In this document: one piece after another, positions 1-64,000 of the stretch
Numbering within the stretch: position 1 is the stretch's first letter
Layout: every line of letters begins with the position of its first letter
Source of the DNA: Gammaproteobacteria bacterium
GTDB taxonomy: Bacteria; Pseudomonadota; Gammaproteobacteria; Pseudomonadales; Pseudomonadaceae
Direction of reading: 5' to 3'
Assembly: GCA_023475025.1 (NCBI GenBank)
Contig: JAMCWB010000030.1
Span: 101,568-165,567, forward strand
DNA length: 64,000 bases
Position numbers and translations under genes: made by a program
Notes under the pieces: model-generated
What the model saw: only the letters and a program-made list of their open reading frames with translations
Database searches by the model: none
Told to the model about the DNA's origin: nothing

Positions 1-24
1 AGACGGGTCAGCCAGGAGATGAAA

Positions 25-1398
25 ATGAAAGCCTTGTACTCTATTGCATGTGGAACCCTCCTTGGTCTCGCGGGCGTGGCTCAAGCTACCGTCGATGCCG
101 ATCAAATCCCAAACCATGACCGTGGGTTAACCCTCTTCGGCAGTGATCAGGCGGGCAATCACGACGGAACAATACCACCCTATAGTGGTGGCCTGATTCA
201 GGCACCAGCCGACTTCAAACCCGATAGCGGATTCTGGACCAACCCATTCAAGAATGAAGAACCACTATTACGCATCGATGCGCAAAATGCTGATCAGTAT
301 GCAGACAGGTTGAGTGATGGCCAGCGTCATCTGCTGAAACAGTTCCCTACCTATCATCTCAACATCTACCCGACCCACCGGACCGCGGCCTACCCTACGC
401 ATGTACTTGAAGCCACCGCCCGCAACGCGGAGCAGTGCAATACCACCAAAGATAATCTGGCAGTCGAAACAGCATGCCGAGGCGGTCTGCCCTTTCCCGC
501 GCCGGCCAACGGCAACGAGGTCATGTGGAACCAGTTGCTTGGCTATATAGGGGATACGGCGATCCAGGCCCAGCACAACCGTTCATGGCGAATAGAGCGC
601 AACGGCGCCAGAATCATGACGGCCGACCAGTCGACCTTCAGTGAGCGTCCTTACTACCAGACAGGACTGGGTGACCGCGATCCTCAGATGTTCTGGCGGA
701 CCTACTCGATTACCCAGAGCCCTGCCCGCAAGGCCGGGGAGATCACCGGTGTGTTCGACTACCTGGACACTGTCAGCAAACCGCGACGGGCCTGGAGTTA
801 TACCACCGGCCAACGCAGGGTAAAGCTTGCCCCGGAATTTGCCTATGACACACCAGTGGCCAGCCTGGGTGGTGGACTCCTGTTCGATGAACTGTTTCTG
901 TTCTCCGGCAAGATGGATCGCTTTGACTTCCAGTACAAGGGCGTCAAGGAAATGTATATCCCCTATAACAACTATGACCTGTATACCCCCGTCGGCCAGT
1001 GCGACACCGAAGGGCAGTTCGTTGGTTCGCACATCAATCCCGCTTGTGAGCGCTTCGAACTGCATCGTGTCAGAGTCGTAGAAGCCACCCTCAAGCCCGG
1101 CATGCGGCATGCTTATTCAAAGAGGACCTATTACCTCGACGAGGATCTCAGCGGAGCGGGCATGTTCGACGCTTTTGACCAGAACGGCGACCTGCACCGT
1201 GCCCTCTTCAATACCATGATCCAACTCTATGATCATAAAATTCCATGGGCAGCCCGTAGTCATACCTACGATTTCAATAGAGGCATGCTTACCGTACTGG
1301 GTGATGCCTACACAGGCGGCTTCAAGGTCATGCCGGAACCACTCCCTGAGCGCCACCTGAACCCTGAGGCCATCACTGCACGGGAAACCGTGCGCTAA
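25..1398 (+). CDS. DUF1329 family periplasmic protein (paralogue 1 of 5)
   Basis: Exported protein of about 457 residues whose first ~22 residues form a signal peptide ending AQA. DUF1329 proteins are predicted LolA/LolB-like envelope proteins that usually accompany DUF1302 porin-like proteins; no reaction is established. Blocks shared with the other four copies here are HRTAAYP, CRGGLPFP, RRAWSY..GQRR, DELFLFSGKMDRFD and YSKRTYYLDED. The start at 25 is preferred over the in-frame ATG at 19 because AGGAG (14-18) abuts the first ATG but lies 6 bp from the second. Its promoter is outside the window. A GC-rich hairpin follows, then the fusion gene at 1468. Family call is firm; the role (hydrophobic substrate handling in the periplasm) is inference. 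Confidence 0.88.
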   Translation: MKALYSIACGTLLGLAGVAQATVDADQIPNHDRGLTLFGSDQAGNHDGTIPPYSGGLIQAPADFKPDSGFWTNPFKNEEPLLRIDAQNADQYADRLSDGQRHLLKQFPTYHLNIYPTHRTAAYPTHVLEATARNAEQCNTTKDNLAVETACRGGLPFPAPANGNEVMWNQLLGYIGDTAIQAQHNRSWRIERNGARIMTADQSTFSERPYYQTGLGDRDPQMFWRTYSITQSPARKAGEITGVFDYLDTVSKPRRAWSYTTGQRRVKLAPEFAYDTPVASLGGGLLFDELFLFSGKMDRFDFQYKGVKEMYIPYNNYDLYTPVGQCDTEGQFVGSHINPACERFELHRVRVVEATLKPGMRHAYSKRTYYLDEDLSGAGMFDAFDQNGDLHRALFNTMIQLYDHKIPWAARSHTYDFNRGMLTVLGDAYTGGFKVMPEPLPERHLNPEAITARETVR

Positions 1399-1405
1399 CC
1401 AGACT

Positions 1406-1436
1406 CCCCCCTCGCTTCAGGTCAAGTGAGGGGGGG
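1406..1436 (+). terminator. Strong GC hairpin between DUF1329 gene and fusion gene
   Basis: Stem of about 12 bp pairing 1406-1417 with 1424-1436 (six C with six G, then TC, a G-T wobble and CTT/AAG) and a 6-base loop. No U tract follows, so it may be an attenuator or an mRNA-stabilising processing hairpin rather than a full terminator. Confidence 0.4.
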
Positions 1437-1467
1437 ATGAGTCTTGCCACAACCGGAGGAATAAGAA

Positions 1468-2766
1468 ATGGAGCTGATAAAGATCATCGGCCATGCAGGG
1501 ATTTCCCTGGTAGCGGAAGCCGGCGGCAATTCCGACAACCAAGCGATACTGTTGCTGCACAACCATCAGCAAACCCGCCATGAGTGGGCACCGTTGGCCC
1601 GCCGTCTGATGCATACCGGATTCTACGTTGTATCACTCGACCTGCGCGGTCATGGCGATAGTGGCTGGAGTGAAGACTACTCTTTGTCCGCCCTGGCGGA
1701 TGACGTTCATGCCGTATTGCAGACGTTGCCAGGCAAGCCAGTCGTTATAGGCTCTGGACTGGGTGGCAAGGCTGCCTTGCTGGCCGCCAGCAGAGAAAGT
1801 CAGCGATCTGGCATGGATATCATCAGCGCCATGATCATGATCGATGTTCACAGCCGAAGTGACATGCGCCTCGACAAGCAAACGCTCTATCGGGGAGGCC
1901 GTGATCTCAAAAACCTTATTGACGAGCTGAGCAGCCATATAGGCGGTGCCAGCAATACATCCATGCTGCATAAGTATCTGCGTTTACGAACACCCGGTGT
2001 ATGGCACTGGCACAGCGACCCTGGTATCGAGTCGACAGCAGCCATCAGTACCTGGCCAGATATCGAACTGGAGCAGGCCACGGCTACCCTGGACATTCCA
2101 ATGCTGCTGGTTCAAGGCGATGAAAGAAAATGCTGGCTTGAGCAACTAGCCAAGACCATACCCGGAGTAACACTGCTCACACAGCCTGGGGCAAGGCAAT
2201 GGCTGAGCACTTCGGCGGAACTGGATGGGTTTGATCTCGTGACCCTGCGGTTTATTGAGAGTAGATGCGCTCCTATCCTGCCTGCCAGGGCTGATACCCG
2301 TCTATTGCGCCGCACACTTGGAGCGTTCGCCACCGGTGTCACTGTCATTACCACCACCGATGAGCATGGCAAGCCTGTCGGTCTTACTGCCAACTCGTTC
2401 ACCTCGGTCTCCCTGGACCCACCGCTGGTATTGTTCTGTCTTGACAAGCGTTCTGCCAGTCTAGAGATCTTCGAGAAGAGCCAAGCCTTCGGAATCAACG
2501 TACTGAATGCGGATCAGCAGGACATTTCACAGCGCTTTGCCAGCAGGAACGAAGACCGCTTCGCCGATACACCATGGGAAATGTGGGAGCTCAAAGTGCC
2601 CATTATCCAAAACACAGCGGCCAGTTTCGAGTGTGCAAAACACCACGTTGTCGATGCAGGTGATCACCTAATCTTCCTCGGTCGTGTCCATCATTCCTGG
2701 CTCGACTCCCAGCGTTCCCCGCTTCTGTACTTCCAGGGCAACTACCACCATGTGCAGCGCCATTGA
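1468..2766 (+). CDS. Alpha/beta-hydrolase-like domain fused to flavin reductase
   Basis: A 432-residue two-domain protein. Residues ~25-265 follow the alpha/beta-hydrolase pattern (SLDLRGHGDSG at ~56-66, strand-elbow region 92-100). Residues ~277-432 are a flavin reductase-like FMN-binding domain (LRRTLGAFATGVTVITT, LTANSFTSVSLDPPLVLFCL). Such reductases supply reduced flavin to two-component monooxygenases. In the hydrolase half the nucleophile elbow reads G95-S-G-L-G, with Gly at residue 97 where Ser is expected, and the usual GH-W histidine is Gln244, so the triad looks lost. RBS GGAGG sits just upstream. An AATAAGAA motif (1460-1467) between RBS and ATG fits Hfq/Crc control. No partner monooxygenase of the two-component type is seen nearby. 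Confidence 0.82.
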   Translation: MELIKIIGHAGISLVAEAGGNSDNQAILLLHNHQQTRHEWAPLARRLMHTGFYVVSLDLRGHGDSGWSEDYSLSALADDVHAVLQTLPGKPVVIGSGLGGKAALLAASRESQRSGMDIISAMIMIDVHSRSDMRLDKQTLYRGGRDLKNLIDELSSHIGGASNTSMLHKYLRLRTPGVWHWHSDPGIESTAAISTWPDIELEQATATLDIPMLLVQGDERKCWLEQLAKTIPGVTLLTQPGARQWLSTSAELDGFDLVTLRFIESRCAPILPARADTRLLRRTLGAFATGVTVITTTDEHGKPVGLTANSFTSVSLDPPLVLFCLDKRSASLEIFEKSQAFGINVLNADQQDISQRFASRNEDRFADTPWEMWELKVPIIQNTAASFECAKHHVVDAGDHLIFLGRVHHSWLDSQRSPLLYFQGNYHHVQRH

Positions 2767-2850
2767 CATATACCGGTCAGGCAGGGGCCTTGTCGTGCCT
2801 GCCGCCCCCTCCGCGCAACCACACGAAAACCAGCAACAAAGGACATCATC

Positions 2851-3198
2851 ATGAACGACAGCAAAAAGCTTGAGCACTTTCTCCACGCACAAGTGGAGCA
2901 CTGGAACAACGGCGACAAGGAAGGCTTCCTCGGCTGTTACCGCGACATAGCTAAAAACGGGCTTGATATCGAATATGTGGGTTACCCAAAGGCTGATCCA
3001 TGGGTAACGCTGAATGCCATGTGGGATCAGGAACGTGAAAAAATTCGCATCGATATCCTGGCCGCCATTGTTTCAGGCAACGAAGCGGCCTGTCACCATC
3101 GGAATAATCGTACTACCGGGGAACCAGCCACTCATACCATAGAGCTATACAAGTTTGAGAATGGTCACCTGAGCGCCCGTTATTTTATTGGCCGATAG
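2851..3198 (+). CDS. SnoaL-like (NTF2-fold) small protein
   Basis: A 115-residue cone-fold protein of the SnoaL/NTF2-like type: an N-terminal helix with HAQVEHWNNGDKEGF, then strands ending ELYKFENGHLSARYFIG. Such proteins act as isomerases, hydrolases, cyclases or only binding proteins, so no reaction can be assigned. It is clearly paralogous to the - strand protein at 10027-10380, sharing GLDIEY, SGNEAACHHRN or AGNEAACHHRN, and ELYKFE. It lies 84 bp after the fusion gene and probably in its transcription unit. An AAAGGA RBS precedes the ATG. Confidence 0.8.
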   Translation: MNDSKKLEHFLHAQVEHWNNGDKEGFLGCYRDIAKNGLDIEYVGYPKADPWVTLNAMWDQEREKIRIDILAAIVSGNEAACHHRNNRTTGEPATHTIELYKFENGHLSARYFIGR

Positions 3199-3217
3199 CG
3201 GCACGTCCCTTACTCCT

Positions 3218-3247
3218 CCTGCACTGCGGTATCAACCACAGTGCAGG
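3218..3247 (+). terminator. Hairpin after the SnoaL-like gene
   Basis: Perfect 9-bp inverted repeat, CCTGCACTG (3218-3226) against CAGTGCAGG (3239-3247), 12-base loop. No U run follows, so it is a weak or factor-dependent terminator at best. It closes the unit ending at 3198. Confidence 0.45.
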
Positions 3248-3309
3248 GCTTGAGGAGCATTGCAACCACCCCCTGCTCCCATTCGCGGGGCTCATCAGGC
3301 AATAAATAT

Positions 3310-3344
3310 ATTCTCCATACAAAATTCAGTTCTGAAATATGGAT
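3310..3344 (+). promoter_or_regulatory. Tandem palindrome regulatory element A
   Basis: Two 16-bp units 19 bp apart: 3310-3325 (ATTCT-N6-AAAAT) and 3329-3344 (GTTCT-N6-TGGAT). TGCTAACCT at 3360-3368, 15 bp downstream, can serve as an extended -10. The element is the main content of the 300-bp gap before the exporter gene at 3499. It matches five other elements in this window; this is the least perfect copy together with F. Confidence 0.6.
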
Positions 3345-3498
3345 TTAAATTGATCCCCCTGCTAACCTGCCTGTACCTACAGATTGAACAAGTAACAATG
3401 CCGCCCACAAATACCCCCATCGACAGCATGCGGATTACTGCCCGAAGCAAGCCAATCAATGCTGAATATTGATTGCCGATGCATCGGAGTTGTCATGT

Positions 3499-4737
3499 AT
3501 GAATAATTCTGGACGCGCGTCATTTTTTCCTGGCTGGCTGTTCTTACTGGCAATGTTGACGGCACTGTCCCCGCTGTCCGTTGATTTGTATCTACCGGCT
3601 TTCCCGGAGATTGCCCAGAGTCTGGATGTCGAGTCATCGGATGTGCAGATAACCTTGGCCATCTTTCTCCTGGGCATGTCCCTCGGCCAGCTTCTCTATG
3701 GCCCGCTGAGTGACCGCTACGGACGCAAGCCCCCTCTGTATTTCGGGCTCACACTGTTCATTCTGGCTTCCCTTGTCTGCATGCTGGCCAACGATCTGGC
3801 AACGCTGACGGTAGCCCGTTTTTTTCAAGCCCTGGGTGGTGGAGCAGGTGTGGTCATCAGTCGCGCAGTGATTCGCGATCGCACCACTACGACCCAGGCA
3901 GCCTGGGCTTTCTCGATGCTGATGCTGGCTCTTGGGCTCGCGCCGATTCTCGGGCCGGTACTCGGTAGCATGCTTCTGCCCCTCGTAGGCTGGCGCGGAA
4001 TCTTTGCCATACTGGCGGGCGCTGGCATGCTGCTTATTCTGAGCATGCACTTCACCATGCGTGAAACCCTGTCCAGGCATACCTCAGAGCGTCTCGGGCT
4101 GAAGGGTACCTTGAGCCGCTACGGCGATTTGCTCTGCGACCGCCAGTTCATGCTGTATGTACTGATCGGCTCGCTGCCATTCGGAGGCATGTTTGCCTAT
4201 GTCGCCGGCTCACCCTATGTGATTATCGAACTTCACGCCGTGCCGGCGGAACAGTTCGGATGGTTCTTCGGTGTGAATGCCTTTGGCATGATCGCCGGAT
4301 CGCAACTCAATGCCAGACTAGTATCCAGATTCGGGCCCGCCTCTCTGCTGAAATACATTCTTTGGCTACCCGTTCTGGCTGCAACGATTGGTTTCGTCGC
4401 AACGCTTCTAGGTATGGCCTCCCTGCCCCTGCTGATGCTCTGCTTTTTCATCTACATGACATCAATGGGCTTATTGACTCCCAATGCCGTGGCGCTAGCC
4501 ATGGCCAGTCAGGGCCACCGCGCAGGATCCGCCTCAGCCATTATGGGGTCCATTCAGTTTCTCTTCGGCACGCTGGGTGCCATCGCAGTGAGTGTCTGGA
4601 CCATGCCCAGCGCCATTCCACTGACCGGCGTCATGTTGTTTCTGGCAGGTGGCAGTCTGCTGATTCATCAGTTCGGTCATCAGCACAACATGCTCGTGCT
4701 GCAAGAGGCAGACCTTGAAGAATTGGCACAGAAGTAA
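3499..4737 (+). CDS. Bcr/CflA-type MFS drug or solute exporter
   Basis: A 412-residue inner-membrane protein with 12 predicted hydrophobic segments. The N-terminus LSPLSVDLYLPAFPEIAQSL and the loop GPLSDRYGRKP (MFS motif A) place it in the Bcr/CflA subfamily of proton-coupled exporters. The ATG at 3499 is chosen because GGAG (3486-3489) lies 9 bp upstream; the longer frame from 3469 would begin with TTG and put that RBS inside the gene. It is preceded by regulatory element A, so it is probably co-regulated with the DUF1329/DUF1302/MDR genes and may expel a toxic substrate or intermediate. Confidence 0.88.
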   Translation: MNNSGRASFFPGWLFLLAMLTALSPLSVDLYLPAFPEIAQSLDVESSDVQITLAIFLLGMSLGQLLYGPLSDRYGRKPPLYFGLTLFILASLVCMLANDLATLTVARFFQALGGGAGVVISRAVIRDRTTTTQAAWAFSMLMLALGLAPILGPVLGSMLLPLVGWRGIFAILAGAGMLLILSMHFTMRETLSRHTSERLGLKGTLSRYGDLLCDRQFMLYVLIGSLPFGGMFAYVAGSPYVIIELHAVPAEQFGWFFGVNAFGMIAGSQLNARLVSRFGPASLLKYILWLPVLAATIGFVATLLGMASLPLLMLCFFIYMTSMGLLTPNAVALAMASQGHRAGSASAIMGSIQFLFGTLGAIAVSVWTMPSAIPLTGVMLFLAGGSLLIHQFGHQHNMLVLQEADLEELAQK

Positions 4738-4807
4738 TCTGACGAAAGGGTACAGTCAACCGCCACAGCCGGTATTGTTCTCTTCTTGCGGTACTCGATG
4801 AGCGTTT

Positions 4808-4828
4808 CGTTTTACTCCAGGTAAAACG
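4808..4828. promoter_or_regulatory. 21-bp perfect palindrome, operator candidate (copy 1)
   Basis: CGTTTTAC-N5-GTAAAACG with an 8-bp perfect arm on each side. The same arms with the same 5-bp centre recur at 13621-13641. Both copies lie upstream of a DUF1329 gene that also carries the tandem element. Size and symmetry fit a dimeric HTH repressor such as TetR type. Confidence 0.55.
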
Positions 4829-4973
4829 ATTATTTCCTGCCATTCCAGGCTGTCCGTCGGCGCGGCTACGCTGCCTATTCCAGCCTACAACCCCCATCAA
4901 TACTGGCCATACGGAAAAACCACAGCAGCAGTTGATCACCTGCAACAACCAATAAAACCTATGAATCACATAA

Positions 4974-5008
4974 ATTCTTCAATAAGAATTCAATTCTGCA
5001 TAATGGAT
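4974..5008 (+). promoter_or_regulatory. Tandem palindrome regulatory element B with -10 region
   Basis: Units 4974-4989 (ATTCT-N6-AGAAT, perfect arms) and 4993-5008 (ATTCT-N6-TGGAT), 19 bp apart. TGCTAGGTT at 5024-5032 is a plausible extended -10. The 552-bp gap 4738-5289 holds, in order, the 21-bp palindrome, this element, a possible 43-codon leader ORF and two AACAATAA motifs. Confidence 0.68.
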
Positions 5009-5109
5009 TTGGTGAGCCTGCTCTGCTAGGTTTGATCTCACCGGATGGCAGAACCAAAGCATCGTTTTTCAGCAGACCATCCAATAACAAAAACAAAAGG
5101 TTGTATTGA

Positions 5110-5241
5110 ATGAACACTCACAACATGTCATCAGACGGCCACCCACCCCGCGCAGGTTACAGCAGCGAAGCGTATTGCCGTTTCGCCATCCCATGTCTTC
5201 TCCAAACACATGCATGCACTGATCAGCTAGTGACGACCTGA
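5110..5241 (+). CDS. Possible leader ORF, 43 codons
   Basis: An ATG preceded by AAAAGG (5095-5100, 9 bp spacing) opens a 43-codon frame ending at 5241, inside the long 5' leader of the DUF1329 gene at 5290. The peptide (MNTHNMSSDGHPPRAG at its start) shows no family. A similarly placed frame with the same A-rich RBS context precedes the DUF1329 gene at 14085. It may be a regulatory leader peptide or chance. Confidence 0.3.
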   Translation: MNTHNMSSDGHPPRAGYSSEAYCRFAIPCLLQTHACTDQLVTT

Positions 5242-5264
5242 AGATCAAATAGAAAAGCCGTTCC

Positions 5265-5290
5265 AACAATAAATAAACGGAGAACAATAA
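5265..5290 (+). promoter_or_regulatory. Paired AACAATAA motifs at DUF1329 start (Hfq/Crc-type)
   Basis: AACAATAA at 5265-5272 and again at 5283-5290, the second touching the start codon and flanking the RBS ACGGAG. AAnAAnAA runs at the translation start are the known Hfq/Crc target in Pseudomonas catabolite repression. Presence is seen; function is inference. Confidence 0.5.
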
Positions 5291-6657
5291 TGATGAAACG
5301 TCGACTCATCCTATGCACCGCACTCACGTCACTATCTGCCTCTTCGCTGGCAGCCGTCAGCCCGCAGGAAGCTGAAGAGCTGGGTAAAAGCCTGACTCCC
5401 TGGGGTGCGACAAAAGCTGGCAATAGCGAGGGCACTATTCCCGCCTATACCGGCGGCCTGCGTACCGCGCCAGAAGGGTTCGAATCCGGTACCGGTTTCT
5501 GGATTGATCCTTACAAGGATGAGGAACCACTGTTTCGTATTGACGCCAGCAATCTGGAGGAATACGCGGATAAACTCAGCGAGGGTCAAAAACAGCTGCT
5601 GCGAAATCATCCAGGCTATTACCTAGATATTTTTCCCAGCCACCGTACTGCTGCTTACCCCCAGGAAGTGGTGGATGCGACTCTGCGTAATGCCACTGAA
5701 TGCCACATCAAGCAGGACGGTCTTGCCGTCGACCCATCCTGTCGGGGAGGACTGCCATTTCCCATACCCAAGTCAGGCAACGAGGTCATATGGAACCAGC
5801 AACTGCGATACAAAATCGGCTCAGGGTACTCGACCACATCCGCTTCCAATAGCTGGATCATCCACGCCAACGGCAGCGTAACCAAAGCCGCAGAACAACA
5901 AACCTTTGAAGAAATGCCCTACTACCAGGTCAATCAAAGTGATCGCAATCCAGAGATGTATGCCCGAGTCTTCTCCCTCAACAAGTTCCCTGCCCGGCGG
6001 GCTGGAGAAGTCACCATTCTGGCGGACTATCTGGACCCGACGAGACAACCCCGCAGAGCCTGGAGTTACTCACCAGGACAGCGGCGGATAAAACTGGCGC
6101 CAGAGTTTGCCTTTGACACCCCCGTAGCGAGCCAGGGGGGGGTGACCCTGTTTGATGAATTGCAGATGTTCTCCGGCAGCCAGGAACGCTTTGATTACAA
6201 GCTGGTTGGGAAGAAAGAGATGTTCATTCCCTACAACGCCTACAACTTCTATTTCGACTGCAAGCAGGATGAGCAATTTCTCAGGCACCACGTCAATCCG
6301 GACTGTGAGCGCTGGGAGCTACACCGCGTCTGGGTGGTGGAAGCCACGCTCAAACCAGGCAGCAGACATGTATATAGCAAGCGTACCTACTACCTTGATG
6401 AAGACACCTTTGGTGTCGGCTTGTATGACGCTTGGGATCAGCATGGCGAGCTTTATCGCGCCATGTTCCTCAGCGGCGTACAGCTCTATGACCTGGACAT
6501 TCCCTACAACGTGAAGAACGTCATCTATGACTTCAACAAGGGAATGTACGGCGTCATCAACGATGGCTTGAATGGTGGCTACAAGTTCTTCGACACGCCT
6601 CTGCCAGAAAGAAACATGGCACCAGAGGCCATCGTTTCACGCCACAGCCAGCGATAA
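5290..6657 (+). CDS. DUF1329 family periplasmic protein (paralogue 2 of 5)
   Basis: A 455-residue exported protein; signal peptide ~1-22 (ends SLAA before VSPQEAEELG). It carries all family blocks: SHRTAAYPQEV, CRGGLPFPIPKSGNEVIWN, RRAWSYSPGQRR, LFDELQMFSG, HRVWVVEATLKPG and YSKRTYYLDED. CGGAG precedes the ATG-ATG start by 7 or 10 bp. Upstream are element B, the 21-bp palindrome and two Hfq/Crc-type motifs, so this is one of the most heavily regulated genes in the window. It probably heads the unit running through 6725-9950. Role is inferred as periplasmic handling of a hydrophobic compound. Confidence 0.9.
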   Translation: MMKRRLILCTALTSLSASSLAAVSPQEAEELGKSLTPWGATKAGNSEGTIPAYTGGLRTAPEGFESGTGFWIDPYKDEEPLFRIDASNLEEYADKLSEGQKQLLRNHPGYYLDIFPSHRTAAYPQEVVDATLRNATECHIKQDGLAVDPSCRGGLPFPIPKSGNEVIWNQQLRYKIGSGYSTTSASNSWIIHANGSVTKAAEQQTFEEMPYYQVNQSDRNPEMYARVFSLNKFPARRAGEVTILADYLDPTRQPRRAWSYSPGQRRIKLAPEFAFDTPVASQGGVTLFDELQMFSGSQERFDYKLVGKKEMFIPYNAYNFYFDCKQDEQFLRHHVNPDCERWELHRVWVVEATLKPGSRHVYSKRTYYLDEDTFGVGLYDAWDQHGELYRAMFLSGVQLYDLDIPYNVKNVIYDFNKGMYGVINDGLNGGYKFFDTPLPERNMAPEAIVSRHSQR

Positions 6658-6724
6658 CACCATCCCCCGCAGGCTGACGTCCCGATGGACAACGGCCCTG
6701 CAACCGACAAACGAAGAGGACATC

Positions 6725-7756
6725 ATGCGGACATTCACAACAGTTCCAGAACGCGGAGACTTCGGCTTCCAGCAACTGGTGGGCCCACACAAGGTAAGCG
6801 GTCCTGCCATGGCCGGATTGCGTGGTTTCTTTGGCTTGCATCTGAGCAAAAGCTCACCATTCGGCTCAGTGCGGGATGAAGAGGGAAATATTTACTCTTT
6901 CGTGCGCTCACTGCTGGCGCCCAACGGCACACCCAACCCGACCAAATTCATATACCAAAGCAACCATATCGACGGGCAGCACCTGCGCATGGACCATGAG
7001 CGCATGGCGGCGCAGGCCGCCACTCAGATTCCAGTGCAAACCCTGGAAGGCGACGTGGTGCGCTGGAGCAGCCAGCCGGATGAGCCCGGCAATCCATGGG
7101 AAATCACCGCCTCCAGTGAGCGTCTGACGTGGAAGGAAGAGGGCCTTTTTGAACTGGAAGGCAAGTTGATCGGCTCCGGATTGCAGTGGTATTTGCCCGG
7201 GGTGGAGTGGGGCACTTTCTATGTTTCCCAGTTGTGGGATATATCCGGCATCTGTGAGGGCCGTCCGGTCAAGGGAGCCATGGCGCTGGACCAGTTCTAC
7301 ATGGCTGAAGGCGGCGCTATCCACTTCAAGAAGGATCTGGTGGTCAACAACAAGATGCACGTCATCTGGTGGTCTTTCGTAAGCATTTACAAGGATGGTA
7401 GCTGGGACGCTGGGTCCTTCATGGTCGGCCATGATCACCTTGGTTACGCAATTTTCATGAATGAAAAAGGCGACATACGCACGACAACGGATATCGAAGG
7501 CCTGGCGGTTCACAAGGACGGTAGTTATTTCCTGGAATCGGCTCGCATCGTTCTTGACGGGGAGGAAGAGTGGGAGTTTCTGCCCGACCCCAAAGGCGAA
7601 ATGATCGACTTTGTTGGTGGCTTCCCGATTACCGCACAGCAGGAAGGCCGCTGGCGCCGGGTCGGCGATACCCGAGAGCCCGATCGCTGGCTGGCCTGGG
7701 GTGAGTCGGACCGCCGTAATGGTTCTGCTCGCAACGTACGCGGCGCGGACCTCTGA
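6725..7756 (+). CDS. CrtC/AttH-like (lipocalin-type) protein of unknown function
   Basis: A 343-residue soluble protein with no signal peptide. The ATG at 6725 follows AGAGG by about 6 bp; the longer open frame from 6572 overlaps the preceding gene and is rejected. Long beta-rich stretches with HVIWWSFVSIYKDGSWDAG, GHDHLGYAIF and a tail rich in W/R recall the hydroxyneurosporene hydratase (CrtC)/AttH group, which binds or hydrates lipophilic substrates. The similarity is by pattern only. It sits 67 bp after a DUF1329 gene and is closed by a hairpin at 7771. Confidence 0.5.
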   Translation: MRTFTTVPERGDFGFQQLVGPHKVSGPAMAGLRGFFGLHLSKSSPFGSVRDEEGNIYSFVRSLLAPNGTPNPTKFIYQSNHIDGQHLRMDHERMAAQAATQIPVQTLEGDVVRWSSQPDEPGNPWEITASSERLTWKEEGLFELEGKLIGSGLQWYLPGVEWGTFYVSQLWDISGICEGRPVKGAMALDQFYMAEGGAIHFKKDLVVNNKMHVIWWSFVSIYKDGSWDAGSFMVGHDHLGYAIFMNEKGDIRTTTDIEGLAVHKDGSYFLESARIVLDGEEEWEFLPDPKGEMIDFVGGFPITAQQEGRWRRVGDTREPDRWLAWGESDRRNGSARNVRGADL

Positions 7757-7770
7757 GACCAACCGCTCAA

Positions 7771-7795
7771 GCCTGCCTACATGCGGGCAGGCTTT
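7771..7795 (+). terminator. Hairpin after the CrtC/AttH-like gene
   Basis: GCCTGCC (7771-7777) pairs with GGCAGGC (7786-7792), 8-base loop, followed by TTTC. A short U run makes it a moderate intrinsic terminator or attenuator before the SDR gene. Confidence 0.5.
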
Positions 7796-7825
7796 CTGAC
7801 TCAGACGAGAAGGATACCTTGCTCG

Positions 7826-8614
7826 ATGAAATTCAAAGATAAAGTGGTTCTGGTCACAGGCGCAGGACGCGGCATGGGCAGGGCCATCGCCCTGGCCTAT
7901 GCCCGGGAAGGCGCCAATGTGGTTGTATCGGCCCGCACCCCGAAATACGGTCAGGAGACAGTCGCGCAGATACAAGCTCTGCACCGGCAAGCGCTGCTCG
8001 TCCAAGGCGATGTCGCTGACCGGGCGGCAATCAAATCCATGATTGAAGGGGCCATCGACGGTTTCGGCAAACTCGATATCTTGGTTCATTGCGCCGCCGA
8101 TACAGCCCATGGGTTGATAACCGAGATGGCGGATGAAACGTTCGATCATCTGGTGCGCAGCAATATCCAATCATTGTTCTGGCTGGCCAAGGATGCCGCG
8201 CCACACCTGAGCCAAGCCGAGGACAAAGGCCGAATCCTGTTTATCTCCTCGGGTGAAGCAAACCGGAAATATACCCCTACCCTTATACCTTACGGCTCCA
8301 GCAAGGCCTTCATGAATGCCTTTGCCCGCGGCCTTGCGGTTGAGTTTGGCGCACTGAATATCCTGGTCAACGTGATCGAGCCCGGCCTGATCGGGACGGA
8401 TCACATGCTGAGTACGCTGGGGGATAAGCTGCCTCATCAGTTGGCCAGGCACTTTCCCGTGCCTCGTCTGGGGGAGTCCGACGATATCGCGGCGGCAGTC
8501 CTGTTCTTGACCTCGAGCGAAGCAAGTTACATCACTGGTACCTCTCTGCTGGTTGACGGCGGAGCAACCATGGTCGCTTTACCTAAAGTGGCAGAAATGC
8601 TCAAAGAGCAGTAG
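7826..8614 (+). CDS. Short-chain dehydrogenase/reductase
   Basis: A 262-residue classical SDR. Cofactor motif TGAGRGMG near residue 12, active-site Ser in ISSGEANRKYTP, and PYGSSKAFMN giving the YxxxK pair, so the catalytic residues are intact. It likely oxidises an alcohol or reduces a ketone with NAD(P). The ATG at 7826 is preferred (AGAAGGA upstream); a longer frame from 7781 runs through the preceding hairpin. It is followed after 49 bp by an MFS carrier, an arrangement repeated at 22499-24645. Confidence 0.88.
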   Translation: MKFKDKVVLVTGAGRGMGRAIALAYAREGANVVVSARTPKYGQETVAQIQALHRQALLVQGDVADRAAIKSMIEGAIDGFGKLDILVHCAADTAHGLITEMADETFDHLVRSNIQSLFWLAKDAAPHLSQAEDKGRILFISSGEANRKYTPTLIPYGSSKAFMNAFARGLAVEFGALNILVNVIEPGLIGTDHMLSTLGDKLPHQLARHFPVPRLGESDDIAAAVLFLTSSEASYITGTSLLVDGGATMVALPKVAEMLKEQ

Positions 8615-8625
8615 CAACTTACCTT

Positions 8626-8644
8626 GCACCTGGCTTTCAGGTGC
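8626..8644 (+). other. Small hairpin before the MFS gene
   Basis: GCACCTG (8626-8632) pairs with CAGGTGC (8638-8644). It overlaps a 15-base string CAACTTACCTTGCAC that also occurs near 23367-23381, upstream of the second MFS gene. No U tract. Confidence 0.35.
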
Positions 8645-8663
8645 ATGTGCTGCAGGAGAAGTC

Positions 8664-9950
8664 ATGATGTCCACCCCCTCTTCGCGTTATCCGGCCAGAC
8701 TGGATATCACTGAATTTCGTCTGGCCTGGCGGGTTCTGATACTCGGTTTGTTCGGTGTGTGCACCAGCATGAGTGCCGCTCTGCTGTATGGCTTTGGCAC
8801 CATGGTAATACCCCTTCAGGATGCTTTTGGCTGGAGTCGCGGTGAACTGCAGGCGTCCATTACCTTTCTCTTCGCCGGGGTCGCGGTAGCATCGCAACTT
8901 CTCGGCTGGCTGTACGCCCGTTTTGGCCTGCGCCGTGTCGCCATCATTTCCATAGCGCTGCAGGTTGCCTGCTACGCGGCCCTGACCCAACTCACCGGCA
9001 ATATCACATGGCTGTATTTTGCCTTTTTTGCCATGCCACTCATTTGCGCGGGCACCATTGCCATTACCTGGACACAGCTCATCAGCCTCTGGTATGAACG
9101 CAATCGTGGACTCGCGCTCGCTATCATCCTCAGCGGGACCGGCGTGGCAGCCCTCATCATGCCGCCCCTGCTTGCCTGGAGCATTCAGCTTGGCGGTTGG
9201 CAGGCAGGCTTCGTACTCCTAGCCCTTATGCCACTGATGATAACGCTCCCCATGGCCCTGCTCTGGCTGCATGTTCCAATAGCCAGCCCGGTAAAAACCC
9301 GGGATCAGGAGGCTGAGAGAGTGAAAATCCCGGCGGGAATGCGCTTTGCAGAGGCTCGAAAATCGCGGGTCTTCGTACTCTGCAACATATCACTCATTTT
9401 GTCGGTATCTCTTATCGTCGCCATGGTCACGGTCATGGTGCCTTACCTGCAGGACAAAGGCGTGCCAGCACTCACCGCCAGCCAGATCTTCAGTGCTTTC
9501 GGAGCTTCCATTATTGTCGGGCGCCTGTTGGTCGGCTATCTGCTGGATCACTATCCCCCTATTCTGGTGTCCGCCGCTGCGTTGTTTACCCCCGCTATCG
9601 GCTGCGCCGTCCTGCTATCAACAGGACCTGAGGCAACCGCGCTGCTGGTGTTCGCAATCATCTGCATTGGTTTTAGCGCCGGTGCCGAGTTTGATATAGC
9701 CGCCTTTCTGATGGCTCGCTATTTTGGCATGCGCGACTATGCACGCATCTTTGGCTTGCATCTTGGATTGGTGACCATCGTGGCGGGCTTGTCACCCGCC
9801 TTGTTCGGCTATGTTTACTCACTCCATGGCAACTACGATCCCGTGGTGTTCTATGCCCTGGTAGCCGCCGTGGGCGCAGCCCTGACGCTGCTCTCACTGC
9901 GCTCGGCCCCCGCATACCATTCTGGTCTCTATCGGGCTGAGATGTCCTGA
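8664..9950 (+). CDS. MFS transporter, monocarboxylate-porter-like
   Basis: A 428-residue inner-membrane carrier with about 12 hydrophobic segments. The order LLYGFGTMVIPLQDAFGWSRGELQ, GYLLDHYPP and ARYFGMRDYARIFGLHLG matches the OFA/monocarboxylate-type MFS branch that imports organic acids. The ATG at 8664 (or 8667) is chosen from AGGAGA upstream. It is paralogous to the carrier at 23392-24645 (shared GAEFDIAA.L.ARYFGMRDY). Substrate unknown; coupling to SDR genes suggests an acid or intermediate of this pathway. Confidence 0.88.
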   Translation: MMSTPSSRYPARLDITEFRLAWRVLILGLFGVCTSMSAALLYGFGTMVIPLQDAFGWSRGELQASITFLFAGVAVASQLLGWLYARFGLRRVAIISIALQVACYAALTQLTGNITWLYFAFFAMPLICAGTIAITWTQLISLWYERNRGLALAIILSGTGVAALIMPPLLAWSIQLGGWQAGFVLLALMPLMITLPMALLWLHVPIASPVKTRDQEAERVKIPAGMRFAEARKSRVFVLCNISLILSVSLIVAMVTVMVPYLQDKGVPALTASQIFSAFGASIIVGRLLVGYLLDHYPPILVSAAALFTPAIGCAVLLSTGPEATALLVFAIICIGFSAGAEFDIAAFLMARYFGMRDYARIFGLHLGLVTIVAGLSPALFGYVYSLHGNYDPVVFYALVAAVGAALTLLSLRSAPAYHSGLYRAEMS

Positions 9951-9980
9951 CCGATGCCTTTGACGTCCAAGTCCTGAAGC

Positions 9981-10005
9981 AAAAAACCCGCAGACATGCT
10001 GCGGG
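9981..10005 (-). terminator. Intrinsic terminator for the SnoaL-P450-FAD unit
   Basis: CCCGCAG (9987-9993) pairs with CTGCGGG (9999-10005), loop 5. On the - strand it is followed by six T, so it terminates the transcript ending with the SnoaL-like gene. It may also stop + transcripts weakly. Confidence 0.75.
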
Positions 10006-10026
10006 TTCAGGCTTTCAGACAAACCA

Positions 10027-10380
10027 TCAGTGCTTGATAAAATAGCGCACCAGGGTTCTACCTTCCTCGAACTTGTACAACTCGATGGTTTCAATCACCC
10101 CACTGCCGTCACGCATGACGTTTCTATGGTGGCAGGCAGCCTCGTTGCCGGCGATGATCGATAGCTCGACCTCGACACTAAACTTGCTGTTCTGCTGCGC
10201 CCACATACCTTCCAGCACTGGCCAGCCGTCCACCACCGGGCGGCCGAGATACTCGATATCCAGCCCGTTGGGAGAAATCTTCCGGTAATGCTCGAAAAAA
10301 CTTTCCCGGTCACCGGAATTCCAGCTTTCAATCTGTCCATGTAGAAAGTTTTCGATTGCCTTGCTGTCAATATTGCTCAT
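10027..10380 (-). CDS. SnoaL-like (NTF2-fold) small protein, paralogue 2
   Basis: A 117-residue cone-fold protein. Start at 10380 because AGGAGG lies 8 bp upstream; the GTG at 10389 overlaps that RBS. It shares GLDIEYLG, AGNEAACHHRN and ELYKFEEG with the protein at 2851-3198. It is last in the - strand unit FAD oxidoreductase - P450 - SnoaL, so it may act on or bind the oxidised product. No catalytic residues can be assigned. Confidence 0.8.
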   Translation of the reverse strand: MSNIDSKAIENFLHGQIESWNSGDRESFFEHYRKISPNGLDIEYLGRPVVDGWPVLEGMWAQQNSKFSVEVELSIIAGNEAACHHRNVMRDGSGVIETIELYKFEEGRTLVRYFIKH

Positions 10381-10465
10381 TGTGATCACCTCCTGGGAGC
10401 CGGATATTTCGCCGGCCCCTGTTTATCTGACTTGATCCTGGCGCTACAGATCAGCCCCGAATACA

Positions 10466-11743
10466 TTAATCCCAGATGACGTGAATAGCTTTGGCCCCGC
10501 GCAACTGCGCGCCGGCAATCTTCGGAGCAGGCATGTCAGGGTCCAGGCGAACATTGGGGAGCAGGTCCAAAATACCGTTGATGGCGCTATTGAGCTCCAC
10601 TTTGGCAACAAATTGCCCGATGCACATGTGTGGGCCAAAACCGAACCCGAACGAGGGCCGAGCCTTGCGATCGATATCGAATGCCTCCGCGTTCTCGAAG
10701 GCGTCCTCATCCCGGTTGGCGGAAATCACCATGCACTGAACCAGCGCACCCTTGGCCACCGTCACCCCACCGATCTCGACATCCTTGGCCGCCTGGCGCA
10801 CCTTGAAGGTGGCGACCGGCTCGTAACGGACGGTTTCATCAATCAGCTTACTGACCAGGCTGCGATCATTGCGAACCCTATCGAGCAATTCCGGGCGCTC
10901 CAGTAGCAACGTCATGATGGAACTGAACGTGCGGGTGGTGGTTTCACCCGCGGCCGGCAACAGCGAGCGGACGAAGGTGGTCACTTCATGGTCATCCAGT
11001 GCACGCCCTTCGTATTCGGCATTGATCAGACGGCTGATCAGGTCATCTCCCTTGGCCCCCTCGGCACGCTTGCTGATGACCACTTCCTTGATCGCGTCGT
11101 AAAGACTTTTCACTGCCTGGCCGGCAATGGGACCATAAATTCTGGCCTTTTCCGGGTCGATCTGGTTGGCAGCGACCAACGCCAGCGCCCAAGTCGCATA
11201 CTTCTTGAATTTTTCTGGATCATCACTCGGAAAACCCATCAGCGCGTACATTTCCCGGATCGGAAAGTACAGCCCGAAGTCCATCAGGTTGGCCTTCTTG
11301 TCGGCGACCATCGGCAGCAGAAACTCCTCACGAATTACCCGATCGATCTCGGGCCGCCACTTGTTTACCGTTTCGGGCATGAAAACCGGCTGCAGCAATG
11401 CACGGGTACGACGGTGCTGCTCACCATCCATGGCCAGAATGATCAGGCCATCGAAAAAGGCGCCAAGGCCTTCGGCAATGAAACCGCTGGTGAAGGTTTC
11501 GGCATCGCGCAGCACCGCCATCACATCCTTGTACTTGAACAACGTTACCGCACATTTTGCCGCTTTGGCGCCGGCATTGGTCGGTACCTTGAGATAGGTA
11601 TCGACAAAGTCACCTCGCATCACCGGCTCGTTATTGCGCTTGTCACGGCAAAGCGCATGAATATCCACATCCGAGCCAAGATAGGTGTCGGATACCGCAT
11701 GATATGCGGCCTCAATATCGAGTTCCTGAGCTTCAAGCGACAT
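10466..11743 (-). CDS. Cytochrome P450
   Basis: A 425-residue soluble bacterial P450. Helix-I motif AAGETTTRT near residue 250 carries the acid-Thr proton relay; ETVRYEP is the ExxR motif; FGFGPHMCIG holds the haem thiolate Cys374. Start at 11743 follows AGGAGG by 6 bp. There is no membrane anchor, so it is a soluble enzyme fed by a ferredoxin. The only such ferredoxin in the window is the putidaredoxin-type protein at 56186, 45 kb away. It sits between an FAD oxidoreductase and a SnoaL-like protein. It presumably hydroxylates or epoxidises the lipophilic substrate; the substrate is unknown. Confidence 0.93.
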   Translation of the reverse strand: MSLEAQELDIEAAYHAVSDTYLGSDVDIHALCRDKRNNEPVMRGDFVDTYLKVPTNAGAKAAKCAVTLFKYKDVMAVLRDAETFTSGFIAEGLGAFFDGLIILAMDGEQHRRTRALLQPVFMPETVNKWRPEIDRVIREEFLLPMVADKKANLMDFGLYFPIREMYALMGFPSDDPEKFKKYATWALALVAANQIDPEKARIYGPIAGQAVKSLYDAIKEVVISKRAEGAKGDDLISRLINAEYEGRALDDHEVTTFVRSLLPAAGETTTRTFSSIMTLLLERPELLDRVRNDRSLVSKLIDETVRYEPVATFKVRQAAKDVEIGGVTVAKGALVQCMVISANRDEDAFENAEAFDIDRKARPSFGFGFGPHMCIGQFVAKVELNSAINGILDLLPNVRLDPDMPAPKIAGAQLRGAKAIHVIWD

Positions 11744-11821
11744 AGATTTCCTCCTCATGACCAAAAGGCCTTGTTGTTATGATCACTGGCACGCCCCGAT
11801 TACTGGCGCGCTTCATCCTGA

Positions 11822-11852
11822 CGTCCACGCAAACTGACAGATTGCGTGGACG
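11822..11852 (-). terminator. Hairpin between FAD oxidoreductase and P450 genes
   Basis: Perfect 11-bp stem, CGTCCACGCAA (11822-11832) with TTGCGTGGACG (11842-11852), 9-base loop and no U run. Probably an attenuating or processing hairpin inside the unit. Confidence 0.4.
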
Positions 11853-11863
11853 GGCTTGTCAGT

Positions 11864-13453
11864 TCATGGTGTTTTGGCCAGATAGCGGGTCACACGCTTG
11901 GCAGCCAGGCGACCTGCCATGCCATTGACCCCGCCACCCGGGTGGCTCCCGGCGCTGCCAAGATACAAGCCGACAACCGGCAAGGTATCACCACCCAAAC
12001 CATGGGCTGGTCGCATGGTGCTGGAGCGCATGGTGGTGGTATCGATATGCACCACACAGCCGTTTACCGTGTTCAGCCGGGCGGTAAAGTCGGGTGCGGC
12101 CTCGATCCAGCGACCGATAACCTGCCCCTTTACCCCCTCGACATACTCGGATATCTGCTCGATCACTTGATCAGCCACCCTCTCCCGGAGCGCATCCCAC
12201 CCCTCATTGGGACGGACCGGCATGACAGGGGGGTAGACGTAGAACACGTCCTGACCGGCGGGAGCCTGGGACGGATCCACCGCACTGGGAGCCGCCATGG
12301 TGATGTAAGGCAGTTTTGGCACCTCGCCCCGGGCGCTGGCCGCGAAATTCTCCAATACAGCCTCTTCGGTACCGATCAACAGGCAGGTCTTGCGCAGATC
12401 GATGCCATCCCCCCTGGCTGCTTCAAAGCGTGGTACGGAAATCTGTCCACGCAACGCCAGATCCACCTTGAGCGGGCCGGAACCCTTGGCATTGGCCGGG
12501 GCCATGGCAATACGAGTCAGCAGATATGAAGGGATTTCACCCGGACTTACCATCTCCAACGCCACCTTGGGGTGACATCCGGCGATCACCGCGTGGGCAG
12601 TGAATTCGCGCCCATCAGCCAGCCTGACGCCTTTTACCTGACCTCGACTGGCGATGATTTCAGTAACCGTTGCCGATGTCAGCACCTCTCCGCCAAGCTC
12701 TTCGAGGCGGGAGCGCATTGCATTGCTCAACTGCTGCATGCCGCCCAGGACCCGCCCTACACCGAAACGGTGGAGGAAACCGAGCAGCGCATAGTAGATA
12801 CCACCACCATCAGCGGTAATGTCGCCGGCCAGCCCGGTCAAGGCACACATGGCCGAGATGGTTACCGGGTGCTCGAATCGCTCACGGGCAGCCTGATGAG
12901 CTGACCCGGTCATCAACGCCATCAGCTGAGGTTTGAGTTTGCGGTTCTTCAAGGCCGTCCCCACGACCTTCAGCTTGGCGCTCAGGTTCAGCTTCGCGGG
13001 GTCGACCCGCATCATCGGCAGAGCAATGTCCATGAACATGTCGATGACATTCATGAACTCGAGAAAGGCTTCGGCATCCCGCTCGCTGTAACGTCGGATT
13101 TCAGCAGCCGTCTTCAGCCGATCCCGCCAGAAAATGATCGAACTGCCATCTGGATGCAGATAAACATAGCCTGGGGCCAACTCGACCATCTTGAATCCGT
13201 GCCGCTCCAGTTCCAGCTCCTGTGGCACATGCGAATGCACGCGCATGGACATCATGTCCAGTGCACAAGGATGGACCAGATGTTCCGGTGCTTCAGGAAT
13301 CAGATAGCCCGAAGAGGCCATACCACCGACCTTGTCCAGCGCCTCGAGCACCAGCACCTTTTTACCCTCAAGCCCCAGATAACAGCCTGCCGATAAGCCA
13401 TTGCTGCCGCCACCGACGATGATCACGTCAAAATCTGCATTGTTCTTATTCAT
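11864..13453 (-). CDS. Phytoene-dehydrogenase-like FAD oxidoreductase
   Basis: About 529 residues. N-terminal dinucleotide fold: DVIIVGGGSNGLSAGCYL with the acidic ribose-binding end VLVLEA, then GGMASSG as in CrtI-type flavoproteins. C-terminal LYLGSAGSHPGGGVNGMAG is the second FAD-contact block of this family. Members desaturate or oxidise lipophilic (often isoprenoid-like) substrates. Start at 13453 follows GGAG; the frame extends upstream to 13555 without an RBS. It heads the - strand unit with P450 and SnoaL-like genes. Exact reaction unknown. Confidence 0.85.
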   Translation of the reverse strand: MNKNNADFDVIIVGGGSNGLSAGCYLGLEGKKVLVLEALDKVGGMASSGYLIPEAPEHLVHPCALDMMSMRVHSHVPQELELERHGFKMVELAPGYVYLHPDGSSIIFWRDRLKTAAEIRRYSERDAEAFLEFMNVIDMFMDIALPMMRVDPAKLNLSAKLKVVGTALKNRKLKPQLMALMTGSAHQAARERFEHPVTISAMCALTGLAGDITADGGGIYYALLGFLHRFGVGRVLGGMQQLSNAMRSRLEELGGEVLTSATVTEIIASRGQVKGVRLADGREFTAHAVIAGCHPKVALEMVSPGEIPSYLLTRIAMAPANAKGSGPLKVDLALRGQISVPRFEAARGDGIDLRKTCLLIGTEEAVLENFAASARGEVPKLPYITMAAPSAVDPSQAPAGQDVFYVYPPVMPVRPNEGWDALRERVADQVIEQISEYVEGVKGQVIGRWIEAAPDFTARLNTVNGCVVHIDTTTMRSSTMRPAHGLGGDTLPVVGLYLGSAGSHPGGGVNGMAGRLAAKRVTRYLAKTP

Positions 13454-13620
13454 AGCTTGTCTCCATGACGAGTTGTACGGGCAACGGCTTCTTTTCAATG
13501 CCACACGCAGAGGCCGTTGCCGCCCGCTTTTCGGTATCAGGTTATTGCCCGTCACGGCCAGGCCAACCTGTCTGGAATAGCCAGCACCCTAGCAATAAAA
13601 GTCATCAGCCGCTGGGCATC

Positions 13621-13641
13621 CGTTTTACCCGGAGTAAAACG
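13621..13641. promoter_or_regulatory. 21-bp perfect palindrome, operator candidate (copy 2)
   Basis: CGTTTTAC-N5-GTAAAACG, same arms and spacing as 4808-4828. It lies between the divergent FAD oxidoreductase (-) and DUF1329 (+) genes, 63 bp upstream of tandem element C, so it could act on both directions. Confidence 0.55.
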
Positions 13642-13703
13642 ATTCATGCACACCCTTCGGCAGCACACTGGCCCTCACGATGTAAATTCACCATAGCATA
13701 TAA

Positions 13704-13738
13704 ATTCTTATTGTAGAATTTTAATCTGCATATGGAAT
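13704..13738 (+). promoter_or_regulatory. Tandem palindrome regulatory element C with -10 region
   Basis: Units 13704-13719 (ATTCT-N6-AGAAT) and 13723-13738 (AATCT-N6-GGAAT), 19 bp apart. TGCTAGGGT at 13752-13760 is the putative extended -10. The 631-bp divergent gap 13454-14084 holds the palindrome, this element, an AACAATAA motif and a possible leader ORF. Confidence 0.7.
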
Positions 13739-13867
13739 AATAAACAAGATCTGCTAGGGTACATTCAGGCCATGCTGAGCCTCGACAAGGTGATCACTTC
13801 ATCACCGTGCAAACAGCTCGAACAACCTTTCCGGTTGCTCGGGCGCGGGTCTTGGCAGCGGCCGTTG

Positions 13868-13875
13868 AACAATAA
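13868..13875 (+). promoter_or_regulatory. AACAATAA Hfq/Crc-type motif in the leader
   Basis: AACAATAA just before AAAAGG (13880-13885), the putative RBS of the leader ORF. Matches the AAnAAnAA consensus. Confidence 0.4.
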
Positions 13876-13893
13876 AAATAAAAGGACAACACA

Positions 13894-14088
13894 GTGAAAA
13901 CAGCTCTGGATCATTCCGGACGGCCGTCAAGGCCGATGCACCTGTCGGTGCCTCCTCAAGTAACAACCCACCAGCGTTTTACCACCGTAAGTAGTAGCCG
14001 GGTAGCGCCCTTCGCTCCCCGCATCGACGGTGGGCGTCAATCCCAAAAAACTCCTTCCAACAACACTCATAACGGAGATTTTTCATGA
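13894..14088 (+). CDS. Possible leader ORF overlapping DUF1329 start
   Basis: A GTG 8 bp after AAAAGG opens a 64-codon frame whose TGA stop (14086-14088) overlaps the DUF1329 ATG at 14085 as ATGA, the usual layout for translational coupling. The peptide is Ser/Thr/Pro/Arg-rich and matches no family I recognise. The downstream gene has its own GGAG, so coupling is only a possibility. Confidence 0.3.
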   Translation: MKTALDHSGRPSRPMHLSVPPQVTTHQRFTTVSSSRVAPFAPRIDGGRQSQKTPSNNTHNGDFS

Positions 14089-15443
14089 AACTGAAGATCG
14101 CTCTCGGTTTGCTATTGGGCGGGATGTCCGCTGTCGCTTTCGCAGCTGTCAGCCCCGACGAGGCTCGGCAACTGGGCAATATCCTGACACCACTTGGCGC
14201 TATCCAGGCAGCCAATGCCGACGGAACCATTCCGGCCTATGAGGGTGGGTTACGTACCGCGCCAGAGGGGTTTCAACCAGGCACCGGCTTTTGGAAAGAC
14301 CCCTTCGCCGATGAAAAGCCGCTGTACCGTATTACTGCGGGGAACATGGCCGAGCATGCCCACCTGCTGAGCGCAGGACAAAAGGAAGTACTGCAGAGAA
14401 ATGCCGAATACTACATGGATGTCTATCCTTCCCACCGCACCGCGGCCTACCCGCAGGAAGTCCTCGATGCGACGATCCGCAACGCCACTACCTGCCATAC
14501 CATCAAGGATGGCCTTGCGGTGGAACCCAACTGCCGTGGTGGCTTGCCATTTCCCATTCCGAAAACCGGCAACGAGCTGATGTGGAACCTGTTGCTGCGC
14601 TACAACGACGGCAAATTCGGTACCACCACGTCGTCGTCCAATACCTGGGTGGTAGATCGCAACGGTAACGTCACCCGGTCCGCCAATCAGGCCACCTTCG
14701 TTGAGCGGCCTTACTACCAGACCGATGTCGAGGGACGCGCGCCCGATATGTTCTACCGGGTTTATTCGCTGACCAAGCAACCTGCCCGCAAGGCCGGTGA
14801 ACTGACCGGACTGATGGACTTCATCGACCCTACTGAAAAACCCCGCCGCGCCTGGAGCTACACTCCTGGCCAACGGCGGATCAAATTGGCGCCGGAGTTC
14901 AACTACGACACCCCTGTGGGCAGCATGGGCGGGCTGGAGCTGTTTGACGAACTCTTCATGTTCTCAGGCGTGCAAGATCGCTTCGACTTCAAACTGGTCG
15001 GCAGGAAAGAGATGCTGATTCCATACAACACGTACAAGTTCTACTTCAACTGTGATGACCAATTCAGGAAATCGCATGTGAATCCAGAGTGTGAACGCTG
15101 GGAGCTGCACCGGGTATGGGAGGTCGAAGCCACGCTCAAGCCCGGCATGCGTCATGTCTACAGCAAGCGCACCTACTACCTCGATGAAGACACCTATGGT
15201 GCCGGACTCTACGATGCCTGGGACCAGAACGGTCAACTGTATCGCTCGATGATGCTCGGTGGCGTTCAGTTCTATGACCATGACATCCCCTATATCGTCA
15301 AGCACTCCATATACGACTTCAACAAAGGTATGTATGGCGTCATCAATGACGGCATGGACGGTGGCTATCGCGTACTCACCGCGGCCAGAACAGAGCGGGA
15401 ACTGAACCCCGAAGCAATCGTCATGCGCGAATCACAACGCTGA
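14085..15443 (+). CDS. DUF1329 family periplasmic protein (paralogue 3 of 5)
   Basis: A 452-residue exported protein with signal peptide ~1-20 (ends AFAA). All family blocks are present (SHRTAAYPQEVLDATIRNATTC, shown in part; CRGGLPFPIPKTGNE; RRAWSYTPGQRR; YSKRTYYLDED). It is closest to the copies at 5290 and 35471. CGGAG lies upstream of the ATG. Control by element C and the 21-bp palindrome is likely. An intrinsic terminator follows at 15462. Role as for the family: envelope handling of hydrophobic compounds, unproven. Confidence 0.9.
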   Translation: MKLKIALGLLLGGMSAVAFAAVSPDEARQLGNILTPLGAIQAANADGTIPAYEGGLRTAPEGFQPGTGFWKDPFADEKPLYRITAGNMAEHAHLLSAGQKEVLQRNAEYYMDVYPSHRTAAYPQEVLDATIRNATTCHTIKDGLAVEPNCRGGLPFPIPKTGNELMWNLLLRYNDGKFGTTTSSSNTWVVDRNGNVTRSANQATFVERPYYQTDVEGRAPDMFYRVYSLTKQPARKAGELTGLMDFIDPTEKPRRAWSYTPGQRRIKLAPEFNYDTPVGSMGGLELFDELFMFSGVQDRFDFKLVGRKEMLIPYNTYKFYFNCDDQFRKSHVNPECERWELHRVWEVEATLKPGMRHVYSKRTYYLDEDTYGAGLYDAWDQNGQLYRSMMLGGVQFYDHDIPYIVKHSIYDFNKGMYGVINDGMDGGYRVLTAARTERELNPEAIVMRESQR

Positions 15444-15461
15444 CCGGATAGTGCGCGAACC

Positions 15462-15492
15462 CTTCGGCTGCCTGCGCAGCCGAAGCTTTTTT
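15462..15492 (+). terminator. Intrinsic terminator after DUF1329 gene
   Basis: CTTCGGCTGC (15462-15471) pairs with GCAGCCGAAG (15476-15485), 4-base loop, then C and six T. Textbook rho-independent form. It sits directly before the RBS of the hydrolase gene, so read-through would be needed for co-transcription. Confidence 0.85.
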
Positions 15493-15507
15493 CAGGAGGG
15501 ATTTCAC

Positions 15508-16416
15508 ATGCGACACGTTGAACTGGCGTGGGACATCAGCCATCTCACACCCAGCTCTGCACCTGCGACGCTCACAGGCTCGCTGTTCGCTCCAGATACA
15601 GCCTTCACTCCCGGCCAGCCCGTCAACCTGCTGGTCTGCCTGCATGGGGGCAGTTGCTCCCGGCAGTACTATCACCCAACCTATCTGGACCATTCCTACA
15701 GCTTTGCCCGGTTCATGACCGAACGGCATTACCTGATACTGGCTCTGGACAATCTGGGCATGGGCAACAGCAGCCGGCCCGAGCCGGAAAAACACCTCAG
15801 TCTGGACATGATTGCCGCCGCCAACGACTTTGCCACCCGACAGACTGCCGCCGCACTGCTCGATGGTGAATGGCTGGATATGTCGGCACACAGCACATTG
15901 AGCATTTCCGGTCTCGGCCACTCCATGGGTGGCATGCTCGGCGTATACCAGCAAGGTCGCTTCCAGAGTTTCGAGCGATTGATCGTCGCTGGTTGGAGCA
16001 ACCTGCCCCTGGAACTGGGGGATACCGATGCAGCCAATCTGCGGGCCAGCTTGGCTCAGGGTGGTTACATACCCACTGACAGGCAGAGTCTCCAGAGTCT
16101 GTTTCACCTGCCTGATGTACCAACTGACGTGATCACCGTTGACAATCAGAACGCCAGCCTTACCCCGGTGACGCTGGCACTCGCCGCACTCACACCAGGC
16201 ATAGTGGTCAGGGAAGCGGCGGCGATCAGCTGCCCACTTCTGTTGCTGTATGGCGAGCTCGATGTCAGTTCGGATATGCAGCGCGAACCGACCTTCTACC
16301 CCAAAGCCAGCAGCCGTGCACTCAAGCGTATTGACCAGGCGGCGCACATGCATAACCTGGCGTCATCCAGACTGACGGTCTGGCAATCCATTGATGAATG
16401 GTTGCGGGAACACTGA
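15508..16416 (+). CDS. Alpha/beta-hydrolase
   Basis: A 302-residue hydrolase. Oxyanion-hole segment LVCLHGGSCSRQYYHP near residue 50, nucleophile elbow SGLGHSMGGMLG near 134 (Ser present), acid in LLYGELDVS near 250, and His in AAHMHNL near 280, so the triad is intact, unlike the fusion protein at 1468. Start at 15508 follows AGGAGG by about 8 bp. No signal peptide. It likely cleaves an ester, lactone or C-C bond of a pathway intermediate. It lies between a DUF1329 gene and a DUF1302 gene. Confidence 0.87.
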   Translation: MRHVELAWDISHLTPSSAPATLTGSLFAPDTAFTPGQPVNLLVCLHGGSCSRQYYHPTYLDHSYSFARFMTERHYLILALDNLGMGNSSRPEPEKHLSLDMIAAANDFATRQTAAALLDGEWLDMSAHSTLSISGLGHSMGGMLGVYQQGRFQSFERLIVAGWSNLPLELGDTDAANLRASLAQGGYIPTDRQSLQSLFHLPDVPTDVITVDNQNASLTPVTLALAALTPGIVVREAAAISCPLLLLYGELDVSSDMQREPTFYPKASSRALKRIDQAAHMHNLASSRLTVWQSIDEWLREH

Positions 16417-16555
16417 CAGCATCTGCCGCTACCGCCCTTCCCTATCGCAGCCTTTCATACCGGCAAGGCAGGGACAGCATACCGTTTCCTGCGCCGAACC
16501 ACTCGTCACTCCCCCTTCAACAGCCGGTACAGCACCACGCCGACTGCGATGCAGC

Positions 16556-16602
16556 CGATAGGCATTTTATCAATATGTCCATGCACTTCAGCGATAGGCA
16601 TT
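16556..16602 (+). repeat. Direct repeat CGATAGGCATT in the gap before DUF1302
   Basis: CGATAGGCATT at 16556-16566 and 16592-16602, 36 bp apart. The 262-bp gap 16417-16678 also contains, on the - strand at about 16506-16595, a short open stretch ending VVLYRLLKGE that could be the tail of a lost gene; I cannot name it. An AATAAAAA motif precedes the RBS of the next gene. Confidence 0.35.
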
Positions 16603-16678
16603 GCCGTTGTTCGTACCACGTCAGTCACGTTTACTGAGAGGCGTCAGACAATAAAAACAACATCCACGGAGAAGCTTA

Positions 16679-18340
16679 ATGTTCAAGCCAGAGTTGACCC
16701 CACTAAACCGGGCCCTGGGGCTTTCAGCCTTGCTTGCCTGCGCAAGCCCCACCCAGGCCGCAGAATTCGATACCGGCAATCCCGACCTGATGGTGCGCTG
16801 GGACAACAGTATCCGTTACAACCTGGGTATCCGCGCCGAAGGCCGCGACAAAGCCCTGGCCAACAATGCCACCTATGACGAATCAAACTACAAGTTCGAT
16901 CGAGGTGACGTCGTCACCAACCGGCTGGATGTGATGAGCGAACTGGAACTGGTCTACAGGCAAAACCATGGCCTGCGGGTCAGCGGAGCAGCCTGGTATG
17001 ACCACGCCTACTCCAACACCGATATCAAGACCAACCCGGGCAACGTCTACTACCCAGGCGCTCCGGCCGGCCCCAGCACGCCCAGCTATCGAGATGGTGG
17101 CTATTCGTCTCACACCGAACGCTATCATCACGGTCTGAGTGGCGAACTGCTGGATGCCTTCGTATTCACCCGATTCTACCTGGGGGATGCACCCATCAGC
17201 CTGCGAGCGGGGCGACATACACTCTACTGGGGCAACGGCCTGCTGATCGCCGGTCATGCTGTGTCCTATGCGCAGGCGCCTCTGGATGGCCGCAAGGCCC
17301 AGACAAACCCCGGTACCGAAACCCGCGAGATATTCCTGCCCCTCGCCCAACTGTCCGGGCAGGCACAGGTTACCGACCGGCTCTCCCTCGCCGCCCAGTA
17401 TTTCCTCGAATGGGACTCCACCCGTGCGCCCGAAGGCGGAACCTATCTCGCCTCGGCAGACATCGCCCTCGAAGGGCCACACCAGCTCCCCGTCGCGCCG
17501 GGCGTCGCCTTTCCCATCATTGACCCGCTGGAGCCGGACAACCGTGGCAACTGGGGGGTGATGGCCCGCTACAGCCTGGACTTTCTGCACTCGGATATCA
17601 GCGCATTCTATCGCGAGTTCGATGATTACTCGCCCTGGGGCCTGCAAACCGGGCCCGATTTCGCACGTTACGTCTATGCCGAGGATGTAAAGCTCTATGG
17701 CCTGAGCTGGTCCGCAGGCCCGGTGCTGGGTGGCGCTTCGGTCGGGGTCGACCTGTCCTATCGGGAAAATGCTTCGCTCATCTCCAGCCGCTTCGACCTC
17801 GCCGATGCCCAGGGTGCTCGCGGCAATACCTGGCACATGGTCGCCAATGGCCTGTGGCTTCTGCCTACCACGCCGTTGTATGACACCGGCACACTGATTA
17901 CCGAAATAGCCTACAGCCGCCTGGACAAGGTGACCAGGAACGAGAACCTGTTTCGTGGTGAAGGCTACGGCGGCTGTGATGGACAGAACAAGGACTGGGG
18001 CTGCGCCACCCGCAACTATACCGGGATCGCCGTCAACTTCACGCCGCAATGGTTGAGCGTGTTCCCCGGCTGGAACCTGTCGGCCCCCATGAGTTTCAAC
18101 TACGGCCTATCCGGAAATGCCGCCACCGGCGGTGGCAACCAGGGCGACTACAACTTCAAGGTGGGTATCAAGGGCACCCTCGATGAGCGCCATGAAATCA
18201 GCCTGGCCTACATTGGCTACGGGTCCAAAACCATCACTCGCGACATCCCTGGTGTTGGCAAGACCGTGGTGGGTGGAAGCGGCGCCATTGGCCTGTCCGA
18301 CCGCAACTGGATTTCCCTGACGCTCAACAGCGCATTCTAG
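16679..18340 (+). CDS. DUF1302 outer-membrane porin-like protein (copy 1)
   Basis: A 553-residue exported protein, signal peptide ~1-27 ending TQA. The mature start LDTG/FDTGNPDLMVRWDNSIRYNLG and the regular alternation of aromatic strands to the terminal Phe (SLTLNSAF) fit a beta-barrel outer-membrane protein. DUF1302 proteins occur with DUF1329 proteins in catabolic clusters for hydrophobic compounds. ACGGAG lies 7 bp before the ATG. The paralogue at 36860 has the same ends (NPDIRLRWDNTVRYN, TYRTSF). It probably forms the outer-membrane entry or exit for the substrate, together with the adjacent DUF1329 gene. Confidence 0.87.
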   Translation: MFKPELTPLNRALGLSALLACASPTQAAEFDTGNPDLMVRWDNSIRYNLGIRAEGRDKALANNATYDESNYKFDRGDVVTNRLDVMSELELVYRQNHGLRVSGAAWYDHAYSNTDIKTNPGNVYYPGAPAGPSTPSYRDGGYSSHTERYHHGLSGELLDAFVFTRFYLGDAPISLRAGRHTLYWGNGLLIAGHAVSYAQAPLDGRKAQTNPGTETREIFLPLAQLSGQAQVTDRLSLAAQYFLEWDSTRAPEGGTYLASADIALEGPHQLPVAPGVAFPIIDPLEPDNRGNWGVMARYSLDFLHSDISAFYREFDDYSPWGLQTGPDFARYVYAEDVKLYGLSWSAGPVLGGASVGVDLSYRENASLISSRFDLADAQGARGNTWHMVANGLWLLPTTPLYDTGTLITEIAYSRLDKVTRNENLFRGEGYGGCDGQNKDWGCATRNYTGIAVNFTPQWLSVFPGWNLSAPMSFNYGLSGNAATGGGNQGDYNFKVGIKGTLDERHEISLAYIGYGSKTITRDIPGVGKTVVGGSGAIGLSDRNWISLTLNSAF

Positions 18341-18370
18341 GCCGGCACGCTGCCTGATCAGAACAAGCAC

Positions 18371-18378
18371 AACAATAA
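18371..18378 (+). promoter_or_regulatory. AACAATAA Hfq/Crc-type motif before DUF1329 gene
   Basis: AACAATAA immediately upstream of the RBS CCGGAG of the gene at 18392. Candidate site for Hfq/Crc translational repression. Confidence 0.45.
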
Positions 18379-18391
18379 ACCGGAGTACCCC

Positions 18392-19744
18392 ATGAACATG
18401 AATCACATTGCGCTCAGCTCCTTGCTGGCAATCATTGCTGCTCCCGTCACGGCCACCGAAACCTGGACAGCCGATGACCTGGGACAGGCGCTTACCCGCT
18501 TTGGCGCACAAGCGGCGGCGAATGAAGCCGGAACCATCCCTGAATACACTGGCGGCCTACAGGTCGGCGCCGAACTGCAACCTGGCGATGGTTTCTGGCC
18601 GAACCCGTTTGCCGATGAAGCCCCCTTGTTCCGTATCACCGCCGAGAATGCCGATGAGTTTTCCGACCAGCTGTCATCCGGACAAATGCGACTGCTGAAA
18701 CAGTATCCAGATACCTACTACATGGATATCTACCCTACCCATCGCACCGCCTCCTTCCCGGAAGACTTCCTCGCGGCGACCGAGCGAAACGCCAAGGACC
18801 CCGAGTGCCAATCGCTGAACGACGGACTGTCGATCAGCGAAGCCTGTCGAGGAGGCCTGCCCTTTCCGCTTCCAACCAGCGGTCAGGAAGTGATGTGGAA
18901 CTATCTGCTCAACTACCAGGGGGTCAATGGCTGGGACTGGAACCACAGCGCCTATGTGGTCAACCAGGGTCGCGTCACACTGACCAACACCAACCGCTCC
19001 AGCGGCGAAAAGCCCTTCTATCAGATCGGCGTGCAAGGGCGCGACCCGAGAATGGCCTCGCGCATCTGGTCACGTACCGTCGCCCCGGCGCGCAAGGCGG
19101 GGGAAGCCTCCGGCTACTGGGACTACCTTGATCCGGTCAAACAGGACCGCTACGCCTGGAGCTATTCGACCGGGCAAAGACGCGTGCGCCAGGCCCCGGA
19201 GTTCTCCTACGACACGCCCAACTCGGCATTCGGCAGTGTCGCCTTCTACGACGAGATATTCCTCTTCTCCGGCAAGATGGACCGCTTCGACTGGACCCTG
19301 GAAGGCAAGCGGGAAATGTTCATTCCCTACAGCAACTACGAGTTGAAATGGGGTTGCGACATGGATACCAAGCTGATGCCGCAGCATATCAACCCCGCCT
19401 GTGAACGCTGGGAACTGCATCGCGTATGGGTAGTGTCGGCGGAGCGCAAGGAGGGGGTACGCCATGCGCAGAAATCACGTCGCTACTATATCGACGAAGA
19501 CACCTTCGGCGCCGCCCTGTATGACGCCTGGGACAACAGCGGCGAGATGTTCCGCTCGGGAGCTCAATACAATATCCAGGCATACGGTGCGCCAGACAAC
19601 CCGCTGCAGGACTCCTATTCCCTGTATGACTTTACCCGCAATCAGTACGGCATGTTCGGCAACGGCCCGACCCGCTATCGCACGGCTCCGATCACTGAAC
19701 GCGAAGCCAACCCGCAAACCATCGCCGCCGGCCAACGCCGCTGA
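18392..19744 (+). CDS. DUF1329 family periplasmic protein (paralogue 4 of 5)
   Basis: A 450-residue exported protein, signal peptide ~1-21. It is the most divergent copy: HRTASFPEDF instead of HRTAAYP, GVRHAQKSRRYYIDED instead of YSKRTYYLDED, and a longer C-terminal insertion. CRGGLPFPLPTSG, YAWSYSTGQRR and FSGKMDRFDW remain. It follows the DUF1302 gene by 51 bp, so the two are likely an operonic outer-membrane/periplasmic pair. CCGGAG precedes the ATG. Confidence 0.88.
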   Translation: MNMNHIALSSLLAIIAAPVTATETWTADDLGQALTRFGAQAAANEAGTIPEYTGGLQVGAELQPGDGFWPNPFADEAPLFRITAENADEFSDQLSSGQMRLLKQYPDTYYMDIYPTHRTASFPEDFLAATERNAKDPECQSLNDGLSISEACRGGLPFPLPTSGQEVMWNYLLNYQGVNGWDWNHSAYVVNQGRVTLTNTNRSSGEKPFYQIGVQGRDPRMASRIWSRTVAPARKAGEASGYWDYLDPVKQDRYAWSYSTGQRRVRQAPEFSYDTPNSAFGSVAFYDEIFLFSGKMDRFDWTLEGKREMFIPYSNYELKWGCDMDTKLMPQHINPACERWELHRVWVVSAERKEGVRHAQKSRRYYIDEDTFGAALYDAWDNSGEMFRSGAQYNIQAYGAPDNPLQDSYSLYDFTRNQYGMFGNGPTRYRTAPITEREANPQTIAAGQRR

Positions 19745-19772
19745 CCTTGCCTGCACCTGGGAGTTTGCCGCC

Positions 19773-20570
19773 ATGAAGCGACTCATTGAAAAAGTAGCAA
19801 TCATTACCGGCGCCGGCAGCGGTATCGGACGTGCCAGCGCCCACACCTTCGCCGCACAGGGCGCAAAAGTGGTGGTGACCGATCTGTATCCTGACGCGGC
19901 AGATCGGGTCGCCCACAGCATCAAGGAAGCCGGCGGACATGCCATTGCCCTAAAGGTGGATGTTGGCCAGGAAGCGGATATCAAACGGATGATCGACAGC
20001 ACCATCGAGGCTTATGGGCGCCTCGATGTGCTGTTCAACAACGCGGTCAACAAAAACCCTGAAACAGCACGGGATGTCGATTTCATCAACTTCAATGAAG
20101 AGCTGTTCCACGCCAACATGCGCGTCAACGTACTGGGCGGCGTGCTGGCCTGCAAACACGCACTGCCGCATATGCTCGAACAGTCCCACGGCTCGATCAT
20201 TTTCACCTCATCCACCAGCTCCATCGCCGGTGAGGTGGCGCAGTTCAGCTACGGCGCCTCCAAGGCGGCGCTCAACTGGTACGTACAAAGCATTGCCGCC
20301 ACTTTCGGCAAACGCGGCGTTCGCTGCAATGCGATTCTGCCTGGAGTTATCCGCACGGCAGCCCTCGAAGGCTGGGCCAACGACAAGATGGTCCAGGCGT
20401 TTCTCGACATTCAGAACGTTCCCCAACTGGGGGAGCCGGAAGACATCGCCAACATGGCGGTATTTCTCGCATCGGACGAGTCACGCTACGTCAATGGTGC
20501 GTTGATGCGAGTCGACGGCGGTATGAGTTGCACCACCCCCATGGTGCCCGTAGTCAGGGCTTATCTCTGA
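19773..20570 (+). CDS. Short-chain dehydrogenase/reductase
   Basis: A 265-residue classical SDR: TGAGSGIGRAS near residue 13, SSTSSIAGEVAQFSYGASKAALN with Ser, Tyr and Lys of the active site, and the C-terminal Y.NGALMRVDGG. The NNAG motif reads NNAV. Start at 19773 follows GGGAG; the open frame upstream overlaps the DUF1329 gene and is a shadow. It probably acts on an alcohol intermediate with NAD(P). 28 bp separate it from the upstream gene, indicating one operon. Confidence 0.9.
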   Translation: MKRLIEKVAIITGAGSGIGRASAHTFAAQGAKVVVTDLYPDAADRVAHSIKEAGGHAIALKVDVGQEADIKRMIDSTIEAYGRLDVLFNNAVNKNPETARDVDFINFNEELFHANMRVNVLGGVLACKHALPHMLEQSHGSIIFTSSTSSIAGEVAQFSYGASKAALNWYVQSIAATFGKRGVRCNAILPGVIRTAALEGWANDKMVQAFLDIQNVPQLGEPEDIANMAVFLASDESRYVNGALMRVDGGMSCTTPMVPVVRAYL

Positions 20571-20601
20571 CCGGGACACGACACCACCTTCTACTGACTC
20601 G

Positions 20602-21063
20602 ATGCGAGATTCGAAAATGGGTATACGACAGGAAAAGATCATCAGGGAATTCTGCGCGGCATGGGGCGATGGCACAGCCACTTCTCGGCCGCAACTTGAA
20701 ACCATTCTGAACATGATGACCGAGGATGCCGTGTGGCAGCTCTGGGTACCCGGCGGACCGGTCATTCGCGGTCGCCAGGCATTGCGCGATGAAATCAGCC
20801 GGCAAATGAGCTACGTCACCCATAACCACTGCGTAATCCGCAACATCGTGTCCTCGGACAACGTGGTGATGACCGAGCGCGATGACTATGCAGTGTCCAG
20901 CGGCAAGCCCATGCCGCATTCCATGGTAGCCGTGTACGAGTTGAACGATGACGGTTTGATCCGCGCCTGGCGCGAGTACCTCGACACCGCCGATCTGGCC
21001 AGGAAAAAGGGCGTTTCCCTGGACCAGGTGGGTGGGCCAGGAATGCATGTCCCTGACGTCTGA
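20602..21063 (+). CDS. Limonene-1,2-epoxide-hydrolase-like cone-fold protein
   Basis: A 153-residue cone-fold protein. Besides the general SnoaL/NTF2 pattern it has TERDD (Arg93, Asp95) followed by WREYLD (Asp128), the spacing and order of the Arg-Asp-Asp triad of limonene-1,2-epoxide hydrolase. The Tyr/Asn pair that positions water in that enzyme is not evident (WQL here). Epoxide hydrolysis is therefore plausible but not secure; ketosteroid-isomerase-type or binding roles remain open. ATG at 20602 has a weak RBS; MGIRQEK at 20617 is an alternative start. It lies between SDR and kinase genes in one unit. Confidence 0.65.
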   Translation: MRDSKMGIRQEKIIREFCAAWGDGTATSRPQLETILNMMTEDAVWQLWVPGGPVIRGRQALRDEISRQMSYVTHNHCVIRNIVSSDNVVMTERDDYAVSSGKPMPHSMVAVYELNDDGLIRAWREYLDTADLARKKGVSLDQVGGPGMHVPDV

Positions 21064-21134
21064 GTATCCCCCTTCCATACATGACGAGATTCCCGCCGGA
21101 GCCGGACTCGTAGAAGTATATTTCGGAGCAATGA

Positions 21135-22502
21135 ATGAACATGGCCGTACAAGATAATGCCAATGCAGTGAGCGAGCAGAAAATATGCCGATTCGTAGAG
21201 CAGTTGCTCGAAGGCATAGTCATCAGCATTGAACGCCTGCCGCGCTGGCGCCCAGCCTGGAATATCGATCTGCAACAGGGTGACAAGATCATCAAACTGC
21301 ATATTCGTGGTGAGCGCGGCGGTGACGTCAGCCCCTTTCCGGACCTGCGCCGCGAGGCGGATATTCTGTCGTTGATTGGTCAACAGGGTGTTCCTGCCCC
21401 GCGCATATACGGCTTCTGCGAAGATCCTCAAGCGATCGTGATGGAGGCCGTGCCAGGCACGCGGGATGTATCGCAAGCCAGGGACGACGCAGAGCGCCTT
21501 AGCCTAGCCAGACAATACGTTGAAGCCATGGCGACCATGCACAAACTACCCTTGGAAGGATTCGTAGCCAAGGGCATCGACCTCCCAAAAGGTGCCGAAG
21601 CTATCGCGCTGGCCGGCCTGAATGCCTATTATCCGCTCTATGCCCGGAACAAGACCCGCCCGCAACCGCTGATCGAGTTCGCCCTGAACTGGCTACGCAG
21701 GAATGTCCCGCAGCACCGCACCCGGGCCAGCCTGGTGCAGTATGATTCCGGCCAGTACCTGTTCGAAAATGGCAAGCTGAACGCCCTCTATGATTTCGAG
21801 TTCGCCATGATTGGCGATCCGCTGGCCGATCTGGCGTCTGCCCGGATGCGCGACAACTATGAACCCCTCGGCTGCCCATTCAGCGAACTTTACCGCTACT
21901 ACCAGCAAATCAGTGGTGAACCACCCGAACCGGATGTCGTGCGCTTTCATACCGCCCTATTCTCTACCGTCAGCACCATGCAGTTCTCCTCGACAGTCGC
22001 CACACCACAACCAGGAGATCCGCACGATACCTATATCGAGTTCGACATCGCCCTGCGCCGCGTAGTAGTACATGCCCTGGCGGAATCGATGGGCGTCACC
22101 ATCGAAACCCCGGTCATCCCTATCGAAATCATCGGGCCGAACAGCGAACTGCTCAACATGTTGAGCGATGCGGTAGAGCAGGTGGACGTCGCCGATCCAT
22201 TTCAGCGAACCAAGCTGAACGCCGTGCGCAAGATCGTCGAATACCTGGGCAAGGCCGATGCCATGACAATTGCACTGCAAGCACAGGATATACACGAAGC
22301 CTCGGCGCTGCTGGGCAGGCACGTCGAAACCATAGAAGAGCTGGACGCCGCACTGGAGCACTTCGTCATCAACGCCGGCGCCGAACACGACCTGGCGCTG
22401 CTGCAACTGTTCGCCTCGCAAATAGAGCGGCGGGTGCAGGTGTTCGGTAGCACAGCCATAGGTGCATCGGCCAGCCATATCGACCTGCCGGAGTTGAAAT
22501 GA
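21135..22502 (+). CDS. APH-type phosphotransferase family protein
   Basis: A 455-residue cytosolic protein of the aminoglycoside phosphotransferase/choline-kinase fold. LVQYDSGQYLFENGKLNALYDFEFAMIGDPLADLA (shown by its two Asp: YDSG and YDFE) corresponds to the catalytic loop and metal-binding DFE. The usual HGDxxxxN reads QYDxxxxY, so the loop is divergent. A C-terminal ~150-residue extension is helical. In catabolic clusters such kinases can phosphorylate hydroxyacyl-CoA intermediates, as LvaA does in levulinate breakdown and as in ACAD10/11. CGGAG lies 6 bp before ATG 21135. Its stop overlaps the next SDR start (ATGA). Confidence 0.78.
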   Translation: MNMAVQDNANAVSEQKICRFVEQLLEGIVISIERLPRWRPAWNIDLQQGDKIIKLHIRGERGGDVSPFPDLRREADILSLIGQQGVPAPRIYGFCEDPQAIVMEAVPGTRDVSQARDDAERLSLARQYVEAMATMHKLPLEGFVAKGIDLPKGAEAIALAGLNAYYPLYARNKTRPQPLIEFALNWLRRNVPQHRTRASLVQYDSGQYLFENGKLNALYDFEFAMIGDPLADLASARMRDNYEPLGCPFSELYRYYQQISGEPPEPDVVRFHTALFSTVSTMQFSSTVATPQPGDPHDTYIEFDIALRRVVVHALAESMGVTIETPVIPIEIIGPNSELLNMLSDAVEQVDVADPFQRTKLNAVRKIVEYLGKADAMTIALQAQDIHEASALLGRHVETIEELDAALEHFVINAGAEHDLALLQLFASQIERRVQVFGSTAIGASASHIDLPELK

Positions 22503-23341
22503 CTATCGACATAACCACCCGTCAAGCCGATACATCCTTCCCCAACCGCTACGGCCCCTGGGCATTGATCGCCGGAGCGTCCCACGGAGTGGGCGCCGCC
22601 TTTGCGCAACAGGTCGCCACACGGGGGCTGAACTGCATTCTGGTCGCAAGGAACCAGAGTGCCCTGCAATCACTGAAACAGCAGCTAGAAAGCCGTTATG
22701 GCGTGGAGGTCCTGACCATCAGCCAGGATCTCTCTGCAGCGGACGCCACGTCCCGACTGCTGGCAGCCACCGGCACTCGCCAGGTGGGTCTGCTCATCTA
22801 CAACGCTGGCGGCGACCCGTTCATCAGCCAGTTTCTCAACACCGACGCCGAGCGCTGGAAAAGCCTGCTGCGACTGAATGCCCAGACGGTGCTGGAGGCC
22901 AGCCATGCCTATGGCGGCCAGATGCTGGCGCGCCGCCGAGGCGGCCTGATCCTGGTCGGCTCGCATGCGGCGCTGGGCGGTGTACGCAAGCTCGGCATGT
23001 ACTCGGCAACCAAAGCCTTCTCCCTCAACCTGGGTGAATCACTCTGGGCCGAATGGAAGGACCAGGGAGTGGACGTTCTCAACCTGCTGATCAGCACGGT
23101 GGATACGCCGATGATGCGGCAGACCATGCAGCGGCTGAATATCCCCAACGCCATGACGATGCAGTTGCCACAGGCCGATGATATTGCCCGCCTGGCGCTG
23201 CAGGAACTGCCCAACGGCCCGACGCTGGTACACCCAGACGATCTCGTCAGACGAAATGATGATGAACCTTCGCCCGGTCACCGCAGGCGTGAGCATGTGG
23301 TCAGCAAAAGTGCCGAAGCGGCGGTTTTCATCGGTGAATGA
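22499..23341 (+). CDS. Short-chain dehydrogenase/reductase, coupled to kinase gene
   Basis: A 280-residue SDR with GASHGVGAAFAQ, YNAGGDP (NNAG variant), SHAALGG and YSATKAF, so Tyr and Lys are present. It is of the longer type resembling acyl- or steroid-reductases. The start codon overlaps the kinase stop as ATGA, indicating translational coupling and a shared step, for example oxidation or reduction of the phosphorylated or hydroxylated intermediate. The Arg-rich C-terminus is unusual. Confidence 0.87.
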   Translation: MTIDITTRQADTSFPNRYGPWALIAGASHGVGAAFAQQVATRGLNCILVARNQSALQSLKQQLESRYGVEVLTISQDLSAADATSRLLAATGTRQVGLLIYNAGGDPFISQFLNTDAERWKSLLRLNAQTVLEASHAYGGQMLARRRGGLILVGSHAALGGVRKLGMYSATKAFSLNLGESLWAEWKDQGVDVLNLLISTVDTPMMRQTMQRLNIPNAMTMQLPQADDIARLALQELPNGPTLVHPDDLVRRNDDEPSPGHRRREHVVSKSAEAAVFIGE

Positions 23342-23391
23342 CTGATGGCCACGCTGCGCTATTTCCAACTTACCTTGCACGGACTGTGAGC

Positions 23392-24645
23392 ATGAAAAAC
23401 TTCGACACCAGGGAATTCAAGTTTGGCTGGAAGATACTGATCCTTGCTACCGTGGGCGTAGCCACCAGCTCCAGCTCACTGCTGCTGTACAGCTTCAGTG
23501 CCATGATGATTCCCCTGGAGCAGGCCATGGGCTGGGGGCGCAGTGAGTTGCAGGCGGCCATCACAGCCCTGTCGCTGGGCACCATTGTCGCCGCCCAGCT
23601 TGCCGGCTGGCTCAACCTGAAATTCGGTTTGCGGGTTGTGACCATCCTGTCGCTACTCGCTCTCTCGGTCAGCCTGCTACTGCTGACCCAGATCCAGCAT
23701 TCGATCTGGAGCCTGTACCTGGGTTACTTTCTAGTCCCTCTGGCTGGGCTGGGAACGTTGCAAATCACCTGGTCACATCTGGTCAATCTGTGGTTCGTGG
23801 AAAACCGCGGGCTGGCGCTGGCCATCATTCTCAGCGGGTCAGGCCTTGCCGCCGCACTCCTGCCGCTGCTGATCACCTGGTCAGTGACCCTGTGGAACTG
23901 GCAAGCCGGCTTCATTGCCCTGGCTCTGCTGCCGGTTCTCGTCGCCTTGCCACTGGCATTGCGCTGGCTCATGCCTACCCGGCCCAGAGCCAGTACGACA
24001 GCCGCGGAACCAGCGCCACCCCAGCCGGAAACAGGCGGCATGCTGCTCAAGAAGGCATTGCGCTCGTGGCGTTTCTGGGTATGCAATCTGTCGATGACCC
24101 TGGTGGTGGCCTGTGTGGTTGGTTTGGTCACCAATATCATTCCATTGTTGCAGGACAGGGGATTGAGCGCGGTGGAAGCAGGGCAGATTTTCAGCGCCTT
24201 CGGCGTATCACTGATACTCGGCAGGCTGGTGGTGGGTTATCTGATCGATCGTCTGTGGGCCCCAGGGGTGGCTGCCATAGCCCTGATGATGCCGGCACTT
24301 GCCTGTCTGATCTTCGCCATGACCACCAATAGCACTGGACTTTACATTCTGGCAACGCTCCTGGTCGGAGTGGGAGCCGGCGCAGAATTCGACATTGCAG
24401 CCTATCTCATTGCCCGCTATTTCGGCATGCGCGACTATGGTCGGCTGTTCGGTGTTCACCTGGGCCTGATTACCGCTGGTGCGGCCGCCGCCCCGCTGCT
24501 GTTCGGTGCGCTTTACAGCATGACTGGCGACTACTCGGGCCTGCTGAGCTTCAGCACCGTCTGCTTCATCGTCGGGCCTCTACTGTTGCTGACCCTTGGC
24601 AGCTATCCGGTATGGCGACGGGAGGCCGTACCCGCATGCCCATAA
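23392..24645 (+). CDS. MFS transporter, monocarboxylate-porter-like (paralogue)
   Basis: A 417-residue, ~12-TM carrier, clearly paralogous to 8664-9950 (LLLYSFSAMMIPLEQAMGWGRSELQ; GAGAEFDIAAYLIARYFGMRDYGRLFGVHLG). The start at 23392 gives an N-terminus that matches the paralogue, although the RBS is weak. An in-frame ATG at 23338 overlaps the SDR stop (ATGA) and is a reasonable alternative. Probably imports or exports an organic acid of the pathway. It ends the + strand unit. Confidence 0.87.
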   Translation: MKNFDTREFKFGWKILILATVGVATSSSSLLLYSFSAMMIPLEQAMGWGRSELQAAITALSLGTIVAAQLAGWLNLKFGLRVVTILSLLALSVSLLLLTQIQHSIWSLYLGYFLVPLAGLGTLQITWSHLVNLWFVENRGLALAIILSGSGLAAALLPLLITWSVTLWNWQAGFIALALLPVLVALPLALRWLMPTRPRASTTAAEPAPPQPETGGMLLKKALRSWRFWVCNLSMTLVVACVVGLVTNIIPLLQDRGLSAVEAGQIFSAFGVSLILGRLVVGYLIDRLWAPGVAAIALMMPALACLIFAMTTNSTGLYILATLLVGVGAGAEFDIAAYLIARYFGMRDYGRLFGVHLGLITAGAAAAPLLFGALYSMTGDYSGLLSFSTVCFIVGPLLLLTLGSYPVWRREAVPACP

Positions 24646-24679
24646 TACCGCGGCGCACTGTCTGTCCTGCCGAATTTGG

Positions 24680-24823
24680 CTAGGGTCCGTTGCACCTTCG
24701 CCATAGCCCATTGATCACTACGTCCTGGCGGTTGAGGATTTCCTCTTGATTGATACCGATATAGGTACGCAGGTGCAGGTTCTTGATCCGGATTCTGGCT
24801 AGGCCGGGAGTAATCTGCTGCAT
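24680..24823 (-). pseudogene. folX: 3'-truncated folX (dihydroneopterin triphosphate epimerase)
   Basis: On the - strand, three bases after the folE stop, an ATG at 24823 begins [20 protein letters not shown], then [18 protein letters not shown], the N-terminus of FolX. Similarity stops near 24710; the frame runs on for nine unrelated codons to a TAG at 24680. Only about 38 of ~120 residues remain, so the gene is broken at its 3' end. With folM on the other side it shows the usual Pseudomonas order folM-folE-folX. Confidence 0.75.
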
Positions 24824-24826
24824 CAC

Positions 24827-25390
24827 TTACTGGCCTCGAGTAATCAGTTGCAGGAACTCCTGGCGGGAGTTGACCGATTCGCGGAAGGCGCCAAGCATGA
24901 CAGAGGTGTACATCGATGAGTTCTGCTTCTCGACGCCGCGCATCATCATGCACATATGCTTGGCTTCGATCACGACCGCAACGCCGTGCGCCTCGGTAAC
25001 CGACTGCAGGGCTTCTGCGATCTGCCGGGTCAGGTTCTCCTGGATTTGCAGGCGCCGGGCGAACATGTCGACGATGCGGGCAACCTTGGACAGGCCGATG
25101 ACCTTGCCGGTCGGAATATAGGCGACGTGGGCCTTGCCGATAAAGGGCAGCATGTGATGCTCACACAGCGAGTACAGCTCGATGTCCTTGACGATCACCA
25201 TTTCATCGTTGTCCGACTCGAACAGCGCGCCGTTGACGATTTCTTCCAGTGACTGGTCATAGCCGCGACACAGGAACTGCATGGCCTTGGCTGCCCGTTT
25301 GGGGGTGTCTTTGAGGCCACCACGGTCTGGGTCCTCGCCAAGATTGGAGAGGATGTCGTGATAATTCTGGGTCAGTTTTTCAAGGCTCAT
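24827..25390 (-). CDS. folE: GTP cyclohydrolase I
   Basis: A 187-residue complete FolE. Zinc ligands Cys76 and His79 ([10 protein letters not shown]) and Cys147 (HMCMMMRG) are present, as are the PKRAAKAM and [17 protein letters not shown] blocks. It converts GTP to 7,8-dihydroneopterin triphosphate for folate or for tetrahydromonapterin. Because folM and folX around it are truncated, this looks like a surplus copy carried on a rearranged fragment; a housekeeping folE is expected elsewhere. A pterin supply for a hydroxylase is conceivable but no pterin-dependent hydroxylase is seen here. Confidence 0.95.
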
Positions 25391-25409
25391 GGCGGAAATT
25401 CCGTGCTGA

Positions 25410-25646
25410 TTATTTGAGGTGCCTGCCGCCGTTCAGCTCAAGGCAGGTATCTGTGACGTAAGGGTTGTCCATCAGGTAGCGAATGGACTGGTAGACCACT
25501 TCCGGCCCAGGCTCGATACCCAGGGCCGATTTGGCCAGTGCTTGTTCCCGATAGTCGGGGCTGTCGTCGTCGTTGAACATGATCAGGGCCGGGGCGATGT
25601 CATTGACCTTGATCCGTGGTGCGAAACGAGCCGCGAAGGAGCGGGT
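25410..25646 (-). pseudogene. folM: 5'-truncated folM (dihydromonapterin reductase)
   Basis: The - strand frame ending in TAA at 25410-25412 reads TRSFAARFAPRIKVNDIAP, then MFNDDDSPDYREQALAKS and ends [12 protein letters not shown], which is the C-terminal third of FolM-type SDR reductases. Similarity begins abruptly at about 25646; the N-terminal two thirds including the cofactor site are gone. The adjoining bases (25647-25743) encode nothing recognisable. Confidence 0.75.
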
Positions 25647-25743
25647 CCTTCCTTACTGCAGGGGGTGTCGTTCATCTTTAGCCTTCTAGGGTCTGTTGCC
25701 GTTTCTTCGCAAGTCGCGTTGCTTAAAAAAATGTCGCCAGATC

Positions 25744-26646
25744 CTACCGGGACATCCGCTGGCGAAACGCTTCGGGTGTCATGCCAACCTCTTTACGGAA
25801 CGCCGCTGTGAAAGAGGCCGGATTCAGAAAGCCGGTTTGATATGACACCTGCTTTATCAGCATATGGCGATTCAGCAGCAGCGACTTTGCCTTGCGTATA
25901 CGGGCCTGCGCCGCATACTGGCGCAGTGTCAGCCCGGTGGTGTTCTTGAACTGTTCGGACAGTCGCCTTACCGGCATATCGCAGGCATCCGCCAGTTGCT
26001 TCAGCGAGTTACCTCCCTCAGCGCCCTCCTCCAACATCTCACGCAACAGCCTCAGCTGCTGCGGGCTCAACTTGCCAGCAGCGGCAAGGGAAACGGCTGG
26101 CTTCAGGAACTGTCTGTGCAGGTCCAGCGCGATGGCGGTCAACAGACACTCGGTATGCAGTTCACTGGCAAAACCCGGTGTAGCGACCTCCTGCGCCAGA
26201 CGTTGCAGGGAGGCCTGAAGATAACCGCTTTGCAGGTTGAGCATGCTGTCGTTCAGGCAACCATCCCAGTCCCATTGAAGCCCAACCAGCGGGCCAAGAG
26301 CTGCTGGATCGAACAGACAAATCATGGCCTTGTATTCTGATACGCCATGGCAGAACTGAAACTCCGTATCGCGCGGAAGGAAAAGCACCTGCCCCAGGGG
26401 CTTGAAGTCACCATCCCGACCGGAAAAGCGCCCCCGATTATCCGAAAAGTTCGTCCGGCATCTGGTCGCAGAGGGTAAAGCCAGGCGCAACAGGCAGCTG
26501 CTTTCAGGCTGGATCACGGCGGTACCGGCATTCGACCAGTGAGCGTTTTCAATACGTATATCGAACCCCTCGTCCACCAGCCGGGACTCGGTCAAAAACT
26601 CACCGGCACTGGAGGGATCGTACTCAAGATAATTGACTGAATACAT
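25744..26646 (-). CDS. AraC-family transcriptional regulator
   Basis: A 300-residue regulator. Residues ~50-185 form an AraC-binding-like sensor domain; residues ~200-300 carry two helix-turn-helix units (SLKQLADACDMPVRRLSEQFKNTTG and VSYQTGFLNPASFTAAFRKEVG, given by their cores). AraC activators of this layout bind direct repeats next to or over the -35 box. The six tandem elements in this window have that geometry, so this protein is the prime candidate for controlling them. It is transcribed divergently from the VOC gene at 26851; the 204-bp gap between them holds no copy of the element. Confidence 0.9.
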   Translation of the reverse strand: MYSVNYLEYDPSSAGEFLTESRLVDEGFDIRIENAHWSNAGTAVIQPESSCLLRLALPSATRCRTNFSDNRGRFSGRDGDFKPLGQVLFLPRDTEFQFCHGVSEYKAMICLFDPAALGPLVGLQWDWDGCLNDSMLNLQSGYLQASLQRLAQEVATPGFASELHTECLLTAIALDLHRQFLKPAVSLAAAGKLSPQQLRLLREMLEEGAEGGNSLKQLADACDMPVRRLSEQFKNTTGLTLRQYAAQARIRKAKSLLLNRHMLIKQVSYQTGFLNPASFTAAFRKEVGMTPEAFRQRMSR

Positions 26647-26850
26647 GGCTCTGACCTTCAGTGATTATTATTGTTGGCACTGAGTTTTCATAACCCCAGC
26701 ATACCTACCGCCAATTGCATGGCAATCGATAAATACCTTTATCAGCTATTCAAAAAGCCAATACCTGAAACAGATATTTTGCTCTTGCCCGCCATTGATC
26801 GTCTCGACTTTAATGGGTGTCCGTTCCCCCTCTTCCACCCGAGAAAGACC

Positions 26851-27258
26851 ATGATTCTTCGAATGGACCACTTCACCATCGTCACTGATCAGCTTGAGCA
26901 CACCAGACAGTTCTATGTCGATTTGCTCGGGTTGGAGCTGGGGCCCAGGCCTCCATTTCCGGTAGACGGGTTATGGCTTTATTCGAAAGGTCACCCCGTA
27001 CTGCATGTCATCCTCGTCGCCAAGATGCCGAATCCGCGCCGTGGCGTACTCGACCACATGGCCTTTGCCGCCGAGGGGCTTTCTTCCACCCTGGACAAAC
27101 TCGATCAGCACGCCATTCGTTATCGGATCATCCGGGCGCCTGGCGAGATACGGACATGGCAGGTTTTTTTCAGGGACCCGAACGACGTCGAGGTCGAGCT
27201 GGACTTCGCACCCGCTGAACAACCACCGCCGGACTGGAAAGAGCGGAGCAAACTCTAG
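26851..27258 (+). CDS. VOC-family protein (glyoxalase/dioxygenase fold)
   Basis: A 135-residue single VOC module pair: MDHFTIVTDQLEHTRQFYVDLLGLELG at the start and FFRDPNDVEVELDFAP at the end, both signature ends of the fold (given by their cores). Metal ligands His near residue 7, His ~70 and Glu ~116 can be proposed. Start at 26851 gives the normal VOC N-terminus; the open frame from 26671 is not supported. Its stop overlaps the stop of the convergent SDR gene. Isomerase, lyase or dioxygenase functions are all possible. Confidence 0.78.
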   Translation: MILRMDHFTIVTDQLEHTRQFYVDLLGLELGPRPPFPVDGLWLYSKGHPVLHVILVAKMPNPRRGVLDHMAFAAEGLSSTLDKLDQHAIRYRIIRAPGEIRTWQVFFRDPNDVEVELDFAPAEQPPPDWKERSKL

Positions 27259-28034
27259 ATCAAACCCGTGTAGGCGCCGCCATCCAACTGAAGATTCTGG
27301 CCAGTGATATAACCGGCCTGGACCGAACACAGAAAGGTGCAGGCAGCGGCAAACTCCTCCGGCGTACCAAAGCGTCGCGCCGGAACCGGTTTGAGCATTT
27401 CCGCACGCGCCTCATCCAGGCTGATTCCCTTGTGCCTGGCCAGTTCCCCGGTCATATAGGCCAGACGGTCGGTCGCTATCCGTTCTGGCAACACATTGTT
27501 GATCGTCACGTTGTCGCGTATCACCTCCACCGACAGCGCCTTGGAGAAGGCGGTCAGCCCCGCTCGGGCCGCGGTTGACAGCCCCATGGGCAACCGTGGC
27601 GACTTGACCATTGCTGAGGTGATATTCACTATCCTGCCAAAGCCTCGTGCTCGCATGCCCTCGACTACCTGCTGAATCAACAACACGGCGGACAGCATGT
27701 TGGCTTCCAGTGCTTTCTGCCAACACTCAAGATCCCAGTCCTGAAGGCGCCCTGGCGCCGGCCCGCCATTATTGGTGATCAGGATATCCGGCTCCGGGCA
27801 CGCCGCCAGCAACGCCTCACGACCAACATGGCTGTTGAGGTCGGCAACTACCTGAACCGGACGCAGGCCCGTCGCCTGATAGACCGCCTCGGCGACCTCG
27901 CTTAGGGTATCGGCATGGCGGCCGTTGATCACGACCTCGCATCCCTCATTCGCCAATGCCAGCGCACAAGCCTTGCCCAGGCCCCGTGATGAGGCGCATA
28001 CGATCGCCTTGCGTCCGGTAATACCTGTATCCAC
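27255..28034 (-). CDS. Atypical SDR lacking the YxxxK pair
   Basis: About 259 residues, start GTG at 28034 preceded by a GGGGGTG stretch. The fold is clear (VCASSRGLGKACALAL; NNGGPAPG; C-terminal GYITGQNLQLDGG) but the active-site segment reads LSTAARAGLTAFSK, with Ser and Arg where Tyr and Lys are expected. The Ser in NITSAM remains. A sub-branch of SDRs has this substitution; its chemistry is uncertain. Convergent with the VOC gene and divergent from the TetR gene. Confidence 0.8.
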   Translation of the reverse strand: MDTGITGRKAIVCASSRGLGKACALALANEGCEVVINGRHADTLSEVAEAVYQATGLRPVQVVADLNSHVGREALLAACPEPDILITNNGGPAPGRLQDWDLECWQKALEANMLSAVLLIQQVVEGMRARGFGRIVNITSAMVKSPRLPMGLSTAARAGLTAFSKALSVEVIRDNVTINNVLPERIATDRLAYMTGELARHKGISLDEARAEMLKPVPARRFGTPEEFAAACTFLCSVQAGYITGQNLQLDGGAYTGLI

Positions 28035-28205
28035 TATGCACCCCCACTGCTGGCCCAGACGCGCGGTATGCATGCCAGGTAACCGATTGAAAAATGCCCA
28101 GGTCAATGGACGCATGCCCCTTACAGCGACGGCGCAATACTTTATGCTGTACGCAACAGATAACCGTTGCACCACCAGAACAAGATCAGAAGACGGAACA
28201 ACCAT

Positions 28206-28847
28206 ATGAATACCCCGTCAGCCCGTCCGGAACCGAATAAACGCGACACACTGAACCGTTTGCTGGCCGCCGCACGGGAAAACTTTGCCCTGAAAGGCCT
28301 GGCCGGCGCACGGGTGGAAGATATCGCCCGGGAAGCCGGCGTCACCAAGCAGTTGGTCTATCACTACTACGGCTCGAAAGAGTTGCTGTTCTCCACCGTT
28401 CTCGATGATGCGTCACAACTGATCATGAACGAGCTGATTGCGCTGGAAATCGACGGACTGGCTCCTACCGATGCTCTGCGCAAACTGCTGCACTGCTGTT
28501 TTGACCAATATATGCAAGACCCTCTGCTCGGCGCCCTGGCCCTTGAAGGCATCCGCTACCATGAAGACCAGGAGAGCAGGCCAAGCAGTTTTACCAGTCA
28601 ATCCCCGGCACTGGTTGCCAAGTTTTCCGCCCTGCTCGATCGGGGTATCGATGCGGGCGTGTTCAAACCCGGCATAGATGCCCGGCTGTTCTTGGCAAGC
28701 GCCTCCCTGCTGATGTCAGGCGGCTTTACCAATCACTACACCATGTCCGCGCTGGTCGGCTTCGATACCCGTTCAGAGGAAGGCATGCGCATCTGGCGCG
28801 AGCACTCGACCAACTTCATTCTGGCGAGCATCATGCACCGAGCTTGA
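28206..28847 (+). CDS. TetR-family transcriptional regulator
   Basis: A 213-residue regulator. Residues ~13-60 form the TetR HTH: LLAAARENFALKG, VEDIAREAGVTKQLVYHYYGSKELL (by its core). The C-terminal ligand domain resembles acyl- or hydrophobic-ligand-binding TetR proteins. It is divergent from an atypical SDR (171-bp gap) and convergent with another SDR across a 16-bp-stem terminator. It is a candidate for the 21-bp palindromes at 4808 and 13621, whose size fits a TetR operator; neither lies next to it. Confidence 0.9.
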   Translation: MNTPSARPEPNKRDTLNRLLAAARENFALKGLAGARVEDIAREAGVTKQLVYHYYGSKELLFSTVLDDASQLIMNELIALEIDGLAPTDALRKLLHCCFDQYMQDPLLGALALEGIRYHEDQESRPSSFTSQSPALVAKFSALLDRGIDAGVFKPGIDARLFLASASLLMSGGFTNHYTMSALVGFDTRSEEGMRIWREHSTNFILASIMHRA

Positions 28848-28855
28848 ACCACACA

Positions 28856-28898
28856 GTGATTGCCTGGCGAGCTGGCTGTCTGCTCGCCAGGCAATCAC
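28856..28898. terminator. Bidirectional terminator, 16-bp stem
   Basis: GTGATTGCCTGGCGAG (28856-28871) pairs perfectly with 28883-28898, 11-base loop. It lies between the convergent TetR (+) and SDR (-) genes. No long U run on either side, but stem strength and position support termination. Confidence 0.65.
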
Positions 28899-28900
28899 AA

Positions 28901-29731
28901 CTACATGCCACCCCTCCCCGACTGTTCGAAGAAGGCCCGCATGGCCACCAGTGACGGCGTATGGCTGCCGAAGCCACCGTCCGCCACCAGGGTGGTACCG
29001 GTCACGAAGGACGACTCGTCACTGGCCAGAAAAGCCACCACATCAGCAATCTGGCGCGGCGTGCCCAGCTCCGGCGTAAGGTGATTGTCGCGCAGAATAT
29101 CGAGTAGCTCGGAGGGCATCGATGCATGCGCGTTTTCAGCCGGCGCCAGGCCGATCTGCACCGCATTGCCACGCACGCCCTGCTTGCCATACTGCGCCGC
29201 CACCAGCTTCGGCAGCATGTTCAAAGCCGCCTTGGACGTGGCGTAGCCGGTCAGCGATAGATCGCCCTGGGCGCCCAGACCGGAGGTGGCGAAAATCACC
29301 GAGCCCTTGCCCTGCTTGAGCATGACCGGAATGACGTGCTTGGAGCACAGCACCGCACCCCGCAGATTCACCGCTATGGCCCGATCCCAGGCGTCCATGT
29401 CGAGATTGCAGATATCTCGATCACGCTGGCGCTGGTCAACGTCCAGTACCGCGGCATTATTGTGCAATACGTCAATCCGGCCAAAGCGCGCCATGACCTG
29501 AGCGACCATCGCCTTGACGTCCTCTTCCGATGACACATCGGTACGGATGGCCAGCGCCTGGACGCCGCCAGCTTCGATTTCAGCCGCCACGCTGCTCGCT
29601 GCCTGTTCATTGATATCGACAATCACGATATTGGCGCCATGCTCAGCTAGCACCCGGGCGCATTCAGCGCCTAGCCCACCACCTGATCCAGTAATGATCG
29701 CAACACGATCCTTGAGCTTCTGCGTTGTCAT
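28901..29731 (-). CDS. Short-chain dehydrogenase/reductase
   Basis: A 276-residue classical SDR: TGSGGGLGAECARV, NNAAV (NNAG variant), ATSGLGAQGDLSLTGYATSKAALN with Ser, Tyr and Lys intact, and GTTLVADGGFGSHTP. Its long C-terminal tail resembles that of the SDR at 19773 (both end with a ..TP..V..RA.. pattern). Start at 29731 follows a G-rich RBS. It is downstream of the enoyl-CoA hydratase gene in the same direction (36 bp), suggesting hydroxyacyl-CoA or alcohol oxidation in the same route. Confidence 0.9.
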   Translation of the reverse strand: MTTQKLKDRVAIITGSGGGLGAECARVLAEHGANIVIVDINEQAASSVAAEIEAGGVQALAIRTDVSSEEDVKAMVAQVMARFGRIDVLHNNAAVLDVDQRQRDRDICNLDMDAWDRAIAVNLRGAVLCSKHVIPVMLKQGKGSVIFATSGLGAQGDLSLTGYATSKAALNMLPKLVAAQYGKQGVRGNAVQIGLAPAENAHASMPSELLDILRDNHLTPELGTPRQIADVVAFLASDESSFVTGTTLVADGGFGSHTPSLVAMRAFFEQSGRGGM

Positions 29732-29767
29732 CTTCCACCCTCTTTTTTGTTGTTTCAATCTGCCAGA

Positions 29768-30580
29768 TTACTCACCGGTGAAGCGGGGGGCGCGACGCTC
29801 ACTGAAAGCCAAGGCGGCCTCCTTGGCATCCTTGGTGGTAGCCAACAGTGAAAACAGGTCCAGTTCGAGCCCCAGGCCGCTTTTCAGATCCATTTCGAGT
29901 GCCGCACGAGCAGCTTTCTTGACGAAGGCCGACGCGGTGGGCGGCTTGCCGGCAAGCTGGTGTGCCAGTGCCGACACTTCCTCCAGCAAGCTGTCGATAC
30001 TCGCCGCAACGCGGGTCACCAGGCCTATTTCCCTGGCCCTCTCGGCATTTACACGGTCACCACTGAGCAGTAGATCCAGCGCGTATCCCGGCGCAACCAC
30101 ACGGCTCAAACGTTGTGTGCCGCCGCCGCCGGGGATCAGGCCCAGACCGGTTTCAGGCAGCGCCAGAACAGCATTCGGTGACGCAAAGCGGATATCGCAA
30201 GCCAGGGCCAACTCCAGACCTCCACCCATACAATAACCGTGTATGGCGACAATCACCGGCTTGGTGACTGAATCAAGGGACTCGATCCAGCGCGCGCTCT
30301 CCATGCGTTTGCGAACCTGCAAGGAGGTTTCGACTCCTCGTCGCTCCTTGATATCCGCGCCCGCACAGAATCCGCGCTCCCCGTCACCGCGGATCACGAT
30401 GGCGCGGATGTCGTTATTCAACTCCAATCTTTCAAGTGCCAGTGGGACGCCAACACGAATTGCATCGTTGATGGCGTTGATCTGGCCTGGGCGGGTAAGC
30501 ACCACCCAACCCACAGCCCCATCGCAATACACCTGCACCGCATCATTGATGACTTCCGGCAAGGTTTCCTCGGTACTCAT
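29768..30580 (-). CDS. Enoyl-CoA hydratase/isomerase (crotonase family)
   Basis: A 270-residue crotonase. GFCAGADIKE near residue 71 forms the CoA/oxyanion site, HGYCMGGGLELALACDIRFAS near 110 the second oxyanion glycines, and ALPETGLGLIPGGGGTQRL supplies the Glu at the usual catalytic position. Start at 30580 follows GGAG by 7 bp, one base after the stop of the VOC gene, so the two are tightly coupled. It acts on a CoA thioester; no acyl-CoA ligase is present in the window. Confidence 0.9.
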   Translation of the reverse strand: MSTEETLPEVINDAVQVYCDGAVGWVVLTRPGQINAINDAIRVGVPLALERLELNNDIRAIVIRGDGERGFCAGADIKERRGVETSLQVRKRMESARWIESLDSVTKPVIVAIHGYCMGGGLELALACDIRFASPNAVLALPETGLGLIPGGGGTQRLSRVVAPGYALDLLLSGDRVNAERAREIGLVTRVAASIDSLLEEVSALAHQLAGKPPTASAFVKKAARAALEMDLKSGLGLELDLFSLLATTKDAKEAALAFSERRAPRFTGE

Positions 30581-30581
30581 C

Positions 30582-31547
30582 TCAGCACTCCTCGAACTCG
30601 AACAACTGGCCATTGAGCTCGGATGGGTCGACCCTGATCAACGCCTTGCCGCCTACCGCGTCGCTGGATGCTATCCAACTGAAGTTGGTACCGCGGGCAC
30701 GCAGGTCTTCAGCCTTGGCCGCCAAGTCATTCACGGCAATACGGATGTAGTAGGGTCCGGGTCCCCAGCTGTTGAGATACAGGCCAGCGTCACTGTTCCA
30801 GCGTGTTGCCTCGATGATGTCCAGCGTAGCGCTGTTGGCCAGCGTAAAGCCCATGCGGGCACGGCGATAGCCTTCGCTCTCTATCAGTTCCACCGGGCCA
30901 CTGGGCTCCCAGTCAAGATTGGCCGAACAGCGCCGCAAGGTTTCATTCAGGTCACGCACCAGGTAGCCCCGGGCCGATACCCGTACCATGTCACCCGGCT
31001 TGGAATCACGAGGCTGCGGAGCCGGTACCGCGAAGGTCTCGCTTGGCATCTGCAGAGGCTCCATCGGCATGATTTCGATGCACAAGCCACCATCGACCAC
31101 TGGATCGTAGACGGGCTTTTCCGGCGTTGCACCCAGCCATAGCCGGTCAAACGGCATATCCGGCGTGCGCTGGGCCATCCGGAAAGGCAGGCGCCGACGC
31201 ATCAACTTGCCAACCAACGCATCGAATTTGTCTCCACTCAGGGCCAGAACGATTGAATGCGTGAGCATGGGCCGATGACGTCCCTGGTACTCCTTGAGAC
31301 TCTCAAGGAAATCATGAAACATCGGATCGCCAGGATTGGGGCGATCCAGGTGCCATTGCGGCTCTACCCGGGTCGGAGATACGGCCAGGGACTTGTGCAC
31401 GCGCAGAAAGTGGGCGATATAGGGATGGTCATCAAAAGCCTGACGCCAGCGCTCGTGCTTGTATATGCCCAGCTTGTCCACCAGCAGCTCGGTCATACCG
31501 TCTGGATCCGGCACCATCATGTCGGCGCTCATCAGCAGTTCAAACAT
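30582..31547 (-). CDS. Two-module VOC-family protein
   Basis: About 321 residues with two VOC-type modules: MSADMMVPDPDGMTELLVDKLG-like start, and a second half around GYLVRDLNETLRRC and YYIRIAVNDLAAKAEDL, ending GQLFEFEE. Start at 31547 follows GGAG by 6 bp. It is translationally close to the crotonase gene. Ring-cleavage dioxygenase, epimerase or lyase activity could be proposed, but the metal ligands are not clear to me. Other family members of this length occur in aromatic and terpenoid clusters. Confidence 0.6.
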   Translation of the reverse strand: MFELLMSADMMVPDPDGMTELLVDKLGIYKHERWRQAFDDHPYIAHFLRVHKSLAVSPTRVEPQWHLDRPNPGDPMFHDFLESLKEYQGRHRPMLTHSIVLALSGDKFDALVGKLMRRRLPFRMAQRTPDMPFDRLWLGATPEKPVYDPVVDGGLCIEIMPMEPLQMPSETFAVPAPQPRDSKPGDMVRVSARGYLVRDLNETLRRCSANLDWEPSGPVELIESEGYRRARMGFTLANSATLDIIEATRWNSDAGLYLNSWGPGPYYIRIAVNDLAAKAEDLRARGTNFSWIASSDAVGGKALIRVDPSELNGQLFEFEEC

Positions 31548-31626
31548 CGTTTTCTCCATTTCTTGCAGGGGAGCAAATGCACTATTGCGTTGTGGTTGGT
31601 CAGCGTCACCGCATACCGGTGGCGCT

Positions 31627-34146
31627 TCAATGGGTGCTGGTCAGTTCCTCTTTCCTGTATCGGTTCGACGCGGCGGCGGCCGAATCGCTGATCAAGGCCG
31701 GAGAGTCGACTCCATCGTCTTTGTTGGCATGCACCTTGCCCCCGGTCTCCTTGAGCAGGAAATGTGACAGTGCCGGAATCAGGATCAAGGCGCCGAGCAT
31801 GTTCCACAGGAACATGAAGGTAAGCAGAATGCCCATATCCGCCTGGAACTTGATCGGTGACCAGGCCCAGGTGATGACGCCGGCAGCCATGGTCAGGCCA
31901 ATCAACGCGACGACCTTTCCGGTGAAATCAAGCGAGCGACGATAGGCCACGGCCAGCGATTCGCCGCGCGCCTGCACGGCAAGCTGAACGCTGAGCAGAT
32001 AGAGCGCATAGTCAACCCCGACGCCAACACCTACCGCCATGACCGGCAGGGTCGCCACTTTCAATCCAATACCCAGCCAGACCATCAGCGCCTTGCTGAT
32101 AATGGTGGTCATGATCAACGGAATAAGTGCAATCAGGGTGGCGCGTATGCTGCGGAAGGTAATGAGGCAGAGCAATGCCGTTGCGCCATATACCGCGAAG
32201 TACATGATGATGATGCCCTTGCGTACTTCGATATTGGTTGCCGCCTCGATGCCGGCGTTACCTGCTGCCAGCAGAAACTCCACTGGCTGCTCGGCATTCG
32301 GGCCAGTGTTGTATTGCTCGGCAAACTCTTCCACCACATCCAGCACACGAGTAAGCGTGTCGGCCTTGCGATCGGTCAGGTAGGCGATCAGCGGCGTCAC
32401 GGAACAATTCTGGTTGGTGATGCCGGGGGAGGAAATCATCGCCGCATCGACCGAGGCATTGGTGATCGCCTGATCACGGCTGATCGTCAGCCATTTTCCG
32501 CTGCCCTCGGCCATGCCCGACGTCATGAAGCGCACCGAATCCGCCAGGGAACTGGTGGTCTGCACACCCTCTGTCTGGCGCAGTTGCCAGGCCAACTGGT
32601 CCATCGTCTGCAGCGGACCATAGAAACGGCAGCCGTCGACGTCGGTTTTCATGATCACCGCAAACTGGTCGCTGGACAGGCCGTAATTCGAGGTGATGAA
32701 AGCATTGTCCAGGTTGTACCGCGAATCGGGACGCAGTTCAGGCGCGCCTGGATCGAGGTCACCGATCTTCAGATCGAACATTACCACGGTGCTGACGGCG
32801 GTTATCAGCACGGAAGTAACCACTGCAATCGTTGCCCATTTACGCTGGGTGAAGCGGTCCAGTCCCTTCCATATCAGGCCCTGCCAGCTCTTGTTCTGCT
32901 GCTCGGCCTTGTCTTTCTCAACGGCTATCCTAGCTGCTTTCTTGCTGACACCGATATAGGACAGGGCCACCGGTATCAGAATGAGCTTGGTGAAAATCAG
33001 GACGCTCACACCGATACTGGTCGTCAGCGCCAGATCTCGAATCACTGGAATATCGATGATTGCCAGCACCGCAAAACCAACCACGTTGGTCAGCAAGGCT
33101 GTCAGCCCGGTCAGGAACAGGCGTCTGAAGGTATAACGTGCCGCCACATACTTGTGAGTGCCACGCCCGATGTCCTGAAGAATACCGTTCATCTTCTGAG
33201 TGCCATGCGACAGGCCGATGGAAAAGATCAGAAAGGGAACCAGGATGGAGTACGGGTCGAGGTCGTACCCGAGCAGTTGCATCAGCCCAAGCAGCCAGAC
33301 CACCCCGGTAACGGCGATACCCACCAGCAACAGTGTGCTACGGATACAACGGGTGTATAGATAGACGAACAGTGCAGCGACCACCACCGACACGCCAAAG
33401 AACAGCATGACGACCCGCAGCCCCTCGATCAGGTCACCCACCAGCTTGCTGAACCCGACAATATGAATCCCTATCCGGTCGCTCTCGAATGAACGTATTT
33501 TCTCTTCAAGCTGCTGTGAAAAATCGCTGTAATCAAGCGGGCCGCCGGTCTGGGGATTATTTTCCAGCAGTGGCGCAACGATCATGCTCGATGATGAATC
33601 GTTGGCCACCAGACTGCCGGACAAGCCGGCACGAGTCACATTGCGCCTGAGCGTGGCGATACTTGCCGCACTACCGTCATAATCAGATGGCATGACGGCC
33701 CCGCCACTGATGCCGTCTTCCGTGACCTCCCGCCACCGCACGATCGGCATCCACAAAGAGCGCATCCACGATCTGTCGATACCAGGAATGAGATAGAGAG
33801 TGTCATTCACTTCCTGCAGTGTTTGCAGGTAATCAGGATCGTATATATCCCCATCCTTGTTCGACACCACAACTCGGATAGTATTGCCCAGGCCCGGCAA
33901 CTCGTCCTTGTACGCGAGGTAGTTCTTGATATAGGGGTTGTTGACCGGAATCATGCGCTCGAAGCTGGCATTGACCTCCAGCCTGCTGGCAAATATGCCG
34001 AGTACAACCGTTACCAGAAGACAACTCAGGAGTACCAGCATCCGATGGCTGAAAATGACACGCTCGAACAAGCCACCCGAACTCTTATCGAAGTCCTTGA
34101 CGTCACGCACAACGGGCATTCCAGCGTTGGGGTTCTGATCGACCAT
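31627..34146 (-). CDS. RND/MMPL-family transporter
   Basis: An 839-residue inner-membrane protein with the RND layout: TM1 at ~30-50, a large periplasmic loop (~55-230), a 5-TM block with the sterol-sensing-like segment SIGLSHGTQKMNG, TM7 ~430, a second large loop, and a last 5-TM block with VGVGVDYALYLLS. Start at 34146 follows GGAG. MMPL proteins move lipids and other hydrophobic molecules. It lies in one - strand unit with YCF48-like, DUF1329 and DUF1302 genes, so the four probably form one trans-envelope system. The Asp in GVGVDYA is the usual proton-relay position. Confidence 0.92.
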   Translation of the reverse strand: MVDQNPNAGMPVVRDVKDFDKSSGGLFERVIFSHRMLVLLSCLLVTVVLGIFASRLEVNASFERMIPVNNPYIKNYLAYKDELPGLGNTIRVVVSNKDGDIYDPDYLQTLQEVNDTLYLIPGIDRSWMRSLWMPIVRWREVTEDGISGGAVMPSDYDGSAASIATLRRNVTRAGLSGSLVANDSSSSMIVAPLLENNPQTGGPLDYSDFSQQLEEKIRSFESDRIGIHIVGFSKLVGDLIEGLRVVMLFFGVSVVVAALFVYLYTRCIRSTLLLVGIAVTGVVWLLGLMQLLGYDLDPYSILVPFLIFSIGLSHGTQKMNGILQDIGRGTHKYVAARYTFRRLFLTGLTALLTNVVGFAVLAIIDIPVIRDLALTTSIGVSVLIFTKLILIPVALSYIGVSKKAARIAVEKDKAEQQNKSWQGLIWKGLDRFTQRKWATIAVVTSVLITAVSTVVMFDLKIGDLDPGAPELRPDSRYNLDNAFITSNYGLSSDQFAVIMKTDVDGCRFYGPLQTMDQLAWQLRQTEGVQTTSSLADSVRFMTSGMAEGSGKWLTISRDQAITNASVDAAMISSPGITNQNCSVTPLIAYLTDRKADTLTRVLDVVEEFAEQYNTGPNAEQPVEFLLAAGNAGIEAATNIEVRKGIIIMYFAVYGATALLCLITFRSIRATLIALIPLIMTTIISKALMVWLGIGLKVATLPVMAVGVGVGVDYALYLLSVQLAVQARGESLAVAYRRSLDFTGKVVALIGLTMAAGVITWAWSPIKFQADMGILLTFMFLWNMLGALILIPALSHFLLKETGGKVHANKDDGVDSPALISDSAAAASNRYRKEELTSTH

Positions 34147-34228
34147 ATTTCTCTCCAAGGGTCAGGCTGCATCAGCGCTCAACGGGCGCCAGTGCATGCC
34201 GGACATAACGTCATTTAGACCAATTTAT

Positions 34229-35365
34229 TCATTGATACTGGCTAATATCGATTCTTCTCACCCCTGAGAACTGGGTAACCACCAACCCTCCGGAACCGTC
34301 CAGCTTGGCCGAGGAGTAGACTTCACCGGTAAAGGGCACCGCTAGGCGGGTCGTTTCCAGACTACGGTTGTCCAACCGAATCAGCTCTCCCCGCTGGCTC
34401 ACCAGCAGCACATGATTCGGACCGTCCTCCAGAGCATCCACCAGAGTCGCTTGTTGCTGCGTATCCACTCGTGTCCAGTTGTCGCCGTCATCACGGCTGA
34501 CATACAGATTGCCTCTCAAGCCATACGCCAATAGCAGACCGCGGCGCGCATATACGCCAAAGAAGGTGCCCGTATAGGGTGTCTCCACTTGGACGAAACG
34601 TCCGGCTTCGCGGTCCAGGCGCATCAGCAACCCCTGCTCACCGCTGATATAGACCTGGTCGCCATACATATCGATGCCATACAGATGCATGCGCCGCTCA
34701 TTCTCGCTACGCTCGATCCAGGGCTCCCAGGTCACGCCGTTGTCAGTCGTATGCAGCAGCATGCCAAACGCCCCGATCAGAAAGCCCTCGCCGTTCTGAT
34801 TGACGAAGACGTCGAGAAAGGGGGTAGCCATGACATCGGGATCGGCCGAGGTACTGGTCGCCAGGTCTATTTCCCGTAGCATGCTTTCGGCCTCGAACTC
34901 ATCAAGGTCGATATCGGACGAATAATGTTCCTTGAGCAGAGTCACCAGGCTGCGACCATCCAGCCGCAGCTCCCACGACAGTCCACCATCAGTGGTCGCC
35001 AGCAGCACGGAATCGTGCCCGACAATCCAGCCATTGAGCTCATCCTGAAAGCGCACCTGAATCAGATCACTGGCAACCGGACTCGGAGCCTGCTTCCAGC
35101 TCTCGCCACCGTCAGTGGAGATCATGATCAAACCACGCAGGCCAACACTGACCAGATGGTCACCAGCCCGAGCGATACCGATCACAGGCTGCGAGCGGGT
35201 CAGATCCTGAATCGCAGCAGGCTGTTTCAGCGGATCATGCAGACCCCGCAAGGAGTCCTTGGCGGATACCGCGAACGCACTCATGGCAATAACGCTTGCC
35301 AGGCCTGCCAATATGCATACGGAACGCTTGTGCGCAAAACTACTCAACAGGCGGGATATGTTCAT
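34229..35365 (-). CDS. YCF48/BNR-type beta-propeller, exported
   Basis: About 378 residues with a signal peptide at ~1-35 (start at 35365; longer frame from 35401 has no better RBS). The body repeats the Asp-box/YCF48 pattern: STDGGESWKQ, TTDGGLSWEL, TTDNGVTWEP and SRDDGDNWTR, about 50-90 residues apart, predicting a beta-propeller. Such proteins are regularly encoded beside MMPL pumps and DUF1302/DUF1329 proteins and are thought to be assembly or docking factors. It lies between the MMPL and DUF1329 genes. Confidence 0.88.
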   Translation of the reverse strand: MNISRLLSSFAHKRSVCILAGLASVIAMSAFAVSAKDSLRGLHDPLKQPAAIQDLTRSQPVIGIARAGDHLVSVGLRGLIMISTDGGESWKQAPSPVASDLIQVRFQDELNGWIVGHDSVLLATTDGGLSWELRLDGRSLVTLLKEHYSSDIDLDEFEAESMLREIDLATSTSADPDVMATPFLDVFVNQNGEGFLIGAFGMLLHTTDNGVTWEPWIERSENERRMHLYGIDMYGDQVYISGEQGLLMRLDREAGRFVQVETPYTGTFFGVYARRGLLLAYGLRGNLYVSRDDGDNWTRVDTQQQATLVDALEDGPNHVLLVSQRGELIRLDNRSLETTRLAVPFTGEVYSSAKLDGSGGLVVTQFSGVRRIDISQYQ

Positions 35366-35470
35366 TATTTTTATCCTCAGTATTCCCAGGCGCATTGTCA
35401 TTCGAACAACCTTGCTAGCGGCTTAGCGTTGCTCCCGTCCCTGGAGAAACGCTGCCGCAAGGCTACCCGC

Positions 35471-36835
35471 TCAGCGTACGCTTTCCCGCGCAACGATGGC
35501 TTCGGGGTTCATTTCACGCTCGGAGCGTGGCGAGCTGAGCACCCGGTAACCACCACTGAGTGCATCGTTGATCACGCCATACATGCCTCTGTTGAAGTCA
35601 TAAATGACATGCTTGACGATGTAGGGAATGTCATGGTCATAGAACTGCACACCACCGAGCATCATCGAACGATACAGCTGGCCGTTCTGGTCCCAGGCGT
35701 CGTACAGGCCGGCACCATAGGTATCCTCATCCAGGTAATAGGTGCGCTTGCTGTAGACATGGCGACGGCCTTGTTTCAATGTTGCCTCCACCTCCCAGAC
35801 ACGATGTAACTCCCAGCGCTCACACTCGGGATTGAGGTGCGACCTCATCAACTGCCCCTGCGGATCACACTCGAAATACAGCTCATAGTTGTTGTAGGGA
35901 ATGTACATTTCCTTTTTGCCGACCAGCCTGAAATCGAACCGGTCTTGCATGCCCGAGAACATGAAAAGCTCATCGAACAGCTCGATGCCCCCCATGCTGG
36001 CAACGGGTGTGTCATAGGCAAACTCTGGAGCCAGTTTTACCCGACGCTGGCCAGGGGTATAGCTCCAGGCACGCCGAGGTCTGGTGGTGGGATCAAGAAA
36101 ATCCATATACCCCGTCAACTCACCCGCCCGACGGGCAGGCTCCTTGGTGACCGAATACACTCGGGTGTACATCTGCGGATCACGCCCGGCCACATGAGCC
36201 TGGTAATACGGACGCTCCACGAAAGTGGACTGTTCCGATGCTTTGGTCACCGCCCCGTTCGACGCCACGATCCAGCTGTTGGACGACGAGGTGGTGGTGC
36301 CGTACTTGCCATCGTTGTACCGCACCTGCTGGTTCCACATTACCTCATTACCAGTTTTGGGAATCGGGAATGGAATACCACCACGGCAAACCGGATCCAG
36401 GGATAAACCGTCATTAAATGTGCTGCAGGTGGTTGCATTGCGCACTGTCGCGTCCAGCACCTCCTGAGGCAAAGCGGCTGTCCGATGGCTGGGGAAAATA
36501 TCCATGTAGTAATCGGGATTCCTTTTCAGCAGCTCAATTTGCCCCGCACTCAGCTTGTCAGCATGTTGTTCATAGTTACTGGCATCGATACGAAACAGCG
36601 GCTGCTCATCCTTGAACGGATTGGCCCAATAGCCACTGTCCGGTTTGAAGTCCGCCGGAGCTTCACGCAGGCCGCCTTCAAAGGCGGGAATAGTCCCGGC
36701 TTCATTGCCCGCCTGAATGGCTCCAATCAGAGTCAGAGACTTGCCCAGTTCGGCAGCCTCCTCCGGGGACACAGCAGCCAGTGCGTATGCCGACATGCCA
36801 CTCAAGGCAATGCTTAAAGCGAGTTGAAGTTTCAT
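35471..36835 (-). CDS. DUF1329 family periplasmic protein (paralogue 5 of 5)
   Basis: A 454-residue exported protein, signal peptide ~1-20. Very similar to the copy at 14085: FPSHRTAALPQEVLDATVRN (core), CRGGIPFPIPKTGNEVMWNQQ, RRAWSYTPGQRR, DELFMFSGMQDRFDFRLVGKKEM and YSKRTYYLDEDTYGAGLYDAWDQNGQLYRSM (by cores). CGGAG precedes the ATG. It follows the DUF1302 gene by 24 bp and precedes the propeller and MMPL genes, giving a four-gene envelope unit controlled by element D. Confidence 0.92.
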   Translation of the reverse strand: MKLQLALSIALSGMSAYALAAVSPEEAAELGKSLTLIGAIQAGNEAGTIPAFEGGLREAPADFKPDSGYWANPFKDEQPLFRIDASNYEQHADKLSAGQIELLKRNPDYYMDIFPSHRTAALPQEVLDATVRNATTCSTFNDGLSLDPVCRGGIPFPIPKTGNEVMWNQQVRYNDGKYGTTTSSSNSWIVASNGAVTKASEQSTFVERPYYQAHVAGRDPQMYTRVYSVTKEPARRAGELTGYMDFLDPTTRPRRAWSYTPGQRRVKLAPEFAYDTPVASMGGIELFDELFMFSGMQDRFDFRLVGKKEMYIPYNNYELYFECDPQGQLMRSHLNPECERWELHRVWEVEATLKQGRRHVYSKRTYYLDEDTYGAGLYDAWDQNGQLYRSMMLGGVQFYDHDIPYIVKHVIYDFNRGMYGVINDALSGGYRVLSSPRSEREMNPEAIVARESVR

Positions 36836-36859
36836 AAAACGTCTCCGTTCTTGTGTTTA

Positions 36860-38533
36860 TTAAAAGGAGGTTCGGTAGGTGAACGATAGCCAGCCACGGT
36901 CGGTGCCGCCTACGTTTCCGTTACCATTGACCATTCTGTCGCCATTGGCATTAAGCGTGTTCTTTTCCTGTGCAGAGACATCCGCATAGCGCAGGGTGAA
37001 CTCATGGCGTTGCTGATAGGTCATCTTCGCGCCCACCGACCAGGCCAGCGCACCTTCCGCACCACCACCGGCAGTGGCCGCATTGCCATACAGGCCGTAA
37101 TTCAGGGTAAGAGGAATATCCAGATCCCATGAAGGGAGGATTGCCAGATACTGGGGCGTATAGTTGACTGCCACTGCCGAATAGTTGCGTGTAGAGCAGC
37201 CATCTTCCTTGCCCCCGGAGTTCGGAACACCGGGTGTACGCAGATCCGTACAAGCATTGTAGCCCCGCCCCTTGAACAACTCCTCGTGCTTAGTGACCTT
37301 GTCTAGATGACTGAAAGCCACTTCGGCCACCAGTGTGGAGTTATTGGCCAACCAGTAGCGTGGCACGCCGTAAACCGCGTTGACTACCATATGGTAGGTA
37401 TCACCGCGAGGGCCCTGGTCATCCACTGTACTCACACCCGTCGCGTTCAGCGCACCATTCTTGCGGTAGGACACCTCGGCACCGATCGACGCCGAAGCGA
37501 TATTGCCAGCGTAGCTAAGGGCGTAGACTTTGACATTGCGCGGGTAGACCAGGCGGTATTGCCCCGATGCCATATCGATCTGCGGAGACAACCAAGCCTG
37601 ATAGTCATCGAATTCGCGATAATAGGCACCGATGGTGGCACCTGCGCTTTGAATGTCGTAACGGGCCATCACACCCCAGTTGGCCGAATCCCGTCCGAAC
37701 TTGGAATCGGCGCGCCGCAGATCGAAACCTGGTGCGACAGGCAGGCGATCAGGCCCCTCGAAGAAGGGATCGGCGGCGCCAAAATAGGTGCCACCAAAGG
37801 GAAAGCGTGTGTGATCCCATTCATAGTAGTACTGCCCAGAGATAGACAAGGCATCAGTCACCTGCGCCTTGGCCGAGATCTGCCCAATAGGCAGGAAAAC
37901 CTCTTTGGTCTCGATACCGGGGCTGGTCGAGGCCTTCACTGCATCCAGCGGCGCCTGGGAATAGGAAAGTGCGTGAGCACCGAATAGCAGGCCCTCACCC
38001 CAGTACTGGGTGTGTTTACCGACCTTGACGTTGATCGGTGTATTGCCGAGATCGAAATTGGCCCAGACGAACGCATCGAGAATCTCTCCGGAAGGGCCAT
38101 AGACGTACCTTTCCACCTCTGAACTGTAGCGATCACGGTCATAGCTGGTTGAATAACCCGGCACGTTGCTTTCGACCGAACGATCGCTGTAGGCATCGTC
38201 ATACCAACCGGCGGCGCTAATGCGGGCGCCGAAGTGCCACTTATAGGACAGGTCGATCTCGGTCAATATATCAAGGCGGTTGGTAACGATGTCACCCCGG
38301 TCGAACTTGCCGCTCGACTCGTCGAAATTGGGGTTGTTCATGATCTTGCTGTCCTGGTTTTCCATACGCACGCCCAGGTTGTAGCGAACCGTATTGTCCC
38401 AGCGTAGGCGGATATCAGGATTACCCAGATCGATCTGCATGGCCGATGCGCTACCGGTTGTTGCCGCCACAACGGCGATAGCCAGGGCACTGCGAGCCAG
38501 AGTGATGTGACCAAATTTTATTTTAGTGTTCAT
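36860..38533 (-). CDS. DUF1302 outer-membrane porin-like protein (copy 2)
   Basis: About 557 residues. The start at 38533 gives a clear signal peptide ending ASA, then MQIDLGNPDIRLRWDNTVRYN. Strand-like repeats run to the C-terminal Phe (SFTYRTSF), as for outer-membrane barrels. It is first in the - strand unit DUF1302-DUF1329-propeller-MMPL. An AATAAAAA motif (38547-38554, - strand) before the RBS fits Hfq/Crc control, and element D lies about 150 bp upstream of the start. Paralogue of 16679-18340. Confidence 0.9.
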   Translation of the reverse strand: MNTKIKFGHITLARSALAIAVVAATTGSASAMQIDLGNPDIRLRWDNTVRYNLGVRMENQDSKIMNNPNFDESSGKFDRGDIVTNRLDILTEIDLSYKWHFGARISAAGWYDDAYSDRSVESNVPGYSTSYDRDRYSSEVERYVYGPSGEILDAFVWANFDLGNTPINVKVGKHTQYWGEGLLFGAHALSYSQAPLDAVKASTSPGIETKEVFLPIGQISAKAQVTDALSISGQYYYEWDHTRFPFGGTYFGAADPFFEGPDRLPVAPGFDLRRADSKFGRDSANWGVMARYDIQSAGATIGAYYREFDDYQAWLSPQIDMASGQYRLVYPRNVKVYALSYAGNIASASIGAEVSYRKNGALNATGVSTVDDQGPRGDTYHMVVNAVYGVPRYWLANNSTLVAEVAFSHLDKVTKHEELFKGRGYNACTDLRTPGVPNSGGKEDGCSTRNYSAVAVNYTPQYLAILPSWDLDIPLTLNYGLYGNAATAGGGAEGALAWSVGAKMTYQQRHEFTLRYADVSAQEKNTLNANGDRMVNGNGNVGGTDRGWLSFTYRTSF

Positions 38534-38684
38534 CTGTATTCCCTTGTTTTTATTTTCAGTAGCTTGTGAAAAAACCTTCCGCGTATCGCTGCAGCGCTGC
38601 CTGCACATTTAACCGTTCGTTCGGTTGGCATAGGCCATAACGTTCCGCTCAGCGTGCTGCCATCCTAGCGGAATCTTATTCAAA

Positions 38685-38719
38685 ATTCCATATCAAGATT
38701 TAAATTCTGCATACAGATT
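38685..38719 (-). promoter_or_regulatory. Tandem palindrome regulatory element D with -10 region
   Basis: Read on the - strand, units 38719-38704 (AATCT-N6-AGAAT) and 38700-38685 (AATCT-N6-GGAAT), 19 bp apart, then CGCTAGGAT at 38670-38662 as the -10 region. It drives the DUF1302-DUF1329-propeller-MMPL unit. The 449-bp divergent gap 38534-38982 otherwise holds an A/T-rich inverted repeat near 38840. Confidence 0.7.
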
Positions 38720-38826
38720 TAAATCAAAACCACTGATATGTTCCCGTCGAATAGCTTTCATTTCTTCAGCAAGCGCACTAGGCCGGGCCTTCAGGACTTT
38801 TTCTGTGGTCAGCTCAGGTATAAATT

Positions 38827-38860
38827 AAACATAAAATAATCTTTTGTTCAAATTATGTTT
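38827..38860. promoter_or_regulatory. A/T-rich inverted repeat upstream of SDR gene
   Basis: AAACATAA (38827-38834) and TTATGTTT (38853-38860), centre 18 bp, in an A/T-rich stretch about 120 bp upstream of the SDR start. Possible operator; unlike the other two motifs in the window. Confidence 0.35.
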
Positions 38861-38982
38861 TATTTTCTGTGCCCATCCCGGTTTAATGAAGGCTGGGTAC
38901 TCATCCACCAGGAGCCTGGGCTGTGGCCTGGAGCGCTCCGAGAAGGCTCAGGGCATCAGGCATCCATCAATTTGGAGAATGT

Positions 38983-39834
38983 ATGAATATTGATCTTAGC
39001 GGTAAGCGCGTCATCGTGACCGGGGCCTCAAGAGGTATTGGCCGGGCAATTGCCAAAGCCTTCGCCGCAGAGGGGGCTCATGTCGCTATCTGCGCTCGCA
39101 ACGAAGAGGCGATCAGGGAGACCGGACAGGAACTTGAAGCCGGCGCAGCGGCAGTTATCGCCCGCCCGGTTGATGTCACCGATACGGCGGCGGTACAAGC
39201 CTTCGTCGCAGAGATTGCTCAGGCTTGGGGTGGCGTGGATGTATTGGTAAACAATGCTGGTCAAGGCAAGGGCGGCAATCTGGATACCCTGACCGCGGAA
39301 GACATTCTTGAGCATGCCAATGTGCTGCAAATGGGTCATTTCCGCTTCGTTCAGGCAGTGGTGCCCTTCATGCGCAAGCAGCGCTGGGGACGCATTATCG
39401 AGATCAATGCCCTTGCCGGCACCATCCCCACTCCCGAAGGCATTCCCTCGGTAATCAATCGTGCTTCCTGTATAGCTCTCTCGCGCTCATTGGGAATGTC
39501 TCTGCCCAAGGACAACATCCTAGTCAATACCCTGAACATGGGCTGGATCGACACCGGCCAGTGGGATCGTCATTTCAGGGAAATGGGGCCAGGTGTGAGC
39601 CGTGAAGAGTTCGATGCAATGGTCATGAAGGTGGTACCCATCGGTCGCTATGGCCGACCTGAGGACGTCGCCGGCATGGCGCTGTTCCTGGCCAGTGAAT
39701 ATGCCAGTTTCATCAGCGGAGCATCGATTGACATCGCTGGCGGAATGGGTGGACAGATCGCTTACTATCCTACGCTCAAGCGTGATTTCGCCGAGTCAAT
39801 CCGCAAGCGCCGGGAAGACGCTGCAAGTAGCTGA
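38983..39834 (+). CDS. SDR-fold protein with degenerate active site
   Basis: A 283-residue SDR-fold protein. TGASRGIGRAIAKAFAAEG and NNAGQGKGGN are intact for NAD(P) binding. The catalytic region reads EINALAGTIPTPE (Ser position lost) and INRASCIALSRSL, with Asn and Cys replacing Tyr and Lys of YxxxK. It is probably either non-catalytic, a binding or regulatory protein, or uses other residues. Start at 38983 follows TTGGAG. It stands alone between the DUF1302 gene (divergent) and the LysR gene (convergent). Confidence 0.82.
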   Translation: MNIDLSGKRVIVTGASRGIGRAIAKAFAAEGAHVAICARNEEAIRETGQELEAGAAAVIARPVDVTDTAAVQAFVAEIAQAWGGVDVLVNNAGQGKGGNLDTLTAEDILEHANVLQMGHFRFVQAVVPFMRKQRWGRIIEINALAGTIPTPEGIPSVINRASCIALSRSLGMSLPKDNILVNTLNMGWIDTGQWDRHFREMGPGVSREEFDAMVMKVVPIGRYGRPEDVAGMALFLASEYASFISGASIDIAGGMGGQIAYYPTLKRDFAESIRKRREDAASS

Positions 39835-39881
39835 CGCCTGTGTCAAAGCGTTCCCGACAGCCGCAGGCCATCAGTTGCAGC

Positions 39882-40790
39882 TCATGAGCCGCAAGCGTGT
39901 ATGAGAAACTGCTGGAACGCACTGGCGGAGTCATTCAACTCCGCCTCTTGGGCCCAGATCAGCCCCAGCTCCATGGGCGGCACGGCATCGGTCAGGGGAC
40001 GGATTTCAATTTTTCGCCCTTCAAGCGACCAGGCGCGATACAGCATGTCCGACAGGATAGTCACCCCAAAACCATGGGCGACCAACCCCCGCAATGACTC
40101 CATGGACGACGTCCGAAATGCAACCCTGGGCTCCAATCCCTGGCTTTGCCAATAACGCAACGCTGATGCCTCGCCCTCGTCCACCGTAGGCATTATGTAA
40201 GCGTGATCGGCAACGTCTTTCAGCGTGATGGAGGTCGATTGCATCAACGGGTGGGTAGACGCCAGCCATAGCTGCCGGCGGGAGCGAATCAGCACACTGC
40301 TTTCCAGCCCATGCAGGCTGGTTGCGTTGGACACCACGGTCAGACCAAGGTCCAGAACACCCGAACAGACCGCCGTTTCGATACTGGGTCGATCCATGTC
40401 GATCAGGTCTATTTCGACCTCGGGATAGCTGCGCTTGAAGCGCGCCAGCAGATTGGGCAGAAAGTAACCGAGTACCGTATAGGATGCGCCTACTCGCACC
40501 ACCCCACTGATTGAATGACTGAGAAAGAACGGCTCGCTGAGCGCATCCTGCAACGTGTCGAGAATGTGCCGGGCATGCTGGAAGAACTTGTTACCCTCGG
40601 CTGTCAGACTCACGCCGTAGGGCATCCTCTCGAACAACTTCACGCCCAGGCGTTCCTCCAACTGCATTACCGCCGTGGTAATGGCTGACTGGGAAACATG
40701 CACTTTTGCCGCCGCCTGGGAAAACTGCCCAGTCTCGGCCGCTGCGACGAAATAGCGTAACTGACGCATCGACACATCACGGTTTGACAT
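39882..40790 (-). CDS. LysR-family transcriptional regulator
   Basis: A 302-residue LTTR. N-terminal winged HTH (MRQLRYFVAAAETGQFSQAA; VSQSAITTAVMQLEERLGVKLFER by core), then a periplasmic-binding-like effector domain ending ~residue 295. It is divergent from the 2-oxoacid:ferredoxin oxidoreductase gene (131-bp gap), the standard LTTR layout, so it most likely controls that gene and the liu genes downstream. Effector unknown. Confidence 0.92.
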   Translation of the reverse strand: MSNRDVSMRQLRYFVAAAETGQFSQAAAKVHVSQSAITTAVMQLEERLGVKLFERMPYGVSLTAEGNKFFQHARHILDTLQDALSEPFFLSHSISGVVRVGASYTVLGYFLPNLLARFKRSYPEVEIDLIDMDRPSIETAVCSGVLDLGLTVVSNATSLHGLESSVLIRSRRQLWLASTHPLMQSTSITLKDVADHAYIMPTVDEGEASALRYWQSQGLEPRVAFRTSSMESLRGLVAHGFGVTILSDMLYRAWSLEGRKIEIRPLTDAVPPMELGLIWAQEAELNDSASAFQQFLIHACGS

Positions 40791-40921
40791 TTGTTTTTCA
40801 GATACCTGTAAGCAATTTTTATAAATTTACGATACCAGCTCCCATTCATATACTCCAGCCCATCCGCTACTGCCAGATATCGCAGTACCCATAATCAGAA
40901 CAAGACAGGTAACGACTAGCC
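40791..40921. promoter_or_regulatory. Divergent LysR / oxidoreductase promoter region
   Basis: 131 bp between divergent starts, with an A/T-rich centre around 40810-40850 (TTTTTATAAATTTAC) suited to LTTR T-N11-A boxes. No copy of the tandem element. Exact promoters were not resolved. Confidence 0.4.
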
Positions 40922-43900
40922 ATGGGCACCTCTCTCTCGCTTGATGATAAATATACTCAGAAAAGCGGCCTGCAATTGATGACTGGGATCCAGGCGTTGG
41001 TCCGCCTGCCACTGATGCAACGCCAGCGCGACTTGGCCGCAGGGCTTAATACCGCGGGTTTTATCTCGGGTTATCGCGGCTCCCCCCTTGGCAGTCTGGA
41101 TCAGGCGCTCTGGCGTGCACGCACACACCTCAAGGATCATCACACCCACTTCCAGCCGGGAGTGAATGAAGAACTCGCGGCTACCTCCATCTGGGGCACC
41201 CAGCAGGTAAACATCTTCGAAGGCGCCACTTACGACGGCGTGTTCGGCATGTGGTACGGCAAGGGCCCTGGGGTCGATCGTTCCGGCGACGTCTTCCGTC
41301 ATGCCAACGCGGCGGGCACCTCGCAGTTCGGCGGTGTCCTGGCGGTTGCCGGCGATGATCATGGTGCTCGCTCCTCTTCGCTTCCACACCAGACCGAACA
41401 CATTTTCAAAGCGGTGATGATGCCGGTGTTGGCACCTTCCGGCGTACAGGAATATCTCGACTACGGTATCCATGGCTGGGCCATGTCGCGTTATTCCGGT
41501 TGCTGGGTCGCTCTCAAGGCAGTGGCCGACACGGTTGAAAGCGCCGCTATCGTCGATATAGATCCCATGCGGGTGAAATCAGTCATTCCAGACTTCGAGA
41601 TACCCGAGGGCGGTCTCAACATTCGCTGGCCAGACCCACCGCTGGCTCAGGAACAACGCCTGCTCGAACACAAACTGTATGCCGCTCTGGCCTATGCTCG
41701 CGCCAACCGCATCGACCATGTGGTCATGGACTCGCCTCAGGCCAGCATCGGCATCATCACCGCCGGCAAATCCTATCTGGACGTTTGCCAGGCGCTGAAC
41801 ATGCTGGGCATTGATGCGGAGAAAGCGGTAGAGCTTCGCCTGCGTGTCTACAAGGTCGGCATGGTCTGGCCGCTTGAAGCCGAGGGTGTTCGCCATTTCG
41901 CCGAAGGCCTGGATGAAATCGTCGTGGTCGAAGAAAAACGCCACCTGATCGAATACCAGTTGAAGGAAGAACTGTACAACTGGCGCGAAGATGTACGTCC
42001 ACGCATTGTCGGCAAGTTCGACGACAAGGGCGAATGGAGCATGCCGCATACTGACTGGCTGCTGCCGGCCATCAATGACCTGACGCCAGCGCATATCGCC
42101 CGGGCACTGGCCAAACGTATCCTGCGTTTGCGCCCGGACAATGCTCTGCAAGACAAACTGCTGGAGCTGGAAGCACAACTGACCACCAAGAGCGTGCTGG
42201 GCACGCTGATGGACCGCGCGCCCCACTACTGCTCCGGCTGCCCGCACAATATTTCCACCAAGGTACCGGAAGGCAGCCGGGCGCTGGCGGGTATTGGCTG
42301 TCATTACATGGCGGCATGGATCTATCCGCAAACTCAGACATTCAGCCAGATGGGTGGCGAAGGCGTGGCGTGGATCGGCCAGGCGCCCTTCACTACCACC
42401 CAGCATGTGTTTGCCAACCTGGGCGATGGAACCTATTTCCATTCCGGCATCCTGGCCATCCGTGCCGCGGTGGCGGCCAATGTACGCATCACTTACAAGA
42501 TTCTCTACAACGATGCGGTAGCGATGACTGGCGGTCAGCCGGTCGATGGCACCCTGACCGTACCGCAGATTACCCGGCAGCTTGCCGCAGAAGGCATCAA
42601 GCGTATCGCCGTGGTCACCGACGAACCGAAGAAGTACGAAACGGTGAAGGATCTGGCTGATGGTGTGCCGGTCCTGCATAGGGACCAGATGGAAGCCCTG
42701 CAGAAGGAGCTTCGCGAGTATGCCGGCGTTTCCGCAATCGTCTATGACCAGACCTGCGCAGCGGAAAAACGCCGGCGGCGCAAGCGTGGCAAATACCCTG
42801 ATCCGGCACGCCGGGTCGTTATCAACGAAGCGGTCTGCGAGGGCTGCGGCGATTGCAGCAGCAAATCGAATTGCATGTCGGTGGTTACCGTCGACACCGA
42901 GTTTGGTCAAAAGCGCAGCATCGACCAGTCATCCTGCAACAAGGACTTTTCCTGCCTCTCCGGCTTTTGCCCCAGTTTCGTCACAGTGGAAGGAGGGGCA
43001 CTACGCAAAGCCAAGGCCCTGAGTGGCAGCGACGATAATGAATGGCAGCTGCCCACCCCGGTACTGGCGCCACTGGATCAGCCCTACAGCATCCTGGTGA
43101 CCGGTGTGGGCGGCACCGGCGTAGTAACTATCGGCGCGTTACTGGGGATGGCGGCCTTTATCGAGGGCAAGGGTGTACTGAATCTAGACATGGCCGGCAT
43201 GGCACAGAAAGGCGGTGCCGTGTGGTCGCATATCCGCATTGCCGCAGACCAGTCGCAGCTCCACGCACCGCGCATTGCGGCAGGCGAAACGAGTCTGCTG
43301 CTAGGCTGTGATCTGGTGGTCAGCGCCAACAACGAGACACTGGAAAAGCTGCGCCACGGGGTAACACAGGCGCTGGTGAACTCCGAAGAAAGTATTACCA
43401 GTGCATTCGTCCGTACCTTCGCCATGCAGGCGGAAAGCGGCGACCTGCAAGCCCATCCTGATCCCAAATTCCGCACCCAAGCCATGTCCGCACAGATTGC
43501 CGAGGCCGTCGGCGAACAGCAGGCGACGTTCGTTGACGCAAGCCGTATCGCCACGGCACTGATGGGTGATTCCATCGCGACCAATACCTTCATGCTTGGT
43601 TTTGCCTACCAGAAAGGTTGGCTGCCGGTTGCAAAGGAATCCTTGGTGCAGGCCATCGAACTCAATGGCACCGCCGTGGACTTCAACCTCAAGGCATTCA
43701 ACTGGGGTCGCCGTGCGGCAGCCGATCTGGCACAGGTACAAAGCCTGATCGACAGCAACAGTGCAAAAGCCGCCGATCAGCCGCTGTCGCAGACCCTGGA
43801 AGAGATCATCCAGCGCCGTACCAGCGCCTTGACCGACTATCAGAATGCCGTTCTGGCCGACAAGTACCTGACCCGCGTACAGCAGATTCGGGATGCGGAA

Positions 43901-44494
43901 ATCAGTCTGCTCGGCGAGCCCGGCAAACTGACGGAAGCCGTTGCCCGCAACTATTTCAAGGTGCTCGCCATCAAGGACGAATACGAAGTTGCGCGGCTGT
44001 ATACCAATGGCGACTTCCTGAAGAAGATCGAATCCTCCTTCGAAGGTGACTACAAGCTCAAGTTCCATCTGGCGCCGCCCGTGCTCAACAGCGCAAAACC
44101 AGGGGAAGAGCCCAGAAAGCGCAGCTATGGTCCTTGGATGCTGCGTGGATTCAAGCTACTGGCGCATCTCAAATTCCTGCGCAATACCGTCATCGACCCC
44201 TTTGGTTACACCGCCGAGCGTAAGGTGGAACGTCAATGGCTGGCCACCTACGAAGGCGTTCTCGACCAACTGGTTGAAAACCTCACCGAAGAGAAACTAG
44301 CCATCGCCATCGAGCTTGCCAGTCTGCCTGACATCGTGCGCGGCTATGGGCCGGTCAAGGAACGCTATCTGGAGCAGGCGAAAAAACAACACGCGCTTTT
44401 GCTCAACCGGTGGCATGGCAACCTGGAGCCTCAGTTTCATGATGCCACGGCCGCCTCCGCGGCAGGGGATCGCATCCGGGTCACTCAGCTGTAA
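40922..44494 (+). CDS. Indolepyruvate/2-oxoacid:ferredoxin oxidoreductase, one-piece
   Basis: A 1190-residue fused enzyme. N-terminal pyrimidine-type domain (SGYRGSPLGSLD), TPP domain with NLGDGTYFHSG and YNDAVAMTGGQ at ~500-540, a Cys-rich section (CSGCPHN; CEGCGDCSSKSNC; CNKDFSCLSGFC) for Fe-S binding, and a gamma domain GVGGTGVVTIGALLGMA at ~725. It oxidatively decarboxylates aryl or branched 2-oxoacids to acyl-CoA with ferredoxin as acceptor. Directly upstream of isovaleryl-CoA dehydrogenase, it could turn ketoisocaproate into isovaleryl-CoA in place of the branched-chain oxoacid dehydrogenase complex. Length fits proteobacterial fused forms. Divergent LysR is the likely regulator. Confidence 0.92.
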   Translation: MGTSLSLDDKYTQKSGLQLMTGIQALVRLPLMQRQRDLAAGLNTAGFISGYRGSPLGSLDQALWRARTHLKDHHTHFQPGVNEELAATSIWGTQQVNIFEGATYDGVFGMWYGKGPGVDRSGDVFRHANAAGTSQFGGVLAVAGDDHGARSSSLPHQTEHIFKAVMMPVLAPSGVQEYLDYGIHGWAMSRYSGCWVALKAVADTVESAAIVDIDPMRVKSVIPDFEIPEGGLNIRWPDPPLAQEQRLLEHKLYAALAYARANRIDHVVMDSPQASIGIITAGKSYLDVCQALNMLGIDAEKAVELRLRVYKVGMVWPLEAEGVRHFAEGLDEIVVVEEKRHLIEYQLKEELYNWREDVRPRIVGKFDDKGEWSMPHTDWLLPAINDLTPAHIARALAKRILRLRPDNALQDKLLELEAQLTTKSVLGTLMDRAPHYCSGCPHNISTKVPEGSRALAGIGCHYMAAWIYPQTQTFSQMGGEGVAWIGQAPFTTTQHVFANLGDGTYFHSGILAIRAAVAANVRITYKILYNDAVAMTGGQPVDGTLTVPQITRQLAAEGIKRIAVVTDEPKKYETVKDLADGVPVLHRDQMEALQKELREYAGVSAIVYDQTCAAEKRRRRKRGKYPDPARRVVINEAVCEGCGDCSSKSNCMSVVTVDTEFGQKRSIDQSSCNKDFSCLSGFCPSFVTVEGGALRKAKALSGSDDNEWQLPTPVLAPLDQPYSILVTGVGGTGVVTIGALLGMAAFIEGKGVLNLDMAGMAQKGGAVWSHIRIAADQSQLHAPRIAAGETSLLLGCDLVVSANNETLEKLRHGVTQALVNSEESITSAFVRTFAMQAESGDLQAHPDPKFRTQAMSAQIAEAVGEQQATFVDASRIATALMGDSIATNTFMLGFAYQKGWLPVAKESLVQAIELNGTAVDFNLKAFNWGRRAAADLAQVQSLIDSNSAKAADQPLSQTLEEIIQRRTSALTDYQNAVLADKYLTRVQQIRDAEISLLGEPGKLTEAVARNYFKVLAIKDEYEVARLYTNGDFLKKIESSFEGDYKLKFHLAPPVLNSAKPGEEPRKRSYGPWMLRGFKLLAHLKFLRNTVIDPFGYTAERKVERQWLATYEGVLDQLVENLTEEKLAIAIELASLPDIVRGYGPVKERYLEQAKKQHALLLNRWHGNLEPQFHDATAASAAGDRIRVTQL

Positions 44495-44533
44495 TACCAA
44501 TAAGAAATACCGATTAAAAACAGGAGATAAAAC

Positions 44534-45715
44534 ATGAGTGCTTTGCCCGGACTGGACTTTTTTCTTGGTGAAGAAGTCGACATGCTGCGAGATTCGGTTG
44601 CCGGATTCGCCGCCAAGGAAATCGCTCCGCGTGCCACCGAAGCGGACCGCACCGACCAGTTCCCCATGGATCTATGGCGCAAGTTCGGTGACATGGGGCT
44701 GCTCGGCCTGACCGTTGCGGAAGAATATGGTGGCTCGGGCATGGGCTACCTGGCGCACATGGTCGCCATGGAGGAAATCTCCCGCGCCGCCGGCGGCATT
44801 GGGCTGTCCTATGGCGCCCACTCCAACCTGTGCGTGAACCAGATTCATCGCAACGGCAGTGAAGCTCAGAAACAGAAGTACCTGCCCAAACTGATTTCCG
44901 GCGAGCATATCGGCGCGCTGGCCATGAGTGAACCCAATGCCGGCTCCGACGTGGTCTCTATGAAACTGCGTGCCGACAAGAAAGGCGACCGCTACGTTCT
45001 GAACGGCACCAAGATGTGGATCACCAACGGGCCTGACTGCCACGTTCTGGTGGTCTACGCCAAAACCGATCTCGCCGCCGGTGCCAAGGGCATGACCGCC
45101 TTCATTCTGGATACCGACACCCCCGGCTTCTCCGTCGCGCAGAAGCTCGACAAGCTCGGCATGCGCGGCTCGCATACCGGCGAACTGGTGTTTAACAACG
45201 TCGAGATCCCGGAAGAGAACATTCTCGGCGGCCTCGGTGAAGGTACCAAGGTTTTGATGAGCGGCCTGGATTACGAGCGCGCTGTACTGAGCGGTGGCCC
45301 GATGGGCCTGATGCAGGCGTCCATGGACATCGTCACCCCCTATATTCATGACCGCAAGCAGTTCGGTCAGAGCATCGGCGAGTTCCAGCTGATCCAGGGC
45401 AAGGTCGCTGACATGTACAGCACCCTTCAGGCCTGCCGTGCCTATCTCTACAGCGTGGGCAAGTACCTTGATGCCATGGGCAGCGGGCATGTCCGTCAGG
45501 TGCGCAAGGATTGTGCAGGCGTCATCCTGTACACCGCCGAGAAAGCTACCTGGATGGCCGGTGAAGCAATCCAGATCCTTGGCGGCAATGGCTATATCAA
45601 TGACTACCCAACCGGCCGCATCTGGCGCGACGCAAAACTGTACGAGATTGGCGCCGGCACCAGCGAGATCCGCCGCATGCTGATTGGGCGTGAACTGTTC
45701 AACGAGACCCGGTAA
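44534..45715 (+). CDS. liuA: Isovaleryl-CoA dehydrogenase
   Basis: A 393-residue acyl-CoA dehydrogenase. Signatures: [32 protein letters not shown], and [35 protein letters not shown] (by cores). Glu in [11 protein letters not shown] is at the position of the catalytic base of isovaleryl-CoA dehydrogenases. It converts isovaleryl-CoA to 3-methylcrotonyl-CoA using FAD and ETF. AGGAG precedes the ATG. First of the liuABCDE-like series, with 3 bp to the next gene. Confidence 0.95.
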
Positions 45716-45718
45716 TCC

Positions 45719-47326
<1,608 letters not shown>

Positions 47327-47386
47327 TTGCCATCAGCTGCCGCGTCACTTGGGCAGTTGATAGCCACAACACGGATTGAGAAAGCC

Positions 47387-48181
47387 ATGACTACGTTCAA
47401 CACAATCGAACTGGAATACAGCGCTAACGGCGTAGCGACCTTGTGGTTGAACCGGCCTGAGCGCAACAACGCGTTCAACGCCGAGATGATCAGCGAGTTG
47501 CTGGCCGCCATGAAAGAGATTCAGGCTACCCCCGAACTACGTTTCCTGCTGCTGCGCGGTCGTGGCAAGCATTTCTCCGCAGGAGCGGATCTGGCCTGGA
47601 TGCAGGAATGTGCAAAGCTCGATTATCAGGCAAACCTCAGTGACGCCAAGCAGCTTGGGCAGCTAATGGCCAGTCTGGCGCAACTCACCCTGCCGACCCT
47701 GGCCGTGGTTCAAGGAGCAGCCTTTGGTGGTGCCCTGGGTTTGATCAGTTGCTGCGATATGGCCATCGGTACCAGCGACAGCCTGTTCAGCCTATCCGAG
47801 GTGCGTATCGGCCTGCTTCCAGCCGTCATCAGCCCCTACGTAGTTCAAGCTATCGGACAACGTGCTGCCCGTCGCTACGCCTTGACAGCCGAGCGTTTCA
47901 ACGGCAAACGGGCGCAAGAACTGGGCCTGCTCGCAGAATGTTACGCGGCGGATGAGCTGAACAGCGCGCTACAGGAATGGACTGATAACCTGCTGCTCAA
48001 CAGCCCCCAAGCCATGAGCGCGACCAAGGCATTGTTGCAGACCGTCAAGCACGGTGAACTGAGCGGGGATGTACGTAGCTATACCGAAGCGGCTATTGCC
48101 GGGATCCGGGTTAGCGCTGAAGGCCAAGAAGGTTTGGGCGCCTTCTTGGCAAAGCGCAAGCCAGCATGGCAGCACAGCTGA
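47387..48181 (+). CDS. liuC: Methylglutaconyl-CoA hydratase (crotonase family)
   Basis: A 264-residue crotonase. HFSAGADLAWMQE and QGAAFGGALGLISCCDMAI give the two oxyanion glycine sites; FSLSEVRIGLLPAVISPYVV follows. The liu context assigns it as hydration of 3-methylglutaconyl-CoA to HMG-CoA. Start at 47387 is the normal crotonase N-terminus; the frame upstream to 47327 is dismissed. Confidence 0.92.
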   Translation: MTTFNTIELEYSANGVATLWLNRPERNNAFNAEMISELLAAMKEIQATPELRFLLLRGRGKHFSAGADLAWMQECAKLDYQANLSDAKQLGQLMASLAQLTLPTLAVVQGAAFGGALGLISCCDMAIGTSDSLFSLSEVRIGLLPAVISPYVVQAIGQRAARRYALTAERFNGKRAQELGLLAECYAADELNSALQEWTDNLLLNSPQAMSATKALLQTVKHGELSGDVRSYTEAAIAGIRVSAEGQEGLGAFLAKRKPAWQHS

Positions 48182-48249
48182 TAGTTACCCGATAAAGATA
48201 CTGAAAACAGAACAACCATAAAACTTCGCCATGATGTAGGACGAACAAA

Positions 48250-50193
48250 ATGATCAATACCCTGCTTATCGCCAACCGCGGCGAAATCGCCTGCCGGGTC
48301 ATGCGCACCGCCAGAGAGATGGGCATCACCACTGTTGCTGTACACAGTGAGGTTGACCGTCAAGCGCAGCATGTCCTGCAGGCCGATATAGCGATCGGTC
48401 TCGGCGGCGCGAAACCTGCGGACAGCTACTTGCTGATCGACAGAATTCTGGCCGCAGCCCACGCCAGCGGTGCTCAGGCGATCCATCCCGGTTACGGTTT
48501 TCTGTCCGAAAATGCAGGCTTCGCCCGTGCCTGTGAGAAGCAGGGCCTGATCTTCGTTGGCCCCCCCGCCTCGGCCATCGATGCCATGGGCAGCAAGTCA
48601 GCGGCCAAAGCATTGATGGAAATAGCCGGTGTGCCACTGGTGCCTGGATACCATGGCGAGGAGCAGGATCTGCAGACCTTCGTAACCGCCGCTGAACGCA
48701 TTGGCTATCCAGTGTTGCTCAAAGCCACCGCCGGAGGCGGCGGTAAGGGTATGAAAGTCGTCGAACATGAAGCGGAGTTGGCCGAGGCGCTGGCCTCGGC
48801 ACAACGGGAGGCGCAATCCTCCTTTGGCGATGCGCGCATGCTGGTGGAAAAGTATGTATTGCAACCCCGGCATGTGGAAATCCAGGTGTTCGCCGACCAG
48901 CATGGCAATGCCGTCTACCTGCATGAGCGTGATTGCTCGATCCAGCGCCGGCACCAGAAGGTCGTGGAAGAGGCCCCCGCGCCGGGCCTGTCCCCTGCCC
49001 TGCGCCAAGCCATGGGCGAGGCCGCGGTAAAGGCTGCACAGGCCATCGGTTACGTCGGCGCCGGCACGGTCGAGTTTCTGCTCGATGCCCGCGGCGAGTT
49101 CTTCTTCATGGAGATGAACACCCGGTTGCAGGTCGAACACCCGGTGACCGAGGCCATTACCGGGCAGGATCTGGTCGCCTGGCAACTGCGCGTGGCCCAG
49201 GGCGAAGCGCTGCCGTTGACTCAGGAGCAGATACCGCTCAATGGCCATGCCATCGAAGTGCGCCTGTATGCCGAAGACCCGGATCAGGACTTTCTGCCCG
49301 CCAGCGGCACCCTGGAAGTGTATCGCGAGCCAGCCCCCGGCATCGGCCGCCGTGTAGATAGCGGGGTAGCCGAAGGCGACGTCGTCTCACCTTTCTATGA
49401 TCCAATGATCGCCAAGCTGATCGCCTGGGGCGAGACACGCGAGGAGGCGCGCCTGCGTCTGCTGGCCATGCTGCGCGAGACTGTGATCGTCGGCGTACAG
49501 ACCAACCTGAAATTCCTGACCCGCATCCTGGCCCATCCGGCCTTTGCCCAAGCCGACCTCGATACTGGTTTTATCCCACGCCATGCAGAGCAGTTGCTGC
49601 CCGAACCTGAAGCCTTCGACGACGGGTTCTGGAGCACCGCAGCAAAAGCCTGGTTGCTGACAATGCCTGGCACGTCGGCCGCCTCAGCGTCCAGTCCATG
49701 GACCGGCCTGAGCAGTTGGCGTGCCGGATTGCCCGCGCAAAGCCGCTTGCACCTGCGCTGCGGTGAGCTGGAGCAGCCCTTTGCCGCCGTAGATGTAACC
49801 GACTGCTCGTACAGCCCGGATACCCAGACGCTGCTGATTACCGAGGCGCAACAGACCCGTCGCTACAGTGTCCTGATCAGCAACGGCGCCCTGTATCTGC
49901 ACTGGCATCACAGTTGGCGGCGGATCGATCGGTTTGATCCTATTGCCGAAGTGGAGCATTCCCATCAGCACGCCGGTGGTTTACAGGCACCGATGAATGG
50001 CAGCGTAGTGCGCGTCATGGTTGAGCCAGGCCAACAAGTCGAAGCTGGCGCCGTGCTGCTGGTGCTGGAAGCGATGAAGATGGAACACAGCGTCCGCGCC
50101 CCGGAAGCCGGTCGGGTCAAGGCCATCTTCTGCGCGGAGGGAGAGCTGATTGCCGAGAGCACCCTGTTGGTGGAAATGGAGGAGCAAGCATGA
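48250..50193 (+). CDS. liuD: Methylcrotonoyl-CoA carboxylase alpha (biotin) subunit
   Basis: A 647-residue biotin-dependent carboxylase subunit. Order: biotin-carboxylase N-domain (LIANRGEIACRVMRTARE), ATP-grasp (KATAGGGGKGMKVV at ~160), C-domain (MNTRLQVEHPVTEAITG), a BT linker, and the biotinyl domain with EAMKMEHSV near residue 610 carrying the modified Lys. Its stop overlaps the liuE start (ATGA), indicating coupling. Confidence 0.95.
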   Translation: MINTLLIANRGEIACRVMRTAREMGITTVAVHSEVDRQAQHVLQADIAIGLGGAKPADSYLLIDRILAAAHASGAQAIHPGYGFLSENAGFARACEKQGLIFVGPPASAIDAMGSKSAAKALMEIAGVPLVPGYHGEEQDLQTFVTAAERIGYPVLLKATAGGGGKGMKVVEHEAELAEALASAQREAQSSFGDARMLVEKYVLQPRHVEIQVFADQHGNAVYLHERDCSIQRRHQKVVEEAPAPGLSPALRQAMGEAAVKAAQAIGYVGAGTVEFLLDARGEFFFMEMNTRLQVEHPVTEAITGQDLVAWQLRVAQGEALPLTQEQIPLNGHAIEVRLYAEDPDQDFLPASGTLEVYREPAPGIGRRVDSGVAEGDVVSPFYDPMIAKLIAWGETREEARLRLLAMLRETVIVGVQTNLKFLTRILAHPAFAQADLDTGFIPRHAEQLLPEPEAFDDGFWSTAAKAWLLTMPGTSAASASSPWTGLSSWRAGLPAQSRLHLRCGELEQPFAAVDVTDCSYSPDTQTLLITEAQQTRRYSVLISNGALYLHWHHSWRRIDRFDPIAEVEHSHQHAGGLQAPMNGSVVRVMVEPGQQVEAGAVLLVLEAMKMEHSVRAPEAGRVKAIFCAEGELIAESTLLVEMEEQA

Positions 50194-51098
50194 ACCTCCC
50201 CGGCACAGTACAACTGGTGGAAGTGGGCCCGCGCGATGGCCTGCAAAACGAGGCGCAACCGATCAGCACCGCCGACAAGATCCGCCTCGTCGATGATCTG
50301 AGCGCCGCCGGCGTGTCCTGCATAGAGGTGGGCAGTTTCGTTTCACCCAAGTGGGTGCCGCAAATGGCCGGCTCCGATCAGGTATTCGCCGGCATCCGGC
50401 GCCAGCCGGGCACCCGCTATACGGCGTTGACGCCCAACCTCAAAGGTTTCGAGCAGGCCTTGCAGGCCGGCGTCAGCGAGGTGGCGGTGTTTGCCGCCGC
50501 CTCGGAGAGCTTTTCCCAGCGCAATATCAACTGCTCGATCAGCGACAGCCTCAAGCGCTTCGAGCCGATCATGGCCGCTGCCGCCGAAGCGGGCCTGCGT
50601 GTGCGCGGTTATGTGTCATGCGTGCTGGGCTGCCCCTACGAGGGCGAGGTCCCCGCCGCGCAGGTCGCCGGCATCGCCGCCGAACTGCGCGGCATGGGCT
50701 GCTATGAAGTCTCCTTGGGCGACACCATCGGCACCGGCACGCCCGGTGCGACCCGCCAACTGTTCGAGACCGTCGCCCAGCGCATGCCCAGGGAGCAGTT
50801 GGCCGGGCACTTTCACGATACCTACGGCCAAGCCCTGGCGAATATCTACGCCAGTCTGCTCGAAGGCATCAGTGTGTTCGACAGTTCGGTTGCTGGGCTC
50901 GGCGGCTGCCCCTACGCCAAGGGTGCCACCGGCAATGTAGCCAGCGAGGACGTGCTGTACATGCTCAACGGCCTGGGCATCCACACCGGTATCGACCTGG
51001 ACGCGCTGATCCAGGCGGGCAACCGCATCAGCGCCGTGCTCAAGCGCCCCTCCGGCTCACGGGTGGCCAGAGCCAGGAACAGTAACGGTAAACAATAG
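50190..51098 (+). CDS. liuE: Hydroxymethylglutaryl-CoA lyase
   Basis: A 302-residue HMG-CoA lyase. VEVGPRDGLQNE at the N-terminus, SCVLGCPYEG, GHFHDTYGQALAN (metal His residues) and SSVAGLGGCPYAKGATGNVASED with the catalytic Cys are all present (by cores). It splits HMG-CoA into acetyl-CoA and acetoacetate. Start overlaps the liuD stop. Confidence 0.96.
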   Translation: MNLPGTVQLVEVGPRDGLQNEAQPISTADKIRLVDDLSAAGVSCIEVGSFVSPKWVPQMAGSDQVFAGIRRQPGTRYTALTPNLKGFEQALQAGVSEVAVFAAASESFSQRNINCSISDSLKRFEPIMAAAAEAGLRVRGYVSCVLGCPYEGEVPAAQVAGIAAELRGMGCYEVSLGDTIGTGTPGATRQLFETVAQRMPREQLAGHFHDTYGQALANIYASLLEGISVFDSSVAGLGGCPYAKGATGNVASEDVLYMLNGLGIHTGIDLDALIQAGNRISAVLKRPSGSRVARARNSNGKQ

Positions 51099-51134
51099 CC
51101 AACGATTTCAACGGAACGAGGAGCCTCGACAACA

Positions 51135-51833
51135 ATGAATAAAATCTACCCCAATGCTCGGCATGCCCTTGAGGGGCTGATCGAAGACGGCATGACCCTG
51201 GCGGTCGGCGGATTCGGTCTGTGCGGAATTCCCGAAGCGCTGATCGGAGCGTTGCGTGACACCGGCAAGAAACACCTCACCGTCATCAGCAACAACGCCG
51301 GCGTCGACGGATTCGGCCTCGGTCAACTGCTGGAAACCCGCCAAGTTAGCAAGATGGTGTCCTCCTATGTAGGTGAGAACAAGGAGTTCGAGCGTCAGTA
51401 CCTGTCAGGCGAATTGGAACTGGAGTTCACACCGCAGGGCACCCTGGCGGAGAAGCTCAGGGCTGGTGGCGCCGGTATCCCCGCGTTCTACACCAAAACC
51501 GGCTATGGCACGCTGATCGCGGAGGGTAAGGAAACCCGCCAGTTCAATGACGAGTGGTACGTTCTGGAAACCTCTCTGACCGCCGACGTCGCCCTGATCA
51601 AGGCCTGGAAGGCCGACAAGTCAGGCAACCTGGTATTCAACAAGACGGCGCGCAACTTCAACCCGCTAGCGGCTACCGCAGGCAAAGTTTGCATTGCCGA
51701 GGTCGAGGAGATAGTCGAAACCGGCCAGCTCGATCCCGATCAGATCCATCTGCCCGGCATTTATGTTCAGCGGATTGTACTCAATGGCAACCCTGAGAAA
51801 CGTATCGAAAAACGCACCACACGGAGCGCCTGA
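51135..51833 (+). CDS. 3-oxoacid CoA-transferase subunit A
   Basis: A 232-residue alpha subunit of a succinyl-CoA:3-ketoacid (acetoacetate) CoA-transferase: [29 protein letters not shown] and [19 protein letters not shown]. With subunit B it activates the acetoacetate produced by the HMG-CoA lyase. Homologues are named ScoA or AtoD-like. The B gene begins 2 bp later. Confidence 0.94.
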
Positions 51834-51835
51834 TC

Positions 51836-52486
51836 ATGGCCTGGACACGCGAACAAATGGCACAGCGAGCCGCTCAGGAACTGTCTGACGGCTTTTACGT
51901 CAACCTCGGCATCGGCCTGCCCACCCTGGTTGCCAACTACATTCCCGAGGGTATGGACGTCTGGTTGCAGAGTGAAAACGGCTTGCTCGGCATCGGCCCC
52001 TTTCCTGATGAAAGCCAAGTCGACCCTGATCTCATCAACGCCGGTAAACAAACCGTCACCAGCCTGCCAGGCAGCAGCTTCTTCGACAACGCCGAGTCTT
52101 TCGCGATGATTCGTGGTGGGCATATCAACCTGGCGATTCTCGGTGCCATGCAAGTATCGGAACGGGGCGATCTGGCCAATTGGATGATCCCCGGCAAGAT
52201 GGTCAAGGGTATGGGCGGGGCCATGGACCTGGTGGCCGGAGTCAAACGTGTGGTGGTGCTGATGGAACATACCGCCAAAGACGGCAGCCCGAAGATCCTC
52301 AGTCAATGCGATCTGCCCCTTACCGGTGTATCCGTTGTCAGCCGGATCATTACCGATCTGGCCGTCATGGATGTGACCGAAGCGGGTCTCGAGCTGATTG
52401 AGCTGGCGCCGGACATCTCACTGGACGCGCTGCAGAAAGCCACGGCCTGTCGGCTGCTGATTGATCAGTTTCAGAGCAAATATTGA
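51836..52486 (+). CDS. 3-oxoacid CoA-transferase subunit B
   Basis: A 216-residue beta subunit. [12 protein letters not shown] and [15 protein letters not shown] hold the catalytic Glu in [21 protein letters not shown] follows. Forms acetoacetyl-CoA with subunit A. A terminator-like hairpin separates it from the thiolase gene. Confidence 0.94.
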
Positions 52487-52564
52487 TCCGCCAGACGGTG
52501 GATTACCCTATTTCCAGCGTGGGTCACTGAGCCGCGCTGGGAATGCTGCCCGTTGGAACCTTTG

Positions 52565-52598
52565 CGTGGCACATCATCATGATGGCCACGTTTTTTTT
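52565..52598 (+). terminator. Hairpin plus T8 just before the thiolase RBS
   Basis: CGTGG (52565-52569) pairs with CCACG (52586-52590), with an inner ATCAT/ATGAT pairing, followed by eight T (52591-52598) and then the thiolase RBS GGAG. Intrinsic terminator form inside the operon; read-through or attenuation must operate if the thiolase is expressed from the liu promoter. Confidence 0.75.
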
Positions 52599-52611
52599 GG
52601 AGAACAAGATC

Positions 52612-53793
52612 ATGCAAAACGTCGTCATTGTCGCCGCAACACGCACCCCCATCGGAAGCTTCCAAGGTTCACTGGCCAACGTGCCTGCTGTCGAACTGGG
52701 CGCAAGTGTCATTCGCTCACTGCTTGGCAGTACCGGGCTCGATGCAGACCAGATAGATGAAGTAATCCTCGGCCAAGTACTGACAGCAGGCAGCGGTCAG
52801 AACCCGGCACGCCAGTCGGCAATCAGCGCAGGCCTACCTTTCAGCACCCCCGCGCTGACCCTGAACAAGCTATGTGGTTCTGGACTCAAGGCCGTGCACA
52901 TGGCCATTCAGGCTATCCGTTGCGGGGACGCCGAGGCCATCATTGCCGGCGGTATGGAAAGCATGAGTCTGGCGCCTTATATTCTGCCCAAGGCCAGAAC
53001 CGGCCTGCGCATGGGCCATACCCAGTTGGAAGACAGCCTGCTCAAGGATGGCCTGATCGATGCCTTCAACGACTATCACATGGGCATCACTGCCGAGAAC
53101 CTGGCCAGCCAGTATCAGCTAAGCCGTGAAGAGCAGGACGCCTATGCCCTGCTGTCACAACAGCGTGCCAATGCGGCGATCAATGCCGGACGCTTCAAGG
53201 ACGAAATCACTCCAGTGCTTATTCCTCAGCGCAAGGGCGACCCGCTGATCTTCGATACCGATGAACAACCCCGCGCGGACACCTCGCAGGCCAGCCTTGC
53301 CAGTCTCAGACCTGCTTTCAAAAAGGACGGCAGCGTCACGGCCGGTAATGCCTCAACGCTGAATGACGGCGCCGCAGCCGTGTTGTTGATGTCGGCCAGC
53401 AAGGCGCAGGCGCTGAATCTGCCGATTCTTGCCCATATCAAAGGCTACGCCAGTGCCGGTGTTGATCCATCGATCATGGGCATCGGGCCGGTTCCAGCGA
53501 GTAAAAAGTGTCTGAGCAAAGCTGGCTGGTCAATCGCTGACCTCGACCTGATCGAGGCCAATGAAGCGTTTGCGGCCCAGTGTCTATCAGTAGGCAAGGA
53601 ACTCGAATGGGATCTGGACAAGGTCAATGTCAACGGCGGCGCCATTGCCCTGGGACATCCCATTGGTGCATCCGGTTGCCGGGTGTTGGTCACATTGCTG
53701 CATGAAATGGCACGACGGGATGCCAGAAAAGGACTGGCAGCACTCTGCATTGGTGGTGGCCAAGGTGTTGCACTGGCAGTAGAACGGCCCTGA
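52612..53793 (+). CDS. atoB: Acetyl-CoA acetyltransferase (thiolase)
   Basis: A 393-residue thiolase. Active Cys in [13 protein letters not shown] near residue 89, [25 protein letters not shown] (His) and CIGGGQGVA (second Cys) are intact. It cleaves acetoacetyl-CoA to two acetyl-CoA, ending the route. Start at 52612 follows TTGGAG; the frame from 52543 runs through the terminator and is rejected. Confidence 0.94.
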
Positions 53794-53802
53794 CAACATT
53801 TT

Positions 53803-53837
53803 ATTCTTTCAATAGAATAAAAATCTTGGTATAGAAT
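53803..53837 (+). promoter_or_regulatory. Tandem palindrome regulatory element E
   Basis: Units 53803-53818 (ATTCT-N6-AGAAT, perfect arms) and 53822-53837 (AATCT-N6-AGAAT), 19 bp apart. TAGATA at 53854-53859, 16 bp after the element, may be the -10. It starts 10 bp after the thiolase stop and directs the MDR gene at 53916. Confidence 0.68.
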
Positions 53838-53915
53838 AATATAGGTCGCAGCGTAGATATACTCCCCGACATGGGCATTACCCGGTCCGCTATCTACGAC
53901 AATAAGGAGACAACA

Positions 53916-54842
53916 ATGAAAGCAGCTGTCATCACCGAACGTGGCGCACTTCCCATCATGCAAGACTTCCCGGAACCAGCTCCTCGGGAGGGCGCGGTAC
54001 TTATTGACGTCGATACCGCCGGCCTGGGTGGATGGGATGTCCTCGGTGCCTATCGCCTGGGGGTAGAGTACCCCTGCGTTATCCGTGGCGAAGGGGTGGG
54101 CCGCACAGAGGATGGCCAGCGTGTCTACTTCGGAGAACGCTCTGTGCTGCCGTTCGGGGCCTGGGCGGAACGGACCTTGGTGCCGGTAGAAGAAGTCTGG
54201 CCAGTGCCGGATCATATTGATGATCGCACGGCCATTACCATGGGTATTGCCGCAACCGGTGCATTGGTCCCTCTGGAAGTGGCAAATATCCAGCCGGGCG
54301 AGAGCGTTTTGATTCTGGGTGGCACCGGCACCTTGGGGCAGATTGCCCTGCAACTGGCCCGTTATCTGGGAGCGGGCAAAGTGGTTGCCGCCGGCAGAAG
54401 CGAAGAGGCTTTGGCACGTCTGAAAGAACGCGGTATCGCAGACGCAACGGTACGCTTGAAGGGTGACGACAGCGATGTGGCTGCGCTAAAAAAAGAAGCC
54501 GGGGATGGCTTTGACGTTGTTCTCGATCTGGTATGCGGGCAACCCATGCTGAATGCCTTGCAGGCCACCCGCTGGGGTGCGCGGATCATGACAATCGGCA
54601 CCGGAGCAGGCCGTCAAGTCAATCTCGACATCGCCAATCTGCTGTTCAGAACCCTGTCATGCATCGGCACCGGTCAACGCCCACCAGCGGACCGCCGCAA
54701 GATATGGGAACGCTTGCTGAACATTGCAACAGAACAGAATATCAGCGTGGACTATGCCGAATTCCCCTTCGATGACACACCAACGGCATGGACATCACAG
54801 GTAAGCGGGCCCCATGCGAAAATCTATGCAAGGATAAGCTAG
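53916..54842 (+). CDS. MDR-family NADP(H)-dependent oxidoreductase (copy 1)
   Basis: A 308-residue medium-chain dehydrogenase/reductase of the zinc-free quinone-oxidoreductase type: GroES-like N-half, then Rossmann GGTGTLGQIALQLARYLGAG near residue 130. No structural-zinc Cys cluster is present. It would reduce an enone or quinone, or act on an alcohol. Start at 53916 follows AAGGAG; the frame from 53871 is not supported. It is nearly the same protein as 61857-62783, and a truncated third copy lies 600 bp downstream. Element E controls it. Confidence 0.9.
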   Translation: MKAAVITERGALPIMQDFPEPAPREGAVLIDVDTAGLGGWDVLGAYRLGVEYPCVIRGEGVGRTEDGQRVYFGERSVLPFGAWAERTLVPVEEVWPVPDHIDDRTAITMGIAATGALVPLEVANIQPGESVLILGGTGTLGQIALQLARYLGAGKVVAAGRSEEALARLKERGIADATVRLKGDDSDVAALKKEAGDGFDVVLDLVCGQPMLNALQATRWGARIMTIGTGAGRQVNLDIANLLFRTLSCIGTGQRPPADRRKIWERLLNIATEQNISVDYAEFPFDDTPTAWTSQVSGPHAKIYARIS

Positions 54843-55032
54843 AGGTCTGTACACGAGGCCACTGCGGGACGTCACTCTTTGGAGTGGTGTCCCCAGGGGG
54901 CTCATGAATACATAAGCGAGTCAGACGCCGCCGAAAGGCAGACATATAGACTTGCCACAATCATCAATATGATTAAAACAGTAATCACAAAGCCCAATAG
55001 ATCCCACCAACAAATAGAAGAGGGACAACATC

Positions 55033-55230
55033 ATGATACTTGTAGCGAGGTACATGACAGCCATAGCCATCCTGCTGCTGCTGATGCTAGGCTGCTCGGA
55101 ACTGGATACCAAGGGACAACTTGCCATTACTCCACATGAAAAAAGCCAGGCAAGGCACCCCTGCGTCCACATCAAGCAACAAGTATGCAGTCCACCGCCA
55201 AACGTTTCAATTGGAGATATGTTCCGATAA
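55033..55230 (+). CDS. Possible small lipoprotein
   Basis: A 65-codon frame preceded by AGAGGG. MTAIAILLLLMLGCSELD (from residue 8) resembles a lipoprotein signal with Cys after LG. The rest has no family. It is the only coding candidate in the 605-bp stretch 54843-55447 between the intact and truncated MDR copies; the remaining bases show no clear feature. Confidence 0.4.
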   Translation: MILVARYMTAIAILLLLMLGCSELDTKGQLAITPHEKSQARHPCVHIKQQVCSPPPNVSIGDMFR

Positions 55231-55447
55231 CACGAGGTTTTCAAATGACCTTCCCCAAGCCGGCCATTGTCGCATTCGTAGCTGCTTTTCTCGCAGGCCT
55301 CCTGCGCTCCTGCCACCTGGGAGTAGTGATATTCACACAATAACCAGAGGCAACGACCTGACTCTGCGTTCACCCCAAGGCAAACCACCCAGATGCTCTC
55401 TTGGCAAGGGTGTGTTAATGGCCCAGCGGAATTTGCACACCTAAGCC

Positions 55448-56084
55448 GCTAAACCACATCGATGATCGCACGGCTATTACCATGGGGATCGCGGCCACAG
55501 GCGCGCTGGTTCCGCTGGAAGCAGCCAGTATCCAGCCAGGTGAAAACGTTCTGATCCTGGGCGGTACCGGCACGCTCGGCCAGATTGCATTGCAGTTGGC
55601 ACGCTACCTTGGGGCTGGCAGGGTCGTCGCAGCAGGCCGAAGCGAGAAGGCTCTGGCCCGGCTGACGGAACGTGGTATCGCCGATGCAACAGTCTGTCTG
55701 AAAGGCGACGACACTGACGTTGCGGCGCTGAAAAAGGAAGCTGGCGACGGTTTCGACGTGGTGCTCGACCTGGTATGCGGACAGCCCATGCTCAAGGCGT
55801 TAAAAGCGTCGCGCTGGGGCGCCAGGATCATGACCATCGGGACCGGAGCCGGTCATCAGGTCAATCTCGATATCGCCGATCTACTGTTCAAAACGCTTTC
55901 CTGCATCGGCACTGGCCAACGCCCCCCTGCAGACCGCCGCCAGATTTGGGAACGCCTTCTCACCATCGCAACCGAGCAGAACATTTCCGTTGACTATTCC
56001 GAGTTTGCCTTTGAAGACTCGCCCCAGGCCTGGACGTCCCAGGTCGACGGCCCACACGCAAAGATCTATGCCAAAATCAGATAG
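55448..56084 (+). pseudogene. 5'-truncated third copy of the MDR oxidoreductase
   Basis: From about 55448 the frame reads HIDDRTAITMGIAATGALVP and continues to the normal C-terminus (PHAKIYAKI) at 56084, matching residues ~95-308 of the intact copies. The N-terminal ~93 residues, promoter and start are missing; the sequence upstream is unrelated. The first Met (55482) lies inside the cofactor domain and has no RBS. A perfect terminator follows at 56128. Confidence 0.8.
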
Positions 56085-56127
56085 CTACCCGCGTAGCTGG
56101 AACGCATCGGGCTGATGATTCCCCTTG

Positions 56128-56164
56128 GGAAGGACGAGCTTTTAAAGCAGATCCTTCCTTTTTT
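56128..56164 (+). terminator. Intrinsic terminator after the MDR remnant
   Basis: GGAAGGA (56128-56134) pairs with TCCTTCC (56152-56158), with an inner GCTT/AAGC stem, followed by TTTTTTATTT. Also lies downstream of the convergent ferredoxin gene. Confidence 0.8.
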
Positions 56165-56185
56165 ATTTACACGATCCCCCTGGTC

Positions 56186-56509
56186 TCAAATCTGGGTTGG
56201 AGGAAACGTCACCGCCATCCCCTCATGTTCGGCCTGCAAGGTTACACAGCAGCCCAGCCGGCTCTGGGCAAGCCGGGGAGCCGCGACCCCTTCAAGCATG
56301 TCGTCTTCCATGCCATCCATTTCCGGCAACCGATCCAGCCACGACTCGTCAATATAAACGTGGCAGGTGGCGCACTGGCACGCCCCTCCACAATCACCCA
56401 GGATCCCTTCCAGACCGTGATTGGCCGCAACCTGCATGAGCGTCTGGCCCGCAGCGGCTTCTACAACCTGTTGACGATCATCTGAAAAATTGAAAATTAC
56501 AGTTGGCAT
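56186..56509 (-). CDS. Putidaredoxin-type 2Fe-2S ferredoxin
   Basis: A 107-residue ferredoxin. CGGACQCATCHVYI gives the C-x5-C-x2-C ligands near residues 39-48, with an extra Cys inside the loop, and LGCCVTL the fourth ligand near residue 87. This is the adrenodoxin/putidaredoxin class that feeds P450s and some oxygenases. Start at 56509 follows GGAG. It is divergent from the Rieske-type genes (199-bp gap with an A/T-rich centre) and may serve them, the P450 at 10466, or both. No ferredoxin reductase gene is in the window. Confidence 0.9.
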   Translation of the reverse strand: MPTVIFNFSDDRQQVVEAAAGQTLMQVAANHGLEGILGDCGGACQCATCHVYIDESWLDRLPEMDGMEDDMLEGVAAPRLAQSRLGCCVTLQAEHEGMAVTFPPTQI

Positions 56510-56683
56510 TGGGGTTCTCCGCGCCTGACGGCTTCCGGTAACTGGGTAATTCATGATGCCTTAAGAAATCGCAGATTTGAACACTTATAAAATATCTGTC
56601 TATTTTAATTTGATTAAAATGCCGAGCCAGGCTAAAGTATTTTCAGGCATTTTCCGCAAGGCGAAGGCCACACATAACACCAA

Positions 56684-56694
56684 AACAACAATAA
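56684..56694 (+). promoter_or_regulatory. Overlapping AACAACAA/AACAATAA Hfq/Crc-type motif
   Basis: AACAACAA (56684-56691) and AACAATAA (56687-56694) directly before the RBS CGAGG of the Rieske gene. Candidate Hfq/Crc site. Confidence 0.45.
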
Positions 56695-56708
56695 CGAGGT
56701 AAACCCTG

Positions 56709-57650
56709 ATGGTTAATGGCGCTTGGTGGGCTTCGGCTTTATCCGAGGCGGTAAACAATGAAAAGCCCCTGGCAGTTGTCTGCAATGGCGAGGAGCTAGC
56801 CCTGTTTCGGGATGGGCAAGGTCAGGCGTTTGCATTGGAAGACCGCTGCCCCCACCGCCGCGTGCCCCTATCCCTTGGCTGCGTTATAGAGAGCGGAATC
56901 CAGTGTGGCTACCATGGCTGGACATTTGACGGCGCCAGCGGCGCTTGCACGACGATACCCAACCTGCACGCCAATGAACGAGTGCCTGCCCGATATGCGG
57001 CGCGACCCTACCCTGTGGCTGAGCGAAACGGATTTGTTCACGTCTGGTTAGGGGAAGGTGAGCCGAATGAGTCGGTGCCTGCGGCAACTTATCAGCCTGA
57101 AGGTTGCGAATATACCGGCGCGGGCACCATCAGTATTCTGCACGAGGAATATCTTGCCGCAATGCTCGATGGGCCCCACTGCCTGATCAGTTTTGACGCG
57201 GTAAAGATGACTGACTTCTTTTTGGGCGATCCCCGTCTGCAGGATGACCATCTGATTCTTGACCGAGGCGCAGTCTGGTCAACCAGGGTGCTGCCGCCAC
57301 AGTTCGTTGTCGACTATCCCCTGATCGTCCGTACGTCTGTTCCTGTGCGCGGAGGCGACATTCGCGTTGACCTTCTCACCGAACAGGAAGCGCCGTTGTG
57401 CACCGTTTTCATTGCCTCGGGGGCCAACCGACGCGGTACCACCAGTATCTGTTGGCGAGGCTTCCTGCCCCAGAGTGATGTCAGCCACGTAACGCTGCGC
57501 TGGAGGGTGGCACGCAAAATGAAACGCCCGCCCTTCCGAGTGCACACTCAGGTTGACGGCAAGCTCCTAGCCGCTCTGCTGGAAGCACCCTCCCGTGATC
57601 TGGCAAGGCTACGTGACTCGTCACTAATCCCCCTACGTGCCGCCGTCTGA
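56709..57650 (+). CDS. Rieske-oxygenase-like protein with intact cluster, degenerate iron site
   Basis: A 313-residue protein of the VanA/dicamba-monooxygenase type. Rieske ligands Cys47-Pro-His49 and Cys66-x2-His69 (CPHRR; CGYHGW) are intact. In the catalytic domain the D-x2-H-x4-H motif reads LDGPHCLISF: Asp154 and His157 remain, but Phe162 stands where the second histidine should be. It should hold the 2Fe-2S cluster but not a normal mononuclear iron. It is the first gene of a pair with 57672, whose protein has the opposite defect. Electrons would come from the ferredoxin encoded divergently at 56186. Confidence 0.85.
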   Translation: MVNGAWWASALSEAVNNEKPLAVVCNGEELALFRDGQGQAFALEDRCPHRRVPLSLGCVIESGIQCGYHGWTFDGASGACTTIPNLHANERVPARYAARPYPVAERNGFVHVWLGEGEPNESVPAATYQPEGCEYTGAGTISILHEEYLAAMLDGPHCLISFDAVKMTDFFLGDPRLQDDHLILDRGAVWSTRVLPPQFVVDYPLIVRTSVPVRGGDIRVDLLTEQEAPLCTVFIASGANRRGTTSICWRGFLPQSDVSHVTLRWRVARKMKRPPFRVHTQVDGKLLAALLEAPSRDLARLRDSSLIPLRAAV

Positions 57651-57671
57651 ATGCTGCCAGGAGAATTCAAA

Positions 57672-58709
57672 ATGCACACTGTATCCACCAGCGACACCGC
57701 CGCAGGGCAGCGCACCAAGCGTCCCTCCGACTGGACTCCGGTCAATTATGATCTGCACGATACTTGGTTTCCGGTCTCGCACAGTCGCGACGTGACTTCA
57801 AGACCCATCCGCCGGATCATCCACTCCCAGCCTTATTTTCTCTGGCGTGAAAACGGTATACCTCAAGCGGCAGAGTTTCATCCATCACGGCTGGCAGCCC
57901 TGCGCCACGCCAGCAGCGCCTTCACCGGCGGTTCCGGCAGCTATCCTGTCATCGAACGCTACGGCTATATCTGGGCGTGGTATGGCGACCCCGACCACGC
58001 GGATATCCAACTATTGCCCCATATCCCCTTCCTGCCCCTGGACGGCAATATTCCGGGCTACACGCAGCGGACCGTCCGGTTCGACGCCTCATCGGCGCTC
58101 TCGGTGGAAAACCTCATCGACCTGACCCACGCCGATTTTCTGCATGCCAATACTATCGGCGACGGCATCTCCGAATCCGACGTCGTCGAAGTGGAATGGA
58201 CGTCCGAAACGGTAACCAGAACCCGTATAGTCACGCAGAAGTCAGTCGCGCCAGTCATGCGCTGGGTGGGCGGGATACGCGCCAAGTATCAGGATTTCCG
58301 TGCGGTGCTGCATATTCATCTGCGCAGCAATGTCTGCATCTCCTACCCACGGTTCCGGCCAGGCTACGACATTCCCAATCTGCAGCCGTTTCTGCCGGTA
58401 GGCAGGCATCGCTCGCGTTGCGACGTGACCTTCAATACTACCGCTGCACCCTCCCCCTTTCGCTATCTGATGCCGCGAATCAATTACATCATCCAGCCCC
58501 AGGACAACTCGGTGGTACGTCCGCAGAATGAGCGTTATCTGGACGCATCAGACAGGCGTGACCTGCATTCTCGCTTCGATGCGCCTGGCACCCGATACCG
58601 TTACCAGATGGAACAACTGGCCGAGCGCCAGCGCCGAGGGGACTTCTCCTATGGCGCTGATGCCGAACCGGGACGTGACATTACTGCATTGCTAGGCATG
58701 GATGGCTAA
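57672..58709 (+). CDS. Rieske-oxygenase-like protein with intact iron site, no Rieske cluster
   Basis: A 345-residue protein of the same family. The catalytic motif ENLIDLTHADFLH has Asn147, Asp150, His153 and His158, and QPQDNSVV (Asp278) fits the carboxylate ligand, so the mononuclear iron site looks complete. Where the Rieske domain should be (residues ~60-95) no Cys-x-His or Cys-x2-His exists; the region is shortened. NdmC of caffeine demethylation is a known case of a Rieske-family subunit lacking its own cluster. Start at 57672 follows GGAG. Proposed catalytic partner of the upstream protein. Confidence 0.85.
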   Translation: MHTVSTSDTAAGQRTKRPSDWTPVNYDLHDTWFPVSHSRDVTSRPIRRIIHSQPYFLWRENGIPQAAEFHPSRLAALRHASSAFTGGSGSYPVIERYGYIWAWYGDPDHADIQLLPHIPFLPLDGNIPGYTQRTVRFDASSALSVENLIDLTHADFLHANTIGDGISESDVVEVEWTSETVTRTRIVTQKSVAPVMRWVGGIRAKYQDFRAVLHIHLRSNVCISYPRFRPGYDIPNLQPFLPVGRHRSRCDVTFNTTAAPSPFRYLMPRINYIIQPQDNSVVRPQNERYLDASDRRDLHSRFDAPGTRYRYQMEQLAERQRRGDFSYGADAEPGRDITALLGMDG

Positions 58710-58782
58710 CCGCTACGTGCCTAAGTAACCTCTTAAACCGACTGAGCGCCATGAAAGGCGCGTTAACCAGGAGAATCGTCCT

Positions 58783-59157
58783 ATGTTTTCACACGTCACT
58801 TTGGGTACCAACGACCTATCCAGAGCTCGTATCTTCTACGATTCAGTGCTTGGCGCACTGGGTTATGAAAACCTTGGTAATAAGGAAACAGCATCGCTCT
58901 GGGGCGGCGCGGGCCCGCGCTTCGTCGTGCTAAAGCCCGCCGACGGTAACATAGCCAGTGTAAGCAATGGCCTGACAGTAGGCTTTGCAGCAGCGAACCG
59001 AGCCGCAGTCGATGAGTTCCACCAGCGTGCGCTGCAAGCGGGAGGTACGGATGCTGGCGCACCCGGATTCAGAGATGTGGGGCCGAATGTGTACGCAGCC
59101 TATGTGCGCGACCTTGATGGCCACAAGATAGTAGCCAGCTGCATCAGCGAGCACTGA
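58783..59157 (+). CDS. VOC-family (glyoxalase-like) protein
   Basis: A 124-residue VOC protein: MFSHVTLGTNDLSRARIFYD at the start, AAYVRDLDGHKIVA at the end. This short type is common in Pseudomonas and usually annotated glyoxalase/bleomycin-resistance-like. AGGAGA lies before the ATG. It follows the Rieske pair by 73 bp in the same direction, so it may join that unit. The 170-bp gap after it contains a tandem ATGAAGCTT and nothing else recognised. Confidence 0.8.
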   Translation: MFSHVTLGTNDLSRARIFYDSVLGALGYENLGNKETASLWGGAGPRFVVLKPADGNIASVSNGLTVGFAAANRAAVDEFHQRALQAGGTDAGAPGFRDVGPNVYAAYVRDLDGHKIVASCISEH

Positions 59158-59327
59158 CTGGCACAGCACTGGAAGAAAGGCCGCCGGGTAGGCTACTTCA
59201 GCGGCCGATCATACTCCATGGAGTCCCTCGGCTCGCCCAGATCCACCAACCTTCGTGAACACTTCCTACTAGGACTCACTGAAATCGAATGGGAATAATG
59301 CAACGCATGAAGCTTTGCATGAAGCTT

Positions 59328-61688
59328 TCAGGCTTCAGTTAATTCGAGCTTCGCTCCCCTCTCTCCAGGCAACAGTTTGATCGGTATAAATTTTGATGCC
59401 GGGGTGAAACTGTCCACGCCGAAACTGTCCAGCGGAACCAGCGGATTTATCTCAGGATAGTAAGCCGCCGCCTGCCCTTCAGGAATATCGTAGGGAAGCA
59501 GCGTGAACCCTCTGACTTTCCGTTCAACCCTGTCATCCCACAACGAAACCAGATCAACCTTCTCGCCGGCCTCGAAGCCCAACCGGTCAATGTCCGCCTG
59601 GTTGATGAACAATACTTCGCGCTGCCCGGATACGCCCCTATAGCGGTCGTTCAGGCTGTATATCGTGGTGTTGTATTGATCGTGAGAGCGCAGGCTCTGG
59701 ACAATCAGATCGTGGCTCTTCCCACTGGCCCGAACCTTCTCGTGAATCAGACTCTCCGGCAGGGAAGTAGCTGAAAAACGCGCCTTCTCGGTGCTGGTAC
59801 GCCACACACGCTGGCTGGCCGAGTTGGGCAAGTGAAAGCCCCCAGGCTGTTTCAGACGGTCTTCAAACTGATCGAAACCGGGCACCGTCCGGGCAATCGC
59901 GTCCCGGATCAGCCGATAGTCGTCACGCATCGCCTGCCAGCTCACGGGATGATTGCCCAGCGTGGCCTCGGCGATGCCGGCTATGATCCAGGGTTCCGAG
60001 CGCATCTGCTTTGATAGAGGCTCTAGCTGCCCAAACGATGCGTGCACCATGCTGAAGGAATCCTCAACGGTGACGCATTGAGCGCCTGCTGCCTGTTGAT
60101 CGATATCCGTTCTGCCAAGGCACGGCAGAATCAGGGCGTCCCTGCCCACCATCAGATGGCTACGATTGAGCTTGGTGCTGATCTGCACCGTCAGCGCACA
60201 GTTCCTCAGCGCCTGATGAGTCAACACGCTGTCGGGCGTGGCTTGCGCAAAGTTACCCCCCAAAGCTACAAAGACACGGGCTTCGCCCTTGAGCATGGCG
60301 TGGATAGCTTCAACGGTGTTATGGCCATTGCGGCGTGGCGGCTCAAAACTAAAGCTCTCCGCCAACCGGTCGAGGAAGTCCTGCGGCGGCCTTTCATTGA
60401 TGCCCATGGTGCGGTCACCCTGAACATTGCTGTGCCCGCGCACAGGGCAGAGGCCAGCACCCGGGCGCCCGACGTTCCCACGCAATAGTTGCAGATTTAC
60501 TATTTCCTGAATAGTCGCCACGCCGTGATGATGTTGGGTGATGCCCATTGCCCAGCAGAAGATGACGTTGGAGGCCTCGCAATAGAGCTTGGCGGCCCTC
60601 TCGATGTGACCCAGACTGAGGCCTGATTGCTCGACGATATGCGCCCAATCGGTGGCGTCCAGTACCTCAAGATAGGCGGCAAACCCATCGGTCTGCAGAA
60701 GAATGAAGTCATCGTCCAGTACACCGGAAACTCCGCGGCGTTGCGCATCTCTTTCCCATGCCAAAAGGTATTTTGCCATGCCCCGGAGAATGGCCATATC
60801 GCCGCCCAGCGCCGGTTGAAAGAAATCGGTATGCATCGGTTTGGAACGATTGGTGAGCATTTCCGCCATCTTCTGCGGATGCTGGAATCGCTCCAGCCCA
60901 CGTTCCTTCAATGGATTGAAACACACCACCTGCGCACCGCGCCTGACAGCATCCCGCAGCGGCTCAAGCATGCGCGGGTGGTTAGTGCCGGGATTTTGCC
61001 CCAGAACGAATATGGCATCGGCGTGCTCGAAGTCCTCGAAGGTCACCGTGCCCTTGCCCGTTCCCAGACTCCCGTTCAGTGCTACACCGCTCGCCTCGTG
61101 GCACATGTTCGAGCAATCGGGAAAATTATTGGTACCGTAAGCACGGGCGAACAACTGATAGAGAAAAGCCGCCTCGTTGCTGGCACGACCCGACGTATAA
61201 AATTCAGCCTGATCTGGAGATTCGAGGTGATTGAGGTGATCGGCAATCACCGCAAAGGCAGCATCCCAACTGATCGGAAGATACCGATCGGTCGCTGCGT
61301 CGTAGCGCACAGGTTCCGTCAAGCGTCCCTGGTATTCAAGCCAGTAGTCACTTTGCTCACGCAACTGGGTGACGCTGTGCCGGGCGAAAAACGTCGCGTC
61401 CACCCGCCGGCTGGTCGCTTCCCAATTGACCGCCTTCGCGCCATTTTCACAGAAATTGACCGCACCGGATTCCGGTGAATCACCCCAGGCGCAACCGGGG
61501 CAATCAAAGCCTCCCTGTTGATTGGTTCTGAGCAACGCCTTGATGTTCTTGATGGGCTGTTCGCTGTTCAGCCACGCATGGGTAACGCTCAGCAACGCAC
61601 CCCAGCCAGCTGCAGGACCCTTGTAGATTTTGAACTGCGTTTTGCGGTTATGTAACCAACTCATCCGATTCACCAAGTGCGGGTGCAT
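59328..61688 (-). CDS. YdeP/FdhF-type molybdopterin oxidoreductase
   Basis: A ~786-residue cytoplasmic molybdoenzyme of the FdhF/YdeP family. GGFDCPGCAWGD near residue 57, the GRASNEAAFLYQLFAR and NFPDCSNMCHEASG blocks, ALGGNFAQATPD and a C-terminal dinucleotide-binding domain (RSHDQYNTTIYSLNDRYRG by core) are characteristic. The pattern of a 4Fe-4S N-terminal site is reduced compared with true formate dehydrogenases, as in YdeP. Substrate unknown; E. coli YdeP is linked to acid resistance. Start 61688 or 61664; neither has a strong RBS. Divergent from the second intact MDR gene. Confidence 0.88.
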   Translation of the reverse strand: MHPHLVNRMSWLHNRKTQFKIYKGPAAGWGALLSVTHAWLNSEQPIKNIKALLRTNQQGGFDCPGCAWGDSPESGAVNFCENGAKAVNWEATSRRVDATFFARHSVTQLREQSDYWLEYQGRLTEPVRYDAATDRYLPISWDAAFAVIADHLNHLESPDQAEFYTSGRASNEAAFLYQLFARAYGTNNFPDCSNMCHEASGVALNGSLGTGKGTVTFEDFEHADAIFVLGQNPGTNHPRMLEPLRDAVRRGAQVVCFNPLKERGLERFQHPQKMAEMLTNRSKPMHTDFFQPALGGDMAILRGMAKYLLAWERDAQRRGVSGVLDDDFILLQTDGFAAYLEVLDATDWAHIVEQSGLSLGHIERAAKLYCEASNVIFCWAMGITQHHHGVATIQEIVNLQLLRGNVGRPGAGLCPVRGHSNVQGDRTMGINERPPQDFLDRLAESFSFEPPRRNGHNTVEAIHAMLKGEARVFVALGGNFAQATPDSVLTHQALRNCALTVQISTKLNRSHLMVGRDALILPCLGRTDIDQQAAGAQCVTVEDSFSMVHASFGQLEPLSKQMRSEPWIIAGIAEATLGNHPVSWQAMRDDYRLIRDAIARTVPGFDQFEDRLKQPGGFHLPNSASQRVWRTSTEKARFSATSLPESLIHEKVRASGKSHDLIVQSLRSHDQYNTTIYSLNDRYRGVSGQREVLFINQADIDRLGFEAGEKVDLVSLWDDRVERKVRGFTLLPYDIPEGQAAAYYPEINPLVPLDSFGVDSFTPASKFIPIKLLPGERGAKLELTEA

Positions 61689-61739
61689 GGATCAGAGTAT
61701 CGCGAAGAGACTTTTAGAGTCCTTCATTCGCCACCCTCC

Positions 61740-61774
61740 GTTCTTTTGACAGAATATAAATCTTACTACAGAAT
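61740..61774 (+). promoter_or_regulatory. Tandem palindrome regulatory element F
   Basis: Units 61740-61755 (GTTCT-N6-AGAAT) and 61759-61774 (AATCT-N6-AGAAT), 19 bp apart, in the 168-bp divergent gap before the MDR gene at 61857. No clear TGCTAGG -10 follows. An AATAACAA Hfq/Crc-type motif (61850-61857) touches the start codon. Confidence 0.65.
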
Positions 61775-61856
61775 CATATCCCACTACAGCGCACAAACAT
61801 GCCAAACATAGCCGGAGCTTCTATCTCGCGCATTTGTCGACAAAAGGAGAATAACA

Positions 61857-62783
61857 ATGAAAGCAGCTGTCATTACCGAACGCGGCGCCCTTCCCGTCAT
61901 GCAGGATTTCAAGGAACCGGAAGCCCAGGACGGCGCGATACTGATTGATGTTGATACTGCTGGCCTCGGCGGCTGGGATGTGCTCGGCGCGTATCGACTG
62001 GGCGTAGCCTATCCCTGCATCATCCGGGGCGAGGGCGTCGGCCGCACGGCAGAAGGCAAGCGGGTGTACTTCGGCGAACGTTCTGTACTGCCTTTTGGCG
62101 CTTGGGCCGAACGCACATTGGTCCCTGCCGAAGAAGTCTGGGAGGTGCCGGACCATATCGATGACCGTACCGCCATTACCATGGGTATTGCCGCAACCGG
62201 CGCGCTGATCCCGCTGGAAACCGCAAAGATTCAGCCCGGTGAGACTGTATTGATCCTCGGCGGCACCGGCACGCTCGGGCAGATCGCCCTGCAGCTTGCC
62301 CGTTATCTGGGAGCGGGCAAGGTCGTTGCCGCAGGCAGAAGCGAAGCAGCTCTGGCACGCTTGAAAGAGCGCGGAATTACCGACGCGACGGTATGCCTCA
62401 AAGGTGATGAAACTGATGTGGCGGCACTCAAAGCCGAAGCGGGAGAAGGTTACGACGTAGTGCTTGATCTGGTGTGTGGTCAGCCCATGCTAAATGCATT
62501 GAAGGCAACGCGGTGGGGGGCACGCATCGTGACCGTCGGCACCGGTGCGGGACGGCAACTCAATCTGGATATCGCCGATCTCCTGTTCAGGACGCTTTCA
62601 TGCATCGGCACCGGCCAACGTCCTCCAGCAGACAGGCGTAAAATATGGGAACGCTTGCTTGATATTTCTGCAACAGAAAATATCACTGTCGACTATGCCG
62701 AATTCGACTTCGCAGATACAACCAAGGCGTGGGAGTCACAGGTGAACGGGCCGCACGCAAAGATCTATGCGAAGATCAGTTAA
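61857..62783 (+). CDS. MDR-family NADP(H)-dependent oxidoreductase (copy 2)
   Basis: A 308-residue zinc-free MDR protein, collinear without gaps with 53916-54842 (MKAAVITERGALPVMQDF; GGTGTLGQIALQLARYLGAG; CIGTGQRPPADRRKIWERLL by core). AAGGAG precedes the ATG. The same upstream element type (F versus E) shows that gene and promoter were duplicated together or are kept under the same control. Differences are scattered, so the duplication is not very recent. An IS3-type element begins 60 bp after its stop. Confidence 0.9.
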   Translation: MKAAVITERGALPVMQDFKEPEAQDGAILIDVDTAGLGGWDVLGAYRLGVAYPCIIRGEGVGRTAEGKRVYFGERSVLPFGAWAERTLVPAEEVWEVPDHIDDRTAITMGIAATGALIPLETAKIQPGETVLILGGTGTLGQIALQLARYLGAGKVVAAGRSEAALARLKERGITDATVCLKGDETDVAALKAEAGEGYDVVLDLVCGQPMLNALKATRWGARIVTVGTGAGRQLNLDIADLLFRTLSCIGTGQRPPADRRKIWERLLDISATENITVDYAEFDFADTTKAWESQVNGPHAKIYAKIS

Positions 62784-62882
62784 TTTCCAGATTAAAATTG
62801 ATGCCTTTACTGTAAAGCTAGAAGGGGATGTGCGAAAAAGCACTGAATCGTACCGGGTTTTATGGAGGCCATTTCGTTTAAG

Positions 62883-63790
62883 TCAGGCCGCCATGGTCTG
62901 ACCGGATTGTTGCTGGTAGAAGTTTGCCTCAGCTTCTGCCGGGGGTATATACCCAATCGAGCTCAGCAACCGCTGGTGATTGTACCAGTGAACCCATTTC
63001 AAAGTGGCGATTTCCACGGCTTCGCGACTACGCTAGGACTGCCGATAGATCAGCTCCGCTTTGTATAACCCGTTGATGGTTTCAGCCAAAGCGTTGTCAT
63101 AGCTATCGCCTTTGCTGCCTACAGAGGGCTCTATGCCGGCCTCAGCGAGACGCTCGGTGTATCGGATGGAGACGTATTGGCTACCCCTGTCGCTATGGTG
63201 TATCAGGCCGTCCATGCGGCTCGGCTGTCGAGCGTGCAGCGCTTGCTCCAGGGCATCCAGAACGAAGTCTGTTCGCATGCTGTTGCTCACCCGCCAGCCA
63301 ACGATACGCCGGGCAAATACATCGACCACGAAGGCGACGTAGAGCCAGCCTTGCCACGTTGAAACATAAGTAAAGTCGGACACCCATAGCTGATTGGGTC
63401 GATCCGCATGGAACTGGCGTTGGACCCTATCCAGCGGACAAATCGCGTTCTCATTCGGGATGGTGGTGCGGATCACATGACCGCGACGAACGCCCTGCAG
63501 GCCCAGTTGACGCATCAGCCGCTGTACCGTGCAGCGAGCAATATCAATGCCCTCACGCTTGAGTTGCTTCCAGACTTTCACGACGCCATAGCACTGCATA
63601 TTGTCATCCCAGACTCGCTGGATTTTATCGCTCAACAGCTCGTCCTGTTTGGCACGAGCGCTTCGCAGTTCGGGTTGACGGGCTTTGGCTGCATGCACGT
63701 AATAACCGGACGGAGCGATCTGGATTACCCGACAGATCGACTCGACTCCGTAGCGGTCACGGTACTCGTCAACGAAGGCGTTCAGGGTTT
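62883..63790 (-). pseudogene. IS3-family transposase orfB with in-frame nonsense codon
   Basis: DDE integrase domain: WVSDFTYV (Asp), HHSDRGSQYVS (Asp) and NALAETINGLYKAE (Glu). After IYRQS a TAG at 63048-63050 interrupts the frame, yet the same frame continues with SREAVEIATLKWVHWYN and ends EAEANFYQQQSGQ..TMAA at the TGA 62883-62885. Comparison with the family suggests a Trp codon became TAG. The last ~55 residues are lost unless the stop is suppressed, so transposition is probably impaired. Confidence 0.82.
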
Positions 63791-64000
63791 GTTGCGGCGC
63801 CGGGGTGCCGGCCAGTCGGGCTCCGCCTGGGCAAAATACGCACCGGCCAGGCGCAGAATCTCGTTCGTTTTGCGCAGTTCCCGGTTCTCGCGTTCCAGAG
63901 CCTTGATGCGTTCTCGTTCCTCGGTCGTCTGGCCGGGGCGGTGGCCAATATCAGTCTGGTGTTTGCGTATCCAGCCATGCAGCGTCTGGGGGACACAGCC
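63782..64000 (-). CDS. IS3-family orfA (partial, 3' end)
   Basis: The - strand frame entering from the window edge reads GCVPQTLHGWIRKHQTD, then the leucine-zipper-like ERERIKALERENRELRKTNE and ends RRRNKP at TGA 63782-63784. It is the C-terminal part of the IS3 OrfA HTH protein, overlapping orfB in the -1 frame as usual for programmed frameshifting. Confidence 0.8.
   Translation of the reverse strand, partial: GCVPQTLHGWIRKHQTDIGHRPGQTTEERERIKALERENRELRKTNEILRLAGAYFAQAEPDWPAPRRRNKP

Follow-up and report, generated by a model that had tools for sequence, protein, structure and literature searches.

Two adjacent Rieske oxygenase-like proteins with complementary metal sites, a probable split-centre oxygenase

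Two adjacent genes in a 64,000-nucleotide stretch of a Pseudomonadaceae genome (contig JAMCWB010000030.1, assembly GCA_023475025.1; the whole stretch is called the window here) encode proteins related to the alpha subunits of Rieske oxygenases. These proteins, p1 and p2, raise the question of whether the two metal centres of one such enzyme can be carried by two different polypeptides. In ordinary Rieske oxygenases, as passages of PMC12445004 describe them, each alpha subunit has both centres, and a cluster lies about 12 Å from the iron of the next chain and about 45 Å from that of its own. The features of the two genes are listed below, p2 residue numbers being counted from position 57651.

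56709..57650, + strand: p1, 313 aa, Rieske-cluster subunit, iron site lost
56847..56855, + strand: first Rieske ligand pair of p1, C47-x-H49 (alignment)
56904..56915, + strand: second Rieske ligand pair of p1, C66-x-x-H69 (alignment)
57159..57194, + strand: iron-site motif of p1 in degenerate form, AMLDGPHCLISF; F162 in place of the second His, D154 retained
57672..58709, + strand: p2, 345 aa, VanA_C, no Rieske domain; frame open from 57651
57891..57953, + strand: shrunken cluster region of p2, LAALRHASSAFTGGSGSYPVI; both Cys-His pairs sit here in intact relatives
58110..58145, + strand: intact iron-site motif of p2, NLIDLTHADFLH (N-L-I-D-L-T-H-A-D-F-L-H; alignment)
58503..58505, + strand: third iron ligand of p2, D285; D in 118/121 rows and in 78/79 pairs, the other being cut by a contig end

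Metal sites of the two proteins

The Rieske domain of p1 is recognised by Pfam with 74.6 bits; the VanA_C profile (PF19112) gave no match in p1 at an E-value of 1, and p1 showed no match to a reductase domain. When p1 was aligned with the best 120 listed of its 1100 homologues (121 rows), C47, H49 and C66 were found in all 121 rows and H69 in 120. Judged by its sequence, p1 has all four ligands of a Rieske [2Fe-2S] cluster. An earlier note on this DNA had recognised both Cys-His pairs and the replacement of the second iron histidine by F162. Its coordinates are right and the alignment agrees with it, but the loss of the iron site is wider than was claimed. In the same 121 rows position 162 is F in 113, I in 4, L in 2, T in 1 and M in 1, and never His. 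The asparagine of the motif is also lost, being replaced by A151 (A or V in 113 rows, N in none). The first iron histidine, H157, is still there in p1 of the window, as is D154, but in the aligned family it is not kept (E in 72 rows, Q in 29, D in 12, H in 7 and N in 1), and a gap stands in place of the third ligand when p1 is aligned with relatives. D154 (57168-57170), the equivalent of the aspartate bridging both centres in ordinary Rieske oxygenases, is present in 121 of 121 rows and in 78 of the 79 gene pairs described below, despite the loss of the iron ligands; it could perhaps hold a p1-p1 or a p1-p2 contact. Many residues of this dead catalytic half are highly conserved, and a fold match of the predicted model indicates that the alpha-subunit fold is still present in p1.

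p2 probably starts at 57672, as suggested by an AGGAG site and by its two nearest listed clusters (P0121 and P0122), which are 345 residues long. VanA_C is matched in p2 with 112.7 bits for a cut-off of 23.5, and no Rieske domain was detected with the Pfam profile. Aligned with the best 120 listed of 266 homologues (121 rows), p2 keeps its iron ligands almost without exception: N154 in 120 rows, D157 and H160 in 121, H165 in 119 and D285 in 118. By its sequence p2 has a complete N-D-H-H...D iron site and is missing the segment in which the cluster ligands sit. The interval from one shared column of the alignment to another holds 27 residues in p2, 56-58 in four intact oxygenases and 61 in p1. 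This is what the earlier note had described: no cluster ligands, a shortened region in their place and an intact iron site. No conserved Cys-His set was found in the N-terminal half of p2 in the 121 rows, which hold one common cysteine only (C229, 96 rows); among the histidines of p2, His 58 (118 rows), His 221 (121 rows) and His 223 (114 rows) are conserved. Alternative ligands that would restore a full site in either protein, the possibility that the earlier note had set against its own proposal, were looked for in the alignments and none were found. A C-x-H...C-x-x-H pattern in p2 of locus L073 is regarded as fortuitous; it starts at residue 46, which as judged by eye is ahead of the ligand region. 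In two predicted models, six strands of the p2 N-terminal domain (352-425 and 359-430) match those framing the Rieske domain of p1. The short strands between these framing strands are absent from p2 in both models; p1 has four in the window model and, in the model of a distant sphingomonad pair (L079), one such strand of three or more residues.

The pair across genomes and its neighbourhood

The earlier note had proposed looking for the same gene pair elsewhere. When public genomes were scanned with the p2 alignment, 258 places came up, and the 80 best of them are the loci considered here. In 79 of these 80, p1 lies directly upstream of p2 on the same strand, and in the remaining one (L070) the sequence starts inside p2 at a contig end. 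The reciprocal loss of metal sites is the same in all 79 pairs, the exceptions being one undetermined p1 residue (L061) and one p2 cut by a contig end (L088). Gaps between the two genes range from -20 to 93 bases, 13 pairs overlapping, with starts chosen by script. According to the record titles of these best 80 loci, the organisms bearing the pair are Gamma-, Beta- and Alphaproteobacteria and one verrucomicrobial MAG. The pair of H. bauzanensis (L013) has 98% (p1) and 99% (p2) identity to the window proteins, which makes a Halopseudomonas the most probable host. In the host family, p1 and p2 occur together in the same 9 of 198 genomes, the window's own among them. A profile search (E 1e-40) of 369 genomes of the class found neither protein beyond the window's own genome, and since this genome was the only one matched, the pair seems to be rare. 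In the 149 genomes of the family of genome G591 there was no p2 match, and the four p1 matches covered just the Rieske part of longer frames (379-466 residues); as none of these genomes is pair-positive, the result carries little weight. Distances between p1 sequences correlate with those between the p2 sequences (r 0.94, and 0.89 in 42 non-redundant pairs), which reflects co-inheritance and not contact.

Four plasmid records contain p2, and in both of the two records examined it follows a gene annotated as a Rieske protein and as long as p1; on the Massilia putida plasmid the two genes overlap by 4 bases. The pair is annotated as 'Rieske 2Fe-2S domain-containing protein' and 'oxygenase' on one plasmid, and as 'Rieske (2Fe-2S) protein' and 'aromatic ring-hydroxylating dioxygenase subunit alpha' on the other. 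Annotation thus does not reveal the split of centres between p1 and p2. A tree was built with 16 rows each of p1 and p2, 25 rows from intact relatives and, from another group of cluster-less proteins, ten rows representing seven genes. In it p1 and p2 each form one group (100/100), both on long stems. With such long branches the tree does not discriminate between an origin of p1 and p2 from one duplication and an origin from two different oxygenases.

Upstream of the pair in the window lies a gene on the opposite strand:

56186..56554, - strand: divergent [2Fe-2S] ferredoxin (Pfam Fer2 above cut-off; best NCBIfam fdx_isc, far below cut-off)

Its product is a candidate electron donor to p1. A relative of this ferredoxin is found within the fetched flanks of 18 of the best 80 loci. 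Downstream of p2, a glyoxalase/VOC superfamily protein is encoded. Further neighbours in the window include acyl-CoA dehydrogenase, carboxylase, HMGL-like, CoA transferase and thiolase genes, the first three of which we read as being of the leucine/isoprenoid type. Elsewhere the pair is accompanied by CoA transferase, acyl-CoA dehydrogenase, APH and SDR genes (Pseudomonas loci), by DUF1302, DUF1329, YCF48, MMPL, enoyl-CoA hydratase and Zn dehydrogenase genes (Massilia plasmid), or by luciferase-like monooxygenases and a ferredoxin (sphingomonads). The neighbours are catabolic genes that differ by lineage. That the substrate is hydrophobic and catabolic is at best a fair guess; for LB400, a possible link with diterpenoid (dit) clusters was considered. 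Three copies of a PIG3-like zinc/quinone dehydrogenase gene surround the pair in the window (53871-54842, 55482-56084 and 61857-62783), their proteins being 83-88% identical and the middle copy (55482-56084) being devoid of its first part. A relative of this dehydrogenase occurs within the fetched flanks of 19 of the best 80 loci. An FdhF/YdeP-type molybdopterin oxidoreductase (59328-61688) and an IS3-family transposase (63033-63698) are also encoded near the pair. A promoter and terminator scan of 56100-59330 gave 1 and 2 sites, below the shuffle means of 1.7 and 2.8.

Predicted complex and related systems

The window pair and the distant sphingomonad pair (L079) were modelled with AlphaFold2, p1 and p2 being read through as one chain. 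The pTM values were 0.80 and 0.85, respectively, to be compared with 0.5-0.56 expected, by our own estimate, for halves not placed against each other. The read-through linker favours contact. Pairing was achieved for only 9 of 86 rows in one alignment and 7 of 59 in the other, and six pairs occur in both. In both models the two proteins are placed confidently against each other, and they are thus predicted to bind; the pTM of the models would be equally compatible with the opposite pairing of the p1 and p2 faces. The fold comparison by VIA-align found the alpha-subunit fold, i.e. a Rieske domain plus a catalytic domain; in each fused model the matches fall mostly within a single half, p1 for one model and p2 for the other. 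Covariation was computed as mutual information with average-product correction from 78 of the 79 pairs (43 effective), the pair with truncated p2 being dropped. The top between-protein score (5.3) was lower than the top within-protein score (6.0), and enrichment of the domain blocks among the top 200 between-protein pairs ranged from 0.68 to 1.23-fold. There was no enrichment (1.01) in the block joining the p1 Rieske half to the p2 catalytic half, which is the one favoured by the reading proposed below; the two catalytic halves gave the highest value (1.23). With these 78 pairs (43 effective), covariation gave no support for a contact between the p1 cluster and the p2 iron.

The nearest precedent for p1 and p2 is NdmCDE, the 7-methylxanthine N7-demethylase of caffeine degradation in Pseudomonas putida CBB5 (passages of PMC4408171 and PMC10380055). 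As presented in passages of PMC10380055, NdmC is without a cluster, NdmE has been postulated to bring NdmD's extra Rieske cluster into line with NdmC, and the complex is given as three of each. On this description NdmC, like p2 here, is a cluster-less iron oxygenase subunit that uses the cluster of another polypeptide. The difference is that in NdmCDE the Rieske domain is on the reductase NdmD and the GST-like NdmE is needed, whereas here the cluster is on a second alpha-like protein without an iron site of its own. The contrast with NdmC drawn in the earlier note, that its cluster comes from a reductase, agrees with these review passages. No NdmD-like fusion of Rieske domain and FNR-type reductase was found in the 91%-complete genome, in which the longest Rieske-matching frame is an oxygenase alpha subunit of 488 residues (Pfam), and no GST-like NdmE partner was found among the eight neighbouring proteins tested. 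NdmA and NdmB, listed as an alpha3 alpha'3 heterohexamer in a passage of PMC12445004, similarly bring two different oxygenase alpha proteins into one assembly, but there each is a Rieske monooxygenase with non-haem iron, in contrast to the one centre each of p1 and p2. In the alpha3 beta3 ring-hydroxylating dioxygenases of the naphthalene dioxygenase type, the beta subunit is described in the same source as having no catalytic centres. These enzymes resemble the p1/p2 pair in having two kinds of subunit, and differ from it in that p1 and p2 are both alpha-like. The beta subunit does not have the alpha-subunit fold. Dicamba monooxygenase (DMO), of the VanA-type alpha3 class, is among the nearest solved sequences and is the top fold match for p1 and p2 among the families listed by VIA-align. 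It carries both centres in one chain, versus one per protein here. No description of such a split pair was found in the titles and beginnings of abstracts searched, subscription journals lying mostly outside that search.

Other arrangements were noticed during the scan. At two loci, L134:736-2228 (G713) and L135:1721-3216 (G653), a stand-alone Rieske protein of 216 or 217 residues overlaps by 4 bases the next gene, whose 281-residue product has no cluster but keeps its iron motif intact. The L134 product is VanA_C by Pfam, and a GST-like frame, recognised by eye, comes next at that locus. This looks like an NdmC/NdmE set in which a small protein of its own carries the cluster, a second and differently built split. 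At two other loci (L131 in G621 and L132 in G604) two cluster-less proteins are encoded in tandem, and both have kept the iron motif intact; those of L131 are VanA_C by Pfam.

A split-centre oxygenase and its alternatives

We propose that p1 and p2 form one hetero-oligomeric Rieske oxygenase, with a rough probability of 75%; in it the p1 cluster would probably hand electrons to the p2 iron. A split-centre heteromer had been suggested in the earlier note, and the evidence since gathered points the same way: the complementary loss across the family, the adjacency in 79 of 80 loci, the co-occurrence in 9 of 198 genomes and the two confident predicted placements. A small ferredoxin, perhaps the divergent one next door, would reduce the p1 cluster. 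The surface by which p1 would dock on p2 would descend from the head-to-tail interface in the trimers of ordinary Rieske oxygenases, across which each subunit's cluster supplies the neighbouring subunit's iron, and p2 would bind the substrate and activate oxygen at its N-D-H-H-D site. We hold it somewhat less firmly, though still as the better bet, that this heteromer is obligate, the centres being split between two related alpha-type subunits, each a pseudo-enzyme alone, so that every turnover is an electron transfer between proteins and the active site has undergone duplication, degeneration and complementation. Such an origin from two complete alpha subunits, each losing one centre, is likely because the working unit in Rieske oxygenases already lies between two chains. 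The earlier note had assumed a 3+3 stoichiometry; the assembly could be a mixed ring or, because NdmCDE is reported as three of each, a p2 trimer with three p1 around it. Besides the limits of the models and the covariation result, further points count against the heteromer: two kinds of subunit do not alternate evenly in a three-membered ring, D154 of p1 persists in 78 of 79 pairs although it has no use once the iron is gone, and only 18 of 80 loci have a relative of the ferredoxin close by.

The same electron path would also be followed if p1 were a detachable Rieske electron carrier for a p2 homotrimer, with no mixed ring and with the rest of p1 as a docking remnant. A Rieske domain could fit where the cluster region of p2 has shrunk, and the Rieske domain of NdmD is presumed to act as such a carrier for NdmC. 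However, the alpha-subunit fold of p1 and its conserved dead catalytic half exceed the apparent needs of a carrier, and a gene for a GST-like NdmE is absent from the eight neighbouring proteins tested, so that we consider this a possible but doubtful explanation. It is unlikely that p1 and p2 work apart, p1 as carrier or sensor and p2 being fed by another Rieske protein or directly by ferredoxin: the genes are side by side in 79 of 80 loci (the 80th being cut), the 9 of 198 genomes that have one also have the other, and two models join the pair with confidence, even though the genome has other Rieske matches, including frames of 111, 147 and 203 residues, and the neighbours vary by lineage. 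Finally, each protein is without one metal site and the nearby gene 55482-56084 is a shortened copy of its neighbour, as might be expected if p1 and p2 were decayed remnants of one or two oxygenase genes. We regard this as very improbable, the remaining ligands being strictly conserved over very different sequences and the losses being complementary, not random.

If the proposed split-centre heteromer is true, its cluster and its iron could be loaded, mutated, titrated and observed apart. The rule of electron transfer between subunits rests largely on assemblies with both centres in every alpha chain, where they are not separately changeable, and a natural pair with one centre per chain would make this path directly testable. 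The pair would also illustrate how two gene copies may come to divide a composite active site between them.
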